A stretch of 64,000 nt of DNA from the NCBI RefSeq assembly GCF_000633455.1, contig NZ_AYMG01000042.1:1-64000 (forward strand). Direction: 5' to 3'. Made by a program: the position numbers and the translations under genes. Every line of letters begins with the position of its first letter. Positions within the stretch are counted from its first letter, which is position 1. Below the pieces are notes generated by a model, which saw only the letters and a list, made by a program, of their open reading frames with translations, searched no databases and was not told the DNA's origin. Shown piece after piece: positions 1-64,000 of the stretch. Source of the stretch: Pedobacter jeongneungensis (GTDB taxonomy: Bacteria > Bacteroidota > Bacteroidia > Sphingobacteriales > Sphingobacteriaceae).

Positions 1-216
1 TGAAGACAGTACCTGTACGCTGTAGCCTCACTGAAAAAGCTCGGGCTGTCGCTCCCATCAGGTTTATAATGAAGGGTCTGTGCCGTTAACAAAACCCCTA
101 GTAAAATATTTCGTCATTGCGAGGCTGCATATGAGCGAGCGGAAGCAATGCAAAGTCCCTTCTTCAGTTCGCATCCGATAGCTATCGGATGACAAAATTA
201 AGACCCAAAACTCATG
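1..216. repeat. Non-coding spacer with dispersed palindromic repeat
   Basis: I see no gene here. Positions 112-124 carry the CGTCATTGCGAGG word that recurs at 37175. Positions 169-190 carry a palindrome centred on ATCCGATAGCTATCGGAT, which also recurs (for example near 14470). These look like members of a REP-like intergenic family spread through the window. Confidence 0.6.
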
Positions 217-762
217 TTATTTTAAGCCCAACACTAAACCTAAACCTCCGGTAGCAAAAGTTTTTTGATTATTTGCATTCCCATTGATGGATATAGAAAC
301 CCCGACATCATCAATAAAACGAAAAACATACCGTACTTCAGCAACAAGTCCTGCAGCATTTTTCTGTATAATTTTATCCCGCGTGGTATCACTATTCGAT
401 TGATCATATTTTTTTAGATCACTGTTCACCGCAGCACCCACACCAAATTCAAAACGGCTGTTAGCGTTAATTTTAACCTTTTTGCCGATCATTAGTGCCG
501 CTTCCGAAAAACCGGGCACCTTATTGTTCTCCCCATTTACATTTACCTCATATGTATTCTGCATTACAGAAGAGAACTTAAACTTGATATAAGATTTGGG
601 CTTGTTATAACCGATAAAACCTGACATTAAAGGTTCACGTAACGTTGCCGCACCAAACTCTATTCCAACATTTAAAGCGCTAAAAAAATTTCCATAATCG
701 GTCTGTGCTTTAGCCATATTGCCTGGCAGGGCTAAAACAAAAAGTAAAAAAAGCTTTTTCAT
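217..762 (-). CDS. Secreted or outer-membrane hypothetical protein
   Basis: A 181-residue protein of unknown function. Residues 1-19 form a signal peptide (MKKLF followed by a hydrophobic stretch, with an Ala-Lys-Ala-Gln cleavage region). The mature part is rich in alternating polar and aromatic strands and Gly, and it ends in Gly-Leu-Lys after a strand rich in Leu and Gly. This fits a small outer-membrane beta-barrel or a porin-like fold. The next gene upstream on the same strand (the lipoprotein ending at 764) is separated by 1 bp, so the two are probably co-transcribed, with this gene second. No family was recognised. Confidence 0.7.
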   Translation of the reverse strand: MKKLFLLFVLALPGNMAKAQTDYGNFFSALNVGIEFGAATLREPLMSGFIGYNKPKSYIKFKFSSVMQNTYEVNVNGENNKVPGFSEAALMIGKKVKINANSRFEFGVGAAVNSDLKKYDQSNSDTTRDKIIQKNAAGLVAEVRYVFRFIDDVGVSISINGNANNQKTFATGGLGLVLGLK

Positions 763-763
763 A

Positions 764-1408
764 TTATTTCGAGTTTATTCTTTTAAAATGATAGGCCGAT
801 TGAGAAGAATGTCCACCCAAAAACACTAACAAGATCCCACCCGAGCGATCAATTACATGATTCAGAATGAGACCACCGTCACTCGCCAAACCGATCCTTG
901 TTTTCTCACTCATTGTGCCTCCCCATAAATATGGTACACCAATAGCTTTTACATAATGATTACCTAAATACAGCAATCCGGTTGACTGTAATTCTGTCGA
1001 CAACGTCACGCTATCGAGAACGATTTTATCGTTTTTAAAAAGAAAATTGACATTATTGCTATCGAGCACTTTAACTGTTAGCAATAAATTGGCAGAAGTA
1101 TCGATATCGATCTTCTTTTGACTGATGGACCTATGAATGTTTTCAATTAAATATTTGCCTTGTGCCAGTTTAGCTTCTCCATCTTTATTATACTCCAAAT
1201 CTGGTTTCAGCTGATAGATACCCGAGAGTTGCGGTAAGTCCTCCTTTAATAAGTCGATTTTGTGACGACTAATCATCTTATCCGAAAAAGAAGCACAGCC
1301 TGAAAAGAAAAAACAAAAAGAAACAGCTAAAGCAGCTACCGTTGTTTTTGGATTAACCCCTGCAACATAGTCACAAGGTTTAAAGAATGTTGAGATTTGC
1401 ATGTTCAT
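764..1408 (-). CDS. Hypothetical lipoprotein
   Basis: A predicted lipoprotein of about 214 residues. A hydrophobic segment ends in a lipobox (Phe-Phe-Ser-Gly-Cys), with the lipidated Cys about 38 residues from the Met chosen here. An in-frame Met 9 codons upstream (start at 1435) is possible but would give a longer, less typical leader. The mature part has mixed alpha/beta character and no recognised motif. The gene lies immediately upstream of the secreted protein ending at 217 and reads away from the HTH regulator at 1615 across a very AT-rich spacer (1436-1614). Function unknown. Confidence 0.65.
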   Translation of the reverse strand: MNMQISTFFKPCDYVAGVNPKTTVAALAVSFCFFFSGCASFSDKMISRHKIDLLKEDLPQLSGIYQLKPDLEYNKDGEAKLAQGKYLIENIHRSISQKKIDIDTSANLLLTVKVLDSNNVNFLFKNDKIVLDSVTLSTELQSTGLLYLGNHYVKAIGVPYLWGGTMSEKTRIGLASDGGLILNHVIDRSGGILLVFLGGHSSQSAYHFKRINSK

Positions 1409-1614
1409 TTTGATATAGTTTAAATTATTGATCAAATCTATAACACTAAAAAAACACGAATTAACCTTAAAGATTATATCATAATAAAAAATTATCTTAT
1501 AAATAAAATATATATAAAAAATCTTGATAAAAGATTATAATTCTTAATTTAACATCATAAAATAATCCACTCAGTTATTAAAAATTACAATATTGAATTC
1601 AAAAATTAATCTTT

Positions 1615-2568
1615 ATGGATAACCAACAGGCTTTATTTTTTCAGGCAATTAAATCGGCCTTACCCGATTATCAAAACCTGGCACTCAGCGTTGCGGAAGA
1701 ATTAGGGATCAGCACCAATGAAGCTTATAAAAAAATAAGGGGCGATAGCAACCTCACTTTCCAGCAGATTATCAAATTGTCTGATTGTTTTGATGTACCT
1801 TTTTTATATAGTCCGAAACAATCATTATCAGTTACATTTAGCTACCTCAGTGTAAATGAAGATTTAGATATGGTAAACTACCTGCGCAATCTTTTGGATA
1901 ACATTAAGGCGATTAAAAACAGTAAGGAGAAACACATTACCATTACTACTGATGATATTCCTGTATTTCATTTTTTCAAATACCCTGAACTCACCAGTTT
2001 TAAATTGTTTTTCTGGGCAAACAGCGCCAACAACCTGGAGATACCCTTTAATTCTTCCTTTCTTTCTGATGAAATTATTGAAATTTCGAAAGCGTTGCAT
2101 GCCGCTTATTTAGAAATACCCAGTACCGAAATATGGTCGAAAGATACCATAACAGGTACATTAGAACAGATCAGGTATGCATTTGAAGCCGGGCACCTTA
2201 CCGATACTGAACTAGCCATAAAAATTGTTGAGCAGGTAAAATACTGCTTAACCGATATGAATATGTACGCCATCAGCAGCAAAAAAACCATCGATCCGGC
2301 GCACACCTTCAACTGGTATAACTGCGATGTTTTAGGGAGCATTTCCTACTTAGTTGATTTTAAAGACCGCATGGCCTGCTACAACAGGTTTAATACCTTT
2401 AACTATTTAAGAACCGAAGATCAGGCTTATTGCAAACAAACCAAACAATGGATGCAGGGACTGATTATGAAATCGGTTTCCTTTAGCGGCCAGGGCGAAA
2501 AACACCGTAACAAATACCTGTATCATGCTTTTGCAGAATGCGATAGATTATTGAGCGAGATCGGTTAG
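1615..2568 (+). CDS. HTH-domain transcriptional regulator
   Basis: A 317-residue protein. Residues about 20-65 fit an XRE-like helix-turn-helix (a segment with Glu-Leu-Gly-Ile-Ser followed by a helix with Tyr-Lys-Lys-Ile-Arg-Gly, then a cyclically placed Phe-Gln-Gln-Ile). The remaining roughly 250 residues have no recognised ligand domain and look alpha-helical. The gene is divergent from the lipoprotein/outer-membrane pair at 1408 and 762, so those genes are candidate targets. This is inferred from position only. The AT-rich intergenic region would contain both promoters. Confidence 0.65.
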   Translation: MDNQQALFFQAIKSALPDYQNLALSVAEELGISTNEAYKKIRGDSNLTFQQIIKLSDCFDVPFLYSPKQSLSVTFSYLSVNEDLDMVNYLRNLLDNIKAIKNSKEKHITITTDDIPVFHFFKYPELTSFKLFFWANSANNLEIPFNSSFLSDEIIEISKALHAAYLEIPSTEIWSKDTITGTLEQIRYAFEAGHLTDTELAIKIVEQVKYCLTDMNMYAISSKKTIDPAHTFNWYNCDVLGSISYLVDFKDRMACYNRFNTFNYLRTEDQAYCKQTKQWMQGLIMKSVSFSGQGEKHRNKYLYHAFAECDRLLSEIG

Positions 2569-2761
2569 TTTGGAGTTGGGCGTTTGGGGCCTGGAGTGGA
2601 TTAACCGATGCAAACAATGATCAATCACCAATAAATCAAGAACCAATGAGCAATCAGACCATGAAATATGTACTAATGAACTATTGAGCAATAAACTAAT
2701 AGCAAATGGCCCATCATACATTTTCCCTCTTCCATTTTACATCTTTCCCCTATATTTGCGC

Positions 2762-3427
2762 ATGCTTAAAAAAGAACGCTACAAACTTTTTGTAGAACAT
2801 TTTTCGGCCAAGCAGCCTGATGCAGAAACCGAGTTACATTATAATAACCCCTATCAGCTATTAGTTGCTGTAATCCTTTCTGCACAGTGCACCGATAAAA
2901 GGGTGAATATGGTTACCCCTGCCCTTTTTCAGCGTTTCCCAAATGCAAAAGCTTTGGCAGAGGTTACACCAGATATTGTTTTCGATTACATCCGGAGCAT
3001 CAGCTATCCCAACAATAAGGCTAAACACCTCGTAGGCATGGCCAATATCCTGCTGAACGAATTTAATGACGTAGTGCCTTCTGACATAGACGATCTGCAG
3101 AAAATGCCGGGAGTTGGCCGGAAAACTGCCAATGTAATTGCCTCGGTAATTTATAATGCACCCGCAATGGCTGTAGATACCCATGTGTTTCGCGTAGCTA
3201 ATCGTTTGGGCTTAACCAACGGCAAAACCCCACTTGCTGTAGAAAAAGATTTAGTTAAACATCTGCCCGAGCATGATATCCACATTGCACACCATTGGCT
3301 TATTTTGCATGGACGTTATGTTTGTGTAGCCAGAAATCCTAAATGTGATGTTTGCGAAATTACCTATATGTGCAGGTACTTTGAACGCTTAACCGCACAA
3401 AACGAGCGTGATAAATTAAAAGCTTAA
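2762..3427 (+). CDS. nth: Endonuclease III (DNA glycosylase/AP lyase)
   Basis: A base-excision repair enzyme that removes oxidised pyrimidines and cuts at the resulting abasic site. Visible features are the helix-hairpin-helix (Met-Pro-Gly-Val-Gly-Arg-Lys) with catalytic Lys about 121, the catalytic Asp about 139 in Val-Asp-Thr-His, and a C-terminal iron-sulphur ligand set spaced C-X6-C-X2-C-X5-C. I chose the Met at 2762. An upstream in-frame Met at 2684 would add 26 residues encoded by repeat-like spacer and absent from the family. The resulting 221 residues match the usual length. It lies directly upstream of recA, but a long spacer makes co-transcription uncertain. Confidence 0.95.
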   Translation: MLKKERYKLFVEHFSAKQPDAETELHYNNPYQLLVAVILSAQCTDKRVNMVTPALFQRFPNAKALAEVTPDIVFDYIRSISYPNNKAKHLVGMANILLNEFNDVVPSDIDDLQKMPGVGRKTANVIASVIYNAPAMAVDTHVFRVANRLGLTNGKTPLAVEKDLVKHLPEHDIHIAHHWLILHGRYVCVARNPKCDVCEITYMCRYFERLTAQNERDKLKA

Positions 3428-3550
3428 AAAAATATTTTCACTTTACTATTGACATTAGCTAAAAAACATTTAACTTAGCTAAATATATTAGCATTATAAA
3501 TATCAACATTTTAACATATTAGCCGAGAATCAATTATATTTACGCAATCA

Positions 3551-4576
3551 ATGAAAAAAGAAATGAGCACTGCAAATCCAGATAAATTAAAAGCTTTACA
3601 GCTAACTTTAGATAAACTAGAGAAATCATACGGTAAAGGTACCATCATGAAACTTGGCGATTCTGCCATCGAACCTATAGATTTTATTTCTACAGGATCA
3701 ATCAGTTTAGATATCGCTTTAGGCATTGGCGGTATTCCAAAAGGCCGTGTAATCGAAATTTATGGCCCTGAATCTTCTGGTAAGACAACTTTAGCTACAC
3801 ACATTATTGCTGAAGCACAGAAAAAAGGCGGTATTGCAGCGTTTATAGATGCAGAGCATGCTTTTGATCAGTTTTATGCAAAGAAATTAGGTGTAGATAC
3901 CGATAACCTGCTAATCTCTCAGCCAGATAATGGTGAGCAGGCTTTAGAAATTGCGGATAATCTGATCCGTTCTGGTGCTATTGATGTAATTGTAATTGAC
4001 TCTGTTGCGGCACTGGTTCCTAAAAGTGAGATTGAAGGCGAAATGGGCGACAGTAAAATGGGCTTACATGCCCGTTTAATGAGTCAGGCACTACGTAAAT
4101 TAACCGGAACAATTTCAAAAACCGGATGTTGCTGTATTTTCATTAACCAGTTGCGTGATAAAATCGGCGTAATGTTCGGTAACCCTGAAACTACAACCGG
4201 TGGTAACGCTTTAAAATTCTACGCATCCGTACGTTTGGATATCCGTCGTATTTCGCAGATCAAAGATTCTGACGAAGTTTCCGGTAACCGCGTTAAAGTA
4301 AAAATCGTTAAAAATAAAGTAGCTCCGCCTTTCCGTATTGCAGAATTTGATGTGATGTTTGGTGAAGGTATTTCTAAAAACGGAGAGATTGTAGATTTAG
4401 GTGTTGACTTCGGAATTATTAAAAAAGCAGGATCCTGGTACTCTTACGGAGATACCAAACTTGGACAAGGTAGAGATGCCGTAAAACAATTGTTGAGCGA
4501 CAATCCTGAACTTGCTGAAGAACTGGAAGTGAAAATCAAAGCTGAAGTAACAGGTGATAAACTGGCTGAAAAATAA
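3551..4576 (+). CDS. recA: Recombinase RecA
   Basis: The DNA strand-exchange ATPase and SOS co-protease. Walker A lies at residues 72-80 (Gly-Pro-Glu-Ser-Ser-Gly-Lys-Thr-Thr), and Walker B is the Val-Ile-Val-Ile-Asp stretch near 145. Loop L2 is recognisable around [10 protein letters not shown]. The 341-residue length is normal. The Met at 3551 or the one four codons later are both acceptable starts. The gene stands alone and is followed by a strong hairpin terminator. A near-consensus -7 box (TATATTTA, 3535-3542) lies very close to the start. I saw no LexA-like site. Confidence 0.98.
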
Positions 4577-4598
4577 GCCAAAGATTAACTTACCATAA

Positions 4599-4638
4599 TA
4601 AAAACGCTCTGTTAAAGATAATTTAACAGGGCGTTTTA
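4599..4638 (+). terminator. Rho-independent terminator of recA
   Basis: A near-perfect inverted repeat: AAAACGCTCTGTTAAA pairs with TTTAACAGGGCGTTTT around a short loop. It begins about 22 bp after the recA stop and ends in a T run. The A-rich 5' side could let it also act on the opposite strand for the small membrane-protein gene at 4692-4889. Confidence 0.85.
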
Positions 4639-4691
4639 CTTAATGAATCATTCTTTAGGAATTTAAACATTTCCTTTAAAAAAGAGGCATT

Positions 4692-4889
4692 TTAATTCTG
4701 ACTGAAAACAGCATCAAAATCTTTGGTCACATATACAATTACCAAAAGTGCAGCAATAACCAGGGCACCTAAAATAATCACCCCCCAGCTTCCTTTAAGT
4801 TTATTTTTATCTTTCCTGATCAACCAGTAAATGATGGCAATAAGCGGTATCGCACAAACAATCCAAAATATTAACGATGCTCCAGTCAT
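4692..4889 (-). CDS. Small two-helix membrane protein
   Basis: A 65-residue protein with two hydrophobic helices (about 5-23 and 35-54) joined by a Lys-rich loop (Arg-Lys-Asp-Lys-Asn-Lys-Leu-Lys). The pattern resembles the short PLD-N/phospholipase-leader-like small membrane proteins, but no motif is decisive. It sits alone between the recA terminator and tsaD, on the same strand as tsaD and separated from it by about 180 bp of repeat-like spacer. Function unknown. Confidence 0.6.
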   Translation of the reverse strand: MTGASLIFWIVCAIPLIAIIYWLIRKDKNKLKGSWGVIILGALVIAALLVIVYVTKDFDAVFSQN

Positions 4890-4904
4890 ATAGTTTAATT
4901 TAAT

Positions 4905-5066
4905 TTTTTTAGTCCGAGGTCGGAAGTGAAGGCCTTAATCCATTTCAAGAGGCTATAATCCTTTTCAGTTTTCAGTACACAGTTTTCAGTTGCCACGTCG
5001 CATTATTATTCGGTCACGGAATCACGGTCGAATAACCAATTTCAACAATTAACCGATTAACCATTC
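4905..5066. repeat. Spacer with relatives of dispersed repeats
   Basis: There is no gene. The start (AGTCCGAGGTCGGAAGT) resembles the head of the 131-bp repeat unit found in tandem at 43122-44256. The rest holds low-complexity words such as TTTTCAGTTTTCAGT and AACCGATTAACC, which recur in other spacers of this window. Confidence 0.45.
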
Positions 5067-5068
5067 GC

Positions 5069-6070
5069 TTAAAACTCCATCCTTGCCATTGGCGAAACAT
5101 CCTGTCCTACAAAATCCTTTTTCAGGTATTTCTGGTAGCCTGCAATGGCAATCATACCGGCATTATCTGTGCAGTATTGAAAGGCGGGAATATAAATGTT
5201 CCAACCCAGCTCATCTGCAGCCTGCTGTAATCCGTTTCTTAAACCAGAGTTAGCCGAAACGCCTCCGGCAATGGCCACTTCTTTAATATTATATTGCTTT
5301 GCCGCTTTCTTTAATTTGTTCATCAAAATCTGAACAATGCTATGCTGAACTGACGCACAAATATCATCTAAATTTTCGGCAATAAAATTCGGATTATCTT
5401 TTTCCTGTTTCCTGATAAAATACAGAATAGAAGTTTTAAAACCACTAAAGCTAAAATTCAGGTCAGCGATCTGCGGTTCAGCAAATTTAAAAGCCAAAGG
5501 ATTTCCAAGCTTTGCATGTTTGTCTACTAAGGGTCCCCCGGGATAAGGCAGATTTAACAATTTAGCCGTTTTATCAAAAGCTTCACCGGCGGCATCATCT
5601 AAAGTTTCGCCCACAATTTCCATATCGAAATAATCTTTTACCAGAACAATCTGTGTATGTCCTCCCGAAACGGTAAGGCATAAGAAAGGGAAGTTAGGTT
5701 TTGGATCATCAATAAAATGCGCCAAAATATGCGCATGCATGTGATTGACAGAAATTAAAGGTATATTTAAGGCTAATGCAAAAGACTTTGCAAAAGAAAC
5801 ACCAACCAATAATGATCCCAAAAGGCCTGGTCCGCGTGTAAAAGCAACGGCATTAATGTCCTGTTTTGTTACATTGGCATCAATTAAAGCCTGCTGTACG
5901 GCGGGCACAATATTCTGTTGATGTACCCTTGATGCCAATTCAGGGATTACACCACCATAATTTTGATGAATTGTTTGGTTTGCAATAACATTGGCAGTAA
6001 TTTTGCCGTTGTTACAAATAGCAACGGAAGTATCATCGCAAGAGGACTCAATAGCAAGTATAACAGACAA
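5069..6070 (-). CDS. tsaD: tRNA N6-adenosine threonylcarbamoyltransferase TsaD
   Basis: Transfers threonylcarbamoyl to A37 of ANN-decoding tRNAs (t6A synthesis, with TsaB, TsaC and TsaE elsewhere). The metal-binding His-Met-His-Ala-His is at residues 110-114. The N-terminal ATPase-fold signature (Ile-Glu-Ser-Ser-Cys-Asp-Asp-Thr) and the Gly-Gly-Val-Ser-Ala-Asn-Ser-Gly phosphate motif near the C-terminus are present. The 333-residue length is typical. It is divergent from the TamB-like gene, with very little space between them. Confidence 0.97.
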   Translation of the reverse strand: MSVILAIESSCDDTSVAICNNGKITANVIANQTIHQNYGGVIPELASRVHQQNIVPAVQQALIDANVTKQDINAVAFTRGPGLLGSLLVGVSFAKSFALALNIPLISVNHMHAHILAHFIDDPKPNFPFLCLTVSGGHTQIVLVKDYFDMEIVGETLDDAAGEAFDKTAKLLNLPYPGGPLVDKHAKLGNPLAFKFAEPQIADLNFSFSGFKTSILYFIRKQEKDNPNFIAENLDDICASVQHSIVQILMNKLKKAAKQYNIKEVAIAGGVSANSGLRNGLQQAADELGWNIYIPAFQYCTDNAGMIAIAGYQKYLKKDFVGQDVSPMARMEF

Positions 6071-6144
6071 ATTATTAATATTTAAGCTGCAAAATTATTA
6101 AAAAACTATTTAAAATACTCCTTTGGGTAATCGCATCAATAATT

Positions 6145-9100
6145 TTGCTGCTCGCGCTTGTTATTTTTTCTCTGCAATTTAAGCCTGTTCAAACTTACTT
6201 TGCTCAGAAAGCGGCGGCATATTTATCAAAAGAGCTTAAAACCACTATATCAATCAAAAGCCTGTATATCAAACCCTTTAAATCTATCGTATTGGAAGAT
6301 TTACTGGTGCTTGATCTACAAAAAGACACTTTATTGAGCACGCCTCAATTTATGATCGATATCAATCAATTATCCATTGATAAAAAGATTATTGATATCA
6401 ATACCGTACAGATCAATAACGGGCATTTTTTCCTAAAGGATTTCAAAGATAAGTCTTCTAACCTCGATTTCATCATCAACTACTTCGATTCTGGTAAACC
6501 TACGGTAAAGAAAAAAAAGAGCAAGCCTTTTGATGTAAAACTCGGCCGCCTTATTTTAAACAAATTTGCTTTCAGGTATAAAAATTTCGCAGCAAAGGAC
6601 ACCACGCAGGGCAGCAGTGTTAACTTCGATAATGTAGATGTAAAACAACTGAGCGGGATTTTTGAAGGCCTTGATATGAAAAACCATTTGGTTAAAACCA
6701 ATATCAAGAACTTAACTTTTAGGGAGCGCAGTGGATTTTATTTAAAAAACCTTACGGCGCAAACTACCATTGACAGCAATGCCATAGAGTTAAAAAACCT
6801 CTTGCTGGAAACCAACCAGAGCCGTTTAACCGATTATTACCAGATGAAGTTTAAAAGCTATCGGGATTTTAATCACTATGTTGATAATGTGCGGATGAAA
6901 GCCAACTTTAAAGACAGCCACATTACTTCGCGTGATGTTGCCTTCTTTGCACCTGAGCTGAATACGATGAAACTCGATCTGGATGTAGACGGACAGATTA
7001 CCGGACTGGTGAATAACCTTAAAGCTAAAAAACTCTCATTAAGGACAGGAAAAGCTACCCACATTAAAGGTGATTTTATTTTAAAGGGGCTGCCAAAATG
7101 GAGGGAAACTTTTATGGACCTGAACATCGAGATGGCAGGCACCAACAAAACCGATCTTGATGAAGTGTTGATGGGCATTACCAACAGCAAAAAGAAAATG
7201 ATCCCGGTAATTGTTAACAAGTTTGGCAACATTAACTTTAACGGGAGTTTTACAGGTTTCCAGAACGATTTTATCGCTTATGGCGAATTTAAAACCAAAC
7301 TTGGCCGCATTGTTTCGGATGTAAACATGAAGCTCGATAAAAACGATGTACCCTCTTACACAGGAAATGTAAAAACTTACGATTTCAACATCGGCAACCT
7401 GCTTGATGAAAAAAGCCTGGGCCGCATCAGTTCTTCGCTATATGTAAAAGGCCGAGGAACGGAGCTGAAAGAGTTAACTGAAAAAATTAACGGCGATGTA
7501 GATTATATCGACTTTAACAACTACCGTTACCATAATGTGAAGATTGACGGTACTTTTGATAAAAAGTATTTCGACGGTAAACTGAGCATTAACGATCGTA
7601 ATGTTAAACTGGTATTTGATGGTGGGGTAAACCTGAATCCCAAATTGCCGGTATTCAATTTTAATGCAACCATTTCTAAGGCAAAGTTAAAAGCTTTAAA
7701 ACTGTTAAAAGATTCGCTGATGGTTGATGCGAAATTTACCACCAACTTTTCGGGCACTAACCTGAATAACATATCGGGTAAATTACTGATACAGGAGGTA
7801 AGGCTCCAGAATCCTAAAGGCATTTACAGTGTAGATTCGGTGCAGCTAACGGCCAACGGTACGGGTGCAACTCGCGTACTTGATATCCGGTCGGACATTT
7901 TAGACGCAAACATTAAAGGCGAGTACGATTTAAATTCTATTGTATCCTATTACAAGGCCATTGCCAAAACCTATATTCCATCACTAAAGGCTGATATCTT
8001 CAAGTATAGAAACCAGATTTTCGAGTTCAACCTCAAGGTTAAAAAGTTCGAACCGCTGGCGCAGCTCTTTGCCCCGGGTTTAGAACTGGAAGAAGGCGCA
8101 ACCCTAACGGGCGATTTCGATTCGAGGAACAATAAGGCTACCTTAAACGGTTTCGTGAAGAAACTGAAGTATAATGGCATTGTGGTGAACAACATCATCC
8201 TTGATGAAAATACCACCACGCAACAGTTGCAACTGATTGTAACATCCGATCGTGTGCAGATTAACGACAGTTTATTTATTAAAGATGTAAACATTTCGAA
8301 CATCCTGAGGAACGATAGTTTGGCTTTCAACGTAAAAATGTCGAATTCTGATGAAGCAAATCAGCTCGATTTGAACGGATTGGTAGAGTTTACCAAAAAC
8401 CAGGATACGACGGCAAGGCTAAGCGTATTGCCTTCTATTTTGAAAATAAACAGTGAAGAATGGCGTATCCAGGAGAAGGTGCGTATTGTATTGAACAATG
8501 GTAAAACGGAAATCACCAATTTCGACCTGACCAATGGAAAACAGCAGTTAACCATTGATGGATTGATTTCTGAAGATCCGAAAGACCTGATTAGTGTTGG
8601 ACTTAAAGATTTTAACCTCAAAACCCTCAACCCTTTTACTAAAGGATTTGGCGTTAAGCTTGGCGGAAATGCCAATGGAAAAACGGATCTCTATGGCATA
8701 TTAAAAGCGCCAAGGGTAACCGACGATTTAAAGATCGATTCGCTAAATTTTAACGACATCTACATCGGAACGTTAACCGATACCTCATCGTACAACAATG
8801 AAAGCAAAAAAATAAATGTGTTTACCCGTGTGGTGGCAGACGATTCGGAGACTTTTAAACTGACGGGAAATCTTGATCTGAAAGAGAAAGAAATAGACCT
8901 CGGACTGAAAATGAGTGAGAGCAAGCTGACCATATTAGAGCCATTTGTTAAAGAGCTGGTATCGAATTTAAAAGGCAATATTTCCGCAGATTTAACTGTA
9001 AAAGGAAAATTTGATAAACCGGAGATTAACGGAAGTTTAGCACTTGACAAGGGGCAGCTGATGGTAAATTACCTGAAAGCCACTTATGTAATTACCGACA

Positions 9101-10575
9101 AAGTAGAGGTGAACAACAGCATCATTAAACTGGACAATTTTACGCTGAACGATCTGGAAGGGCACGAAGCTACTGCGAATGGCTCGGTTGATTTAAACAA
9201 CATTAACTATCCTACCTTAGATGTAACCGTTAATGCAAACAGTTTAATGGCCTTAAATACCACCGCAAAAGACAACTCGGTTTATTATGGCCGCGCTTAT
9301 GGTACAGGGGTATTCAGTTTTAAGGGGCCAACAAATAAGATGAAAATCGATATTAAGGCTAAAACTGAAAAAGGAACGATTTTCAACCTGCCTTTAAACA
9401 GTTCTGAAACGATATCAGACAAAGACTTCATTAACTTTGTAAGCCGCGATTCTTCGGTTGTGGTAAAGAAAAAAACAAACTTCGATGGTATTACGCTTAG
9501 CTTTAAACTAACCATTGATCCAAATACTACTGCCAATATTTACACTACACTGGGTAACCTGAGTGGTAAAGGTAATGCAGAATTAAACCTGAACATCAAT
9601 AGTTTTGGCGATTTCGAGATGTCAGGAGATTACATTATTGAAACCGGAAGTTTCGATTTTACGGCGCAGGAGGTCATCAATAAGAAATTTGACATCAGGC
9701 AGGGAGGAACGATCCGCTGGACGGGTAATCCTACGGCAGCACAGATTAACTTAAAGGCTGTATACGCTTTAAGAGCAAGTTTAAATGACCTGTATAAAGC
9801 AGCCAACCGCGATGCGAGTAGTAATGCCAACCAAAGGGTAAATACCGAGGTAGAAATGGGATTAACAGGTTTATTGTTAAAACCGGATATTAAACTGGAT
9901 ATCAATTTTCCTTCACAGCCTTCTATCAAGGAAGAATTGCAGACATATTTCAGCGACCAGAACAACCTGAATTTACAGGCATTCAGTTTGATTATCAGAA
10001 GGAGTTTTGCGCCAGGTAATGGTGGCGAATCTATCGGGAACCAATTGAGCTCTACGGCAACCAGTACGGCAACAGAACTCGTATTTAACCAGTTTAACAA
10101 TGTGCTCTCTTCGTTAAACTTAAATTTTGTGGATCTAAACGTGCGTTCGTTAAGTGAAGCCAATGCATCGTTCAAATTTTTCAACGACCGTTTAATTATC
10201 AATGCAGGTATTGTAGACCGGAACAGTGTAAACGATTTTACCTTGATCAATTTCGCCGATAACAATGTGGGTAGAGAAGTTGAGGCCTTGTTTTTACTGA
10301 GGAAAGATGGTAGTTTAACCATTAAAGCAGCCAACAAACCACCTACACAACAGAGTATTTTCTTAAACAGCGGAATTAGTCCGACGGCGAATGTAACCTC
10401 TTTTGGTTTATTATATACCCAGCAGTTTGATACGTTTAAAGAGTTTATCCAGAAAATTTCTGGTGCCTACCGCCGTAATTTAAAACGAAAACAAAGCGAA
10501 GCTCCTGTTAAAACGAATAAATCGCTTAGTAAGGATGCGATTATAAATCAAAGCAAAGGGAAAGAGAGAAGGTAA
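6145..10575 (+). CDS. tamB: TamB/DUF490-family translocation and assembly module protein
   Basis: A giant 1476-residue envelope protein. An N-terminal membrane anchor is followed by long AsmA-like/beta-taco repeats and a C-terminal DUF490 region (about 1000-1450). TamB-type proteins span the periplasm and act in outer-membrane protein or lipid transport. In Bacteroidota the partner is usually a BamA-like protein, which is not seen here. The TTG at 6145 is the first standard start codon, but the frame is open upstream to 6079. That stretch encodes a Lys-rich, then hydrophobic, sequence exactly like a signal anchor, with ATT codons at 6094 and 6097. The true start is therefore probably upstream and non-canonical. 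Confidence 0.85.
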   Translation: MLLALVIFSLQFKPVQTYFAQKAAAYLSKELKTTISIKSLYIKPFKSIVLEDLLVLDLQKDTLLSTPQFMIDINQLSIDKKIIDINTVQINNGHFFLKDFKDKSSNLDFIINYFDSGKPTVKKKKSKPFDVKLGRLILNKFAFRYKNFAAKDTTQGSSVNFDNVDVKQLSGIFEGLDMKNHLVKTNIKNLTFRERSGFYLKNLTAQTTIDSNAIELKNLLLETNQSRLTDYYQMKFKSYRDFNHYVDNVRMKANFKDSHITSRDVAFFAPELNTMKLDLDVDGQITGLVNNLKAKKLSLRTGKATHIKGDFILKGLPKWRETFMDLNIEMAGTNKTDLDEVLMGITNSKKKMIPVIVNKFGNINFNGSFTGFQNDFIAYGEFKTKLGRIVSDVNMKLDKNDVPSYTGNVKTYDFNIGNLLDEKSLGRISSSLYVKGRGTELKELTEKINGDVDYIDFNNYRYHNVKIDGTFDKKYFDGKLSINDRNVKLVFDGGVNLNPKLPVFNFNATISKAKLKALKLLKDSLMVDAKFTTNFSGTNLNNISGKLLIQEVRLQNPKGIYSVDSVQLTANGTGATRVLDIRSDILDANIKGEYDLNSIVSYYKAIAKTYIPSLKADIFKYRNQIFEFNLKVKKFEPLAQLFAPGLELEEGATLTGDFDSRNNKATLNGFVKKLKYNGIVVNNIILDENTTTQQLQLIVTSDRVQINDSLFIKDVNISNILRNDSLAFNVKMSNSDEANQLDLNGLVEFTKNQDTTARLSVLPSILKINSEEWRIQEKVRIVLNNGKTEITNFDLTNGKQQLTIDGLISEDPKDLISVGLKDFNLKTLNPFTKGFGVKLGGNANGKTDLYGILKAPRVTDDLKIDSLNFNDIYIGTLTDTSSYNNESKKINVFTRVVADDSETFKLTGNLDLKEKEIDLGLKMSESKLTILEPFVKELVSNLKGNISADLTVKGKFDKPEINGSLALDKGQLMVNYLKATYVITDKVEVNNSIIKLDNFTLNDLEGHEATANGSVDLNNINYPTLDVTVNANSLMALNTTAKDNSVYYGRAYGTGVFSFKGPTNKMKIDIKAKTEKGTIFNLPLNSSETISDKDFINFVSRDSSVVVKKKTNFDGITLSFKLTIDPNTTANIYTTLGNLSGKGNAELNLNINSFGDFEMSGDYIIETGSFDFTAQEVINKKFDIRQGGTIRWTGNPTAAQINLKAVYALRASLNDLYKAANRDASSNANQRVNTEVEMGLTGLLLKPDIKLDINFPSQPSIKEELQTYFSDQNNLNLQAFSLIIRRSFAPGNGGESIGNQLSSTATSTATELVFNQFNNVLSSLNLNFVDLNVRSLSEANASFKFFNDRLIINAGIVDRNSVNDFTLINFADNNVGREVEALFLLRKDGSLTIKAANKPPTQQSIFLNSGISPTANVTSFGLLYTQQFDTFKEFIQKISGAYRRNLKRKQSEAPVKTNKSLSKDAIINQSKGKERR

Positions 10576-10962
10576 GTTGTTGTTGCATTGTTTGATTGCT
10601 GAATTGTTAAGGGGTTAATCGGTAATTGTTGAAATTGCTTAACTGTTTATTGATCAATTGTTCAGTGGTTCGATTGCTGAATTGCTCCTGTCATTTTGAT
10701 CCAATAGCTATCGGATCAGAATGACAAAATTTGCTTTTGGATTAACTGACTTAGAGGTTAACAAAACAGATTTCTCCATTCCGCTATGCTCCAGTGGAAA
10801 TGACGACCGCAGGGGGATGACTCAATTAATTAATCGATTTCGGACTCGTAAAAGGACTTCAGACTAAAAAAAAGCCAATATCAGACTGAAGTTCGATACT
10901 GGCTTTTTTTTTAAGTTTTCAGTTTGCAATTCCCAACTGCTAATTGCTAACTGCCAACTGGG
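10576..10962. repeat. Repeat-rich spacer between tamB and ribBA
   Basis: No gene is seen. Low-complexity words of the GAATTGTTAA / GGTTAATCGG type fill 10580-10690. A hairpin follows, with arms GTCATTTTGATCC (10690-10702) and GGATCAGAATGAC (10713-10725), a member of the window's dispersed palindrome family. A terminator occupies the 3' part. Confidence 0.6.
10866..10913. terminator. Bidirectional Rho-independent terminator
   Basis: The stem is GCCAATATC (10874-10882) with GATACTGGC (10895-10903), one internal mismatch, flanked by an A run on the left and a T run on the right. It lies between the convergent tamB and ribBA genes and can serve both strands. Confidence 0.8.
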
Positions 10963-12174
10963 CTATCCTTTCATAATCGAGTGCCCCATTTTATCTCTTT
11001 TGGTGGTTAAATAACGTTCGTTATGTATGTTACTGGCAATCTCAATCGGGATGTTTTCCACAACCTCTAAACCATAACCGATCAGGCCGGCTCGTTTGGT
11101 TGGATTGTTGCTCATGAGGCGCATTTTGGATACACCTTCTGAACGAAGGATCTGTGCACCCACACCGTAATCGCGTTCATCACCTTTAAAGCCTAACTTA
11201 ATATTGGCTTCTACCGTATCGAAACCGGCATCCTGTAAGTTGTACGAACGTAATTTATTAATCAGCCCAATACCCCTGCCCTCCTGGTTCATGTACACCA
11301 CAATACCTTTACCTTCTTTCTCGATCATTTCCAAAGCTTTGTGCAGCTGAGGTCCGCAATCGCAGCGGCATGAACCGAAAATATCGCCTGTTACGCATGA
11401 ACTGTGTACGCGGGCTAAAATCGGTTCGTCTGCATTCCATGTACCTTTAGAAATTGCAAGGTGTGTTGCATTGTTATCCAACTGGGTATAGGCTGTCATT
11501 TTAAAATCGCCCCATGCTGTAGGCAAGTCAATGCTTACTTCCTGTTTAATCAAGCTATCAATCCTTAAACGGTAAGCAATCAGGTCTTCAATCGATATGA
11601 TTTTTAACTGATGTTGTTCGGCAATTTTAAACAGATCAGGAAGTCTGGCCATTTCACCATCTTCTTTTAAAATCTCCACCAATAAACCTGCTGGTTTCAT
11701 TCCAGCCAAACGCGCTAAATCTACAGCGGCTTCGGTATGACCTGCACGGCGGATTACACCACCATCTTTGGCAATCAAAGGGAAAATATGTCCTGGTCTG
11801 CCCAGCTCTTCAGGATCCGTTTTAGGATCAACCAAAGCCAGCATCGTTTTAGAACGGTCGCTTGCTGAAATACCGGTAGTACAGCCATGGCCCACAAGAT
11901 CTACCGAAACAGTAAAATTGGTTTCGTAAGCTGCCGTGTTTTTGCCCACCATCAGATTCAGGTTTAATTCCTTACAACGCTCTTCTGTTAAGGGCGCACA
12001 GATTAAACCGCGACCATAAGTGGCCATAAAGTTGATGATCTCGGGCGTTGCATTTTCGGCAGCCGTTAAGAAATCACCTTCGTTCTCTCTATTCTCATCA
12101 TCTACAACAATAATAACTTTACCAGCTTTTATATCTGCGATGGCTTCTTCTATTGTGTTTAATTTCGTTTGCAT
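10963..12174 (-). CDS. ribBA: Bifunctional DHBP synthase / GTP cyclohydrolase II (RibBA)
   Basis: Catalyses the two entry steps of riboflavin synthesis. The N-terminal half converts ribulose 5-phosphate to 3,4-dihydroxy-2-butanone 4-phosphate (acidic motif [10 protein letters not shown]). The C-terminal half opens GTP (zinc ligands C-X10-C-X-C within the Val-Thr-Gly-Asp stretch, then Glu-Gly-Arg-Gly-Ile-Gly-Leu). I chose Met-Gln-Thr-Lys-Leu at 12174, giving 403 residues. The Met at 12213 adds a 13-residue tail not expected for the family. I looked for an FMN riboswitch upstream and saw none. Confidence 0.96.
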
Positions 12175-12314
12175 TTTATATAGCATTATGGGGCAAAGCT
12201 CGTGTAAGACCAATTAAAACCACTTTTACACCAGGGCAATAACCCGTACAAATGTACAACCTTATGGCGCATTATTTGGATTAAAATATCATTTGTAAGT
12301 AAAGGAAAAGGCCT

Positions 12315-13739
12315 TTATTTCCCCTTCTTTTTAAACACTTTAACGATGAGCTGTTTGTAGTAATTTACATCAAAAAGTGCCGAATCTACCGTGGCTTTAT
12401 AGGTTAAAAATGCGGCCAGTGGCGACAGTACAATCACCGCAATCCACATCCCGAATATCGGGTTCAGGTTTCCTTCTCGTGCCGATTTTTCGGCAACAGT
12501 GGTAATGATGTGGTATACCAGGAAGAAACAGATGGCCACCACAACAGGTAAACCCATTCCACCTTTTCTGATAATCGCCCCTAATGGTGCGCCGATAAAG
12601 AAAAGCAGGATACAGGAAGCGGCAAGTGTAAACTTGCGCTGGTATTCTACGGTAGCAAAAATAATTTCGCCCTTTAAATCGGTTTGGCGTGGCCCCCAAT
12701 TGGGTACATGCTGCATAATATTGGCCACTACGTTGGTGGCATTATCGAGCGCCAGTTTCCGCGATCCGTTCGGGATGCTCTTCAATACCACATCATTAAT
12801 TTCGCGGGGTACCGCTTTTATTTTGGTATAACCTTTAGTGGTGTTAAACTGTTTAAAGTTACTGGTGAGGTTGGCAATGGTTTTAATCTGTAAAGTATCG
12901 AGCTGTTTGGTAAGCGAATCGCGCTTTTTCACAATGCCTTTTAAGTTGAGCATCGGGGTACTGTTACCAAATGCATTAGGGTCGGTTGTATTCGGATCGA
13001 AAGACGACATATCGAAACGCGGCCAGGTTTCTTTAAAACGGTTCCGCGTAAAAACCTGCCTCGGGTTGTACATCCCATTTTTTGAGGATTGCTCCTCGTA
13101 CTGGATGCCATTTTTGAGGTTAAGCTGCAGGAATTTCCCATCGGAGGTTTTGCTCATTTTACCTTCTTTGGCCAGGATGATTTTTGGAATACCATTATTC
13201 TCCCGGTGATCATAAATCATGATGTTGTGCAGGGTACCATCTTCTTCTTTCGAATCGACACGGATGGCATAACCCGGAATGGCATTGTTAAAAACCCCAG
13301 GTTTAATGAGGAAAGAAAGTTTTTTGTTCCGGATATCGTACAGCAGCGAGCCAAATTTTAAATTGGCTTTGGGCAACATGTAATTGGAGAAAAAGAAGGA
13401 GGCTACAGTAAGGATCAGGATCACCACAAATAATGGACGCATGGCCTTTTGCAAGGAAATACCAGCTGATTTAATGGCCACCAGCTCATAATTTTCGCCA
13501 AGTGTACCAAAAGTCATGATGGAAGAAAGCAATACCGAGAGGGGCAGCGCCATCGAAACATTGGCGGCCGAAGCATAATACATCAGCTCCAAAATGGTGT
13601 ACCATTCAAAGCCCTTTCCTATTAAATCATCAATCCATTTAAATAGAAAAAACATCAACAGGATAAACATCATAACAAAAAAAGTTGCTATGAAGGGTTT
13701 CACGAATGCTTTTATTAATAGAAGATGTATTTTTTTCAC
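12315..13739 (-). CDS. LptF/LptG (YjgP/YjgQ)-family permease
   Basis: A 474-residue inner-membrane permease of the lipopolysaccharide-export ABC transporter family. N-terminal transmembrane helices lie at about 15-35, 55-80 and 100-120. A large periplasmic beta-jellyroll-like domain follows (about 125-350), then three helices near 365-460. The family moves lipopolysaccharide from the inner membrane to the periplasmic bridge with LptB and LptC. Bacteroidota often encode long single-copy versions like this one. It precedes ribBA on the same strand with about 140 bp between, so weak coupling is possible. Confidence 0.9.
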   Translation of the reverse strand: MKKIHLLLIKAFVKPFIATFFVMMFILLMFFLFKWIDDLIGKGFEWYTILELMYYASAANVSMALPLSVLLSSIMTFGTLGENYELVAIKSAGISLQKAMRPLFVVILILTVASFFFSNYMLPKANLKFGSLLYDIRNKKLSFLIKPGVFNNAIPGYAIRVDSKEEDGTLHNIMIYDHRENNGIPKIILAKEGKMSKTSDGKFLQLNLKNGIQYEEQSSKNGMYNPRQVFTRNRFKETWPRFDMSSFDPNTTDPNAFGNSTPMLNLKGIVKKRDSLTKQLDTLQIKTIANLTSNFKQFNTTKGYTKIKAVPREINDVVLKSIPNGSRKLALDNATNVVANIMQHVPNWGPRQTDLKGEIIFATVEYQRKFTLAASCILLFFIGAPLGAIIRKGGMGLPVVVAICFFLVYHIITTVAEKSAREGNLNPIFGMWIAVIVLSPLAAFLTYKATVDSALFDVNYYKQLIVKVFKKKGK

Positions 13740-13769
13740 CCTACAAAGGTAAACAATACGACGAGAATA

Positions 13770-14150
13770 TTATGCACCCAAAACGCTAATCAGATAATCG
13801 ATCTGGTTGTCCCAGATTAATTTTTTCTCTGCAAGGAGCTCATCAGTAGTAAAATCAGTGATCGAGAGGGCTACATCATTGGTTAATTCGTCCTGTACAA
13901 TTTCCATCTCAAAATAACATTGAGGTTCATCATCCAGCCATTTAAACTTAACCAGTTTATTTTCTTTTACCGAAACCAGTTTTGCCTTTAACTGCTCATC
14001 ATCCCAGGTAAAGGTATATACCTGATCGCGGAAATTTACATCATCTGCAAACCATTGCGATAAGCCATTAGGTTCGCTAATAAAACTATACAATATTCTT
14101 GGCGACGATCTAACTTCGTACTCGAGTGTAAATTTTTTCTTTTCTGCCAT
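13770..14150 (-). CDS. START-like/SRPBCC domain protein
   Basis: A 126-residue START-like protein of the AHSA1-related class common in Bacteroidota. The family pattern is an N-terminal beta strand, a helix with Pro-Arg-Ile-Leu-Tyr-Ser-Phe-Ile, Leu-Ser-Gln-Trp-Phe-Ala-Asp, and a long C-terminal helix ending near Leu-Ile-Ser-Val-Leu. These domains bind hydrophobic ligands or chaperone clients. The role here is unknown. It lies 30 bp upstream of the LptF/G-type gene on the same strand, so the two may form one transcript. Confidence 0.85.
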   Translation of the reverse strand: MAEKKKFTLEYEVRSSPRILYSFISEPNGLSQWFADDVNFRDQVYTFTWDDEQLKAKLVSVKENKLVKFKWLDDEPQCYFEMEIVQDELTNDVALSITDFTTDELLAEKKLIWDNQIDYLISVLGA

Positions 14151-14899
14151 GTTAGTACACTACCAGGATAATTCCGGAATTTTTTAATATTATTTTTCTA
14201 AAGAAAGGTAATTTATTCTACATCTGCAACAGTTAGTGAATTTGGTTCATAGTTTGGTTTGTTAGTTCATTCGTCATTGGTTCATTAGTCAATGGTTCAT
14301 AGTTTGATTGTTCAATTGGTTATTGGTCATTGGTTCATTGGTTAATCGGTTAATTGTTTAAACTGGTTAATTACTGAAACCGACTCAAGACTATAGACTA
14401 TGAACTTTGGACCGACTACCCTTCAACTATGTTTCCACTGACAAATTCCAATAGAAAATCCGTCATTTCGATCCGATAGCTATCGGAGGAGTGTAATCCC
14501 GAATATTCGGGATCGAAATGACGATACTTCGAGTCCACCATCTTCTAAATTCGCCTAATTTTTAAAGATCAAAATCAAGTCTTTTTTGCCAGAACTCAAA
14601 CTAAATTAGCCTGATTAAGCACGCTTTTCGACATCAAATGACCTTGTTTATCAATATTTTGATCTTATTTAGCCTGATAACCTTGTTGCAATGACCAATC
14701 TATAATTTAAACGTTTTCAAATAGTTTAATTTAGCCCATTGCAGAAAAGCGACGTTTTATCCTGCTATAAACCAAATCACCCAACTCATTTGAAGCACCA
14801 ATTTCAATTTTAAAACACCCCAAAAACAATTAAATTTACTGAGCATTAAGGCCTTAAAGTATTTTTTACATTTCTTTTTATTAAAATGTATATTTATTC
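14151..14899. repeat. Long non-coding spacer with low-complexity and palindromic repeats
   Basis: No gene is seen. 14230-14370 consists of shuffled words such as GGTTCATTGG and GGTTAATCGG. 14461-14523 is a strong hairpin with outer arms CGTCATTTCGATCC and GGATCGAAATGACG. Its loop contains two further palindromes, CCGATAGCTATCGG and CCCGAATATTCGGG. The rest is AT-rich leader sequence before the tRNA. Confidence 0.65.
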
Positions 14900-14907
14900 T
14901 ATATTTG
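14900..14907 (+). promoter_or_regulatory. Putative -7 promoter box of tRNA-Met
   Basis: TATATTTG matches the Bacteroidota -7 consensus TAnnTTTG exactly and lies 54 bp before the tRNA. No clear TTTG -33 partner is seen. Confidence 0.45.
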
Positions 14908-14961
14908 CAACTCTTAAAAATAACCACATCGGTATTTACGTTATCAGTAAATATTTGACCC

Positions 14962-15035
14962 GGCGGGGTAGCTCAGATGGTTAGAGCGCAGGATTCATAA
15001 CCCTGAGGTCGGCAGTTCGATCCTGCTCCCCGCTA
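14962..15035 (+). tRNA. tRNA-Met (CAT anticodon)
   Basis: A 74-nt cloverleaf. The acceptor is GGCGGGG paired with CCCCGCT and discriminator A. The D arm is GCTC...GAGC. The anticodon loop TTCATAA sits on a CAGGA/CCCTG stem with one A-C mismatch at the loop side. The T arm is GGCAG-TTCGATC-CTGCT. The terminal CCA is not encoded. An elongator-type Met tRNA is most likely, but an Ile CAU species that needs lysidine modification cannot be fully excluded. It is followed at once by a terminator. Its 3' end and terminator are echoed three more times downstream. Confidence 0.93.
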
Positions 15036-15130
15036 CTGATTAAAAGCTCATCGAAAGATGGGCTTTTTTTGTTTAAATCTATATTTATAATGGTTTGGCT
15101 CTGTCTAAGCGGGACGCTAAGACCAGATGA
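15032..15130. repeat. tRNA-tail repeat, copy A
   Basis: Contains the acceptor end of tRNA-Met, its terminator and a downstream inverted repeat, GTCTAAGCG (15103-15111) with CGCTAAGAC (15115-15123). The first 39 bp (15032-15070) are identical to copy B, exactly 2100 bp away. The remainder aligns with gaps. Confidence 0.75.
15042..15070 (+). terminator. Terminator of tRNA-Met
   Basis: The stem AAAAGCTCATC pairs with GATGGGCTTTTTT around a GAAA tetraloop, ending in seven T. It is part of the 39-bp block that is repeated perfectly at 17132-17170. Confidence 0.85.
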
Positions 15131-15212
15131 AGATTAGTTTGATTGCGTTTTCCTTCAACTCAGTAAGAACCAATTCAGGTAAAAAAGCAGCAAAAAAATA
15201 AGTTGAAAGTTT

Positions 15213-15220
15213 TATTTTTG
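15213..15220 (+). promoter_or_regulatory. Putative -7 box of the Crp-family gene
   Basis: TATTTTTG fits TAnnTTTG and lies 25 bp before the chosen ATG at 15245. It therefore argues against the upstream start at 15203. Confidence 0.4.
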
Positions 15221-15244
15221 AAGCTTCTCCTTAAGAAATTAAAC

Positions 15245-15832
15245 ATGCATAATTTTGAAGCGCTGTTCGATTACGTTCAAAGACTTTCCGGCAAAACGCT
15301 TTCAGCGGATGATAAGCAAATATTGATAGCACATTTCAAACCTAAAAAAATCCGGAAACGACAATACTTTTTACAGGAAGGCGATGTATGTAAATATACC
15401 GGATTTATTGTGAAAGGTGCTGCCAAGACCTTCACCGTAGATGAAAAAGGACACGAGCATATCTTAAAGTTAAGTATTGAAGACTGGTGGTTAGCCGATT
15501 TTGAAAGTTTTTACAAACTCACGCCAAGCCGCTTTAACATCGAAGCACTGGAGGATATGGAGATCTTGCAAATCACCCATAACCTGGTAGAGGAATTCAT
15601 TAAACCCATTCCTGCTTTTTCAGCGATGCAAAACGTGCTTAGTCAAAATAATACCATCGCTGCCCAGAAAAGAATGCAGTCTTCCATTAGCCTCACTGGC
15701 GAAGAACGGTTTCAGGAACTCGTTAACGATTATCCTCATTTTATACAGCGTTTCCCGCAAAATTTAATTGCTTCCTACCTGGGTTTAACCCCCGAAACCT
15801 TAAGCAGGATCAGGAAGAACGCTTTAAAATAG
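15245..15832 (+). CDS. Crp/Fnr-family transcriptional regulator
   Basis: A 195-residue regulator. The N-terminal cyclic-nucleotide-binding-like beta roll (about 25-130) is followed by a C-terminal helix-turn-helix ending in the family signature Ala-Ser-Tyr-Leu-Gly-Leu-Thr-Pro-Glu-Thr-Leu-Ser-Arg-Ile-Arg. It belongs to the Bacteroidota group that usually lacks true cAMP-binding residues. I chose the start at 15245 because a -7 promoter box overlaps the longer version. It lies 92 bp upstream of an SDR gene on the same strand, and the SDR is its likely target. A related gene is at 61051 and a related remnant at 27933. Confidence 0.88.
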   Translation: MHNFEALFDYVQRLSGKTLSADDKQILIAHFKPKKIRKRQYFLQEGDVCKYTGFIVKGAAKTFTVDEKGHEHILKLSIEDWWLADFESFYKLTPSRFNIEALEDMEILQITHNLVEEFIKPIPAFSAMQNVLSQNNTIAAQKRMQSSISLTGEERFQELVNDYPHFIQRFPQNLIASYLGLTPETLSRIRKNALK

Positions 15833-15868
15833 ATTGATCTTTATCAAGCGTATTTAATGACTTTTGAT

Positions 15869-15898
15869 AAGATGCAGTTCGTTACGCTGGTGCATCTT
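15869..15898. promoter_or_regulatory. Inverted repeat between Crp-family and SDR genes
   Basis: AAGATGCA (15869-15876) and TGCATCTT (15891-15898) are perfect inverted arms around 14 bp. They lie 27 bp before the SDR start. They could be an operator or a small hairpin. There is no T run to support termination. Confidence 0.4.
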
Positions 15899-15924
15899 TG
15901 GATTAACATTAAATCGTAAAGATC

Positions 15925-16677
15925 ATGAGTAAATTAAAAAATAAAGTAGCTGTAATTACAGGCGGCAATAGCGGTATTGGATTTGGCATTGCTGAAGCAT
16001 TTAAAAATGAAGGCGCTACCGGAACCATTGTAGGCAGAAATCATCAAACATTAGCCCATGCTGTTGCTCAGCTAGGCCAAGATTTTATAGCCGTTAATGC
16101 AGATGTAACGAATCTTGCCGATTTAGAAAGCGTTTTTAAAGATACAGCCGAAAAATTCGGCAAAATAGATGTACTGGTAGCCAACGCCGGTGCAGGAACA
16201 ACCGGAACTGTAGCAGATACGAGCGAAGCTGACTATAACAAAACCATGGACCTTAACCTGAAAAGCGTTTACTTCACGGTACAAAAAGCACTCCCTTATC
16301 TAAATGATGGAGCCTCTATAATTCTGATCGGCTCAAATGCCGCACATCGGGCATATCCATCGTTTGGGCTTTACGGCGCCGCAAAAGCTGCGGTGATCTT
16401 TCTGGCAAAAAGTTTTTCGAACGATTTGTTAGCAAGAAAGATCAGGGTAAATGTAATCACGCCGGGTACAACAGATACGCCTGCATTTGATAAGTTCGTT
16501 CCTGCAGAACACATTGAAGCGGTGAAAGCACAGTTTGCGGATGTGATGCCAATCGGCCGGATCGGGCAACCGTCTGACATTGGTAAAACAGCGGTTTTTC
16601 TTGCTTCTGAAGATTCTTCGTTCTTGCTTGGCGCCGAAATCCTTGTTGATGGTGGCATGACTTATTTAGCGAAGTAA
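15925..16677 (+). CDS. SDR-family oxidoreductase
   Basis: A 250-residue classical short-chain dehydrogenase. It has a cofactor-binding Gly-Gly-Asn-Ser-Gly-Ile-Gly near residue 14 and Asn-Ala-Gly-Ala-Gly near 90. The catalytic Ser is in Leu-Ile-Gly-Ser-Asn, and Tyr-Gly-Ala-Ala-Lys is the YxxxK pair. The Gly-x-Ile-Gly-Gln-Pro-Ser-Asp-Ile-Gly C-terminal segment is typical. The substrate cannot be read from sequence. It follows the Crp-family regulator on the same strand and probably belongs to its regulon. Confidence 0.92.
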   Translation: MSKLKNKVAVITGGNSGIGFGIAEAFKNEGATGTIVGRNHQTLAHAVAQLGQDFIAVNADVTNLADLESVFKDTAEKFGKIDVLVANAGAGTTGTVADTSEADYNKTMDLNLKSVYFTVQKALPYLNDGASIILIGSNAAHRAYPSFGLYGAAKAAVIFLAKSFSNDLLARKIRVNVITPGTTDTPAFDKFVPAEHIEAVKAQFADVMPIGRIGQPSDIGKTAVFLASEDSSFLLGAEILVDGGMTYLAK

Positions 16678-16761
16678 TTTCTTATTCACTGGTACGGGTT
16701 CAAACGCGTATATTGTTGGAGCATCATAAACAGAACAGGAGTAAATTGTAATCAATAAAAT

Positions 16762-17097
16762 ATGAAAGAAAATTATTCAGACGAAGAATGGGAAATTAGA
16801 AAGGAACAAGAAATGAAATTATGGCTATTTTATTTCCTGCAACTTCTTCTGTTTATAAATGCAGGATCTGTAACTTTTTTTAACTTTAATAAAAGAGCCA
16901 CTAATTTTCAATTGATCGTCTTTGTTTTAACGATCCTATTAATGTTCACTCCTTTTTGGAAAACAAAAGTTAAATCTTCTCTGCTTGGAGAAGGCGTGTT
17001 AACACCAAAAAACTACAGGTTTTTCTTAAATGCATTTTATATTGTATTAATATTATTTTCGATCAGTCAGGCTATTTATTGGTTTAAACAGCTATAG
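16762..17097 (+). CDS. Small membrane protein, unknown
   Basis: A 111-residue protein with a charged N-terminus (Glu-Glu-Trp-Glu-Ile-Arg-Lys) and three hydrophobic helices (about 17-35, 47-65 and 87-107). No motif was recognised. Its stop codon lies directly at the edge of tRNA-tail copy B, so the gene is the last item of the first segment after the tRNA. Confidence 0.6.
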   Translation: MKENYSDEEWEIRKEQEMKLWLFYFLQLLLFINAGSVTFFNFNKRATNFQLIVFVLTILLMFTPFWKTKVKSSLLGEGVLTPKNYRFFLNAFYIVLILFSISQAIYWFKQL

Positions 17098-17098
17098 G

Positions 17099-17225
17099 GC
17101 TTAAGGATCGGTAATTCGATTCTGCTGCCCTGCTACTGATTAAAAGCTCATCGAAAGATGGGCTTTTTTTAAGATCTATCCATAATTATTTGGCTTTTGT
17201 CTTAGCGAGACGCTAAGACTAGATG
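17099..17225. repeat. tRNA-tail repeat, copy B (tRNA T-arm remnant plus terminator)
   Basis: 17099-17131 resembles a decayed T arm and acceptor end of tRNA-Met (GGTAATTCGATTCTGCT versus GGCAGTTCGATCCTGCT). 17132-17170 is identical to 15032-15070 for 39 bp, including the GAAA-loop terminator. 17199-17219 is a perfect inverted repeat, GTCTTAGCG-AGA-CGCTAAGAC. The 5' half of the tRNA is absent, so it cannot be functional. Confidence 0.8.
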
Positions 17226-17314
17226 GGGGAAAATATAATGAATCAAACACTGAATCGCACCGGCCATCCATTCTATCGCCCTATTCACGGAAAACTTACG
17301 CTAATGAGGTTACT

Positions 17315-17788
17315 TCATTCTTTGCCTAACAGTTTCAAATAAGTAAAAATCCTCCCGCTGTGCTCCGCTTCGTGATAGTTAGCAGCTTGTAGTGCCTCGA
17401 CATGATTTTTCACTTTAAACCCGAGGGGCAACTCAAAGGGCTCATAGTTTACAAATAATCCAGATTCCAGATCTGATTCAAGGTGGTCCACGGTATCAAT
17501 CAATAAATGTTTCACCTCATTCACATCCGGATTAATTTCCCAGGAACGCGGAGACGATCCAATTTTGAAGGATTCCATAAATGCTTTAGAGATATACATG
17601 GGTAAGCCACTACGCATATACATATGCCGCTGTTGAGAAGTGATACAATGACCTATTTGCCAGATGATATTATTGTTGAAACCCGCTGGAATTTTAAATA
17701 ATATTTCGTGATTAGTTGTTTCAATTAATTGCAATAGCCTGTTCCTGCTCGCTCTTAAAATTTCACATTCGAAATGTACATTAATCAT
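17315..17788 (-). CDS. DinB-family protein
   Basis: A 157-residue four-helix-bundle protein of the DinB/DinB_2 type. The presumptive metal ligands are His in Trp-Gln-Ile-Gly-His (about 47) and the pair in Tyr-His-Glu-Ala-Glu-His-Ser-Gly near 139-143. Members are often thiol-dependent metalloenzymes, or have no known substrate. It is alone between copy B of the tRNA-tail repeat and the long minus-strand operon, with a 150-bp gap to the cupin gene. Confidence 0.85.
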   Translation of the reverse strand: MINVHFECEILRASRNRLLQLIETTNHEILFKIPAGFNNNIIWQIGHCITSQQRHMYMRSGLPMYISKAFMESFKIGSSPRSWEINPDVNEVKHLLIDTVDHLESDLESGLFVNYEPFELPLGFKVKNHVEALQAANYHEAEHSGRIFTYLKLLGKE

Positions 17789-17939
17789 TTATTTGGTTTA
17801 AGTCTTCAGGAACAGAAGGATCCGTAATGTTCTCTAAAGTAACTTTTTCACATTAAAGTTCAAAGTTTATCATTTACGTATATAAGAGGTCAACATTACC
17901 GCATAATTAAACAATTAGATTTCTTCAGGTCAAAATACA

Positions 17940-18428
17940 TCATTTGCCTTTCGAAAGATAGATACGATCACTCACGGCTTCCAGCCAAACCGTAGGTCCT
18001 TTTTGCCTGCCAGTAACTGCCACCTGAACAAACATCGTATCCTGACTTGCACCATGCCAGTGCGGCACATTTGGCGGGCATTTAATCACATCTCCTTTGC
18101 GTAGTATTTTTCTGGGCTGTCCTTTTTCCTGATAATAGCCTACCCCATCTGTTACCAATAGAATTTGTCCGGCTGGATGCGAATGCCATTTACTCCTGGC
18201 TCCCGGAGCAAAAGTAACATTACCAACGGCGTTTTTATTTAAACTGTCGGCATCAACCAGCGATTTTACCCATACTTCACCTTTAAAATTATCACTGGTA
18301 TTTTTATCACCCTGCGGAAAAATAAGCCCCTTATGTTGTGATTGTATACTTTCCAATTTTTGATCGTTACGGCAGGCTGCAAAAAGCAAAACCAGTACCA
18401 CTACCGTATAGCTAAAATAATTTTTCAT
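17940..18428 (-). CDS. Cupin-domain lipoprotein
   Basis: A 162-residue protein. A lipobox ends at Cys 19 (Phe-Ala-Ala-Cys), so the protein is probably envelope-anchored. The single cupin barrel has motif 1 around Trp-His-Ser-His-Pro-Ala-Gly-Gln and motif 2 Pro-Pro-Asn-Val-Pro-His-Trp-His-Gly, giving a His-rich metal site. It resembles quercetin-dioxygenase-like cupins often found beside carboxymuconolactone decarboxylases. It is the last gene of the 22692-to-17940 minus-strand operon, 11 bp after the hydrolase. Confidence 0.85.
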   Translation of the reverse strand: MKNYFSYTVVVLVLLFAACRNDQKLESIQSQHKGLIFPQGDKNTSDNFKGEVWVKSLVDADSLNKNAVGNVTFAPGARSKWHSHPAGQILLVTDGVGYYQEKGQPRKILRKGDVIKCPPNVPHWHGASQDTMFVQVAVTGRQKGPTVWLEAVSDRIYLSKGK

Positions 18429-18439
18429 GATGCTGGTTT

Positions 18440-19501
18440 TTAAAGGTTGGTTTGATAAAAGTCCACTAATTTATTTACGGCCTGTAATACATATTCAGGT
18501 TTCCAATAGGTTTGAATATGAGTTGCGCCATCGATCAGGAATAATTCCTTATTGTTTGCCCTGGTGGCTTTGGGGAATGCTTCATCGGTCATGTATTTTG
18601 TATCGGCCTTGCTTCCGGCCATCATCAATAGCGGTTGTTCAATTAAATCCATATTGGTTGTGGCATCCCAGGTCATTAAGTCGAACAAGCTGCTCGTGGT
18701 GTATAAGAAGGTCGAATTTGGATGTGCATGGCTTCTGTAATAGTATTCATAACCTTCACGGTACAGATCGGTTGAAGTTTTAGCAATCTCTTCATCTGTG
18801 ATGCTTGCTACACCGGCATAAATGATTTTACCACCAGCGACTTCATTTGCACGGGCAGCTGAAGCCTGTTTTAAACGTTCCTGGATGGTTGCAAGCTGGG
18901 CATTCTGAAAACCATTGCGCCTTACCTCACCCGAGTTGAACATGCTCAAAGTCGCCACGGCTTTAAACCTTTTATCAGACTGTACTGCTTTTAAAGTATA
19001 ACCGCCACCTCCGCAGATACCTAAAACACCTAAACGGTTCACATCAACCCCGGCGAATTGCGTAATAAAGTCGGCCATACCATGAATGTCTTCGATTCTG
19101 TTTGCCGGTTTATCGGTATGACGGGGCTCACCACCGCTTGCGCCCTGATAGGCTGCATCGGCAGCAATGGTGATATAACCCGCTTCTGCCAAACGCTGTG
19201 CGTATAATCCTGCCGTTTGTTCCTTTATACCACCGTTAGGATGCGCTATGGCAACCGCCGGATATTTTTTTGAAGCATCGTAATCTGCAGGCGTATATAC
19301 ATTCGCAGCGATATCAATCCCGTTTAATTTATATTTCACCGGATGAATGTTCACTTTTCCTTTCTCATTTTTGGTAATGGCTCCCCCATACACTAAAGTA
19401 TAAGGATTTTGCGAAACAGCTTCTTTTTTGCTTTGTGCTTCAGCACTATCGAAACCCGCCATTGTGATGCTTAATGCTATTATTGATGTTATTTTTTTCA
19501 T
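18440..19501 (-). CDS. Exported alpha/beta hydrolase, dienelactone-hydrolase-like with Cys nucleophile
   Basis: A 353-residue protein with a signal peptide (cleavage near Ala-Glu-Ala-Gln, about residue 23). The nucleophile elbow is Gly-Ile-Cys-Gly-Gly, giving Cys instead of Ser, as in dienelactone hydrolases. The likely acid and base are in Gly-Ser-Lys-Ala-Asp and Gly-Ala-Thr-His-Ile. The substrate is unknown. It lies 17 bp from the carboxymuconolactone-decarboxylase-like gene, which suggests lactone or ester chemistry in the periplasm. Confidence 0.85.
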   Translation of the reverse strand: MKKITSIIALSITMAGFDSAEAQSKKEAVSQNPYTLVYGGAITKNEKGKVNIHPVKYKLNGIDIAANVYTPADYDASKKYPAVAIAHPNGGIKEQTAGLYAQRLAEAGYITIAADAAYQGASGGEPRHTDKPANRIEDIHGMADFITQFAGVDVNRLGVLGICGGGGYTLKAVQSDKRFKAVATLSMFNSGEVRRNGFQNAQLATIQERLKQASAARANEVAGGKIIYAGVASITDEEIAKTSTDLYREGYEYYYRSHAHPNSTFLYTTSSLFDLMTWDATTNMDLIEQPLLMMAGSKADTKYMTDEAFPKATRANNKELFLIDGATHIQTYWKPEYVLQAVNKLVDFYQTNL

Positions 19502-19518
19502 TTCTTAACTGTTGTATA

Positions 19519-20241
19519 TTACTTTTTGCTTTGCAGCACCTCGTTTAACACGATCTGTGCTGCATCAGCTTCTTTTTTGCCAATTGACTGATTAATCAAG
19601 CCCACAAACTGTTGCAACTCGCCAGGCGATAAACCAACATTCAGGCAGATATTTAAATGCGACCGCAACATCGGTTCTACACCACCAATACTTGCCAGTA
19701 CGGCTACCGTTACCAGTTCGCGCGCTGCATAACTCAACACGTCCCGCTCAAAAATATCAGCAAACAAATGCTCCTTCAGAAATACTTCTATTTCGGGTGC
19801 AAATGCGGCATAACCTGTTTTCGGTCCTGTTTCAAGTGAACCGGTTAATTTTTCCAGTGTAGCTTTACCCCTGTCATACTTGCTGCCTTCGTTATTGACT
19901 GGCGTGGCTTCCGGGCCCCATTTATCGGTGATCCCCCGGGCCTTGCGTGCGTTTAGCACTTCCATAAAGGTTTGAAGCCCACGGATACTGCGCGGAAAGC
20001 CACAATAAGCATAGAGCTGAACGATGGCTTCTTTAATTTCGTTTACCGTGAGGCCCGATGCTAATGCCGCATCAAGCGCTGTTTTTAACTGACTGAGATC
20101 TCCTTTTGCTGTTAATGATGAGATGACAATCAGTTTTTGCTGCTTAATCGTTAAGGTCTGGCCATCTTTTGGCGCTTCACTGGCATAACTATCTGGGCTT
20201 AATCCAAATACCATGGCCAGGGCTATAATCAGTTTCTTCAT
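19519..20241 (-). CDS. Exported carboxymuconolactone decarboxylase-family protein
   Basis: A 240-residue protein with a signal peptide (first about 20 residues) and two AhpD/CMD-like helical repeats (about 40-115 and 140-225). The Tyr-Cys-Gly-Phe-Pro-Arg region in repeat 1 matches the CMD family. Repeat 2 has the Glu-Leu-Val-Thr-Val-Ala-Val-Leu segment. Family members are decarboxylases or thiol-dependent peroxidases. The CxxC pair of AhpD is not intact here, so peroxidase function is doubtful. It is the fourth gene of the operon. Confidence 0.85.
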   Translation of the reverse strand: MKKLIIALAMVFGLSPDSYASEAPKDGQTLTIKQQKLIVISSLTAKGDLSQLKTALDAALASGLTVNEIKEAIVQLYAYCGFPRSIRGLQTFMEVLNARKARGITDKWGPEATPVNNEGSKYDRGKATLEKLTGSLETGPKTGYAAFAPEIEVFLKEHLFADIFERDVLSYAARELVTVAVLASIGGVEPMLRSHLNICLNVGLSPGELQQFVGLINQSIGKKEADAAQIVLNEVLQSKK

Positions 20242-20254
20242 TTTATTGCGCCTG

Positions 20255-21322
20255 TTATTTATCCAGCTTTTTCTCTTTAAGCCATTTCGTAATTACCTCT
20301 GCTATTTCATTACTGTTCAAATCCGACATGATGAAGTGCGTATTCCCTTTAATGCCAATTTCGGGCAGGTGAACAATTGTAACATCACCCCCATGTGCGT
20401 TTACCACTTTGGCCCATTGCCTGCCCGTGGCCAGTACGTTACGCCAGAAGTTTAAGGATGCGGCATTGGTTTCCTCTTTTGGAATAAAGTCTCCGAAATA
20501 TACCACTATAGGGATTTTTGTCAACTTCATAAATTCGTTAAGGGGTAATCCCTTGCCACCACGATTTCCTTCGGGTACTTCGCCCTCAGGAAAAGCAAAT
20601 CCTCCGGGTTCGATGGCCACAATTGCCTTCACATGATCATTTTTAACCGCTGTTTTCCACCCGGGGGCACCGCCTGCAGAATGTGTAAATAAGATACCAT
20701 CTCCGGATTTTTCAAAAACAGCCGACATGGCATTCACTATCGTTGATTCATCCACACTGCCGGTATTTGGTACCATCATCCGGAAAAACCGGTCCAGCGA
20801 TAAACTGTCTTTAGGGAATTGTACTCCTTCGTTAAAGGCCGGATACAAACCAATGCGGAACTGGGTAAACCAGGTCTGATCATCAGGTGTTGCAGTAATC
20901 TGCCCCGGTTTTGTCGTTTGTCCTGCTTCGCCACGTCCGGGCTGATCGACAAGATATACGCCGTAACCTTTCCTTAAAAACAGGTCAGAAAATCCTTCCC
21001 TGCCATCGGCAGTGGTTTGCCAGCTCCTTCTGGTCTGGCCATAACCGTGAAGGAAAACCATCGAATTGCGTTTTGCTTTCTGCGGGATCTGATAAAAAAC
21101 ATCAGCGTGATCGCCATGCCTTGTTTGTCCACCCTGTTGTACATTCCACGGTTTAAGCGGGTCGAATACGCCTTCGCTTTTAACAACCGTACCACCGGCA
21201 GAAAAAGTACCTTGTGCTGCAATGATTAAAGGTGTTGGATTAAGCTTGTTCTGTGCCTGAAGCGATGTATAACTTATTGTGAGCAAGAGTATTGCGCTCA
21301 CATAATTCCTTGATTCTCTCAT
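20255..21322 (-). CDS. Exported alpha/beta hydrolase
   Basis: A 355-residue protein with a signal peptide ending near Leu-Gln-Ala-Gln (about residue 24). The oxyanion region is Phe-Leu-His-Gly-Tyr-Gly-Gln, the nucleophile elbow is Thr-His-Ser-Ala-Gly-Gly, and a C-terminal His lies in Gly-Asn-Thr-His-Phe. It resembles secreted esterases of the esterase/lipase class. It follows the NTF2-like gene by about 10 bp, so it is translationally packed in the operon. The substrate is unknown. Confidence 0.87.
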   Translation of the reverse strand: MRESRNYVSAILLLTISYTSLQAQNKLNPTPLIIAAQGTFSAGGTVVKSEGVFDPLKPWNVQQGGQTRHGDHADVFYQIPQKAKRNSMVFLHGYGQTRRSWQTTADGREGFSDLFLRKGYGVYLVDQPGRGEAGQTTKPGQITATPDDQTWFTQFRIGLYPAFNEGVQFPKDSLSLDRFFRMMVPNTGSVDESTIVNAMSAVFEKSGDGILFTHSAGGAPGWKTAVKNDHVKAIVAIEPGGFAFPEGEVPEGNRGGKGLPLNEFMKLTKIPIVVYFGDFIPKEETNAASLNFWRNVLATGRQWAKVVNAHGGDVTIVHLPEIGIKGNTHFIMSDLNSNEIAEVITKWLKEKKLDK

Positions 21323-21331
21323 AATTGTTAT

Positions 21332-21784
21332 TTATTTTGCAGGCACATTTATTTTGGTGAATGATAATGAACCCATTTTCCAGCCATTGCCTTCTTTAAC
21401 ATAAACTTCGGTTACAATAAACGGATTGCTTACTTCGTTGCCACCAACCACTGCGAGCAGCGTGATGTTATTAAGCAGTATGGCTGTATTCCCGATAATA
21501 TTTACAGAAACTGAATGGATATCGGCCTTTTTATAATGAATGCCACCGCTTTTTATCACCGCTATTTCCCTTTCTTTTCCCCAGCTTCCACCCATGTGCA
21601 CGAAAACCGCTTTTTCGTCAAATAATACGCTTAAAGAATCAACATTTTTGTCGGCCATCCAATCCCATTTGGTTTTAGATAGCTTGATGATTTCCTGTTC
21701 CACTTTTGTAGGCGTACTTGTTTGTGCGTTCACCGATGCGATACTCATGATGAAGAAGAATAGTCCGATAATTGAGGTTTTCAT
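21332..21784 (-). CDS. Secreted NTF2-like (DUF4440-type) protein
   Basis: A 150-residue protein beginning at Met-Lys-Thr-Ser-Ile-Ile-Gly with a signal peptide (Val-Asn-Ala-Gln). An in-frame extension to 21871 would bury the signal peptide and overlap the aldo/keto reductase, so I reject it. The SnoaL/NTF2-like fold is indicated by Trp-Asp-Trp-Met-Ala-Asp-Lys-Asn-Val-Asp-Ser-Leu, Phe-Val-His-Met-Gly-Gly and the Trp-Lys-Met-Gly C-terminal strand. Such domains bind or isomerise small molecules. Second gene of the operon. Confidence 0.85.
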   Translation of the reverse strand: MKTSIIGLFFFIMSIASVNAQTSTPTKVEQEIIKLSKTKWDWMADKNVDSLSVLFDEKAVFVHMGGSWGKEREIAVIKSGGIHYKKADIHSVSVNIIGNTAILLNNITLLAVVGGNEVSNPFIVTEVYVKEGNGWKMGSLSFTKINVPAK

Positions 21785-21840
21785 AATCTTGTTTTTAGGG
21801 TTTATGTTTTTTATCTGATTTACATGCTGATTATACCTGG

Positions 21841-22767
<927 letters not shown>

Positions 22768-22802
22768 TTACTACCAATATTACTGATCACATGACAGATA
22801 GG

Positions 22803-22832
22803 TTTGCAAGCCCACCGAATTGATTAAGTTTG
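22803..22832 (+). promoter_or_regulatory. Putative promoter of the AraC-family gene
   Basis: A -33 TTTG (22803-22806) and -7 TAAGTTTG (22825-22832, matching TAnnTTTG) are spaced 18 bp apart. The expected start of transcription leaves a short leader to the ATG at 22854 and excludes a start at 22830. Confidence 0.5.
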
Positions 22833-22853
22833 TATAAGCAAAGACATAACGCT

Positions 22854-23750
22854 ATGGAAAAGGAATTTAATTTTGATACGATCAGTGAATACAATGCTTT
22901 TAATAACCACGAAACGTTTCACCCATTGGTGAGCGTACTCGACTTTTCAAAAGCTCACGAACGCACAGGCTCCAAAATGAACTTTGAACTTTATTGCGTT
23001 TTCCTGAAGGACGTAAAATGTGGTGACTTAAAGTATGGGCGTCACAATTACGACTATCAGGCTGGAACTTTGGTTTTCATTTCTCCGGGACAAACCATTG
23101 ATGTGGAAAATAAAACAGACTACTACCAGCCTGTGGGGCATGGCCTGGTATTTCATCCCGATCTGATCCGTGGAACTTCATTGGGAAAAACCTTAAGTGA
23201 GTACAACTTCTTTAGCTATAATGCCAGTGAAGCTTTGCATCTGTCAGGCAAGGAAAGGCAACTGGTACTGGATCTGTTTGCCAAAATTGATACGGAACTT
23301 CAGCAATCAATTGACAAACACAGCAAAAAGCTCATTGCTTCTAATATTGAACTACTCCTGAATTACTGCGACCGTTTTTACGACCGCCAGTTTATTACGC
23401 GTGATGCTGTAAACAAAGGCGTGCTGGAGAACTTTGAAGAATTGCTCAATGGTTATTTCAGATCAGAAAAGCCTTATTCGATTGGACTCCCTTCGGTTGC
23501 CTACTGTGCAGAGGAACTTCATTTTTCGGCAAATTATTTTGGAGACCTGATCAAAAAGGAAACCGGAAAATCAGCCCAGGAATTTATCCAGGCCAAAATT
23601 ATTGATGTAGCTAAAAATAAAATCTTCGACAGCAGTAAAACGGTGAGTGAGATCGCTTACGAGCTTGGTTTTAAATATCCACAACATTTTATCCGGTTAT
23701 TTAAAAAAAGGGTTGGGAGTACGCCCAATGAATACCGCAGTATGAACTGA
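22854..23750 (+). CDS. AraC-family transcriptional regulator
   Basis: A 298-residue regulator. The N-terminal AraC_binding-like cupin domain (about 20-150) includes Ser-Pro-Gly-Gln-Thr-Ile. Two helix-turn-helix motifs occupy the last 100 residues, ending with Glu-Leu-Gly-Phe-Lys-Tyr-Pro-Gln-His-Phe-Ile-Arg-Leu-Phe-Lys-Lys and Pro-Asn-Glu-Tyr-Arg. The start was chosen to fit a promoter that overlaps the upstream Met. It is divergent from the aldo/keto reductase operon and probably activates it in response to an unknown small molecule. Confidence 0.92.
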   Translation: MEKEFNFDTISEYNAFNNHETFHPLVSVLDFSKAHERTGSKMNFELYCVFLKDVKCGDLKYGRHNYDYQAGTLVFISPGQTIDVENKTDYYQPVGHGLVFHPDLIRGTSLGKTLSEYNFFSYNASEALHLSGKERQLVLDLFAKIDTELQQSIDKHSKKLIASNIELLLNYCDRFYDRQFITRDAVNKGVLENFEELLNGYFRSEKPYSIGLPSVAYCAEELHFSANYFGDLIKKETGKSAQEFIQAKIIDVAKNKIFDSSKTVSEIAYELGFKYPQHFIRLFKKRVGSTPNEYRSMN

Positions 23751-23871
23751 CAAGTAGTTCACCTGATAAATTAATAACTTTTCGAAGAATTACGAATCAT
23801 CGGAAATCCTACTCATATTAGCCAGATGGCGCAAATCTTCGACAAAATCGTTTGGAAATTATTTCCTTAAG

Positions 23872-23945
23872 GCTACTAATTAAAAGATGGGCATTTTTAT
23901 TCTAGATTTGTTCTGTAATTTGTTTGGCTTTTGGTCTTAGCGAGA
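23872..23945. repeat. tRNA-tail repeat, copy C (degraded)
   Basis: Aligns with copies A and B. GCTACTAATTAAAA is followed by GATGGGCATTTTT, with loss of the 11-nt left stem, so the terminator is broken. Then comes TTTGGCTTTTGGTCTTAGCGAGA, which stops in the middle of the inverted repeat. It marks the right edge of the AraC-operon segment. Confidence 0.6.
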
Positions 23946-23970
23946 TTGTCCGATTCTACTATCAAGATTT

Positions 23971-24096
23971 TTAGCCTCTCAAATATCTTTTCAAGGCTTT
24001 TATCACAAAATATATGATAATGATAAGAACAATAGAGAGCAAGATCTTTAATGCCAAGATTTGCCAGATAAAGTGGGTAACTTCGATATGTTTCAT
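23971..24096 (-). CDS. Short single-helix membrane peptide
   Basis: A 41-residue reading frame that begins Met-Lys-His-Ile-Glu-Val. A roughly 20-residue hydrophobic helix follows, rich in Ile and Leu, and the end is a basic Lys-Arg-Tyr-Leu-Arg-Gly. Composition and topology are plausible for a small inner-membrane protein, but there is no homology argument. It lies just right of tRNA-tail copy C. Confidence 0.4.
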   Translation of the reverse strand: MKHIEVTHFIWQILALKILLSIVLIIIIYFVIKALKRYLRG

Positions 24097-24199
24097 AACT
24101 TTAATTTGATCCAAAATCCGCAACTATTCAAACTTAAATATCCCAATACTTCCACTCTTGCTATATTTACATTTGTGGTATAATCTTATGCCTGATTTT

Positions 24200-24577
24200 T
24201 CATTCTCTTAGCATTCGCTTTTTTGTTACAGACATCGTAACAATCCAAATAATCATAAATGGAATTAAAATAATAAAATATGGAGTAACCAAAACGATAT
24301 AACCAAGTAAGTAGGTCAAAGGGCAACACAAAAGCATTTTTTTGAAATATTTTTGTTCAACAACAAAAGGAAGCAGTACAATTCCAATATGGGATAAAAC
24401 AATTATTCCCCAAAAAAAAACGTCTCTATACACTATTGGATAGCTTTTTATTATTTCCGGATAACCCTGGAATTCAAATCGATATACCAAATTCCAGCCT
24501 CCATTGAGTGGAAATCCAGAAAAGAAACTTAATAATATCATAATTATTAAAAGCAATCTAATATTCAAGTTTTTCAT
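24200..24577 (-). CDS. Small polytopic membrane protein, possible immunity protein
   Basis: A 125-residue protein with a signal-like first helix (about 5-22), two or three further helices (about 50-70, 78-98 and 98-118) and a basic tail. It has no recognised family. Thirteen bases upstream on the same strand is an open frame that looks like the C-terminal tail of a larger, lost protein (24591-24710). A membrane protein right after an orphan C-terminus is the layout of a toxin tip and immunity gene, but this is only an inference from position. Confidence 0.5.
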   Translation of the reverse strand: MKNLNIRLLLIIMILLSFFSGFPLNGGWNLVYRFEFQGYPEIIKSYPIVYRDVFFWGIIVLSHIGIVLLPFVVEQKYFKKMLLCCPLTYLLGYIVLVTPYFIILIPFMIIWIVTMSVTKKRMLRE

Positions 24578-24590
24578 ATCAGTTTATTAA

Positions 24591-24710
24591 TTACAAGCAC
24601 CTTTTCCAAATATTCCCTTTTTAATATTTACATCAACTCCGGGCATTTTCCTTAGCACTTGACCAAAAGGTCTTGGCGTATTAAGCAAGATGTTGATTTT
24701 TAGCAAGATA
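24591..24710 (-). pseudogene. Possible C-terminal remnant of a larger protein
   Basis: This frame has no usable start. It encodes about 35-40 residues including Asn-Thr-Pro-Arg-Pro-Phe-Gly-Gln-Val-Leu-Arg-Lys-Met-Pro-Gly-Val-Asp-Val-Asn and ends Gly-Lys-Gly-Ala-Cys-Asn-stop. Codon use looks coding. Upstream it runs into a stop near 24740. It may be the tail of a decayed gene placed just before the small membrane protein. No family was identified. Confidence 0.3.
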
Positions 24711-24975
24711 CAAAAGCGAAGATCATCCCATAGCTGTAAAGAGAATTAGTATAGTTTACATTTGTAATAAGCCAAGGAATGGGTCAATATTATTAGGCGG
24801 GACAGACCTTTTATACTAGCTATATTTACATAACCACTACAATAACAAATATATTTGATTGTGTAACTAAAAGTTTATTATTATGCAGAAAGCAACATTA
24901 ACTCCATAAATGGGCATACTTTCTCTATGAATTACTAAAATGCTTTGAAGAAAAGAGCTTCTATAGAAACTTACA
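24711..24975. other. Non-coding AT-rich spacer
   Basis: No gene is seen. A TATATTTG box (24850-24857) matches the -7 consensus on the plus strand but is followed only by an 8-codon frame, so it is probably accidental. Confidence 0.5.
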
Positions 24976-25809
24976 CTAGTGAGGCTTGGAAGAAAGTCCG
25001 TCATTTAACGTAGTCGGTGCCATGCCGAACTTTTTCTTAAAAGAATGGGAGAAATGCGACAGGCTTTCGAAGCCCAGGTCGAGATAAATGGAAGAAGGCT
25101 TTTGATGTTTGGTTTCGATAAGGTGTTTAGCTTCAGTCAGTCGTTTATCCTGCAACCAATGACGGGGTGGCGCACCGAATGTTTTCAGGAAATCGCGTTT
25201 AAAACCCGCCAGGCTACGACCGGTGAGCTGCGCAAATTTTTCAATAGGAACGTTGAAATGGAAGTTGCTGAGCATAAACTTTTCCAGATCGATTTTATAA
25301 GGTTCTGAAAAGTCGAACAGAAAGTTACGCAGTGAAGGCATGGCCAATAACAGTAATTTAATGCCTTCTTTCACTTTTAAAATGCCCATTTCGTCTGTCA
25401 TGCTCGCACCCGAGCTTCGGGCGTATGGAATAATCGATTGAAAATATCCCTGCAAAAATTCGTTTGAAGGAATCAAAATATTCGGCGGACCAATATATTT
25501 CCGGTCTGCTTCGAGTTTTTCTTCCAATACAATCTTGCGCAAAAGGTCTTCTTGCAGGGATATTACGATGGTTTCATAGTTTCCTCCGGGTAGCGGTGTT
25601 TTGGTGAGCGTACCCAGTTGGTTTTTGCCAATCAACAACAATTCTCCTCCGGTCATCGAAACGTTTTGTCCGGAGGTTTCTAAGATAAACTGTCCCGAAA
25701 CCTGCAACACCAGGGTATGGTGGTTCCAGAAACACACTTTCTCTTTACGCTCAGTAGAGAGGTAAGAATAAAAGATTACACCGGGGAGAATTTCTGCTGG
25801 ACTGGTCAT
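24976..25809 (-). CDS. AraC-family transcriptional regulator
   Basis: A 277-residue regulator. The N-terminal cupin-like sensing part (about 10-120) includes Leu-Val-Leu-Gln-Val-Ser-Gly-Gln. The C-terminal double helix-turn-helix (about 175-270) has Ala-Gly-Phe-Lys-Arg-Asp-Phe and Leu-Gly-Phe-Glu-Ser-Leu-Ser-His-Phe-Ser-His-Ser-Phe-Lys-Lys. The start codon abuts the stop of the upstream aldo/keto reductase with no spacer, so the pair is one transcription unit. The regulator probably controls its own operon. Confidence 0.92.
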   Translation of the reverse strand: MTSPAEILPGVIFYSYLSTERKEKVCFWNHHTLVLQVSGQFILETSGQNVSMTGGELLLIGKNQLGTLTKTPLPGGNYETIVISLQEDLLRKIVLEEKLEADRKYIGPPNILIPSNEFLQGYFQSIIPYARSSGASMTDEMGILKVKEGIKLLLLAMPSLRNFLFDFSEPYKIDLEKFMLSNFHFNVPIEKFAQLTGRSLAGFKRDFLKTFGAPPRHWLQDKRLTEAKHLIETKHQKPSSIYLDLGFESLSHFSHSFKKKFGMAPTTLNDGLSSKPH

Positions 25810-26781
25810 TTAGCGTTGTAAATAAGTGCCACCACGTATAGCACCTATTGCAAAAGTAGTATTTAAAGTGTTCATTTCTTCGGGCGTAAACACAATATCG
25901 AGCGCTTTCATATTTTCAGGCAGACGCGATCTACGGCTCATACTTACCAATGGCATAATATGATCGCCTTGCTCTTTTACCCAGGCAATGGCCACCTGCG
26001 TAGGTGTACAGCCTTTATTATGGGCCAATTGCTTTAATACTTCTACTTTTTCGAGGTTGTGAATGAGGTTTTCGCCCTGAAAACGGGAGAAATGGTTATG
26101 GTAATCATTTGCTGCAAGCGGGGCTTTCATTTCGCCGGTTAATAAACCTTCAGCAGTATTGGCGAAGGCCACTACGGCAATGCCCAATTCTTTTGCGACT
26201 GGCAAAAGATCATTTTCTATTTGTCGATCGGCCAGCGAATAACCAATCTCCAGTGCGCTTATCGGGTGAATGCTATTGGCCTGACGAAGCTGATCGGCCG
26301 TAATTTCGGATACACCGATGTGACGTACTTTACCTTCTTGAATCAGGTCGGCAACGGTTCCGATGATGTCTTCTACCGGTACACTTCCATCCATGCGACT
26401 AGGCTGGTAAAGATCAATGGTTTCGATACCCAAACGGGTGAGCGAGTAATTGATAAAATTCTTGATGGCGATGGGCCGAAGATCCAATCCCAGCCACTGA
26501 CCGTTGTGGAAGATGGCTCCGAATTTTACGCTGATGAAGGCATCATCCCTCCTGTCTTTAATGGCTTTGCCAATGAGCATTTCGTTATGACCGGCACCAT
26601 AAAAGTCGCCTGTGTTTAAAAAATTAATGCCGTTATCTAAGGCTTCGTGGATGGTCGCAATGCTTTCCGTTTCGTTGGGTGTAGGACTGCCCCAAACAGA
26701 CGACATGCGCATACAGCCTAAACCAAGTTTAGATACGAGCGGGCCATTTTGGCCTAACTGAATTTTTGTGATGTTTTCCAT
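25810..26781 (-). CDS. Aldo/keto reductase-family protein with altered catalytic Asp
   Basis: A 323-residue TIM-barrel oxidoreductase. In the active-site segment Leu-Asn-Thr-Gly-Asp-Phe-Tyr-Gly the usual catalytic Asp is Asn 56. Tyr 61 and Lys of Val-Lys-Phe-Gly are kept. Asp-Leu-Tyr-Gln-Pro-Ser-Arg replaces the usual His-containing strand, as is known for this subfamily. The C-terminal cofactor loop contains Ser-Met-Ser-Arg-Arg-Ser-Arg. Activity may therefore be reduced or different. It is co-transcribed with the AraC gene that follows. Confidence 0.9.
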   Translation of the reverse strand: MENITKIQLGQNGPLVSKLGLGCMRMSSVWGSPTPNETESIATIHEALDNGINFLNTGDFYGAGHNEMLIGKAIKDRRDDAFISVKFGAIFHNGQWLGLDLRPIAIKNFINYSLTRLGIETIDLYQPSRMDGSVPVEDIIGTVADLIQEGKVRHIGVSEITADQLRQANSIHPISALEIGYSLADRQIENDLLPVAKELGIAVVAFANTAEGLLTGEMKAPLAANDYHNHFSRFQGENLIHNLEKVEVLKQLAHNKGCTPTQVAIAWVKEQGDHIMPLVSMSRRSRLPENMKALDIVFTPEEMNTLNTTFAIGAIRGGTYLQR

Positions 26782-26872
26782 GATACAAAGATGAGCAATC
26801 CAAACAGTCAGGACTTTCTTCTACGGCTCAAATATTTTGTCTGTACGGCTCAACATTAACTGATATCGTTTT

Positions 26873-27748
26873 TTACTTTAAAAAGCCATCCAGATAACCC
26901 AATATGGTTTTGGACTGCATCATCAGGCTTACATGCCCCTGCGCAGGCACAACGGCCAATTGCGATTTTGGCATCTTGCCCATATCAGCAAATACAGCGC
27001 CGCCCAACAGCTGGTAGGTTTTAATCAGCTCTGTTTTATCCAGGCCATCATTGTCGCCTGCAATAAGCAATACCGGCGAAGTAATTTTCGCAATATTGGC
27101 ATCTCCCATGTCGAATGGTACCTTAATAAAATCAATCATCTGGGTTAAAAACGAAGTCCATTTGGTTTTGTCGGGTGCTATGGCGTCATATGCCGTTTTC
27201 ATTGGTGTATTCTCCAAAAATTCAGGTTTCATTCCTTTAAACGCATTGCTAACGGCAGGCATCCAGCCACTTGTTTTATAAGTAGAAGAAATGATCACTA
27301 ATTTTTTTACCCGCTTAGGGCTTTGTACAATCAGTTGATAAGCCACAGAACCACCCATGCTATATCCTGCAACATCAGCACTATCTATTTTTAAATAATT
27401 CATTACAGCTTCCACATCACTTGCCAGGGTAGTCAGGTTTAATTTTCGGTCTGAATATGGTGTGTGTCCGTGTCCCTGCAATTCAATGGCAATTACTTTT
27501 CTTGTTTTAGATAGTTCAGGTATTAATTGTCCCCAGTTCGTTTCAATGGTCATAAAAGCACCGTGCAATAATACAAGCGGTTTGCCCTCACCATACACTT
27601 CATAATAAACTTTAGTATCCTTAACAGGTGCATAACCACTCTGTGCAGGTTTAAGCTGTTGCCCTTTTGATTGAGCTGTAGCAAATAACATGATTACCAT
27701 AACCAGTATTGATTTAAGGGAATTTCCCGTTTTGAATAAATTTTTCAT
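26873..27748 (-). CDS. Exported alpha/beta hydrolase
   Basis: A 291-residue protein. I chose Met-Lys-Asn-Leu-Phe at 27748 because it starts a normal signal peptide. The 13-residue extension to 27787 adds a charged tail. It has the oxyanion motif Leu-Leu-His-Gly-Ala-Phe, the nucleophile elbow Gly-Tyr-Ser-Met-Gly-Gly, an acid in Gly-Asp-Asn-Asp-Gly, and the base His in Gln-Gly-His-Val-Ser. It resembles 3-oxoadipate enol-lactonase/haloperoxidase-like hydrolases. It stands alone upstream of the aldo/keto reductase on the same strand. Confidence 0.9.
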   Translation of the reverse strand: MKNLFKTGNSLKSILVMVIMLFATAQSKGQQLKPAQSGYAPVKDTKVYYEVYGEGKPLVLLHGAFMTIETNWGQLIPELSKTRKVIAIELQGHGHTPYSDRKLNLTTLASDVEAVMNYLKIDSADVAGYSMGGSVAYQLIVQSPKRVKKLVIISSTYKTSGWMPAVSNAFKGMKPEFLENTPMKTAYDAIAPDKTKWTSFLTQMIDFIKVPFDMGDANIAKITSPVLLIAGDNDGLDKTELIKTYQLLGGAVFADMGKMPKSQLAVVPAQGHVSLMMQSKTILGYLDGFLK

Positions 27749-27932
27749 CAGGCGATTTAGTTTTTTTGATCTGTATTGACCATACAAATATGACGTTCAT
27801 TTCAGGATTTGAGACGGCGTAAAAACGACAACTTTAGCGGCAAATTGCGACATTAAAAATTCACCAATTCTTCTACAAAACAAGCATTCACTTTTTGGCA
27901 AATGACAAATGTTATTTTGACGCGTTCGCTGA

Positions 27933-28085
27933 CCTTTGTCTAGCGATGCAAAAGAACGTTACTTAAAATTCCTGACCAATTTCCCCTCCCTGGCCAACAG
28001 GATCCCGCTATCTTACCTCGCCTCTTTTATCGGCATCACCCAGTCGTCGTTAAGCAGAATCCGGAAAAGCATTGACAAATCATAA
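27933..28085 (+). pseudogene. Crp/Fnr-family regulator, C-terminal remnant
   Basis: A start-less frame encodes about 50 residues: Ser-Ser-Asp-Ala-Lys-Glu-Arg-Tyr-Leu, then Tyr-Leu-Ala-Ser-Phe-Ile-Gly-Ile-Thr-Gln-Ser-Ser-Leu-Ser-Arg-Ile-Arg-Lys. This is the DNA-binding end of the Bacteroidota Crp family, as in the genes at 15245 and 61051. A stop codon at 27930 and no effector domain upstream show that the gene is broken. It lies 8 bp before tRNA-tail repeat copy D. Confidence 0.75.
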
Positions 28086-28093
28086 TTTCCACC

Positions 28094-28120
28094 AGGCTCA
28101 TCAATAGATGGGCTTTTTTT
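28094..28120. repeat. tRNA-tail repeat, copy D / terminator hairpin
   Basis: AGGCTCATCAATAGATGGGCTTTTTTT resembles the terminator part of copies A and B. The GCTCATC/GATGGGC stem survives and ends in a T run, so it can still act as a terminator. No tRNA sequence precedes it. The relationship to copies A-C is plausible but weaker. Confidence 0.45.
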
Positions 28121-28247
28121 CTTTCCTGATTAAGTTAAGATCAATCAGCCTGTTCAAATCATTAAACACCATTTACGGTTTTTAGTAAAGTGGCTATTGC
28201 ATATATTTGGATATTGACAAATCCATTATTTTCAAAAACCCGGACAA

Positions 28248-28499
28248 ATGAACCAAAAAGAATTAGCGCAATTAACAAATGAAGAATTACTGCAGGAAGC
28301 CAAAAAAATGAAATCAGCGAAGATTATGAATGCTGCAATCATAGGATTTCTGATTGGTGTGATATTTTATAGTGTAATGAAAAGCAGTTTCGGATTTCTG
28401 ACACTTATTCCTTTATTTTTTGCCTACAAACTGATTAATAGCTCGAAATATAATAATCAGGAATTGGAAGATCTTTTAAAAGAAAGAAATTTGAGATAG
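28248..28499 (+). CDS. Small membrane protein, unknown
   Basis: An 83-residue protein. The N-terminal charged helix (Lys-Glu-Leu-Ala-Gln-Leu-Thr-Asn-Glu-Glu-Leu) is followed by two hydrophobic helices (about 28-46 and 50-66) and an acidic/basic tail ending Leu-Lys-Glu-Arg-Asn-Leu-Arg. It resembles short FUN14/holin-like hypothetical proteins, without a firm match. It is isolated and convergent with the GLPGLI operon. Confidence 0.6.
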   Translation: MNQKELAQLTNEELLQEAKKMKSAKIMNAAIIGFLIGVIFYSVMKSSFGFLTLIPLFFAYKLINSSKYNNQELEDLLKERNLR

Positions 28500-28564
28500 A
28501 AAACGTAGCATTGATTAGAAAAGCAAATTGATCCTCAATCGATTCTTTACTATATGCTTACCTA

Positions 28565-31300
28565 CTAGAAATTATACCGCAAACTTATAAAAACATTTCT
28601 TTTAATTAAAGGAATCGCATCAAAGCTCTGCGATTGATTACCCCGATTAAAACGAAAATACGTTTTTTCATTTGTTATATTATCAACTTTTAAAGTTAGG
28701 AAAATAGGATGTTTCCCAAACTTGTAGTTCCCTTCAAGGTCGCATAGCAAGATGTTTTCATTACTAACACCAAAAAAATCATTTTGATAAAAATTTAGAT
28801 TAGCCGCTAAGTTTAGTTGTTCATTGAAAACGAAACGTTGATTAAACCTATACAATATATATGCTACCTTACTATTTGCTGAACCACTGATGTTACCAGG
28901 CAGTCTAGATCCGTAGCCGATTAAGCTAGAGTTTAGTTTAATAAAGTATTTTTTATTCCAGTTCTTTTTGATAGAAAAATCGAACGATAAAAAACTATTG
29001 TCGATAACATTAACATTTCCTTTTGACACAAGGAGTGTTGTGTATTGGTGGTATCCTGCCCCAATGTTGATGAGTGCACCGAGTAAAAGAGAAGGTATTT
29101 GGCTGTCTAGTAAAACCCCGATGGTATTTATTCCTCTATTACTCATACTGTCAATGGAATAAGAAATTAATCCAACATACCTGTTTGTTATGAGATTATT
29201 GCCTACCTGTCGGGATGCATATCCATAAAATGAGCCAAAGCTCAAATCTCCCGACCATCTCCATGCGAGGCCATAATTGAAGTTGATTCTTTTAACAGAC
29301 TTATTTATGTTCACATTCTTCTGAAATGAAGTGAGAGAAGATGGAAAATACTCTTGATAAAAATCCTCTGGTTGTAACGGCGATTGGATAAAAGAAGCTT
29401 CTAATCTCCCTGTAAAGATTTTCAAAAGCTTGTGTGACTGAACCAAATTGATATTTAAGGTTGGCGTACTAAAGGAAATACTATCTTGTTGATTTCTTGT
29501 GGAGCTATTTACCCAACCCAAATCCATACTAGCAGTAAAAGACTGCTTCAATATAAATTTAAAACTTTTATTTATGCTAATGCCAAACCTATGTTGCGAA
29601 AGCTCATTATATTGTCTCAGTGAATTTAATGGATATACTGGGGGTACATTTTCCTGTTCATTGGAAAGTGTAGTACTGTTCGTTAAAGGGAGATGTGAAT
29701 AGCCATAATAAATGCCTAAGCTAAGTAACTCTCCACTCTTTAATTTTTTCAGATGCCTCCAGCTTGTTAGCAACTGATCGTACTTCAGGCCATACTGGTT
29801 TTTTAAAAATGTATAATCTGAATCAGGAGCAATAAAGTTAAATGCAAAGTCTCCTGAAACGCCTACACTTTGCTGCGCTATATTTTCGCTATTATACTGT
29901 AACTGCCATACATTAGCGCTGTTTGGTGATAGCCTATGCGTATAATCTGCCTTTACGGTGTAGCTGTTCCAATCTGCTGTTGTATGCTTTCGCAAGCCAC
30001 TTTTAATGCCAAAGCCCTGGTAGCTGGATTCTTGTACACCAGATGACATATCTTTATAAAATTTAAGCTCAAATTTAAGCTCACTGAGGCTATCCGGCGC
30101 CCATGTGTATAATTGCCTAACATTAATAATTTTAGGGGTGTACTGATTATGATTTGAGGCAATCCTACTTCTATATTGCTCGCCATCGTAAATAGAAGAA
30201 TTGTAAAATGTTTGCTGGTTTTGGCGATCTAAGATGTAAGCGATTTCAGTCTGGCTAGTCAGCTTCTTATTGTAAGATGAATTGATCTGCAATCTGTTAT
30301 CCCATTGACGGTTCTTGATGTACCTGCTGTTATCGAAATTATTAATCAGTGCCAACTGATTAGTTTGCATTAATATTCCGGAAACCGTACGTTCAGGAAC
30401 ATTCTTAAGCTCGTTCTCCAGTTGGAATGTTACACCGTTTCCAATAGCATTCCAATTCGCAATAAGTCCCATTTTCAGTTTTCCGTATAGGGAGAAAATA
30501 ACGGGATTAAAATTATAACGCCATTGACTTCCTAAACCAACTTCACCATCACCAAAAGCGGCCTTTAATTTCGCATTCTTTTTGAGGCCGAGGTTTACAA
30601 AAATCTTTTGTTCACCACCAATCCCCTTTAACAAACGGTTCTGGCTCTGGTTTTCTATAGCCTGTATAGTGCTCAGCACATGAGTTGGGAAATTATTGAG
30701 GATAAGATCAAGCTTATCGGTAAATAACTCCTGCCCATCAATGGTTATTTTATCTACTGGCCTTTTTTTATAAAGAAGCAATCCCTTATCATCAATTTCA
30801 AAATTGGGAACCTTAACGATAATATCTTTTAATTTTTTTTCGTCGCCATCCTTAAATGCATCAGTTTGATAGAATGTCGTATCCCCTCTTGTCCAAATCG
30901 CCGGAGCTTTTATATCCACAGCATTCAACTGATTTGATTTGGGTGACATGGTAATGTCAAGCTTCAACACCCCATTATTACCAGCAAGAGACTTGCGTAT
31001 CTGAAAATTAGCGTAAGCTATATTAGAAACTGTAATTTCGACAGAGTCTATTCCCGAAATGCCAACATTGGCATTAAATGAATTTTTATCTCCTGTACTA
31101 AAATAGTTAAGTACAATACCATTAGTACCCGAAATCTTTACTGAACAATTTATGACGCCTATCCCCTCTTTATCTAATATTTCTCCAACTACGCGTATTG
31201 TTGATTGCTGGCCGTATGCAAACAATACAAAAAAGAGAAAGGCAATTGTTAAACAGGAACGCAAAATATTACTGGTTGGATAGTTCAGTCTGTTGTTCAA
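28565..31300 (-). CDS. TonB-receptor-like outer-membrane beta-barrel protein
   Basis: A 911-residue outer-membrane protein. It has a signal peptide (cleavage near Ala-Tyr-Gly-Gln, about residue 31), then a carboxypeptidase-regulatory-like domain (about 35-115) and a plug-like region with Val-Pro-Asn-Phe-Glu-Ile-Asp-Asp-Lys-Gly and Lys-Ile-Thr-Ile-Asp-Gly-Gln-Glu (about 165-200). A long beta-barrel ends in Arg-Tyr-Asn-Phe. This is the TonB-dependent-like family that pairs with GLPGLI proteins. It overlaps the 3' end of the GLPGLI gene by 32 bp, which suggests coupled translation. The substrate is unknown. Confidence 0.88.
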   Translation of the reverse strand: MNNRLNYPTSNILRSCLTIAFLFFVLFAYGQQSTIRVVGEILDKEGIGVINCSVKISGTNGIVLNYFSTGDKNSFNANVGISGIDSVEITVSNIAYANFQIRKSLAGNNGVLKLDITMSPKSNQLNAVDIKAPAIWTRGDTTFYQTDAFKDGDEKKLKDIIVKVPNFEIDDKGLLLYKKRPVDKITIDGQELFTDKLDLILNNFPTHVLSTIQAIENQSQNRLLKGIGGEQKIFVNLGLKKNAKLKAAFGDGEVGLGSQWRYNFNPVIFSLYGKLKMGLIANWNAIGNGVTFQLENELKNVPERTVSGILMQTNQLALINNFDNSRYIKNRQWDNRLQINSSYNKKLTSQTEIAYILDRQNQQTFYNSSIYDGEQYRSRIASNHNQYTPKIINVRQLYTWAPDSLSELKFELKFYKDMSSGVQESSYQGFGIKSGLRKHTTADWNSYTVKADYTHRLSPNSANVWQLQYNSENIAQQSVGVSGDFAFNFIAPDSDYTFLKNQYGLKYDQLLTSWRHLKKLKSGELLSLGIYYGYSHLPLTNSTTLSNEQENVPPVYPLNSLRQYNELSQHRFGISINKSFKFILKQSFTASMDLGWVNSSTRNQQDSISFSTPTLNINLVQSHKLLKIFTGRLEASFIQSPLQPEDFYQEYFPSSLTSFQKNVNINKSVKRINFNYGLAWRWSGDLSFGSFYGYASRQVGNNLITNRYVGLISYSIDSMSNRGINTIGVLLDSQIPSLLLGALINIGAGYHQYTTLLVSKGNVNVIDNSFLSFDFSIKKNWNKKYFIKLNSSLIGYGSRLPGNISGSANSKVAYILYRFNQRFVFNEQLNLAANLNFYQNDFFGVSNENILLCDLEGNYKFGKHPIFLTLKVDNITNEKTYFRFNRGNQSQSFDAIPLIKRNVFISLRYNF

Positions 31301-32030
31301 GCTTCGTTTTTTTTACCGGGCCTGATGGTACTGCAGCTTTCATATCACTAAGTTTCTCGAAGCGTTGGTTAAATTCTGCAGGCCAGAATACCTTATCGGC
31401 AATTGGCGTATTTGCGGAATACTTCACTAAGGAATAATGTTTTTTTAGTGGAATACAGTCTGCTTCAACAACCAAACCAGGCAATCCCATTATTGCATCA
31501 ATTCCTGCCTGCATCGGTATATCCGAAGTGAACCATACAGACCATTGAGGCTTCCCCCTGAGGGTAAGTGTTGCCTTTTGGCATTTAAGCCCATTTACAA
31601 TTTTTGTTTCGGGAAATAAATCCCATTGGAAAAAGTTGCTATCAAATTTCTGCATATAATTATAGCTAACCTGCCCTTTTCCACTCATATGGGGTCTCAT
31701 CCTGAAAATAAGACTGTCCATATCTCGGGAACTCAAGCTCTGAAGCGTATCCATTGCAAGAGAAATTCCAAAAACACTATATTCCGATGTATTAAACTCA
31801 AACTTCCCGCTAGGATAAGTGTTAAGGTAATTGGGCTTTTCAAAGTAAATATACCGGCCACCTTTGCGATAAAAGTAACCAGTATAATCCAGAGTGAGTG
31901 CTTTTTTTAACTCTCCATTACCTAAATTAGCATATATATCTTCGCTTACCTTATATTGAGCTTCGAATGTTTGAGAGATTGAATAAAAAGGTAGCAGCAC
32001 TGCCGCTATAACGATAAATATTATTTTCAT
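31269..32030 (-). CDS. GLPGLI-family protein
   Basis: A 253-residue secreted or periplasmic protein with a signal peptide ending near Ser-Ile-Ser-Gln (residue 20). It has the name-giving motif as Met-Gly-Leu-Pro-Gly-Leu-Val, in the usual context after Ala-Gly-Ile-Asp and before a beta strand, and a Trp-Ser-Val-Trp-Phe-Thr strand. Function of the family is unknown, and it is nearly always beside a TonB-like barrel gene, as here. It follows the small secreted protein by 59 bp. Confidence 0.92.
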   Translation of the reverse strand: MKIIFIVIAAVLLPFYSISQTFEAQYKVSEDIYANLGNGELKKALTLDYTGYFYRKGGRYIYFEKPNYLNTYPSGKFEFNTSEYSVFGISLAMDTLQSLSSRDMDSLIFRMRPHMSGKGQVSYNYMQKFDSNFFQWDLFPETKIVNGLKCQKATLTLRGKPQWSVWFTSDIPMQAGIDAIMGLPGLVVEADCIPLKKHYSLVKYSANTPIADKVFWPAEFNQRFEKLSDMKAAVPSGPVKKTKLEQQTELSNQ

Positions 32031-32089
32031 TATAAACTAACTTATTCTGGTGTTTAAAATTTGATCCTCAATCTTAAATGATTTGGTAA

Positions 32090-32494
32090 TTATGGCTGCA
32101 CTGGTACAGGCACAGGAATTGGAGCATCATCACCTGGAATTGCAGGCTCATCACCACCTAGTAATATTACAGGCAACTCTTCTCCATGTGGTTTAGGATC
32201 ACAAGCTGCGGCCATAATTGGCATTGCCTGTTTAGAAACCGCATCTGCTTTTAAGCTGGATATTACTGCTGCTATAGTCTTTGCTGTTTCACAATCTCCG
32301 GCTGTAGCGGTACTTGTAATGGTAACTGTGGTGCTCATTCTTTCTCCATTTGCACAAATTAAAAAAGAAGTTGCCGAACTGGTATAGCTCATTGTACAAT
32401 CAGTCCCTTTGGTCAAAATTGGACTTTCTAAAGTCACAGCGGCCACAGCTGGCAGGCTAAAAATAAATGGAAGCGCTAAAAAAAATTTTTTCAT
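32090..32494 (-). CDS. Small secreted Cys-containing protein with Pro-rich tail
   Basis: A 134-residue protein with a clear signal peptide (Leu-Pro-Ala-Val-Ala-Ala, cleavage about residue 18-19). The mature part has four Cys (in Asp-Cys-Thr, Ile-Cys-Ala, Asp-Cys-Glu and Ala-Cys-Asp), enough for two disulphides. It ends in an acidic, proline-rich stretch with Pro-Val repeats. No family was recognised. It is the first gene of the GLPGLI/TonB-like operon, so it may be the cargo or a partner of that barrel. This is inference. Confidence 0.7.
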   Translation of the reverse strand: MKKFFLALPFIFSLPAVAAVTLESPILTKGTDCTMSYTSSATSFLICANGERMSTTVTITSTATAGDCETAKTIAAVISSLKADAVSKQAMPIMAAACDPKPHGEELPVILLGGDEPAIPGDDAPIPVPVPVQP

Positions 32495-32788
32495 GTTGTT
32501 TTGTTGTTAGTCTATAGTTAAAGAATTTATTTGTTATTATATACTTACGCAATGTAAAATACTGCATGATAACGAAAATCCCTAACCACTATATGTTTAA
32601 ATTATAGGCGAGAAGCTTAAAATATCCTTTATATGTTTAATATGAGTAACCATGTTAATTGTAGTTGTTCCTTTACTGTATTTATACGTAATATTTCAGA
32701 TTGTTTAAATGAAAACTATTACATATTATTGTATTACAAACAATGTTGCGATGATCCCTAACTGCAATATTTTTTTATTTAGTTGCTT
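32495..32788. other. AT-rich intergenic region between divergent genes
   Basis: No gene is seen. The words TATATGTTTAA (near 32591 and 32631) and GATCCCTAACTGC / AATCCCTAACCAC (near 32753 and 32577) each occur twice. They may be binding sites for the XRE regulator at 32789. This is tentative. Confidence 0.35.
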
Positions 32789-33007
32789 ATGGATCATAAT
32801 AATAAAAAGTTTACTTTGATAAGTAAAAGGATGCGTGCACGCAGATCGGAATATGGCTTTAGCCAAGAAAACATGGCCAAATTATTAGGTATATCTCAAA
32901 ATGTATATTCTAAGAATGAGCGTGATATTCAAAATGTTCCTCTCGGACGAGTTTTCCGGATTGCAGAAATCCTTGAAATGTCTATTTCCCAATTACTTGA
33001 ACATTAG
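32789..33007 (+). CDS. XRE-family HTH regulator
   Basis: A 72-residue stand-alone helix-turn-helix protein. It shows Ser-Gln-Glu-Asn-Met-Ala-Lys-Leu-Leu-Gly-Ile-Ser-Gln-Asn-Val-Tyr-Ser-Lys-Asn-Glu-Arg, the classic XRE pattern, then Ile-Ala-Glu-Ile-Leu-Glu-Met-Ser. I chose the ATG at 32789. A TTG two codons upstream is less likely. It is divergent from the GLPGLI operon and a possible regulator of it. There is no toxin partner next to it. Confidence 0.85.
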   Translation: MDHNNKKFTLISKRMRARRSEYGFSQENMAKLLGISQNVYSKNERDIQNVPLGRVFRIAEILEMSISQLLEH

Positions 33008-33163
33008 CGCTATGGTTGTATGCTGATAAACCGTTATGATAAAATTATCATTAATGGCCAGTTAAAGAATAAATCGATTTATTTTTGATGTTCAAATTGT
33101 CTTAAAAAGACTCAGTCCAATATTGATTTCATTTATGTTAATCAAACATTTCATACCTTTAAA

Positions 33164-33195
33164 CATGGTGAAGAAGTATTATTTATAACACCATG
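33164..33195. promoter_or_regulatory. Inverted repeat upstream of the cupin gene
   Basis: CATGGTG (33164-33170) and CACCATG (33189-33195) are perfect inverted arms 18 bp apart, 50 bp before the cupin start. They could form an operator for the downstream AraC-type regulator. Confidence 0.35.
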
Positions 33196-33244
33196 CATCA
33201 GTTGAAATTTACAAAAAAGGTATTCAGTGGACATTAAACATAAT

Positions 33245-33736
33245 ATGGAATCCAACATCAGTATCATCAACGAAAACGAAGGCGAGTTATTAGGTATAGC
33301 AGGAGGTAATTACCGGATCATCATCTCTGGTGAGCAGACCAATGGCAATTACGCCGTTATTGAAATGACGGTTCCGCCGGGAGGTGGCCCACCACCACAT
33401 GCCCACCCCGATACGCAAGAGATGTTCCATATATTAGAGGGGGAAGTTGAATTTAAAACAGAAGCGGGCAAACAAACCGTTACAAAAGATGGCTTTGTAA
33501 ACATCCCTCTTGGTGGAGCGATCCATTGTTTTAAGAATACCTCCGAAAAAAATGCACGTTTGCTCTGTACCGTAGTGCCGGCCGGCCTCGAAAACCTCTT
33601 TCAGGAAATAGGTATCCCTGTTCATCCGGGCGAAATGCCCGCAGTTCCTGAGTTAACAGAGGAGCGAAAGGCATTTTTAAAAGAAATGGACCTGAAATAC
33701 AATCAAAAAACATATCCGCCAAACTTTTTGGGATAA
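33245..33736 (+). CDS. Cupin-domain protein
   Basis: A 163-residue cytosolic single-cupin protein. Motif 1 is Gly-Gly-Gly-Pro-Pro-Pro-His-Ala-His-Pro-Asp-Thr-Gln-Glu-Met-Phe-His. Motif 2 has Ile-Pro-Leu-Gly-Gly-Ala-Ile-His-Cys-Phe. The His/Glu metal site is complete. A C-terminal 40-residue helical extension follows. A GTG six codons upstream is a possible alternative start. The gene is followed after 10 bp by an AraC-type regulator, so the two form an operon. The substrate is unknown. Confidence 0.88.
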   Translation: MESNISIINENEGELLGIAGGNYRIIISGEQTNGNYAVIEMTVPPGGGPPPHAHPDTQEMFHILEGEVEFKTEAGKQTVTKDGFVNIPLGGAIHCFKNTSEKNARLLCTVVPAGLENLFQEIGIPVHPGEMPAVPELTEERKAFLKEMDLKYNQKTYPPNFLG

Positions 33737-33746
33737 ACCTTTTATT

Positions 33747-34586
33747 ATGCCACCACTTAACATGTTGCACCAGGAATTTGATGCTCCCGAAGACCTTCGG
33801 GATACCATCAAGTGTTTTTGGTATAACAAAAGAATATCTGGTGAAACTCCATCCAGCTATGAGGTGATTCCCGATGGTTATGCAGAGATTATCTTTTATT
33901 TTGGGAATATCTCTATGGAACAAGGTGCGAACCTGCAACCTTTACCTTCCCCTTTTATGATGGGTCTGCTCAACCAGCCGGTTCATTTTTACACCAATGG
34001 CCAATTGGAAATTATTGGCATCAGGTGTTTCCCCTGGACAGTTTTTGATCTGCTGGGTTTACCTGCTGGTAAATCGGGTGTACAGGTATTCGAACATCCC
34101 ATCGCAAAACTACAAACCAATCTGAATCAATTAATTAGTGCAGGTAACATAGAAGAAGCAATTGCAGAAGTAAAACAATATTTCCTTGATGCACGTTCGG
34201 GTGTTGCTACCGATAGCATGTTGCATAAAGCAGGTATTGCCATGCAGAAAGCAAAAGGCAATCTTCCTGTAAGACAGGTAGCCGAAGCGGCCCATGCCAC
34301 AGTACGTACACTTGAAAGAAACTTTAAGCAATCATCTGGTTATACCGTTAAAGATGTATCGGGCCTGATGCGCTTTGAACAGGTGCGTAACCGCTTATGG
34401 ACTGAGCCTGATGTGAACCTGACTGGTTTAGCTCATGAGATGGGCTATACCGATCAACCGCACCTCAGCAGGGAATTTAAACGCTATAGCGGCACTACTC
34501 CTGCTGCATTTGCCCGCAACGCCAAAAAAGGCAAACAAGCTGCCGCTCGTGATGTACTTGCCTTTGCCAAAACGGATAAAAAATAA
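33747..34586 (+). CDS. AraC-family regulator (DUF6597-type N-domain)
   Basis: A 279-residue regulator. Residues about 1-110 match the DUF6597-like sensor (Tyr-Glu-Val-Ile-Pro-Asp-Gly-Tyr-Ala-Glu-Ile-Ile-Phe-Tyr-Phe-Gly). Residues about 155-255 form the AraC double helix-turn-helix (Thr-Val-Arg-Thr-Leu-Glu-Arg-Asn-Phe and Met-Gly-Tyr-Thr-Asp-Gln-Pro-His-Leu-Ser-Arg-Glu-Phe-Lys). It lies in an operon between the cupin gene and a GyrI-like gene. The basic C-terminal tail is unusual but short. Confidence 0.92.
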   Translation: MPPLNMLHQEFDAPEDLRDTIKCFWYNKRISGETPSSYEVIPDGYAEIIFYFGNISMEQGANLQPLPSPFMMGLLNQPVHFYTNGQLEIIGIRCFPWTVFDLLGLPAGKSGVQVFEHPIAKLQTNLNQLISAGNIEEAIAEVKQYFLDARSGVATDSMLHKAGIAMQKAKGNLPVRQVAEAAHATVRTLERNFKQSSGYTVKDVSGLMRFEQVRNRLWTEPDVNLTGLAHEMGYTDQPHLSREFKRYSGTTPAAFARNAKKGKQAAARDVLAFAKTDKK

Positions 34587-34665
34587 AAACGCCTGTTTCA
34601 TAAAAGATAGTGCAATTCCTTATTAATTTTGGCCTGGATAAATATCTAAAACCAACACCTGTTTT

Positions 34666-35115
34666 ATGACAAAGGCTTTCAAAATTATTGGTATTGCTAC
34701 CCGCACCACCAACCAAAACAATCAATCAGCAGAAGATTTAGGCAAACTCTGGTCGCAATTTTACACAGAAGGCATTTTCGACAAAATCCCAAACAAGGTT
34801 TCCAATGATATCATTACCATTTATACGGATTATGTAAGCAATTATACTGATGCTTACACCACCATTATTGGTGTTCCGGTTTCTGCACTTGATCAAATTC
34901 CTGATGGAATGATCGGCCGTGAATTTGAGGCTGAAAATTTCCAAAAGTTCACCGCAAAGGGAGCAATGCCCAATGCCGTGGTAAATACATGGATGGATAT
35001 CTGGAATCGCGATGTCGAACTGAACAGAAAATATACTTACGATCTGGAAATTTATGGAGAGAAATCGCAGGATGGTGAAAATGCAGAGGTGGAGATTTTT
35101 ATAGCAATAAAATAG
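34666..35115 (+). CDS. GyrI-like effector-binding domain protein
   Basis: A 149-residue stand-alone GyrI/AraC_E_bind-like domain. Pattern elements are Gly-Ile-Ala-Thr-Arg-Thr-Thr-Asn at the N-terminus, Leu-Trp-Ser-Gln-Phe, a Tyr-Thr-Thr-Ile-Ile-Gly-Val-Pro-Val strand and the final Glu-Ile-Tyr-Gly-Glu...Val-Glu-Ile-Phe-Ile-Ala-Ile. Such proteins bind hydrophobic drugs or act as hydrolases or sinks. It follows the AraC gene by about 80 bp, so it probably belongs to the same response unit. Confidence 0.87.
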   Translation: MTKAFKIIGIATRTTNQNNQSAEDLGKLWSQFYTEGIFDKIPNKVSNDIITIYTDYVSNYTDAYTTIIGVPVSALDQIPDGMIGREFEAENFQKFTAKGAMPNAVVNTWMDIWNRDVELNRKYTYDLEIYGEKSQDGENAEVEIFIAIK

Positions 35116-35571
35116 ATCCGTTATTTCGAGTTTTAATTTACTGCATAAATAACAGCAATTAATTTATATATCTTCCCTCAAGTTACGTCATTTCGAGTGG
35201 AGTGCAACGCAGCCGAGAAATCTATACACTATCATCCAAGTTTATAAACCATATAAGACATTGAAGATCATTAAAGCTCAACATCCAAAATGCCATATGA
35301 TTTACCATAAAACTAATGGCAGTAATGTTTAATGACTTTCATGATTCTGTGCTGCCCATAGCAGGAAGGTTTCATAATCCTCATGATTTAATGTAGATTA
35401 GGGAAGGGAGATTTCAAAGTTAATTTATTTTTCAAGGTAATAAATTTCATCATTTTCGTTTCAATGAGGATTATCAATTAATGTTTCAAATCGAGTTACA
35501 CAAAGATTGTCGTGTTTATACAAGCCTAACTTAGCTTCATTGCTGAATTTTGTATCATAATCATTTCAATT
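35116..35571. other. Non-coding spacer before the monooxygenase gene
   Basis: No gene is recognised in 456 bp. 35185-35222 carries the dispersed ACGTCATTTCGAGTGGAGTGC-like word, related to the REP-like hairpins elsewhere. The rest is AT-rich, without clear promoter boxes or open frames of note. Confidence 0.5.
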
Positions 35572-37155
35572 ATGAATACGACAATTAAAAGCGGAAATTC
35601 CGCACAAAATAATACCAATTACGATGTTATCATATCCGGTGCAGGACCTGTGGGGCTATTTCTCGCCTGCGAACTGACCTTAGCAAAATGCTCAGTATTG
35701 ATCCTCGAAAAAGCAACAGACCCACACTCCGTGCTAAAACAACTTCCTTTTGGTATCCGCGGACTTTCAGCACCTTCTATTGAGGCACTTTACCGTCGTG
35801 GGATGTTCCATGAACTCGAAATACACAAACAGCTAAAAAATCCACATCAGCATCAAACTCATAAACAAGGTGCACAAAGACAAGCGGGCCATTTTGCCGG
35901 CATTCCATTTTTAGAAGGCAATATCGACAGGTCACAATGGAAATACCGTTTGCCCAGCTCCACTGAAACCAGTTTGATCTCTGAAATGGCTGAACTGGAA
36001 AACATACTTTCGCGCCGTGCCGAAACTTTGGGCGTAACCATTAAACGTGGTGATGCCATTAGTCACTTCGATCAACATGCTGATGACGTAACCGTTCAAT
36101 CGGGTGGTGAAACTTTTACTGCCAAATGGTTGGTGGGTTGCGATGGTGCCCGCAGCGCAGTGCGTAAAGTTGGTGGTTTCGAATTTGCCGGTACCGAGCC
36201 GGAATTTACCGGTTATACCGCCAAAGTGGATATTTTAGATCCCGAAAAACTCCGCCCCGGCCGTAATGTAACCGAAAAAGGCATGTATATGCAATCGCAA
36301 CCGGGTTATATGGCCATACAGGATTTTGATGGTGGTGCTTTTCATGGTTCGGAGCAACCCATTACGCTCGAACATGTACAAGAAGTATTGCGCCGTGTTT
36401 CAGGAACTGACGTAACCCTTACCAAGTTACATATTGCCACCACCTGGACCGATAGGGCAAGGCAGGCCACTACCTACCGTAACGGGCGTGTACTTTTAGC
36501 TGGCGATGCGGCGCACATTCACGCACCTTTGGGCGGCCAAGGCTTAAACCTCGGCCTGGGCGATGCCATGAACCTGGGCTGGAAACTTGCCGCCACCATT
36601 AATAACACAGCACCTGAAGGTTTGCTCGATAGTTATTGTACTGAAAGACATCCCATCGGCATAAAGGTGCTAGATTGGTCGCGGGCACAGGTAGAAATTA
36701 TGAAACCTACGCCACAGGCCAAGGCACTGCATGCCATTGTAAGCGACTTAATGAACACCCGTGATGGCGCCACCTATATGGCTGAAAGGGTTTGGGGCAT
36801 TTCTACACATTATGATCTTGGCGATCATCATCCCTTATTAGGTTATAGCGTGCCCAATTTCGAATTTGAAAACGGTAATACCATTGGCGATTTGATGCAC
36901 GATGGTAAAGGTATTTTGCTTGATTTTGAGAACAATGCCACACTTAAGAATTTTGCTGCAAAGTACGATCAGTTAAAGTACACTTCTGGAAATGTAAAAA
37001 ACAGTTTGGGCTTAAACGCACTGTTGATACGCCCCGATGGTATTGTTGCCTGGGTTTCGGAAAGTGAAGCAGATTATAATAAACTTCAGGAAGAAGCAGA
37101 TAAATGGTTTGTGTCGAGCGAACAAATATCCGTTTCGGTAAAGGGATCGTTTTAA
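35572..37155 (+). CDS. FAD-dependent aromatic monooxygenase
   Basis: A 527-residue flavoprotein of the p-hydroxybenzoate/polyketide hydroxylase class. The N-terminal FAD motif is Ser-Gly-Ala-Gly-Pro-Val-Gly-Leu (about 24-31). Asp-Gly lies in Gly-Cys-Asp-Gly-Ala-Arg-Ser (about 197), and a second FAD motif, Leu-Ala-Gly-Asp-Ala-Ala-His-Ile-His-Ala-Pro-Leu-Gly-Gly-Gln-Gly, lies near 305-322. A thioredoxin-like C-terminal extension (about 420-527) lacks a Cys pair. Such enzymes hydroxylate phenolic compounds or inactivate aromatic antibiotics such as rifampicin or tetracycline. The substrate here is not deducible. Confidence 0.93.
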   Translation: MNTTIKSGNSAQNNTNYDVIISGAGPVGLFLACELTLAKCSVLILEKATDPHSVLKQLPFGIRGLSAPSIEALYRRGMFHELEIHKQLKNPHQHQTHKQGAQRQAGHFAGIPFLEGNIDRSQWKYRLPSSTETSLISEMAELENILSRRAETLGVTIKRGDAISHFDQHADDVTVQSGGETFTAKWLVGCDGARSAVRKVGGFEFAGTEPEFTGYTAKVDILDPEKLRPGRNVTEKGMYMQSQPGYMAIQDFDGGAFHGSEQPITLEHVQEVLRRVSGTDVTLTKLHIATTWTDRARQATTYRNGRVLLAGDAAHIHAPLGGQGLNLGLGDAMNLGWKLAATINNTAPEGLLDSYCTERHPIGIKVLDWSRAQVEIMKPTPQAKALHAIVSDLMNTRDGATYMAERVWGISTHYDLGDHHPLLGYSVPNFEFENGNTIGDLMHDGKGILLDFENNATLKNFAAKYDQLKYTSGNVKNSLGLNALLIRPDGIVAWVSESEADYNKLQEEADKWFVSSEQISVSVKGSF

Positions 37156-37174
37156 TTCCTAAGTTCCGAGGAAT

Positions 37175-37282
37175 CGTCATTGCGAGGTACGAAGCAATCT
37201 TAAAACGATCGCTACTAGCGTGCGCATTAAAATTGCTTCCCCGAAAAGCCGGGGTTGGCTGTCGTTCCTCCTCGTAATGACG
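37175..37282. repeat. Dispersed hairpin repeat between convergent genes
   Basis: Arms CGTCATTGCGAGG (37175-37187) and CCTCGTAATGACG (37270-37282) are nearly perfect inverted repeats, with nested GAAGCAAT/ATTGCTTC pairing inside. The same left arm is at 112-124. Its position between convergent genes suggests a REP-like element that could also end transcription. Confidence 0.7.
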
Positions 37283-37314
37283 ACTTTTCTCTTCAGTCCC
37301 TAACTTCTATTAAC

Positions 37315-38055
37315 TTAAGCGTTCAATCCACCATCAATGGTTAAAAACGAACCGGTAATGTATTTAGCTTCATCACTTGCTATAAAATTTACAAAAGCTG
37401 CGATATCCTCTACCGTACCATATTCCGGCAATGCCATACGTGTTCTTAAGAAATCTGCCAAAGGTGCATCTGCCGGGTTCATATCCGTATTGGTTGGTCC
37501 AGGCTGAACCAGGTTTACTGTTATCTTACGCGCACCCAGGTCGCGGGCCAAACCACGGGTAAAACCTTGGAGTGCCGATTTGCTCATGGTATATAAGGTG
37601 GTTTCAGGTCCAACAGCGTTATCGCCCATATTACTACCGATAGTAATAATCCGGCCACCTTCTGGCATGCCTTTTACCGCAGCCAAAGCCGCTACAAAAA
37701 CCGCTTGAACGTTAATAGCCATAATGTTGTTATAATCTTCAAGCGTATGCTCTTCGAAAGCCTTACCGATGTAGATCCCAGCGTTGTTGATCAGGATATC
37801 AATACGGCCAAAATCGGCAATGGTTTTGGCTACTGCTGCGGTTACTTCAGCAGGTACGGCACTATTGGCTTTTAAAGCAAGGGCTGCACCGCCAGCTGCT
37901 TCAACATCGGCTACAACTGCCTGCGCCTTTTCGGGCGAACTGGCATAAGTAAATACAACTTTTGCACCTTCGGCAGCCAGTTTTTTCACAATTGCGGCAC
38001 CTATACCCCTGCTTCCTCCGGTTACCAGGGCTATTTTATCTGTTAATTTTTTCAT
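37315..38055 (-). CDS. SDR-family oxidoreductase
   Basis: A 246-residue classical SDR. It has Gly-Gly-Ser-Arg-Gly-Ile-Gly (about 13-19) and Asn-Asn-Ala-Gly. The catalytic Ser is in Ile-Gly-Ser-Asn-Met-Gly-Asp, and Tyr-Thr-Met-Ser-Lys is the YxxxK pair. It ends Gly-Ser-Phe-Leu-Thr-Ile-Asp-Gly-Gly. It resembles 3-oxoacyl-ACP-reductase-like enzymes of unknown substrate. It is divergent from the HxlR regulator, with a palindromic site between them, so regulation by HxlR is likely. Confidence 0.93.
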   Translation of the reverse strand: MKKLTDKIALVTGGSRGIGAAIVKKLAAEGAKVVFTYASSPEKAQAVVADVEAAGGAALALKANSAVPAEVTAAVAKTIADFGRIDILINNAGIYIGKAFEEHTLEDYNNIMAINVQAVFVAALAAVKGMPEGGRIITIGSNMGDNAVGPETTLYTMSKSALQGFTRGLARDLGARKITVNLVQPGPTNTDMNPADAPLADFLRTRMALPEYGTVEDIAAFVNFIASDEAKYITGSFLTIDGGLNA

Positions 38056-38094
38056 CTGATTTCTAAATTTTCTGCTAAATTAAAACAGATGCTG

Positions 38095-38132
38095 TACATT
38101 TGGGAGTAAGCAACAAATTGTTAGGTACTAAC
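38095..38132 (+). promoter_or_regulatory. HxlR promoter and palindromic operator
   Basis: A -7 box TACATTTG (38095-38102) matches TAnnTTTG. Just downstream is the perfect palindrome GTTAGGTACTAAC (38120-38132), followed by a further GTTAG half-site. The position, overlapping the leader of the HxlR gene and close to the SDR promoter, suits autoregulation and control of both divergent genes. Confidence 0.5.
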
Positions 38133-38145
38133 AAAAAAGTTAGAA

Positions 38146-38535
38146 ATGAGAAAAGAAACATCAACCAATGCATTGAACGAAAAAAAGATGATCGACAGTT
38201 GTGGCATGTCGTCGTCACTTGCGGTAATTGGCGGAAGATGGAAGCCCGCCATATTGTGCCGCCTATCTTACGGCACCATGCGCTATGGTGAACTTAAAAA
38301 GGATATTGAAGGAATATCGGAACGCATGCTGGTAGCACAATTAAGAGAATTGGAGAAAGACCAGATCATTACCCGCATGGTTTTCCCTGAAGTACCGCCG
38401 AGGGTAGAATATCAGTTAACCGATTTGGGCCGCACCATGAAAACCATGCTCAGCACCATGTCTGATTGGGGGAACATGTATCGTAATCACATCAACCAAA
38501 GCCAGAAAGAACTGGCTGAAACAACTATCGATTAG
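38146..38535 (+). CDS. HxlR-family transcriptional regulator
   Basis: A 129-residue winged-helix regulator. It has the conserved early Cys (Ser-Cys-Gly-Met), Ile-Gly-Gly-Arg-Trp-Lys-Pro-Ala-Ile-Leu, Met-Arg-Tyr-Gly-Glu-Leu-Lys-Lys-Asp-Ile-Glu-Gly-Ile-Ser-Glu-Arg-Met-Leu and Pro-Pro-Arg-Val-Glu-Tyr-Gln-Leu-Thr-Asp-Leu-Gly. These regulators often sense electrophiles or quinones through the N-terminal Cys. It is divergent from the SDR gene, its likely target. Confidence 0.94.
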   Translation: MRKETSTNALNEKKMIDSCGMSSSLAVIGGRWKPAILCRLSYGTMRYGELKKDIEGISERMLVAQLRELEKDQIITRMVFPEVPPRVEYQLTDLGRTMKTMLSTMSDWGNMYRNHINQSQKELAETTID

Positions 38536-38636
38536 CTCATTTAATTGATGACCGGGCTAATATAAAATATTGCATTTTACTACCTTTAACAACGGCTTTC
38601 AAATAAATACCTGGCTTTGATGGCTTAATTATACCT

Positions 38637-40595
38637 ATGAACAGAGATCAAACAGACTTTTTGCAGGGCGGTGGAGAAATGGGCAGCCTGATTAGGGCAT
38701 ATAACTGGGAGAGCAGTCCCTTAGGAAATCCTGACCAATGGGATTCGGCATTAAAGTCGATGGTGAGCATGATGCTTAGTACGCATTTCCCTATCCTGAT
38801 CTGCTGGGGAACTGAATATATACAGCTTTATAATGATGCTTTCAGACCGATAAACGGCACAAACAAACATCCACAGGCTTTAGGTGGAAGCGCAAAAGAT
38901 ACATATGCCGAAATATGGGATACCATTGGGCCTATGTTTAAAAAAGTAAGAAAGGGCGAAACTTATGGCTTTCCCAACTTTATTGTTCCCTTAAACCGCA
39001 ACGGTTATATTGAGCAGTGTTACTTCGATTTTTCTTATAGCCCTATCAAAAGCAGTAAGGGTATTGCAGAAGGTATTCTGGTAATCTGCAAAGAAACAAC
39101 TGCACAGGTTAAAGCCATCAATAGCATTAGCGAGGCCAAAGCAGAGCTTGATTTCGCTATCGAAGCGGCCGAACTAGGCACCTGGGACCTCAATCCGCTT
39201 ACCCGTAAATTTATTGGTAACGACAGGCTTAAATCGTGGTTTGGTTTAGATGCAGCTGCCGAAATCGACCTTTCTAAAGCTACTGATGTAATTGCCGATC
39301 ATGACCGCCAAAAGGTGCTTGATGCCATTGCAAAGGCAATGGATTACGACTCAGGAGGGCACTATTCTATAGAGTACCATATCATTAACCCTAAAGATGA
39401 TCAATCCAGGCTGGTAAGGGCCAAAGGAAAAGCCCTTTTTAACGAAAACAGACAGGTTACCCGCTTTAGTGGCACTTTACAGGATATTACCGGAGAACAC
39501 AATGCATTATCGGAAGTAAAGGATAGTAACCACCGCTTGGAACTTGCCCTCGAACAGGCGCGCCTCTCAAAAATGGCGGCCAAAATGGGCACATTTGATA
39601 TGGACCTCAAACTAGGTACTTTAGAATGGGATGAACGCTGCCGCATACTTTTTGGCATTAGCCACCACAATACTGTTTCTTACGAACACGATTTCTTGCG
39701 GGGTCTTTATCCAGATGACCGTGAACGGGTTATTGAGTGTATCAAAGACGTATATAACAAAGCAAAAACCAATGGCGATTATGATATCGAATACCGTACG
39801 GTAGGCGCAGAAGATGGCCAGATCAGATGGGTAAAAGCGCAGGGAAAGGCCTATTTTGATGCCGAAGCCAAACCGATCCGTTTTATCGGTTCGGTATTGG
39901 ATATTACGGAGCAAAAACATGATGAGCTGAGGAAAAATGATTTTATCGGCATGGTGAGTCACGAGCTTAAAACCCCACTTACCTCGCTTAAAGCCTACAT
40001 GCAACTCCTACCGCTTAAAATACAGGATATTGGGGTAGCCAAAACGATCATCACCAAGGTAGAAAGCCAGATCAGGAAAATGTCTACACTTATTAATGGT
40101 TTTCTGGATGTTTCGCGTTTAGAATCCGGTAAAATTTCGCTTGAGATGAGCCATTTTGTCCTCTCCGATCTGATTGATGAAATGATCGCAGATTTTGAAA
40201 TGTTAATGGCCACCCATCAGATCATTCACCATCCCTGCACAGCTTTTGAAGTTAAGGCGGATAGGGATAAACTGGGCTCGGTAATTACCAACCTCATCGG
40301 CAATGCCATTAAATACTCGCCATCAGGGAGTAAAATTGAAATCCGTTGTGCAAAAGAGGGCAATATGGCAACTGTAAGTATCAAAGATGAAGGGATAGGG
40401 ATAAAAAAGGAAGATACTCAAAGGCTTTTTGAACGCTTTTTCAGGGCCGATAACAGGAATACCAAAACCATTTCGGGCTTTGGCATAGGCCTCTATCTCA
40501 GCGCCGAAATTGTAAAAAGACACCACGGTACCATCGAGGTAAATAGTAGCCTGAATGAGGGTTCTACATTTATTTTTTCTGTTCCGTTAGGATGA
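38637..40595 (+). CDS. PAS-domain sensor histidine kinase
   Basis: A 652-residue kinase without obvious membrane segments. It has an N-terminal PAS/GAF-like part (about 20-160) and two PAS domains with PAC segments (about 165-290 and 300-425). The H-box Phe-Ile-Gly-Met-Val-Ser-His-Glu-Leu-Lys-Thr-Pro-Leu puts the phospho-His near residue 441. The N-box is Asn-Leu-Ile-Gly-Asn-Ala-Ile-Lys-Tyr, and the G boxes are Asp-Glu-Gly-Ile-Gly-Ile and Gly-Phe-Gly-Ile-Gly-Leu. It is cytosolic and so probably senses an internal signal. No cognate response regulator is adjacent. The orphan receiver at 61737 is far away. Confidence 0.95.
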   Translation: MNRDQTDFLQGGGEMGSLIRAYNWESSPLGNPDQWDSALKSMVSMMLSTHFPILICWGTEYIQLYNDAFRPINGTNKHPQALGGSAKDTYAEIWDTIGPMFKKVRKGETYGFPNFIVPLNRNGYIEQCYFDFSYSPIKSSKGIAEGILVICKETTAQVKAINSISEAKAELDFAIEAAELGTWDLNPLTRKFIGNDRLKSWFGLDAAAEIDLSKATDVIADHDRQKVLDAIAKAMDYDSGGHYSIEYHIINPKDDQSRLVRAKGKALFNENRQVTRFSGTLQDITGEHNALSEVKDSNHRLELALEQARLSKMAAKMGTFDMDLKLGTLEWDERCRILFGISHHNTVSYEHDFLRGLYPDDRERVIECIKDVYNKAKTNGDYDIEYRTVGAEDGQIRWVKAQGKAYFDAEAKPIRFIGSVLDITEQKHDELRKNDFIGMVSHELKTPLTSLKAYMQLLPLKIQDIGVAKTIITKVESQIRKMSTLINGFLDVSRLESGKISLEMSHFVLSDLIDEMIADFEMLMATHQIIHHPCTAFEVKADRDKLGSVITNLIGNAIKYSPSGSKIEIRCAKEGNMATVSIKDEGIGIKKEDTQRLFERFFRADNRNTKTISGFGIGLYLSAEIVKRHHGTIEVNSSLNEGSTFIFSVPLG

Positions 40596-40618
40596 CAAAA
40601 ATAAATAATGTTTCATTT

Positions 40619-41235
40619 GATTTGGAAAGCAGGAACAGTAGTTCTTTTTAATGTTAGTCCTGCTTTTCATTATAAGCCCGTTCCTGTAAATCGGCATGCC
40701 TCGCTTGCGGGCTTTCATTTAAATCAGGTTGTAAATTAAGGTCTATGCTGCTATTAGGGGTTACCTGGCATGGTGTGATTAAATCTTCAATCTGCACAAT
40801 GCAACCCTAAATAGTACCACTTACTCTGCCATCTAAACCCGATCAAAGTGAGATGCCACCGATTTTTTCTAAATCGGGGAGCAGAAACGGGAGCGGGGGC
40901 TCCAATTCACTAAAAGCTTCTGTTATTGATTTTCAAAAAAAAGCAACAGAAACTAAAGGATACATTTCCTTCGGTTTGGAAAGCAGGAACAGTAGTTCTT
41001 TTTAATGTTAGTCCTGCTTTGCGCTTGTAGTCCCGATTAAAAAAATCGGGAGCTACCACTGCAATCAGGTTTAAGTAGTTAGGTTTCTGCTGCTATTGAA
41101 TAGCATAATGCCCAATAATAATTTCTTCTACATTTTGCAACCGTGCCACCTAAAACTGCTCAAAGCGGGACTGCAATCTCCTAAAAGCTTCTGTTATTGA
41201 TTTCCCAAAAAAAGCATAAAAACTAAAGCTTAAAG
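40619..41235. repeat. Non-coding direct repeat, two copies about 354 bp apart
   Basis: There is no gene. The 46-bp word at 40621-40666 recurs identically at 40975-41020. It contains an inverted repeat, AAAGCAGGA with TCCTGCTTT, spanning a 23-bp loop. A second shared word, AAAAGCTTCTGTTATTGATTT, is near 40914 and 41182. The sequence between differs by gaps and substitutions, so the spacer (40596-41354) is a degenerate tandem duplication of one hairpin-containing unit. Confidence 0.75.
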
Positions 41236-41354
41236 TAGTTCTGTCTATGGTTTTTGGCTACAACATCAACTGATTTGGCTAAATCAATCTTCTGCACTCC
41301 CCCGATATTTGCTTCATCAAAAAGTTAAATTATTGTTTAAATAAAAATTCAATC

Positions 41355-42245
41355 ATGCGTGTATTTGTAACAGGAGCCACAGGTTTTGTAGGTTCCGCAA
41401 TCGTTAAAGAATTAATCAATGCTGGCCATCAGGTTTTAGGTTTAGCCCGCTCAGATGCCTCAGCCAATGCGTTAATTGCGGCTGGCGCGGAGGTACATCG
41501 CGGCGACCTTACCGATTTAAATAGCCTGCGCAGTGGAGCAGCGGCTACTGATGGCGTAATCCATACGGGTTTTATCCACGATTTTACCCGTTATAAAGAA
41601 ATGTGCGAGGTTGATAAACTTGCCATCGAAGCTATTGGAGCGGAGTTGGCTGGTTCCAACCGTCCTTTTATTGTAACTTCAGGTACCGCTTTAGTAAGTC
41701 CGGGGAAATTGGCTACCGAAGCTATTATTCCCGCTCCAGGCGCCTCGGTCCACCCCCGTGTATCAGAACAAACTGCCGACGCTGTTGCAACGCTTGGGGT
41801 GCGTTCGGCCGTGGTACGTTTATCGCCATCAGTGCATGATGAAGGAGATTATGGTTTTGTGCCTATGCTGATAAACATTGCCCGCGAAAAAGGCATTTCG
41901 GCCTACATCGGCGAAGGCCTTAACTGCTGGACAGCGGTACACCGTTTAGATGCAGCCGTACTTTACAGGCTGGCTTTAGAAAATGCGACACCACGCGCCA
42001 GGTATCATGGTGTGGCCGAAGAAGCGATTACCTTTAAAACCATTGCTGAAACCATTGGCAAACAGCTTAATATTCCAGTGGTATCAGTACCCGCAGCAGA
42101 GGCAGCTGAACATTTTGGATGGCTTAGCGGTTTTGCCTGCATAGATTGTCCGGCATCGAATAAAATTACCCGCGAAAGTTTAAACTGGCAGCCAACTCAG
42201 ATAAATTTGATTGCAGATATGGAAAAAGGACATTATTTTAAATAA
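41355..42245 (+). CDS. NAD-dependent epimerase/dehydratase-family (extended SDR) protein
   Basis: A 296-residue protein with the extended-SDR cofactor motif Thr-Gly-Ala-Thr-Gly-Phe-Val-Gly (7-14) and Gly-Asp-Leu-Thr-Asp. The segment Val-Ile-His-Thr-Gly-Phe replaces the usual NAA region. It matches the group annotated as SDR or NmrA-like oxidoreductases acting on unknown small substrates. The catalytic Tyr-x-x-x-Lys pair is not obvious, so I cannot claim epimerase activity. It stands alone downstream of the direct-repeat spacer. Confidence 0.88.
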   Translation: MRVFVTGATGFVGSAIVKELINAGHQVLGLARSDASANALIAAGAEVHRGDLTDLNSLRSGAAATDGVIHTGFIHDFTRYKEMCEVDKLAIEAIGAELAGSNRPFIVTSGTALVSPGKLATEAIIPAPGASVHPRVSEQTADAVATLGVRSAVVRLSPSVHDEGDYGFVPMLINIAREKGISAYIGEGLNCWTAVHRLDAAVLYRLALENATPRARYHGVAEEAITFKTIAETIGKQLNIPVVSVPAAEAAEHFGWLSGFACIDCPASNKITRESLNWQPTQINLIADMEKGHYFK

Positions 42246-42254
42246 GATATAAAA

Positions 42255-42395
42255 TGTAAGGATGATGGAGTAAGTCCGAAAAGTCGGAGGTCGGAGGTTA
42301 GAAGATAAGGTGGTAAGATAAAGAGTATTAATTTTTTACTCGGCCACCCGCTCTGTGACCTCTGCGCCTTTCTCTTCGCGTGCTCTATGGTTAAA
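42255..42395. repeat. Single diverged copy of the 131-bp repeat
   Basis: AGTCCGAAAAGTCGGAGG near 42272, then AAGATAAGGTGG and a GACCTCTGCGCCTTTCTCTT / GCTCTATGGTTAAAA end, reproduce the order of words in the tandem units at 43122-44256. It lies on the other side of the DinB gene. Confidence 0.6.
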
Positions 42396-42400
42396 ACTCA

Positions 42401-42907
42401 TCATTTTCTTACCACCGCAGCAGTAACCATCAGCTGACCTACGTGGCGCATGGTATGTTCTGCAGCATGGAAGAGCAGGCCAATAACTGTTGAAGGAAGT
42501 TTGGCGCGACCGATGCCCCTAAAATCAGACAGTGTGTTTATATCTGTATTTTTTAATTGTTGTAAAGCAAAATCTACCTGGCGATTAAAACGACCTACCA
42601 GATCGGCTACAGCATATCCTTCAGCACTATCGGAGCCTTCTTCTGCCAGTTGTGAAAACTGAAATTCGGATAATCCTTCAGCCCTGGCATAAGTAAATAC
42701 CCGATCGAGTACTCCACTTAAATGCTGAAGGTGAAAACCTGTAGATGCCATGCCTGCAGGGCGTTCCCAAAGTAGTGCTATCGGAAATTCATGCATGTAT
42801 TCATTAATTTCTTCCCGAGCCTGTAAAAGTGCATGAGCCACTGGTTGTAACAACGGATCAACATCAGGTATTGGTCCTCTTTGCCAAACTTCCAATTTTT
42901 GCGACAT
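42401..42907 (-). CDS. DinB-family protein
   Basis: A 168-residue DinB_2-type helical bundle. The likely metal ligands are His in Gly-Phe-His-Leu-Gln-His-Leu-Ser (about 57-60) and the two in Phe-His-Ala-Ala-Glu-His-Thr-Met-Arg-His (about 145-153). The function in Bacteroidota is mostly unknown. It is followed upstream by a 53-residue two-helix membrane peptide gene 18 bp away on the same strand, so the two are likely one transcript. Confidence 0.87.
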   Translation of the reverse strand: MSQKLEVWQRGPIPDVDPLLQPVAHALLQAREEINEYMHEFPIALLWERPAGMASTGFHLQHLSGVLDRVFTYARAEGLSEFQFSQLAEEGSDSAEGYAVADLVGRFNRQVDFALQQLKNTDINTLSDFRGIGRAKLPSTVIGLLFHAAEHTMRHVGQLMVTAAVVRK

Positions 42908-42925
42908 ATTCGAATTGCCGATAAA

Positions 42926-43087
42926 TTAAAGATAAGCAATCGTTACAATCACCACCCAGATCAGGCTAAATACACCGCCAAAATAAACCATGGGCATATT
43001 CTGCTTAAGGTTTTTCTTTACAAAAGCGGCATAAATAATCCAGCTAAAAAAGACAATAAAATATAGTGGAACTGCAAATAACAACAT
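42926..43087 (-). CDS. Small two-helix membrane protein
   Basis: A 53-residue frame: Met-Leu-Leu-Phe-Ala-Val-Pro-Leu-Tyr-Phe starts one hydrophobic helix (about 1-22). A short basic loop follows (Lys-Lys-Asn-Leu-Lys), then a second helix (about 32-53). Codon use and hydrophobic pattern are convincing for a real gene. It sits 18 bp upstream of the DinB gene. Function unknown. Confidence 0.6.
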   Translation of the reverse strand: MLLFAVPLYFIVFFSWIIYAAFVKKNLKQNMPMVYFGGVFSLIWVVIVTIAYL

Positions 43088-43121
43088 AGTATTAGAGATT
43101 GGTAATCAAATATAATTAAAT

Positions 43122-44256
43122 AGTCCGAAAAGTCAGAAGTCAGAGGTCCGAAGATAAGGTGCAAATAGCCATGCGACTAATACGAACTATGCTCCCAGCT
43201 CTGTGCCCTTTGCGCCTTTCTCTTTGTGCGCTCTGTGGTTAAAAATGGAAGAAGTCCGAAAAGTCAGAAGTCGGAGGTCCGAAGATAAGGTGCAAATAGC
43301 CATGCGACTAATACAAACTATGCTCCCAGCTCTGTGCGCTTTGCGCCTTTCTCTTTGTGCGCTCTGTGGTTAAAATGGAAGAAAGTCCAAAAGTCAGAAG
43401 TCGGAGGTCCGAAGATAAGGTGCAAATAGCCATGCGACTAATACAAACTATGCTCCCTGCGCTCTGTGGTTAAAAATGGAAGAAGTCCGAAAAGTCAGAG
43501 GTCGGAGGTCCGAAGATAAGGCAAATAGCCATGCGACTAATACAAACTATGCTCCCAGCTCTGTTCTCTCTGCGCCTTTCTCTTTGTGCGCTCTGTGGTT
43601 AAAATGGAAGAAGTCCGAAAAGTCAGAGGTCGGAGGTCCGAAGATAAGGTGCAATAGGCAAGCGCTTATAATAATTGCTATGCTCCCAGCTCTGTGCCCT
43701 TTGCGCCTTTCTCTTTGTGCGCTCTGTGGTTAAAATGGAAGAAGTCCGAAAAGTCAGAGGTCGGAGGTCCGAAGATAAGGTGCAATAGGCAAGCGCTTAT
43801 AATAATTGCTATGCTCCCAGCTCTGTGCACTCTGCGCCTTCTCTTTGTGCGCTCTGTGGTTAAAAATGGAAGAAGTCCGAAAAGTCAGAGGTCGGAGGTC
43901 CGAAGATAAGGTGCAAATAGCCACGCGGCTAATACAAACTATGCTCCCAGCTCTGTGCGTTTTGCGCCTTTCTCTTTGTGCGCTCTGTGGTTAAAAATGG
44001 AAGAAGTCCGAAAAGTCAGAGGTCGGAGGTCCGAAGATAAGGTGAAAATAGCCATGCAACTAATACAAACTATGCTTTCCAGCTCTGTGCCCTTTGCGCC
44101 TTTCTCTTTGTGCGCTCTGTGGTTAAAAATGGAAGAAAGTCCAAAAGTCAGAGGTCGGAGATCCGAAGATAAGGTGCAAATAGCCATGCGACTAATACAA
44201 ACTATGCTCCCAGCTCTGTGCCCTTTGCGCCCTTCTCTCTGTGCGCTCTGTGGTTA
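43122..44256. repeat. Tandem array of nine units of about 131 bp
   Basis: Units start at 43122, 43253, 43384, 43484, 43612, 43743, 43874, 44005 and 44138. Spacings are 131, 131, 100, 128, 131, 131, 131 and 133 bp. Each unit runs AGTCCGAAAAGTCAG, TCGGAGGTCCGAAGATAAGGTG, AATAGCCATGCGACTAATAC, CTATGCTCCCAGCTCTGTG, TTTGCGCCTTTCTCTTTGTG and CGCTCTGTGGTTAAAA. The fourth spacing is a 31-bp deletion. Long frames read through the array on both strands are by-products of the unit length (131 is not a multiple of 3) and are not genes. The array ends 10 bp from the stop of the STN/LA_2272 gene at 44266. Confidence 0.95.
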
Positions 44257-44265
44257 GATCACACA

Positions 44266-46002
44266 CTACAACGAAACTGTAACACCCAAATTCCAGCCCA
44301 GCCATCCTTGTGCGCCATTGCTAAAATTATGATGCTGCTTTGGTGCCAGTTCCTTTTTATAATGATTGGCTGGGCTAAACAACCTTTTTATATAATAATT
44401 ATAAGCCGGTCCCGCAAAAATGCTAAGCCGAGGCAAGGCTTTTACCTGGAGCAGGCTCTGCAATCTGTATAGTTTATTTGCGTCTTCAAAAGAACCTAAA
44501 TATATCGATTGGATGGTTCCTTCTGCTGCAATAGCGAAACGTGTATTCAATATAAAATCATGACCAAGGCCTAAACCATAAGTAAATACCTGAGCATTCT
44601 CTGAAAAGTTTTTACCTGCAATTAACAAGGTGTATAACTTAGCATTCCCTGTTTTGAAGGCAATATTGGTATTGGCTACCTCGTTGGTATAAACACTTAT
44701 TTTGCGGTAGCCATTATTAGATAGATTAATTAAACCGATACTCACTCCAGATGATGAATCGGCCAGGTTGATCAACCCAAACTGAAAACCATCCATCTTT
44801 TTGGCATAATTAATCAATCCTGAGATTTGCATGCCTTTTAAATGGCTTGCACTTTTATTAAATACTCCTGCCACCTGTACCCCGCTAATGTTTTTACCGG
44901 TGTTGATCAAACCTGCTACCTGTACGCCTTTCACATCCTTACCAGCAATATTACCCATCCCGGCCAATTGAACACCCCTTACGTTTTCTGTTACCCGATT
45001 TAAAAGACCTGCCGCCTGTAAACCATCCATATTCCTGTTTACATCATTATAAATGCCCGAAAATTGCGTGCCTTTTACCGATCCACCCACTACATTGAAG
45101 CCACCTGCCGCCTGAAACTTTTTGATATCACCTTTGGTTAAGTTAAATACACTGGCAAATTCCACACCGTCGGTTCCGGCAGTATAACCTCCAACGATAT
45201 TTAAAGATACTTTGTTTACGACGCTCGAACTCATGCTCCCATGTGAACTTAAACCGGGTATAAACGAAACTTGAAAAGGAGTTTGTGCAAAAAAATCGGG
45301 GATATTCAGGTTCTGGATCCTTTGTTTTGAAGAGAGCAAAAAGCGCCAGATACCCCTACCCCCAAAAGTATTTGAGAAAAAAGCACCCCGTTCTTTATCC
45401 GGATCCTCATATTTTCCAGGTTTTATATTTACATCAGCCAAAAAAACCAATGAAGTATCCCGGTAGGTTTCTTTACTTGCCGTTAAAATTACGCTAATGT
45501 GCTCGCCCCTAAAGCGCAATGTAAAATATCCATTGTTATCGGTAAGTGCCGCCTGAAGCAACCGTTTTTCATAAACACTGGCTTGCTTAACCTTAGCGCC
45601 CGTTCGGGTATCGATCACATAACCGCTTATGGCATATTCATTGTCTCCGTTTGCAATGTGCTCGGCCTCAATAGTCAGGTGGTTTACTGCATAACGCAGT
45701 ATAATGTATTCCGCATTTTCTTTATAATCTACCTTGCCTTCGAAAATCTGATCTAAAACTTCCCGGACCGGAACATTTTTCACATTCAGGCTTACCAGAC
45801 TATCCTGCCGAAATAAAACACCATTGTAAGAAAAATAGAATCCACCTGCCTTGCTTATCAGCTGCAAAACATTGCTCACACGCTCCTTCCTAACGTTTAA
45901 GGTTATACTTTTTGATAAATTCCGCCGATAATCTACTGTACTAACCTGAGCCGCACAGAAACCTGAAATAAAGAGTAGTAAAATAACCAGTTGTGTCTTC
46001 AT
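44266..46002 (-). CDS. STN-domain protein with LA_2272-type surface repeats
   Basis: A 578-residue envelope protein. The signal peptide is about 1-19. An STN domain (about 25-105) holds Leu-Ile-Ser-Lys-Ala-Gly-Gly-Phe-Tyr-Phe-Ser-Tyr and Val-Pro-Val-Arg-Glu-Val-Leu. A carboxypeptidase-regulatory-like domain follows (about 124-195). Then come about eight repeats of 20-22 residues of the type Gly-Val-Gln-Val-Ala-Gly-Leu-Ile-Asn (about 290-445), and a C-terminal Gly/aromatic strand-rich part. STN normally sits on TonB receptors and touches FecR. Here no plug or barrel of that type is present. The gene overlaps fecR's stop by 1 bp, so it is the signalling partner of that FecR. Confidence 0.88.
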   Translation of the reverse strand: MKTQLVILLLFISGFCAAQVSTVDYRRNLSKSITLNVRKERVSNVLQLISKAGGFYFSYNGVLFRQDSLVSLNVKNVPVREVLDQIFEGKVDYKENAEYIILRYAVNHLTIEAEHIANGDNEYAISGYVIDTRTGAKVKQASVYEKRLLQAALTDNNGYFTLRFRGEHISVILTASKETYRDTSLVFLADVNIKPGKYEDPDKERGAFFSNTFGGRGIWRFLLSSKQRIQNLNIPDFFAQTPFQVSFIPGLSSHGSMSSSVVNKVSLNIVGGYTAGTDGVEFASVFNLTKGDIKKFQAAGGFNVVGGSVKGTQFSGIYNDVNRNMDGLQAAGLLNRVTENVRGVQLAGMGNIAGKDVKGVQVAGLINTGKNISGVQVAGVFNKSASHLKGMQISGLINYAKKMDGFQFGLINLADSSSGVSIGLINLSNNGYRKISVYTNEVANTNIAFKTGNAKLYTLLIAGKNFSENAQVFTYGLGLGHDFILNTRFAIAAEGTIQSIYLGSFEDANKLYRLQSLLQVKALPRLSIFAGPAYNYYIKRLFSPANHYKKELAPKQHHNFSNGAQGWLGWNLGVTVSL

Positions 46003-46955
46003 TAATCTTTATAAGACAGCAAAATGTTGTTGCTGTTACGCGATAATTTTAAATTTAAGGTTTCGCAGATAATCTGTAAATTTTCGTTAACAGAGCCCCA
46101 TTTTAACGTAGTGCTGATCGTTAATCCCTTAACTTTTTCGTCTAAAATGATGTTGGTATCATAAGCTTCGTTTAAAGTTTTAACCAATTTTGATAGGGCA
46201 ATATTGTTGGCCTGGAACAGGTTGGTACGATAATAATTATACAACTGATCGGTACTTTGTTCTTTTACCAGTTTATCGGTATTACCTGTGATGAGGATTT
46301 TCTCGCCTTTATAAAGCCTGATTTCTTCATTGGCGATCCGCACTTTTACAATGCCTGTTTCTACATTTACCTCAGTATCCTTTTTATGGTGCCTGATGTT
46401 AAACGAAGTACCCACTACTTCTACACTTATCTGGTCGATATCGATGATAAAGGGATGGGTTTTATCTTTGGCCACTTCAAAAAATACATCGCCTTCTTCC
46501 ATTTTCAGCTTTCTGTTATTTTTAAAATTACCCGCATAGCTAATCTTGCTGTGCTTATTTAGGATCAGCTCCGATCCATCTGGCAAGTTTTCGGTACGCA
46601 CCTCGTTACGGGCAATCAGTTCGGTGTAATGTCCGGTTGAGTATAAATTGTACAGCAGCCAGCCACCAACTGCAATAAACAATACCGCAGCCACCCTTAA
46701 CCAAATTGCCCTGGTTTTCAGGGTTTTTATGCTATCAACCTGTAAATTTTCCCTTCTCGCTTTAAAACTTTCCCACGCCTTCTCCTCATCCCTTTTATTT
46801 TCATTTTTCAGGGTGTTGCTTAGCTGCCAGATGGTTTCTAACTGTATAAAATATTTTTGATTGGCTTCATCAGCATTTAGCCAGTTTCTTACCTGTTCGT
46901 TTTCTTCCTCAGTACTTTCTTTTAGAAGAAATTTGATCAATAATTCATCACTCAT
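46002..46955 (-). CDS. FecR-family anti-sigma regulator
   Basis: A 317-residue inner-membrane protein. The N-terminal sigma-binding domain (Leu-Leu-Ile-Lys-Phe-Leu-Leu-Lys-Glu-Ser-Thr-Glu-Glu-Glu...Asn-Trp-Leu) is followed by a single transmembrane helix near 85-105. The periplasmic FecR domain (about 115-215) contains Leu-Pro-Asp-Gly-Ser-Glu-Leu, and a C-terminal DUF4974/STN-contact domain follows. The start at Met-Ser-Asp-Glu-Leu was chosen. The extension to 47012 overlaps the sigma gene and adds a basic tail. It relays the signal from the STN protein at 44266 to the ECF sigma factor. Confidence 0.94.
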   Translation of the reverse strand: MSDELLIKFLLKESTEEENEQVRNWLNADEANQKYFIQLETIWQLSNTLKNENKRDEEKAWESFKARRENLQVDSIKTLKTRAIWLRVAAVLFIAVGGWLLYNLYSTGHYTELIARNEVRTENLPDGSELILNKHSKISYAGNFKNNRKLKMEEGDVFFEVAKDKTHPFIIDIDQISVEVVGTSFNIRHHKKDTEVNVETGIVKVRIANEEIRLYKGEKILITGNTDKLVKEQSTDQLYNYYRTNLFQANNIALSKLVKTLNEAYDTNIILDEKVKGLTISTTLKWGSVNENLQIICETLNLKLSRNSNNILLSYKD

Positions 46956-46968
46956 GCGCTTTCTTCTT

Positions 46969-47553
46969 CTAATTAAAAAAATCTTTATAATGCCACAATC
47001 CAAGCAAAACAAACACGAGGAAATCAGCGAGTTTCAACCTCAATATTTTTAACGCCTTACCCATCTGGTTTTCTACGGTTTTAATGGATAGGCCCAACTG
47101 ATCGGCAATTTCACGGTATTTCAGCTCATCGAACCTACTCATCTGGAAAATGGTACGGCATTGCTCCGGCAGTTGGTTCAAGGCTTCCCTTAAATGCTTT
47201 TGCAACTCTTTAAGTTCTACTTTTGCAGCTGCGGGCTCATGTTCGGTATTCATGGTGTGTACGGTAAATTCCTGGTATTTGCTTTTGGTTTTTTCCTGCT
47301 TAAGGTAATTGATGCTATCATTATAAACACATTTATAGAGGTAGGCTTTAACAGATTGTATTTGCAGGCTTTCCCTTTTTTCCCAAAACTTTAAAAACAT
47401 CCCCTGTACAATTTCTTCTGCAACATCCTCATCTTTTAAAATTACCTGGGCATAGGCATGCAGGGCATTATAATGCGTTTTGAACAACTGCTCAAATGAT
47501 GTTTCATCATTATACTGATGTCTGTTTCCGGAAGCTACTGCTGTTAATTCCAC
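46969..47553 (-). CDS. ECF RNA polymerase sigma factor
   Basis: A sigma-70 family factor of about 194 residues. Region 2 has Ala-Tyr-Ala-Gln-Val-Ile-Leu-Lys-Asp-Glu-Asp-Val-Ala-Glu-Glu-Ile-Val-Gln and Phe-Leu-Lys-Phe-Trp. Region 4 has Leu-Pro-Glu-Gln-Cys-Arg-Thr-Ile-Phe and Tyr-Arg-Glu-Ile-Ala-Asp-Gln-Leu-Gly-Leu-Ser-Ile-Lys-Thr-Val-Glu-Asn. I chose the GTG at 47553, because the frame further upstream (to 47640) is encoded by a repeat-rich inverted repeat. It lies 13 bp before fecR and after the LA_2272-type gene. Confidence 0.93.
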   Translation of the reverse strand: MELTAVASGNRHQYNDETSFEQLFKTHYNALHAYAQVILKDEDVAEEIVQGMFLKFWEKRESLQIQSVKAYLYKCVYNDSINYLKQEKTKSKYQEFTVHTMNTEHEPAAAKVELKELQKHLREALNQLPEQCRTIFQMSRFDELKYREIADQLGLSIKTVENQMGKALKILRLKLADFLVFVLLGLWHYKDFFN

Positions 47554-47615
47554 TCGTTTAATTGTAGTCAAATATAATGATTGATTGAGAGAAGGACTGA
47601 GTTTTGATTGAGAGA

Positions 47616-47672
47616 ATGATTGAATGAGAGGATACATCATTCACTAATTCATTCATTTTCTCATTCAATCAT
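47616..47672. terminator. Inverted repeat between LA_2272-type gene and sigma gene
   Basis: Arms ATGATTGAATGAG (47616-47628) and CTCATTCAATCAT (47660-47672) are perfect over 13 bp around a 31-bp loop. Located just after the stop at 47677 of the upstream gene, the hairpin may end or attenuate transcription before the sigma factor. There is no T run, so the mechanism is uncertain. Confidence 0.5.
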
Positions 47673-47676
47673 TTCT

Positions 47677-48771
47677 TTAAAAACTAATTGCCAAACCGCC
47701 TGTATAACCAAAGAACATGCCGTGCAGGGTGTTATCTTTTCTATCCCAGGTTTTTACATAATGTTTTTGTAAGGTTTTACCCTCTTCAGTATCGGTTGAT
47801 ATGAAATTAAATGACGGACCTGCGAATATTTCCAAATGAGGGCCTATCCTTAACGAAGGCATTAACTGGAAGGTGGATTTAAAATAATTGCCACGTTTAA
47901 AGTTTTGTAAAGTGCCCGAGGTAAGCTCAGCATTTAGCCTGAAATGTTCTGATTGGAAAAAATGTGCCCCTAAACCTGCTTCGAAGGCATAAACTTCATC
48001 TTTATTTTTAAAGTTGTAACCGGCACCGATAATGCCATACAATACTTTACCGCCCGAACGGAAAGTGGCCATAGTGGTTAAGTTCTGGTTTGTGGTTAAA
48101 GCAATGCTCTTTTCGCCATTTTTTACGATGTTGATGATTCCAATAGGGTAATCGCTGCTATCTGCCACGTTAATAAAGCCTGAAAGCTGAATGCCCTTAA
48201 CCTTTTTTGCAATATTGATAAACCCTGCAATTTGCGATCCCTTTACATTTGCAGCTTTGTTCATAAAACCACTGAGCTGTAATGCAGAAACATTTTTACC
48301 ACTCCAGTTTAAAAAACCGGATACCTGCGTACCGCTGTTTTCTTTCGCAATATTGGTAAAACCGGCTATTGCAACTCCGTTTCCACTTCCATAAGTATTG
48401 ATAAAACCCGCAAGTTGTGCTCCTTGTGCTTTGCCGCCAATATGGTTAGAAAAGCCTGCAAACTGCGCACCCCTTGCATCTTTACGTACAATATTAGATA
48501 TTCCGGCAAATGAAAGTCCTTTTTCTGCAGCCGAAACGCCGGCCAGCAGATTAAAAGAAAATACATTGGTATCGAGCAGGGCATGTGTTCCGTTTGTACT
48601 TATAGGATATACGATACCAATATTTACTTTATCCTTTCTGGCTTCCTGTGCAAAACCATTTAAACCCGTGCCTAAAAATATTGCCAGGCCCAATAAGGTT
48701 GCCTGCAACGCTTTTTTTAAGTTGATATGGGCATTTAAGCCCTCTTTAATGTTTGTTAAAGATGTGTTCAT
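47677..48771 (-). CDS. LA_2272-type surface-repeat protein
   Basis: A 364-residue protein with a signal peptide (Leu-Asn-Gly-Phe-Ala-Gln, cleavage near residue 42). It has about seven repeats of about 21 residues such as Gly-Ala-Gln-Leu-Ala-Gly-Phe-Ile-Asn (about 90-225). A C-terminal strand-rich, aromatic region (to Gly-Leu-Ala-Ile-Ser-Phe) is compatible with an outer-membrane anchor. It is a paralogue of the C-terminal half of the STN protein at 44266 but lacks STN. It is the first gene of the cluster that contains the sigma and FecR pair. The role is unknown. Confidence 0.85.
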   Translation of the reverse strand: MNTSLTNIKEGLNAHINLKKALQATLLGLAIFLGTGLNGFAQEARKDKVNIGIVYPISTNGTHALLDTNVFSFNLLAGVSAAEKGLSFAGISNIVRKDARGAQFAGFSNHIGGKAQGAQLAGFINTYGSGNGVAIAGFTNIAKENSGTQVSGFLNWSGKNVSALQLSGFMNKAANVKGSQIAGFINIAKKVKGIQLSGFINVADSSDYPIGIINIVKNGEKSIALTTNQNLTTMATFRSGGKVLYGIIGAGYNFKNKDEVYAFEAGLGAHFFQSEHFRLNAELTSGTLQNFKRGNYFKSTFQLMPSLRIGPHLEIFAGPSFNFISTDTEEGKTLQKHYVKTWDRKDNTLHGMFFGYTGGLAISF

Positions 48772-49132
48772 TTCTTTCTAATTTTAAACTGAGACAGCGA
48801 AGTATGGACTTACCCCTACGCAGGAAGAAAAAATATTTTTTAGATGGAAGATGGAATAAGTCCGAAAGTCGGAAGACCGAAGTCTGATGATAAGGTGGCA
48901 TAAGCACAAACAATTATTCTGTTACTACACGCCTAGCCCGGTACCCTCTGTACGCTCTGTGGTTAAAAAAACATAGAAAATATAAGTGAAGTTCGAAAGT
49001 CGGGAGAACGAAGTCTGGTGATAAGCGTAGGTAGAAGCCGTCACTCTTGCTATATTTTCAACTCTATGCCCCCTGCTCCTGTCTACAATTATAAAATTCA
49101 AAACCCTCTTATTTTTAATTGATCTAAATAGC
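48772..49132. repeat. Spacer with two diverged copies of the 131-bp repeat
   Basis: No gene is seen. 48846-48966 and 48980-49080 contain AGTCCGAAAGTCGGAAGACCGAAG and AGTTCGAAAGTCGGGAGAACGAAG heads, and ends with GTACGCTCTGTGGTTAAAA or ATGCCCCCTGC. These are relatives of the units at 43122-44256. They lie between the two divergently oriented sigma-factor loci. Confidence 0.6.
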
Positions 49133-49140
49133 TATATTTG
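49133..49140 (+). promoter_or_regulatory. Putative -7 box of the second ECF sigma gene
   Basis: TATATTTG matches TAnnTTTG exactly. It leaves a leader of only about 17-20 nt to the TTG at 49163. The -33 region holds TTTTT rather than TTTG. Confidence 0.45.
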
Positions 49141-49162
49141 CAACCAATCATCAAATTAGTAT

Positions 49163-49699
49163 TTGGAAGCTACAGGTCATCCTTTCTCGGGCGGGTTAAT
49201 TAAAATCGACAAACAATCGTTCGAAATGGCCTATGAGTTATATTGGGAAAAGGTATTTGCGGTTTGCTATAACAATATCAAAGAGGTTGAGCCTGCGAAA
49301 GGCATGGTTCAGGAGATTTTTAAATCGCTCTGGGAACGCCGGGCCGAACTTGAAATTGAAAAAATTGAACATTACCTCATCAGGTCAGCTAAATTCAAAA
49401 CCTTCGAATACATCCGCAACAAGGTAAACCGGCAAAAACACAATGAGTTTCAGGTAATGGATTGTTCGATATCAAGCAACTGCACCGAAGAACAGGTACT
49501 TTTTAATAATTTAAAAGAAAAAGTAAACCTCCTGGTTGATACTTTGCCCTGCCAGTGCAAAAGGGTTTACAAAATGAGCCGCGAACAGGGAATGAGCAAT
49601 AAAGAAATTGCCAATATGCTATATATTTCAGAACGTGCCGTAGAATACCACATTACCAAAGCCATGAGCAAGCTTAAAGTGGGTTTGGCCAATTATTAA
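49163..49699 (+). CDS. ECF RNA polymerase sigma factor
   Basis: A 178-residue sigma factor. Region 2 holds Tyr-Glu-Leu-Tyr-Trp-Glu-Lys-Val-Phe-Ala-Val-Cys-Tyr and Val-Gln-Glu-Ile-Phe-Lys-Ser-Leu-Trp-Glu-Arg-Arg. Region 4 has Met-Ser-Asn-Lys-Glu-Ile-Ala-Asn-Met-Leu-Tyr-Ile-Ser-Glu-Arg-Ala-Val-Glu-Tyr. The start is a TTG. The next Met is inside region 2, so TTG is preferred. It heads the iron-type locus and is followed by its anti-sigma gene. Confidence 0.9.
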   Translation: MEATGHPFSGGLIKIDKQSFEMAYELYWEKVFAVCYNNIKEVEPAKGMVQEIFKSLWERRAELEIEKIEHYLIRSAKFKTFEYIRNKVNRQKHNEFQVMDCSISSNCTEEQVLFNNLKEKVNLLVDTLPCQCKRVYKMSREQGMSNKEIANMLYISERAVEYHITKAMSKLKVGLANY

Positions 49700-49811
49700 A
49701 TTTTTATTGTTAACACTTACGGAAAACCGGTGTTTAAGCTACTTCTATTTAAAAGCAATAATTTATTAAGTTTGCAGGTAGGGCATTCTTGTTAGCACCA
49801 ATTTATCCAAA

Positions 49812-50462
49812 ATGAACATCAGTAACGAACTTTTAGAAAAATACCATTTAAATACCTGTACTGCCGAAGAGCGCAGAATGGTAGAAGAATGGTTATTCAA
49901 TACTGATGTTGGTGATCTGGATACCACAATCCTTACCCAGGATAAAAATAGCATTAAGCAAGAAATTTGGCAGGAAATTGAAACAGTTTTACCACAGGCA
50001 GTTAAGCCATTACCCAAAAGAAGCAATGCTTACCTGATGTGGAAAGGAGCCATTGCTGCTGCTGTACTCATCACTATAGCCGGTACAATTGTTTATTTCG
50101 TATTTGCCAGTAAGCCTGTGGCACAAGCTGATTATTTAGCGCTAAATAATCCTTCTGCACTGCATGTAAAATATATTGATGCCACCGGATATGATGTAGC
50201 CCTCGGTCCAAATACCACGGCCAAAATAAATAACATTGATGGCATGATTGATTTGACAGGGAGTATCATGATTTCACCAAAGAAAGATATCAGCCTCGTT
50301 TTCGAAGGAACAGATAAGAAAGTAACCTTGTTAAAAGGCCAAACCTATATTATCCTTAAAAATAAAACGGGTGTTAAAAGTATCATCGTAATCAGCGAAA
50401 GGAATTTAATGGATTTGCCCCCGGTAATGCAGAAACAGCTTTCTACCCAGTTTGATATTTAA
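49812..50462 (+). CDS. FecR-like anti-sigma factor with short periplasmic part
   Basis: A 216-residue protein. The N-terminal domain (about 1-60: Leu-Leu-Glu-Lys-Tyr-His-Leu-Asn-Thr-Cys-Thr-Ala-Glu-Glu-Arg-Arg-Met-Val-Glu-Glu-Trp-Leu) resembles FecR sigma-binding regions. One transmembrane helix lies at 77-99. The periplasmic part is only about 115 residues, with strand-like segments of FecR type, and lacks the C-terminal DUF4974/STN-contact domain seen in the FecR at 46002. It probably restrains the sigma factor at 49163 by an STN-independent route. Confidence 0.82.
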   Translation: MNISNELLEKYHLNTCTAEERRMVEEWLFNTDVGDLDTTILTQDKNSIKQEIWQEIETVLPQAVKPLPKRSNAYLMWKGAIAAAVLITIAGTIVYFVFASKPVAQADYLALNNPSALHVKYIDATGYDVALGPNTTAKINNIDGMIDLTGSIMISPKKDISLVFEGTDKKVTLLKGQTYIILKNKTGVKSIIVISERNLMDLPPVMQKQLSTQFDI

Positions 50463-50477
50463 CCGCTCCACCCTGCC

Positions 50478-51695
50478 ATGAACTTCAATAGTATCATTAA
50501 ATTTTCCATCATTGCAATTTTTGCATTTTGCTTTTTTGGCTGCAAGGAAAGAAAATCTGCAAATCAAAAAGATGCTAAATACAGTTTGTATATCCTGGCC
50601 AAAGATGGAAAGGAATACCTGCTAACCAGCAATACATTGGATAGTGGCGAATTGAAACCGGAAATATCAGGCGTATACTTAGATCCAAAGGATATGGATA
50701 GGGATGTTTTTGTAAAAGACGGCTTCTTTTATCACCTTAACCGCAAAAGCAACCGTTTCTCTAAATTTAAACTGGAAAACGGAAAATTGATCACAGCTGG
50801 TTTTGTAGACATTAAAGATTTTAGCATCGAAAATTTTAACTGGATCGGTAAAGATAGTTTATTGCTAACCGGATTAAATCTTTCGGGTTATAATCATAGC
50901 AAATACGGTTTCATCAATACCACTAAAATGGAAACCATAACACAGGGTGATATGGAAATTCCCGCACCATCAGGTAAATACACAACACTTTCTATCGGTT
51001 TTGTAGAAAAAAAAGGTAATACACTCCTGGTTGGTTATACCTATCACCTGGCGCAGGGTGTTTCTAATTATTTAACCAGCGATACGTTATATGTTTCGGA
51101 GCTCAGTTACCCGCAAATGAAACTGATCGGCACGCAAAAAGATACCCGCTCTACTTATCCGGGCGGAATCAACACCATTCAATCTTATAATTTTAAAGAT
51201 GAAAAAGGTGATTATTACTTTCAATCGTGCCCGGGCATTGCCTTAGGTAATCACCCTGATCTGCCAACCGGTATATTTAAGATTGAAGCAGGTGAAAAAA
51301 AGATCGATCCGAAATATTTTTTTAACATTTCTGCCTCAAAAATACAGAACCATGCTTATGGAATGTGGTATTTAGGCGGTAATAAAGCCATCATCCGTTC
51401 AGAGAGAAAAGATTTGTTTAAAGGCCTGGGCGATCATTACAGTACCGCACATTTTGAATTTTATGTGCTCGATCTGCTATCACAATCGGTTACCAAACTT
51501 AATCTCCCCTTAGATAAAGGAACAAGAAGAGAATGTGTAATTGTTGAGGGCAATACCGCTTATATTTCTGTTAATTCTACCAGAGAAGGCAATTACATCT
51601 GGCTGTATAATATTAAAACAGGCGCACTAAAAAAAGGACTTCAGCTTGGTGGAGATACCGATTTCATTATGCGGATAGATAGGTTGAAGGATTAA
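50478..51695 (+). CDS. DUF4374-type lipoprotein
   Basis: A 405-residue lipoprotein (lipobox Phe-Phe-Gly-Cys, Cys 22). The mature part is built of repeating beta-propeller-like strands (Asn-Phe-Asn-Trp-Ile-Gly, Ile-Trp-Leu-Tyr-Asn). It is similar in size and pattern to the second DUF4374-type protein at 54848. Bacteroidota place this family beside siderophore TonB receptors and PepSY proteins. It follows the anti-sigma gene by 15 bp, so it is in the same operon and may also be a surface sensor. Confidence 0.8.
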   Translation: MNFNSIIKFSIIAIFAFCFFGCKERKSANQKDAKYSLYILAKDGKEYLLTSNTLDSGELKPEISGVYLDPKDMDRDVFVKDGFFYHLNRKSNRFSKFKLENGKLITAGFVDIKDFSIENFNWIGKDSLLLTGLNLSGYNHSKYGFINTTKMETITQGDMEIPAPSGKYTTLSIGFVEKKGNTLLVGYTYHLAQGVSNYLTSDTLYVSELSYPQMKLIGTQKDTRSTYPGGINTIQSYNFKDEKGDYYFQSCPGIALGNHPDLPTGIFKIEAGEKKIDPKYFFNISASKIQNHAYGMWYLGGNKAIIRSERKDLFKGLGDHYSTAHFEFYVLDLLSQSVTKLNLPLDKGTRRECVIVEGNTAYISVNSTREGNYIWLYNIKTGALKKGLQLGGDTDFIMRIDRLKD

Positions 51696-52452
51696 GGCTA
51701 TTTTTAACCGCAAATAGAAGGATGCAAAACTGGGTCTTCGATTAAGCGACCATTCACATAGTCCAGTTGTATTGTCGTCATTCCCGCGCAGGCGGGAATC
51801 TTAAAGCGCTTGCATTACGATTCCTCGCAACCTATTATTCGCCAAAAAAACCTGTCATTTATATTAATTTTCATAAAACAAATTAAACATCAGCCTGACA
51901 ATAACTAAATATTGATCTGCGGTTTCTTCTTGGATCTGCGGGAACCCCTATTCCATTTTATCGCTTACATTTTCCATCACTAAAGATTCTTCACTACGTG
52001 ATGTCAAAAGGATTGAATCAAATCCGTGTAAATCTGTGCCTCCGTGGCAATCTATTTTTAACCAAACAGGTCTTCAACTACGCTCAGACTGACAATAACT
52101 AAATATTAATCTGCGGTTTCTTCTTAGATCTGCGGGAACCCCTATTCCATTTTACCTTTTCCATTTTCCATCACTAAAGATTCTTCACTACGTGATGTCA
52201 AAAGGATTGAATCAAATCCGTGTAAATCTGTGCCTCTGTGGCAATCTATTTTTAACCAAACAGGTTTTCAACTACGCTCAGACTGACAATAACTAAATAT
52301 TAATCTGCAGTTTCTTCTTGGATCTGCGGGAACCCCTATTCCATTTTACCTTTTCCATTTTCCATCCCCCTTTTTATTTTATTTTTTTTCATTTCCACCT
52401 TCGGGAAAATGAAAGTTGTGCTACTCCCTTATAAATGCACAATATTAAAATA
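51696..52452. repeat. Repeat region: palindromic element and 194-bp tandem repeat
   Basis: No gene is seen. 51775-51880 carries CATTCCCGCGCAGGCGGGAAT and a tail that recurs at 63873-64000. 51893-52370 is a tandem repeat of 194-bp period, about 2.4 copies: the word GACAATAACTAAATATT is at 51897, 52091 and 52285. Each unit holds CTGCGGGAACCCCTATTCCATTTTA, CACTACGTGATG and GTGTAAATCTGTGCCTC. It separates the sigma/anti-sigma/lipoprotein block from the receptor gene. Confidence 0.85.
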
Positions 52453-54837
52453 ATGTATCGATTAAATTTTTTACTCTTTTTACTGGTCCTTTCCACAACA
52501 GTTTTCGCACAGCAAAACACCGAAATAAATGGTTATGTAACAGATAGTACAACAGCCATAAGTGGTGCATCAATTTCTTTAAAGGGTACAAAGGTGGGCG
52601 CAACCACAGATGCAAACGGATTTTTTAAAATATCTGCTATCAAACCTGGACGTTATACCATCGTGGTATCTTTTGTCGGTTATCAAAAAGCCAGTCAGGA
52701 AATTACATTAACTACCACAAAGCCCCTGACTTTAAAAATTGCACTTAAACCCGATTACAGCAACTTAGAGAATGTAGAAGTAAAAGGCAGAACTGCTGTA
52801 ACAGAACTTAAACAATCAGGATTCACCGTAAACGTGATCGATCTGAAGGCGTTTCAGAATACCAGTGCAGATCTTAACCAAATCCTAAACAAGAGTACAG
52901 GTGTTAAAGTAAGAGAACAGGGCGGCTTAGGATCTGATTTCAATTTTACATTGAATGGCTTATCAGGTCGCCAGATCCGTTTTTTTATAGACGGTATACC
53001 GATGGAATCTTTTGGAAGTTCGATAGGGTTAAACAATATTCCGGTGAATCTTGCTGAACGTATTGAGGTTTATAAAGGCGTAGTTCCGGTAGAGCTCGGA
53101 GCCGATGCGCTGGGAGGTGCCGTAAACATCGTTACCAATCAGTCTGTATCAAAATATCTTGATGCCAGTGTAAGTTATGGCTCATTCAATACCTTAAGGG
53201 CTGCCCTTTCGGGTAAATATAAAGATAAAAAAACAGGCCTGACATTTACGTTTAATGGCTTTCATAATTCATCAGATAATGATTATCTGATGAGAAGTAA
53301 TCCAAAGTATGATGCTGCGATTAAAGTGGTTGAAAACAACGAACTCGTGGAAAAAGATGTTAAGCGGTTCCACAGCGCTTATCGCTCCACTATGGGGCAA
53401 GTGGGTATTGGTGTTGCCAATAAATCATGGGCCGACCAGTTTGAGGTAAACTTCCTTTATTCGGACATGTACAAAGAAATACAAACCGGAGCAAACCAAA
53501 ATAAGGTTATAGGAGAGGTAACAAACCGCGAAAGATTTTTTATGCCTTCCATCAGATACAAAAAAAGCAATTTTTTAACAAACGGTTTAACCGCAACTTT
53601 TTTTGCTTCAACCTCAATCAATAGATCTACTGTACCTGATACGGCAAATTATGTATACTCATGGAGTGGAAGAGGAAGAGCCGAACCCATTTCCGGAGAA
53701 CTTTATGGTGTAAAAAGCATTTACCACTATCGAAATACCGCTGGTTTGGCCAGGGCAAATTTTAGCTATGAAATCAATGCCAATAACAGCTTAAATCTGA
53801 ATTATAACTACAGCCACTTCGCCAGGCAGGCAACTGAAGATTTAGGAATAGTAAAAACAAATACTTTTGATGAACCGAACACCATAGCCAAACAAGTTGT
53901 GGGACTTGCTTATCAAAATAATGCCATCAATAAACAGTTAACTACGTCCGTATTTGGTAAGTTTTATGCCATGAATGCGCTGGTCCGCAATGCAGTTTTT
54001 TCGCAAAACCAAACTTATATTAAAACCGATTCAGAAATTTCCAATAACTATTTCGGATATGGTATCGCGAGCAGATACCGAATGAGCAACAATGCAGGTG
54101 TAAAGTTATCTTACGAACATGCTTATCGCTTGCAGGAAGGGGATGAATTATTCGGAAATGGAATAGATGTCACATCCAATATCAATCTTAAGCCCGAAAG
54201 CAGTGATAATATCAATTTTGGAGCATATTATAACTTCCAGATTAATGAAAAACATCATGTAGGTATTGAAGGCTCTTATTTCTATCGAAACGCAAAAGAT
54301 TTTATTTACTTTATTCCGAGTGGTGGCATTTATTCCGTTTACGATAACCTCGCAGGAGCAAAAATTAATGGCGTAGAGCTTGAGGTGAGGTATCGTTATT
54401 CAACATTATTGAACTTTAGTGTAAACGGCACTTATCAAAAGGCCATAAGCCAACAGTTTTACGAACCAAATACTACCGTGCCGGATATGACTTATGGCGA
54501 CAGGGTACCAAACCAGCCCTGGTTATATGCTAACGCAAATCTCGAAATCGGCCAAAATGATATTTGGGCACCTGGAACACGTTTACAGCTTAGTCTTTCG
54601 AGCCAATTTGTAAACTGGTTTTACCTAAACTGGGAAAGCCGGGGTAGTATTGAATCCAAAAATCAGATTCCAACCCAGTTTTCTCACAATGTGGCACTTG
54701 CCTACAGTATGGCAAATGGCCGGTATAACATCTCTGCGGAGGTAAATAACTTTACTAATGAGCTGCTATATGACAATTTCAGGTTACAAAAACCCGGACG
54801 TTCAGCTTTTATCAAACTTCGATACTTCATTAAATAA
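52453..54837 (+). CDS. TonB-dependent outer-membrane receptor
   Basis: A 794-residue receptor. The signal peptide ends near Val-Phe-Ala-Gln (about 20). A carboxypeptidase-regulatory-like domain (about 25-105) precedes the plug (about 115-235, with Gly-Leu-Gly-Ser-Asp-Phe-Asn and Glu-Arg-Ile-Glu-Val-Tyr-Lys-Gly-Val-Val-Pro-Val-Glu). A 22-strand-type barrel ends Leu-Arg-Tyr-Phe-Ile-Lys. No STN domain is visible, so it is not a classical signalling transducer. Neighbours (DUF4374, PepSY) suggest a ferric-siderophore substrate. I chose the Met at 52453, six codons inside a possible start at 52435. Confidence 0.94.
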   Translation: MYRLNFLLFLLVLSTTVFAQQNTEINGYVTDSTTAISGASISLKGTKVGATTDANGFFKISAIKPGRYTIVVSFVGYQKASQEITLTTTKPLTLKIALKPDYSNLENVEVKGRTAVTELKQSGFTVNVIDLKAFQNTSADLNQILNKSTGVKVREQGGLGSDFNFTLNGLSGRQIRFFIDGIPMESFGSSIGLNNIPVNLAERIEVYKGVVPVELGADALGGAVNIVTNQSVSKYLDASVSYGSFNTLRAALSGKYKDKKTGLTFTFNGFHNSSDNDYLMRSNPKYDAAIKVVENNELVEKDVKRFHSAYRSTMGQVGIGVANKSWADQFEVNFLYSDMYKEIQTGANQNKVIGEVTNRERFFMPSIRYKKSNFLTNGLTATFFASTSINRSTVPDTANYVYSWSGRGRAEPISGELYGVKSIYHYRNTAGLARANFSYEINANNSLNLNYNYSHFARQATEDLGIVKTNTFDEPNTIAKQVVGLAYQNNAINKQLTTSVFGKFYAMNALVRNAVFSQNQTYIKTDSEISNNYFGYGIASRYRMSNNAGVKLSYEHAYRLQEGDELFGNGIDVTSNINLKPESSDNINFGAYYNFQINEKHHVGIEGSYFYRNAKDFIYFIPSGGIYSVYDNLAGAKINGVELEVRYRYSTLLNFSVNGTYQKAISQQFYEPNTTVPDMTYGDRVPNQPWLYANANLEIGQNDIWAPGTRLQLSLSSQFVNWFYLNWESRGSIESKNQIPTQFSHNVALAYSMANGRYNISAEVNNFTNELLYDNFRLQKPGRSAFIKLRYFIK

Positions 54838-54847
54838 ATCTTCAATC

Positions 54848-56047
54848 ATGCTTACAACACGTAAAAAACAATCTTTATTATCTTTTGTCGCGATCGCGAT
54901 AATTGCTTTTTCATCATGCAAGAAAAGTTCGTCGCCAACAGAGGAACCTATCGAAAAAAATTACGGACTAGTGGTGCGTGCGGGAACACCGGCAGCAACC
55001 TATATCTTAAATACCACACAACTTGGTTCAGGAACATTAACTACTGCAGGTAACGGTGCTGAAACGACTACCAGTATCATTACTCAACGCGGCGAATATT
55101 TTTATGGAACAAATGATGCCGGAAACCTGATTAAATTTACTTCAAGTAACAAGGTTAATACGATCATAAAAGAAATCCCATTTACGCAGATCAGCTGGGC
55201 CTATTATTCAAGTTTTTATGCATGGAAAGATGATAAAACCTTAGTGTTATTTAGCATGAAAGAAGCATTGCAGTTCGAATATGCTACACTAAATGTAGAA
55301 ACAATGACCATCACGGCTTCAGGGAACATTAATATTCCAAAACCAATTACCGGATATTATTATTGGGGAAATTCTGCAGTGTTTCAGGGCAATAAACTTT
55401 ACATCAGTTATAACCTTACCAATGAGAATACCAATCTTCCGTTAAACGAAGTTTACCTGGCCTCAATGGATTTTCCAAATGTAAGTGCAGTTACCATTAC
55501 CAAGGATACCCGTTTTAATCAACCGGCACATTATACCCTAAATTCGCCGGGAACATTTATCGATGGTAACTATGCTTATTTTATAAATGCGCCTACAATC
55601 TGGATTGCAGGAGAAACAGGTGGTTCATTTTCAATTTATCGTGTAGCAAATGGCGCAACAGTAATTGATCCAAATTATCAATACGAACTCACAGATAGGA
55701 CAAAAGAAGAGGCAACCGATTTATTTTATGTCGGAAACGGAAAAGCAATTGTTAAGATTTTTGATAAATCACAAATTTCTACCTGGCAAGACTATAGTGG
55801 AAAATACATTGCTGACTACTATTTAATCGATGTAGTGAATAAAACAAAAACAAAACTTAATATTCCTAAAAGTACTCCAAATGCTTATTCAGCAAACGTA
55901 TTAATAGATGGTGATGTAGCTTATATTGGTGTATTAACTACCGAAGGTTATTACGTTTACACTTATAACTTAAGCTCAGGAGTTGTTGCCAAAGGCACTA
56001 AACTAGACGGTGTAAGTGGATTAAGCAAGTTGGTTAAATTTAAATAG
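54848..56047 (+). CDS. DUF4374-type lipoprotein
   Basis: A 399-residue lipoprotein with a lipobox at Cys 24 (Phe-Ser-Ser-Cys) and the same beta-propeller-like repeat pattern as the protein at 50478 (Asn-Asn, Gly-Tyr-Tyr-Val-Tyr-Thr-Tyr-Asn). I chose Met-Leu-Thr-Thr-Arg at 54848. An upstream frame would overlap the receptor gene. It is 10 bp after the receptor stop, so the two are an operon. It probably helps bind the receptor's ligand. Confidence 0.85.
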   Translation: MLTTRKKQSLLSFVAIAIIAFSSCKKSSSPTEEPIEKNYGLVVRAGTPAATYILNTTQLGSGTLTTAGNGAETTTSIITQRGEYFYGTNDAGNLIKFTSSNKVNTIIKEIPFTQISWAYYSSFYAWKDDKTLVLFSMKEALQFEYATLNVETMTITASGNINIPKPITGYYYWGNSAVFQGNKLYISYNLTNENTNLPLNEVYLASMDFPNVSAVTITKDTRFNQPAHYTLNSPGTFIDGNYAYFINAPTIWIAGETGGSFSIYRVANGATVIDPNYQYELTDRTKEEATDLFYVGNGKAIVKIFDKSQISTWQDYSGKYIADYYLIDVVNKTKTKLNIPKSTPNAYSANVLIDGDVAYIGVLTTEGYYVYTYNLSSGVVAKGTKLDGVSGLSKLVKFK

Positions 56048-56057
56048 TCAGTTTATC

Positions 56058-57188
56058 ATGATTATTAAACCACTCAAAAAATTAAATGCATGGCTTCACC
56101 TCTGGCTTGGTTTAGCCTCAGGCATTGTAGTCGTTATCCTGGGAATTACAGGTTGCATATTGGTTTTTGAGCAGGAAATAAAAAGTTTAAGCTCTCCCTG
56201 GTTGTTTGCCGAAAAGCCGGCCGGGGGAGCTATACTCCCACCCTCTAAAATTTACCGATCAGTTAAAAACCAGTTGCCCGGTAAAGAAATTCATTCTGTT
56301 TGGTACCACGGCGAAAACAGATCGGCAGCGGTTACCATCAATTCGGACTCTACTGTTTATGTAAATCCATATACGGCAAAAGTAATTGCAATGGTACATC
56401 ATGAGGATTTTTTTGAATTTATAGACGATGGTCACCGGAGGCTCTGGTTACCAGATAAAATCGGCAAACAGGTAATCGGCTGGTCTACCTTTATATTCTT
56501 CATTTTATTAATCACCGGACTAATCTTGTGGTGGCCAAAAAAATGGAATAAAACCGGGAAAGATCAAAGTTTTAAAATAAAGTGGAAGGCCCGTTTTAAA
56601 AGGGTTAATTACGACCTGCACAATGTACTGGGTTTTTACTCCCTGCTTTTTGCATTAATAATGGCCATAACTGGCCTGATTATGAGTTTTAGCTGGTTTA
56701 ACAAAGGTATTTATTGGTTAACAGGCGGTGTTGGTAACCCGCGTAAGCAACAAACCGAAGTTTTTAATGCAGCACCCAATACCATGCTCCAGCAGGTAGA
56801 TCTGGTTTGGCTAAAGGTTCAGAATACAATTGCACTTTATAATAAAGATCAGATTATCGTCTCTTTCCCTGATGAGGCTAACGAAGCGATTTATGCCTGT
56901 ACAGATATGATAAATGGATATTGGAGAGATTTATATTTTAACCCTGCCACCCTTCAGCTCACGCAATCGGCCGGAAAACCATTATCGCAACTTGCCTTTG
57001 CCGATCAGGTAAGGAAGTTAAATTATAGCCTGCACGTAGGTGCGTTTGCCGGTTTATCAAGCAAGGTTGTTTTCTTCTTTGCCAGCTTAATCTGTGCCAG
57101 TTTACCCATTACCGGATTTTACATCTGGTGGGGCAAAAAGAAGAAAAAACCTAAGCGTAAAAACATTCTCAACCCCTTAAAAGCTTAA
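56058..57188 (+). CDS. PepSY-associated membrane protein
   Basis: A 376-residue inner-membrane protein with four transmembrane helices: an N-terminal His-containing helix (Trp-Leu-His-Leu-Trp-Leu-Gly-Leu), two at about 140-165 and 190-215, and one near 335-355. PepSY-like segments lie between them. Conserved His residues in Tyr-Asp-Leu-His-Asn-Val-Leu-Gly and Tyr-Ser-Leu-His-Val-Gly fit haem or electron-transfer roles known for siderophore-reductase-type PepSY proteins. It follows the DUF4374 gene by 10 bp, in the same operon. Confidence 0.92.
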   Translation: MIIKPLKKLNAWLHLWLGLASGIVVVILGITGCILVFEQEIKSLSSPWLFAEKPAGGAILPPSKIYRSVKNQLPGKEIHSVWYHGENRSAAVTINSDSTVYVNPYTAKVIAMVHHEDFFEFIDDGHRRLWLPDKIGKQVIGWSTFIFFILLITGLILWWPKKWNKTGKDQSFKIKWKARFKRVNYDLHNVLGFYSLLFALIMAITGLIMSFSWFNKGIYWLTGGVGNPRKQQTEVFNAAPNTMLQQVDLVWLKVQNTIALYNKDQIIVSFPDEANEAIYACTDMINGYWRDLYFNPATLQLTQSAGKPLSQLAFADQVRKLNYSLHVGAFAGLSSKVVFFFASLICASLPITGFYIWWGKKKKKPKRKNILNPLKA

Positions 57189-57191
57189 TTT

Positions 57192-59681
57192 ATGTACACA
57201 TTCCATTTTTTTGCTTCAGGTAAAACACCTGATGTTAGTAAAGTATTGCCTTATATTTTTTTGCTTTTATTCTGCTTTTTATCCAGCAAGAAGGTTTTCG
57301 CACAGTCCGATCCGGCAATTAACGGTATCGTGGTAATGGAAAATGGCAGCCCTGTAGAATTTGCTTCCGTAGCCCTGCAAGATGCAGAAGGTAAAGGCAT
57401 AAAAGGAACCTTAACCGATTCTTTGGGCCGTTTTTCTTTCCCCGCCTTGCAACATGGCAAATACCGTGTTAAAATTTCGAATATGGGATATATTACCCAT
57501 CATACCGATATTATCCAGGTTACTGCACAGCACAGAATAGTACTTTTGGGCAAATTAAAACTAATGGAAGATGCCCAGACCTTAGGTTCGGTTAATATTT
57601 CCGTTCAGAAAAAAGTGATTGAGCAAAGTATCGATAAAATGACTATTAATGTAGAAAACAGTATATTATCAGAAGGTAATACCGCATTAGAATTGTTACA
57701 GCGTGCACCGGGTGTTAAGGTTGATGACGAAGGCAAGATTTCGTTAAAAGGCAGAGCAGGTGTAAATGTAATGATCAATGGAAAACTCACTTACCTTTCG
57801 CCTGCAGAACTCAGCGTATTGTTAAAGGGAACAAATTCGGCATCAGTATATAAAATAGAAATCATGGCCAACCCCTCTGCCAAATACGACGCTGCGGGCA
57901 ATGCGGGCATCATTAACATCGTGATGAAGAAAAACCAGATGAAGGGCATGAATGGCTCGGTTAGTGTTAATGGTGGTGCGGGCAGAAAAGCAAGGTATGG
58001 TTCGGGTTTTAGCCTTAACTATAAAAATGCAGGTTTTAATGTTTTCGGGAGTTACAATTATGCTTACCGTGGGGAAACCGAATACCTTGATTTTAGCAGG
58101 CGTTTTTATACCAATGGAATTGTTGCAGGCAATTATGACCGGATTTCCAATCAACATACCGAAACCAACGAACCTTTAAATACCAACAATTTCCGTGTGG
58201 GGATGGATGTGGATATAGATCAAAAAAACATCATCGGATTTTTGATCAACGGAAATATTGGCAAGTATTTACATGATAGTAAAACCAGCAATATCTTACA
58301 GAACCAAACTGGCGTGATTCAATCGGAAATGGCGACGACCAATTACGATCAGCAAAACTGGAGCAATACCACCTACAACCTTAACTACCTGCGCAAATTT
58401 AAAAAGGAAGCCCAAACGCTCAGTGCCGATGTAGATTTTGCAAGCAACAGCTTTACTTCAAAATTAAATTTAGATACTTATACCGCGCCAAATGCCTCAG
58501 CCGCAGTACAAACCAGCAACAGAAAAGGTTATGTTCCTGCCAAAACCAATGTATATGTGGCCAAGGTAGATTATACCGATCAATTGGGTAAAGTCATAAA
58601 AATAGATGGCGGTTTAAAAAGTTCTTTCATCACTTCTGATAACAACCTCGTTTATCAAAATTTAACGGAAGGCGCCTGGGTGTACGATCCTGCCAGCAGT
58701 AACTATTTCAAGTACGAAGAACAGATCCACGCGGCTTACCTGAACCTTAACCGTGAGTTTAAAGCCTTTACCATCCAATTGGGTTTAAGGGGAGAATATA
58801 CCCACACTTTAGGTAATCAGGTAACAACAGGTTCCGTAATAAAAAGAGATTATTTTCAGTTGTTCCCTAATGTGGCGTTGAATAAAAGTGCTGGAGAAAA
58901 CAACCAGTTTCAACTGGCTTATAGCCGCAGGATCCAACGGCCCGATTATGGCGATTTAAATCCTTTCAGGGTATTCAGAGATCCGCTTTTATATTATGAA
59001 GGAAATCCTTATTTAACACCAGAACTTACTCAGAACATTGTTTTAAGTCACATTTTTAAAGGTAAATACACCACCTCTTTAAACTATAGTCGTACTACTG
59101 ATGTAATTACCTGGGTAACTGGCCAGATTGATAACCTGAACACTACTTACGAGCGGCCGCAAAACCTTAAAAGCCTGGTGAATTATGGCATCAGTTTTAC
59201 CGGACAAACCAATTACTTCGGCTGGTGGACGGCAACCAATTTCGCCAATATTTATAATAATGTGTACCGTGGTGGCGAAGAATCGGGAACGTTTAAAAAC
59301 AGCCAGGTTAGCTTTACCATTAACACTCAGAACTCATTTAAATTGGGTGGTGGTTATAGTGCTGAGTTAAATGCCTATTTCAATTCGAAATCGGTTTATG
59401 GCATCTCCACAGAAAAAGCATATCACGCTGTATCTGCAGCATTTCAAAAAAACCTGCTGAAAGATAAAGGCAGTATTAAACTGTTGGTAAACGACATTTT
59501 TCAATCGAGCCAGTACAAACAGTTTACCCGTTATCAGAACATCGATATGAACAGCCACGTAAATGTTGATGGCAGAAGAGTGATGTTATCATTTTCTTAC
59601 CGCTTTGGTAATCCCTTCAATATAAAGGAGCGAAAAAATGGCAATGATGATATCCAGAACAGGATAAAGGGTGGTGGATAA
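57192..59681 (+). CDS. TonB-receptor-like outer-membrane beta-barrel protein
   Basis: An 829-residue protein. The signal peptide ends near Val-Phe-Ala-Gln (about 38). A carboxypeptidase-regulatory-like domain (about 42-125) is followed by a plug-like region (Leu-Leu-Gln-Arg-Ala-Pro-Gly-Val-Lys-Val-Asp-Asp-Glu-Gly and Val-Met-Ile-Asn-Gly-Lys, about 170-205) and an OMP_b-brl_3-like barrel ending in Phe-Arg-Phe-Gly-type strands with a polar tail. It starts 3 bp after the PepSY gene and is the last of the operon. It likely takes part in the same uptake process as the receptor at 52453. Confidence 0.9.
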   Translation: MYTFHFFASGKTPDVSKVLPYIFLLLFCFLSSKKVFAQSDPAINGIVVMENGSPVEFASVALQDAEGKGIKGTLTDSLGRFSFPALQHGKYRVKISNMGYITHHTDIIQVTAQHRIVLLGKLKLMEDAQTLGSVNISVQKKVIEQSIDKMTINVENSILSEGNTALELLQRAPGVKVDDEGKISLKGRAGVNVMINGKLTYLSPAELSVLLKGTNSASVYKIEIMANPSAKYDAAGNAGIINIVMKKNQMKGMNGSVSVNGGAGRKARYGSGFSLNYKNAGFNVFGSYNYAYRGETEYLDFSRRFYTNGIVAGNYDRISNQHTETNEPLNTNNFRVGMDVDIDQKNIIGFLINGNIGKYLHDSKTSNILQNQTGVIQSEMATTNYDQQNWSNTTYNLNYLRKFKKEAQTLSADVDFASNSFTSKLNLDTYTAPNASAAVQTSNRKGYVPAKTNVYVAKVDYTDQLGKVIKIDGGLKSSFITSDNNLVYQNLTEGAWVYDPASSNYFKYEEQIHAAYLNLNREFKAFTIQLGLRGEYTHTLGNQVTTGSVIKRDYFQLFPNVALNKSAGENNQFQLAYSRRIQRPDYGDLNPFRVFRDPLLYYEGNPYLTPELTQNIVLSHIFKGKYTTSLNYSRTTDVITWVTGQIDNLNTTYERPQNLKSLVNYGISFTGQTNYFGWWTATNFANIYNNVYRGGEESGTFKNSQVSFTINTQNSFKLGGGYSAELNAYFNSKSVYGISTEKAYHAVSAAFQKNLLKDKGSIKLLVNDIFQSSQYKQFTRYQNIDMNSHVNVDGRRVMLSFSYRFGNPFNIKERKNGNDDIQNRIKGGG

Positions 59682-59758
59682 TCAAATATTTTCTTACATT
59701 AGTTAAAACTATATCCCTTAAGTTGAGTTGAAATAATAGAAACCAATGAAAAATAAGT

Positions 59759-60121
59759 ATGGAAAAAAGGGAAACAAAAACACGTTTAATTAATGAAATT
59801 ACCACCACCGGACTACAAACCGCTGCTCAAAAATTAGGGGCTTCTGCAACTAAAAAACAAATTAGAAAAAGCGTTTCTAAAAACCTCAGTTTAATTGATC
59901 AATTATTGCGTATTGCTTTAATTAAAAGCAAAGATCCTTCAAAACGGGCGCAAAGAAATATGGAATTTATTGGCCTTGGTGTTATTGCAGCACATTCCTT
60001 TTACAACGGATTGAAAAAGAAAAAGCGCCTATGGATTTTTGAAGGGGTATTTTTAACCGCAGCACTTGGAGGCGTGCTTTTGGCTACCCAGCTTAAAGCG
60101 GTGAAACAACAGATCAGATAA
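59759..60121 (+). CDS. Hypothetical protein with C-terminal membrane helix
   Basis: A 120-residue protein, basic and helical in the first 65 residues (Lys-Lys-Gln-Ile-Arg-Lys-Ser-Val-Ser-Lys), with hydrophobic segments at about 70-82 and 92-110. No family was recognised. It is convergent with the SDR at 60194 and separated from it by a hairpin terminator. Confidence 0.6.
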   Translation: MEKRETKTRLINEITTTGLQTAAQKLGASATKKQIRKSVSKNLSLIDQLLRIALIKSKDPSKRAQRNMEFIGLGVIAAHSFYNGLKKKKRLWIFEGVFLTAALGGVLLATQLKAVKQQIR

Positions 60122-60136
60122 TTAAAATCGCAATAG

Positions 60137-60179
60137 ATCTTCATTTTGATCCGCTATCGGATCGAAATGAAGATTTTTT
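60137..60179. terminator. Bidirectional hairpin terminator of the REP-like family
   Basis: Arms ATCTTCATTTTGATCC (60137-60152) and GGATCGAAATGAAGAT (60159-60174) pair with one mismatch around a 6-nt loop and are followed by TTTTTTC. The sequence belongs to the same family as 10690-10725 and 14461-14523, recruited here as a terminator between convergent genes. Confidence 0.75.
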
Positions 60180-60193
60180 CTATGCGCATTTAT

Positions 60194-60934
60194 TTAAACC
60201 AATACCGAACCACCATCAACATAAATTACCTGCCCGGTACCATATTGTTGCTTCATAGTATATAAAAATGTTTGCGCAATATCGCCCGCTTCGCCTACAC
60301 GCTTTACAGGTAAGCTTTCGCCAACATTGGTATACAGGTTATTTCTGTCCGCTTCGCTCATACTGTTCCATAAATTGGTTTTAACCACACCCGGTGCTAC
60401 CAGGTTTACCCTTACTGGTGCCAGTTCTACGGCCATTGCACGTGTAAAACCTTCCATTGCTGCACAGATACTAGCTGCTACAGCCCAGCCAGCTCCCGGC
60501 CTCGGACTAGCCGTTCCTCCTGTTAAATTAATAGAACCACCTGCTTTAATTTTCTTCGCTCCATATTTAACAGCAGCAAAAGCACCCCAATACCTTAAAT
60601 TAAAAAACTGTCTGGCGGTTTCAATATCGGTTTCATCAATGGTATGCAAAGTCAGATTTTCGCCTGCGGTATACACCAGATGATCGAAAGGCGCTATCGA
60701 ATTAAAAAAATCTTTAATGTTTTCCTCTTTACTCAGGTCAACCGTTAAACCGCTGCAATTTTCAGGTAATGATGCTATAGCCTCATCTATTCTACTTTGA
60801 TTACCTGAAACGATTATTACTTTTGCGCCGTCATGCGCCGCAGCCAGGGCTGTTGCTAATCCTAAACCTGAGCTTCCACCCAATATGATCACTGTTTTGC
60901 CTTCCAGTGTAAATTCATTTGCTTTTATTTTCAT
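60194..60934 (-). CDS. Atypical SDR-family protein lacking YxxxK
   Basis: A 246-residue protein with the SDR cofactor motif Gly-Gly-Ser-Ser-Gly-Leu-Gly (about 17-23) and the characteristic C-terminal Val-Gly-Glu-Ala-Gly-Asp-Ile-Ala. The region that should hold Tyr-x-x-x-Lys reads Trp-Ala-Val-Ala-Ala-Ser-Ile-Cys-Ala-Ala-Met-Glu-Gly, so neither catalytic residue is present. Related proteins with this variant occur in other bacteria. I chose Met-Lys-Ile-Lys-Ala at 60934. The extended frame to 60988 runs into a palindromic operator. It is divergent from the Crp-family regulator. Confidence 0.88.
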   Translation of the reverse strand: MKIKANEFTLEGKTVIILGGSSGLGLATALAAAHDGAKVIIVSGNQSRIDEAIASLPENCSGLTVDLSKEENIKDFFNSIAPFDHLVYTAGENLTLHTIDETDIETARQFFNLRYWGAFAAVKYGAKKIKAGGSINLTGGTASPRPGAGWAVAASICAAMEGFTRAMAVELAPVRVNLVAPGVVKTNLWNSMSEADRNNLYTNVGESLPVKRVGEAGDIAQTFLYTMKQQYGTGQVIYVDGGSVLV

Positions 60935-60981
60935 GATGTTGTAATTTGATGCAAATTTTAGGATATCGGTGTCCAATCTAC

Positions 60982-60995
60982 TTACCAATTGGTAA
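60982..60995. promoter_or_regulatory. Perfect palindrome, likely operator
   Basis: TTACCAATTGGTAA is a perfect 14-bp palindrome between the divergent SDR (60934) and Crp-family (61051) genes. It lies 17 bp upstream of a -7-like box TATTTTTG (61012-61019). It fits a symmetric binding site for the Crp-family protein that controls both genes. Confidence 0.6.
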
Positions 60996-61050
60996 ATTCG
61001 ATTAGTGCTTATATTTTTGTGCCATTCAATTCCACGAATTACAATCCCAA

Positions 61051-61620
61051 ATGTCTAATCCACTCACCTATTTCCTTAACCAATACCATCCATTTTCGGC
61101 CGCGGCAGAAAAATATATTGAAGCAGCTTTTATATCCAAAACCTTTAAAGAAGGAGAAGAACTCTCAGCTCCGGGCAGTATCAATAAAGAACTTTTTTTT
61201 ATTGTAAATGGTATACTCAGAATTATGATCCGGAATGAAAAAGGAAATGAAGTAACCCATTATTTTTTAAAAGAAAATCAGTTTTGTACCATACTAAACA
61301 GTTTTCATAACCAGATACCGGCAGAAGAATGTATCCAGGCAGCCTGTAATTGCGAAGTATTATATGTCAATAGAAACGCACTCTTAAACCTTTACAAGCA
61401 GGTACCCTATCTCCATACGCTGATTGATCAGATTACACAACAAGCTTTGATCGATAAAATCAATATCCGAAATATCTATTTAGGACAGGATTCTGCCAAT
61501 AGATACCGTTTATTTATGAACCGACAGGCTGATGTTGCACGACGGGTTTCCTTAACAGATACCGCATCATACCTGGGCATAACACCACAATCTTTGTCCC
61601 GGATCAGAAAACAGATTTAA
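61051..61620 (+). CDS. Crp/Fnr-family transcriptional regulator
   Basis: A 189-residue regulator with an N-terminal cyclic-nucleotide-binding-like beta roll (about 25-110) and a C-terminal helix-turn-helix ending Thr-Ala-Ser-Tyr-Leu-Gly-Ile-Thr-Pro-Gln-Ser-Leu-Ser-Arg-Ile-Arg. It belongs to the same family as the gene at 15245 and the remnant at 27933. It is divergent from the atypical SDR across a palindrome, the same regulator-SDR pairing seen at 15245-16677. Confidence 0.92.
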   Translation: MSNPLTYFLNQYHPFSAAAEKYIEAAFISKTFKEGEELSAPGSINKELFFIVNGILRIMIRNEKGNEVTHYFLKENQFCTILNSFHNQIPAEECIQAACNCEVLYVNRNALLNLYKQVPYLHTLIDQITQQALIDKINIRNIYLGQDSANRYRLFMNRQADVARRVSLTDTASYLGITPQSLSRIRKQI

Positions 61621-61736
61621 CAGATATTAACCCTGGATTTTTATTTATTTAGTAAATCATCAACAATACAAAACATTATCACGCTTTTGGTGTTAAATTT
61701 TATTGCTAATCACTTAATGGGTAAGGAATTTGTACT

Positions 61737-62105
61737 ATGGGGAAAAAAATATGTTTATTGGAGGATGATGAGGGAATACGTGAGATTATCGAAATGATAT
61801 TGACCGATGAACAATATGAAGTATATGGCTTCTCTAACGTAAAGGATTTTATGGCCTTTGAAGATAAAGGATCACAGGATTTATATTTACTTGATGTGAG
61901 GCTTCCTGATGGTAATGGTTTAGCCGTTTGCGACAACCTGAAAAACAATGAAGCCACTAAAAGCATACCGATTATGATGATGAGCGCTCATGCAGGACTA
62001 AATGAAATGCGACGGGACTGTAAGGCTGAAGATTTTATTGCCAAACCTTTTGATATTTTCGACTTGCTTAAAAAGGTCGATCGTCAGTTAAGTAAGGGCA
62101 ATTAA
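61737..62105 (+). CDS. Single-domain response regulator
   Basis: A 122-residue receiver domain only. It has acidic residues Glu 9, Asp 10 and Asp 11, phospho-acceptor Asp 53 (Leu-Leu-Asp-Val-Arg-Leu-Pro-Asp), a Ser near 83 (Met-Met-Met-Ser-Ala-His) and Lys near 103 (Ile-Ala-Lys-Pro-Phe-Asp). There is no output domain, so it may shuttle phosphate or act by protein contact. No kinase is adjacent. The orphan kinase at 38637 is only a conceivable partner. Confidence 0.93.
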   Translation: MGKKICLLEDDEGIREIIEMILTDEQYEVYGFSNVKDFMAFEDKGSQDLYLLDVRLPDGNGLAVCDNLKNNEATKSIPIMMMSAHAGLNEMRRDCKAEDFIAKPFDIFDLLKKVDRQLSKGN

Positions 62106-62128
62106 TAACAGATTTATAAATCATTGTT

Positions 62129-62160
62129 ATGGCCTGTGTTTCCACAGACCATTAAAAATT
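62129..62160 (+). terminator. Weak hairpin after the response regulator
   Basis: ATGGCCTGTG (62129-62138) and CACAGACCAT (62143-62152) pair with one mismatch around a 4-nt loop and are followed by TAAAAATTTAAT. There is no good T run, so activity is uncertain. Confidence 0.4.
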
Positions 62161-62175
62161 TAATACTGAATTTAC

Positions 62176-62814
62176 CTAAGCTTTCAGCTCCATAATAAAA
62201 ATATAACCTTGGGCAGAGTTAAATTGCACATTAACCACATAATTTTTACCGTTATTCTTAAAAGCATATACGGAAAAAGGTTCATCATCTGATAAACCGA
62301 TTGTACGGCGTTTACCGTTCCATAAGTTTTCTTTCAGTTTATTCCTTAAGGCCTCGTTAGCGGTTTCATTAGCCGGATAATTTCCTTTGTATAGTTGCTT
62401 CGCACCTATTTTGGTGATATAATCGTTAATATTTTTCTCGAATAAACTTCGGCTGAAATTTTGTCCATCTACATTTTCAAAAACCAGTACACCAAGTTTC
62501 CCTTCTGTAGTGTACACATCTTTACCGGTATAGTTCTCCAGTTTTTCATTTTCAAAAACTTCCGATAAGCCGTCTTTTTCGTCTAAAATTTTAAATTCTT
62601 TAGAAGGTTTAAAAAAAGGAAAGTTGCCTATTTCTTTTGTTTCAGGAATGCTTTCCCAATCAACAATTGTAGTGTTAACACTTTCGTTAGCTTTTGGTTG
62701 CTCAACAGTTGTGGTTAAAATGCTGTCTTTAGGATTTTCATCCGCTTTCTTTTCTTTGTTGTTACAAGAAACCAGGGCCACTCCAAGTACGAGGGCAATT
62801 GCTGTTTTTTTCAT
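62176..62814 (-). CDS. Hypothetical lipoprotein
   Basis: A 212-residue lipoprotein with a lipobox ending at Cys 17 (Ala-Leu-Val-Ser-Cys). A disordered, Lys/Glu/Asn-rich linker (about 18-55) precedes a compact mature domain with Gly-Lys-Leu-Gly-Val-Leu-Val-Phe-Glu and Gly-Lys-Asn-Tyr-Val-Val-Asn-Val-Gln. OmpA-like residues are absent. No family was recognised. It is a stand-alone gene convergent with the response regulator. Confidence 0.7.
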   Translation of the reverse strand: MKKTAIALVLGVALVSCNNKEKKADENPKDSILTTTVEQPKANESVNTTIVDWESIPETKEIGNFPFFKPSKEFKILDEKDGLSEVFENEKLENYTGKDVYTTEGKLGVLVFENVDGQNFSRSLFEKNINDYITKIGAKQLYKGNYPANETANEALRNKLKENLWNGKRRTIGLSDDEPFSVYAFKNNGKNYVVNVQFNSAQGYIFIMELKA

Positions 62815-63017
62815 AGAGGCTTTTAGGGTTGATTACGTTTTAGGATGATTTTTTGTTTTCCGATCTCTGTTTGTTCAAAAATGATGCCCGGATTCTATAC
62901 CGTCCATAATTGATTTTAGCATATTCTTATGACACTTTTTCATCAGAAAATTGTTCAGTTTGTATATCCCATAGCGCAATGGGTATTTGGTCTTCAACAT
63001 GATTTAAAAAACAAAAA

Positions 63018-63812
63018 ATGGATTTACAATTAAAGAATAAAACAGCTTTTATAAGTGGTTCTACCGCAGGTATTGGATTCGCAATTGCCGAGAGTTTATT
63101 AAAAGAAGGTGTAAATGTAATCATCAATGGCCGATCACAAGGCAGCATAGATGAGGCCGTAAAAAATTTAAAAAATATTGGAGGGAGTGGAACTGTTTCG
63201 GGTATCGCCGCCGATTTTTCTAATGCGGAAGAAGTAAGCAGGCTCATTGCTCAACTTCCTGAAATAGATATCCTGATTAATAATGCAGGTATTTTCGAAC
63301 CCAAAGCTTTTGAAGAAATCAGTGATGAAGACTGGTTCAGGTTTTTTGAAGTAAATGTAATGAGCGGCATTCGTTTGTCGCGAGAGTTGTTCCCGAAAAT
63401 GCTAAAGAAAAACTGGGGACGCATTATCTTCATTTCGAGCGAATCGGCTGTATTTATTCCTGATGAAATGATCCACTACGGTATGACTAAAACAGCACAA
63501 TTGGCGGTAAGTCGTGGCCTGGCCGAACTAAGCAAAGGAACAGAAGTAACCGTTAACTCCATTTTGCCTGGCCCTACAAAATCAAAAGGTGTGGGTGCTT
63601 TTATTGAAGATTTAGCAAAAAAAGGGAATATTACCGTAGCAGAAGTAGAAACAGATTTCTTTAAAAATATGCGTCCTACCTCATTATTACAACGCTTTTT
63701 GGATGTAAGCGAAATTGCAAATGCAGTAACATTTTATTCAAGTCCTTTAGCCTCTGGAACAAATGGCGCAGCCATCAGGGTAGAAGGAGGATTGATAAGA
63801 TCGATATTATAG
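63018..63812 (+). CDS. SDR-family oxidoreductase
   Basis: A 264-residue classical SDR. It has Ser-Gly-Ser-Thr-Ala-Gly-Ile-Gly (about 14-21) and Asn-Asn-Ala-Gly (about 88). The catalytic Ser is in Ile-Ser-Ser-Glu-Ser, and Tyr-Gly-Met-Thr-Lys is the YxxxK pair. It ends Gly-Ala-Ala-Ile-Arg-Val-Glu-Gly-Gly. The start at 63018 fits the family length. It is isolated from other genes. The substrate is unknown. Confidence 0.93.
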   Translation: MDLQLKNKTAFISGSTAGIGFAIAESLLKEGVNVIINGRSQGSIDEAVKNLKNIGGSGTVSGIAADFSNAEEVSRLIAQLPEIDILINNAGIFEPKAFEEISDEDWFRFFEVNVMSGIRLSRELFPKMLKKNWGRIIFISSESAVFIPDEMIHYGMTKTAQLAVSRGLAELSKGTEVTVNSILPGPTKSKGVGAFIEDLAKKGNITVAEVETDFFKNMRPTSLLQRFLDVSEIANAVTFYSSPLASGTNGAAIRVEGGLIRSIL

Positions 63813-63825
63813 CGGGATTGTATTG

Positions 63826-64000
63826 TCATTCTGAACGGAGTGAAGAATCTTTTAAAACGATCCGTCATTCCCGCGCAGGCGGGAGTCTTAATGCAATTTA
63901 CAAGCCATACTAAAGCATTACGATTCCCAATCAAGTTGGGAATGACGATCTCGCGCAGCCTCCCATTTTACCAAAAAGATCTGTCTTTTATATTGATTTT
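63826..64000. repeat. Dispersed palindromic repeat at the window end
   Basis: Contains TCATTCTGAACGGAGTGAAGAATC, then CGTCATTCCCGCGCAGGCGGGA and, facing it, TCCCAATCAAGTTGGGAATGACG. The tail reads ...AAAGATCTGTCTTTTATATTGATTTT. The middle and tail match 51775-51880. It is a REP-like element, and no gene is seen. Confidence 0.7.

Follow-up and report, generated by a model that had tools for sequence, protein, structure and literature searches.

A FecI/FecR-type locus of Pedobacter jeongneungensis with a predicted LA_2272-type barrel in place of a TonB-dependent receptor

Described systems and the layout of the locus

Gene switches of the FecI/FecR type normally listen to an outer-membrane nutrient importer. 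Published accounts assign STN-FecR signalling to TonB-dependent receptors, where it is difficult to tell signalling apart from energised transport; in the fec layout of E. coli, a housekeeping promoter drives the sigma-fecR pair and an ECF promoter drives the surface protein (PMC9249621). The locus studied here, found in a 64,000-nt stretch of Pedobacter jeongneungensis DNA (the window), shares with FecI/FecR/FecA and FoxI/FoxR/FoxA (PMC9249621, PMC11637429) an ECF sigma factor beside an anti-sigma factor with FecR and FecR_C domains, an outer-membrane protein (by predicted location) with an N-terminal STN domain and, as predicted, a regulator pair under a housekeeping promoter with a surface-protein gene under an ECF promoter. 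Unlike FecA and FoxA, the transducer here carries neither plug nor receptor barrel; unlike in the fec and fox systems, its gene belongs to the sigma-fecR operon and does not accompany the target, and the chief predicted target is another gene, a paralogue that lacks STN. No description of such a system was found among open-licence papers.

A preliminary description of the window had reported four genes here, all on the minus strand, and this was confirmed overall (Table 1), including the exact 13-bp gap between sigma and fecR and the exact 1-bp overlap (TAATG) between fecR and the STN gene. The sigma gene is indeed present, but its reported start at 47640, to which the ORF can open, is probably too far upstream: because the TATATTTG box sits inside the longer ORF, and with orthologue lengths also used, GTG 47553 is the probable start. 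A separate promoter, unlike that of the sigma-fecR-STN/LA trio, appears to serve the stand-alone LA_2272-like (LA) gene, so the four genes probably form two transcription units.

Table 1. Positions of the genes, domains and predicted promoters of the locus within the window.
Feature	Position	Strand	Remarks
STN/LA gene, putative outer-membrane transducer	44266..46002	-	578 aa
LA_2272 repeat region and C-terminal barrel	44269..45207	-	aa 266-578; NF047436, long strands, NspA best PDB match
CPD domain	45439..45639	-	aa 122-188; Pfam and model; found in 71/71 homologues
STN (secretin/TonB short N-terminal, N0-like) domain	45691..45909	-	aa 32-104; Pfam, model, Foldseek
fecR, FecR-type anti-sigma factor with FecR_C domain	46002..46955	-	317 aa; PF04773 E 1.8e-18, PF16344 E 5.4e-6
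ECF sigma factor	46969..47553	-	194 aa from GTG; TIGR02985 E 7e-52
TATATTTG, TAnnTTTG -7 box of housekeeping sigma, predicted promoter of sigma-fecR-STN/LA	47569..47576	-	conserved in all aligned close relatives
Stand-alone LA_2272-like protein without STN, predicted output gene	47677..48771	-	364 aa; model pLDDT 89.7
Predicted ECF-type promoter, GTAGGGGTAA-N12-CTGTCTCAG	48789..48819	-	48 nt before LA start codon

Domain content and conservation of the STN/LA protein

From N- to C-terminus, the 578-aa protein consists of a signal peptide, STN, CPD (carboxypeptidase-regulatory-like), a disordered linker, LA_2272 repeats and a C-terminal barrel. It matches the Pfam model for STN (E 7.6e-7, aa 57-90) and CarbopepD_reg_2 (E 1.7e-6, aa 125-163). 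The LA_2272 label given earlier holds in that the family's repeat model, LA_2272_repeat (NF047436), is matched (E 1.7e-8; 34.2 bits against a cut-off of 25), although this model belongs to NCBIfam and not to Pfam. The repeat motif is shared with the LA_2272 and VC2662 surface-repeat families (NF047436, NF047437), whereas the STN-CPD fusion and the ECF/FecR linkage are additions seen here. AlphaFold predicted alternating strands and helices for the STN part, which Foldseek matched to PilQ N0 and DotD, and a C-terminal barrel resembling the small outer-membrane proteins NspA and OmpA (AlphaFold and Foldseek); the model is of moderate quality (pLDDT 77.6, pTM 0.48, linker disordered) and Foldseek gave weak matches (best E 3e-3). 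In 50/80 STN/LA and 55/72 LA proteins the chain ends in F, as is usual for outer-membrane barrels, and the number of repeats differs among homologues of the STN/LA protein, a trait of surface-exposed repeats. As modelled, the transducer would sit in the outer membrane.

A TonB plug or barrel in the 578-aa protein had been set beforehand as refuting evidence, and none was found: 0/71 homologues match Plug or TonB_dep_Rec (the TonB receptor barrel), while CPD was detected in 71/71 and STN in 64/71. With the plug absent and a small barrel predicted, "transport-independent" signalling, as had been suggested, is likely. A comparison of STN and FecR_C profiles gave no significant similarity, and one homologue of the 578-aa protein reached E 8.5e-4 against the FecR_C model. 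Six long STN-bearing SusC-type proteins encoded in the same genome, each beside its own sigma and fecR genes (loci L292-L297), have a similar STN-CPD part, and the module is therefore the ordinary one on another outer-membrane protein. Gene order, the homologous STN-CPD module and a homologous fecR are shared with those six loci, whose SusC-type proteins measure 1092-1221 aa as against 578 aa here.

The 364-aa product of the stand-alone gene, also called LA_2272-type in the preliminary description, is a relative of the 578-aa protein (38% identity across about 300 aa) but has no NF047436 match of its own; 21/57 members of its alignment do match (E 0.01).

Lack of conservation of the gene order in other genomes had been named beforehand as a second refuting outcome, but the gene set proved to be conserved across genera and families. 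The trio is kept in several Bacteroidota families: of 80 named loci (Pedobacter, Daejeonella, Hufsiella, Dyadobacter, Chitinophaga, Taibaiella and others), 74 have both sigma and fecR beside the STN/LA gene, and none of the 56 loci in the first set lacks a nearby fecR; the query for the contig search was the closer STN/LA set, the alignment of all STN/LA proteins being too diverse. The arrangement is far beyond chance, since it is seen again in dozens of genomes. In a phylum-wide sample, fecR adjoins 16/17 LA proteins with STN versus 0/12 without (Fisher p 2.5e-7), and LA proteins from another class of the phylum have neither STN nor an adjacent fecR. Five Chitinophaga-type loci contain STN/LA with no sigma or fecR nearby. 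The stand-alone LA gene is linked to the trio in 72/80 loci, before or after it and usually on the same strand. Some Chitinophagales clusters include a receptor-like outer-membrane protein (OMP) with CPD and without STN, so import may still be tied to output there.

Promoter motif and predicted target genes

A bipartite consensus, rTAGGGGTAA-N12-TTGTCTCAT, stands at 12 bits or more ahead of 67/73 stand-alone LA genes versus 0/705 other ORFs, the former figure being partly fitted because the motif was learned on LA upstream regions. Other genes, paralogous systems and canonical loci served as tests independent of that training. At the same threshold, the motif was found before 0/74 fecR genes, 0/80 STN genes and 0/73 shuffled sequences. 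It is also missing from the six canonical ECF-FecR-SusC loci of the same genome, where no TAGGGGTA-N13-TGTC occurs within the 14 kb examined. The site at the stand-alone LA gene is the sole perfect match in the 6.7-Mb genome. A second site with 2 mismatches (G000:C21:52220), before an OMP_b-brl_2 gene, is conserved and is also present in several Pedobacter. Among Pedobacter genomes, the motif occurs in 25/34 with the system versus 2/26 without (p 2.5e-7, not corrected for relatedness). A loose genome-wide search allowing 3 mismatches returned 80 matches versus 116 in the control and was not used as evidence.

In distant members and other lineages, the motif also precedes sigma, fecR, LA, OMP and DUF2807 genes, and the spacer is almost always 12. 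The few LA genes without a good match are L152, L158 and, in Dyadobacter, L156, L157, L160 and L176. The housekeeping-type TAnnTTTG box lies near 62/75 sigma genes but only 2/73 LA genes. We rejected the motif as a general ECF or housekeeping promoter, given its absence from the canonical loci and the 705 other ORFs and the TAnnTTTG of the sigma genes of Sphingobacteriaceae. The bipartite promoter would presumably be recognised by the sigma factor of the same locus. Its presence before LA genes and its absence from the six canonical loci make the stand-alone LA gene the predicted output of the sigma system; whether the second LA protein was partner, competitor or target had been left open, and the conserved promoter points to target.

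Proposed mechanism, alternatives and significance

Judging from the gene order and its conservation, the domain content, the absence of a plug or receptor barrel and the system-specific promoter motif, all read from sequence, we think it likely that this is surface signalling of the FecI/FecR type with a small LA_2272-type barrel, not a TonB-dependent receptor, as transducer and with a dedicated promoter for the sister gene. The original interpretation, a non-TonB surface protein as sensor for FecR/ECF, is supported by the homologues' lack of plug and barrel and by the conserved gene set. Across Pedobacter and many of its relatives in the Bacteroidota, the switch appears to take its signal from a small barrel that does not import, and it probably turns on the sister barrel and other outer-membrane genes by the conserved promoter. 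We infer both an STN-FecR contact and anti-sigma proteolysis. STN, carried on CPD and the flexible linker, would extend into the periplasm and touch FecR at its C-terminal domain; once a ligand or an outer-membrane condition altered the state of the barrel, this contact would shift and the ECF sigma factor would be freed. The freed factor would then transcribe the sister gene without STN from the bipartite promoter and, in many relatives, further envelope genes as well.

Two tentative readings keep this mechanism and differ in the stimulus. The STN/LA barrel may possibly be a sentinel of outer-membrane composition or assembly, rather than a ligand receptor, and its regulon would restore the membrane. 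The motif-bearing predicted targets are envelope genes (the LA barrel, the OMP_b-brl_2 protein, CPD-OMPs, a DUF2807 lipoprotein and a lipid A acyltransferase), and the sensor is homologous to the main target, although a duplication that separated a ligand sensor from its effector would also be expected to leave a shared fold. The regulon looks small: the genome itself has one perfect and one conserved second site, and genes for BAM, chaperones or proteases were not seen among the targets. The predicted target genes agree with a read-out of outer-membrane state no less well than with a surface ligand. It is conceivable, if doubtful, that a widespread Bacteroidota surveillance circuit signals from STN on a non-transporting barrel to FecR/ECF and, via the bipartite motif, rebuilds the surface with the paralogous barrel, other OMPs, DUF2807 lipoproteins and the acyltransferase. 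Its purpose may resemble that of the SigmaE-RseA envelope stress response, in which an ECF sigma factor also acts on genes for outer-membrane proteins and lipid A; here, unlike there, the anti-sigma factor is FecR-type, not RseA-type, and an outer-membrane protein with STN belongs to the system. The other stimulus, again only a possibility, would be a surface or polymer ligand bound by the repeats, with an adhesive layer of LA repeats and DUF2807 "head GIN" proteins as output. The varying repeat count fits such surface-exposed repeats, and the named loci hold 43 DUF2807-type ORFs, most of which follow LA or lie between it and sigma; in Porphyromonas gingivalis, a protein with DUF2807 is reported to be an adhesin (PMC10949514). 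Against this, DUF2807 has been lost from the cluster in the window's own subclade, and the open-licence papers searched gave no established function for LA_2272 proteins.

That the stand-alone LA protein instead partners or competes with the sensor, exerting negative feedback with no independent effector role, seems unlikely to us: the homologous fold and near-constant linkage would suit it, but no sequence evidence of hetero-association was found, and a target-gene role fully accounts for the linkage. Ordinary TonB signalling, with STN/LA as an accessory, is very improbable. A receptor that combines CPD, plug and barrel does lie 3.7 kb away (52435-54837), but we rejected it as the true transducer, as it has no STN, is on the opposite strand and follows a different sigma/anti-sigma pair. 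Receptor-like OMPs of some Chitinophagales clusters might be cited in the same sense, yet those tested look like outputs, since they are without STN and most carry the target promoter.

The favoured small-barrel transducer, not being a TonB receptor, would constitute a new form of FecI/FecR cell-surface signalling. A system of this kind in nature, with no plug or receptor barrel, would demonstrate that STN is a portable module and would let questions of signalling be asked apart from those of transport. The predicted promoter offers a concrete regulon for the sigma factor and a simple reporter test, and the LA_2272 repeat proteins of Bacteroidota would gain a first functional context.

Gene set and predicted architecture

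The positions of the four minus-strand genes noted in the preliminary description were confirmed, and the spacings given there are exact (see table). By domain search, the sigma gene encodes an ECF factor of the Bacteroidota type, the fecR product contains FecR and FecR_C domains, and the 578 aa STN/LA protein retrieved matches to STN, a carboxypeptidase-regulatory-like domain (CPD), and LA_2272 repeats. The proposal that this sensor would lack a TonB plug or receptor barrel held, as no TonB-receptor domain was detected in the 578 aa protein and none of its 71 homologues matched Plug or the receptor barrel (0/71). The stand-alone 364 aa LA protein has no match of its own in Pfam or NCBIfam, and direct alignment to the LA part of the STN/LA protein yields 38% identity.

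Features of the system and of its neighbors in the window
Feature	Position	Description
Stand-alone LA gene	47677-48771	364 aa, minus strand
TAnnTTTG box	47569-47576	5' of sigma gene
Sigma gene	46969-47553	minus strand
fecR	46002-46955	minus strand
STN/LA gene	44266-46002	578 aa, minus strand
STN-like domain	residues 32-104	alternating strands and helices (AlphaFold model)
CPD domain	residues 122-188	beta-rich (AlphaFold model)
Linker	residues 190-265	disordered (AlphaFold model)
Repeat region	after linker	short strands; long strands from about residue 366 (AlphaFold model)
Tandem array	43122-44256	131-bp period, up to 97% matches; directly 3' of STN/LA gene
Second sigma region	49163-54837	ECF sigma and probable anti-sigma genes, divergent from LA gene, then DUF4374 protein and TonB receptor
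TonB receptor	52435-54837	with CPD, without STN

The AlphaFold model of the STN/LA protein (pLDDT 77.6, pTM 0.48) retrieved NspA as its top Foldseek match, with PilQ N0 and DotD among the matches fitting its STN part. The stand-alone LA protein was modeled better (pLDDT 89.7), and its top structural matches, a designed small barrel, NspA, and OmpA, cover about half its length. A small outer-membrane barrel joined to a repeat region is presented as a prediction, because the structural matches are modest (E-values of 5.8e-4 and weaker). In support of the barrel, the C-terminal residue is phenylalanine in 50/80 STN/LA and 55/72 LA proteins.

Conservation of the gene set

STN/LA homologues are present in 71 of 149 sampled relatives, with fecR near the STN/LA gene in all 56 loci of a first set. 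The gene set is conserved: sigma and fecR accompany STN/LA in 74/80 named loci, and a stand-alone LA gene lies on the same strand in 72/80. Of the six loci without sigma and fecR, one is truncated by a contig end and five (L169, L170, L177, L178, and L179), in Chitinophaga and related genomes, have a solitary STN/LA gene with no sigma, fecR, or LA nearby. In Sphingobacteriaceae the LA gene sits before sigma, and in Chitinophaga, Dyadobacter, and their relatives it follows the STN gene; the association is thus kept even where the genes are ordered differently. In one other Pedobacter genome (G058, locus L042), the STN/LA gene is fragmented by a frameshift or stop, and sigma, fecR, LA, and the LA promoter are retained.

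The clusters of relatives also contain a DUF2807 lipoprotein, an FA_hydroxylase/DUF4833 protein, or a CPD-barrel OMP. Genes for the first two lie between LA and sigma in Sphingobacteriaceae loci L110-L154, none of the three is found there in the window's subclade (L100-L109), and DUF2807 genes are present elsewhere in the window's genome. In a phylum-wide sample judged on flanks of about 1.5 kb, STN-bearing LA proteins adjoin fecR in 16/17 loci, and STN-less LA proteins of another class do so in 0/12. A different class of the phylum has LA proteins (L262-L271; about 380-525 aa) that lack STN and have no fecR next to them.

A candidate promoter and its predicted targets

Aligning close relatives revealed a sharply conserved block amid diverged DNA 5' of the LA gene. 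It is described by a two-box model, rTAGGGGTAA-N12-TTGTCTCAT, about 48 nt 5' of the LA start codon, the spacer being 12 in nearly all cases. At a threshold of at least 12 bits, the motif precedes 67/73 LA genes, a count which is not independent as the model was fitted on these regions, along with 14/74 sigma genes (Chitinophagales type), 9/12 OMP genes, and 1/43 DUF2807 genes; it precedes 0/74 fecR genes, 0/80 STN genes, and 0/705 other ORFs, and occurs in 0/73 shuffled sequences. Because of this fitting, the independent evidence comes from the sigma, OMP, and DUF2807 genes, distant and paralogous systems, canonical loci, and Pedobacter genomes. In distant and paralogous systems the motif lies upstream of sigma, fecR, or LA genes, or of STN genes located separately. 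It was not found around the six canonical ECF-FecR-SusC systems of the same genome (14 kb each scanned), except that one locus has a 12.3-bit and a 10.1-bit site, both lacking the GGGGT core. It occurs in 25/34 Pedobacter genomes with the system versus 2/26 without, these being non-independent counts from related genomes. The perfect site is unique in its own genome, and no further site of at least 10 bits was detected inside the window.

The sigma gene of Sphingobacteriaceae is instead preceded by a TAnnTTTG box (62/75 sigma upstream regions versus 2/73 LA regions), which is the -7 element published for the housekeeping sigma of Bacteroidota (PMC7366714, PMC9723704); in the window its position makes GTG 47553 the probable start of the sigma gene. 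The E. coli fec system has the same layout, with the regulator pair on a housekeeping promoter and the surface protein on an ECF promoter (PMC9249621).

A second site in the window's genome (G000:C21:52220-52248, L190), conserved in several Pedobacter genomes, precedes a 189 aa OMP_b-brl_2 protein, the predicted second target of the sigma factor. The motif precedes a lipid A acyltransferase gene in one genome (L214), and such a gene lies directly 3' of the LA gene in Dyadobacter (L156:9054-9935). A paralogous sigma-fecR-STN/LA system, about 39% identical, is found in the same genome (G000:C14:230640-234024, L040); no stand-alone LA gene adjoins it, and a motif variant (15.9 bits) lies before a 221 aa ORF about 2.8 kb 5' of its sigma gene.

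Probable signaling through a non-TonB barrel

By homology, the STN of the STN/LA protein would be expected to contact the adjacent fecR product; a profile comparison of STN with FecR_C yielded no detectable similarity. Such a system would work similarly to FecI/FecR/FecA signaling, but departs from that family in that its sensor has no TonB plug or receptor barrel. The preliminary description had left the second LA protein as partner, competitor, or target; its interpretation is supported and, with a candidate LA promoter found, extended, as target is now the most probable of these roles. The input may be either a ligand or the state of the outer membrane. The likeliest account is signaling by way of a non-TonB barrel, the main output being the stand-alone LA protein, and the predicted targets favor a function in the envelope.
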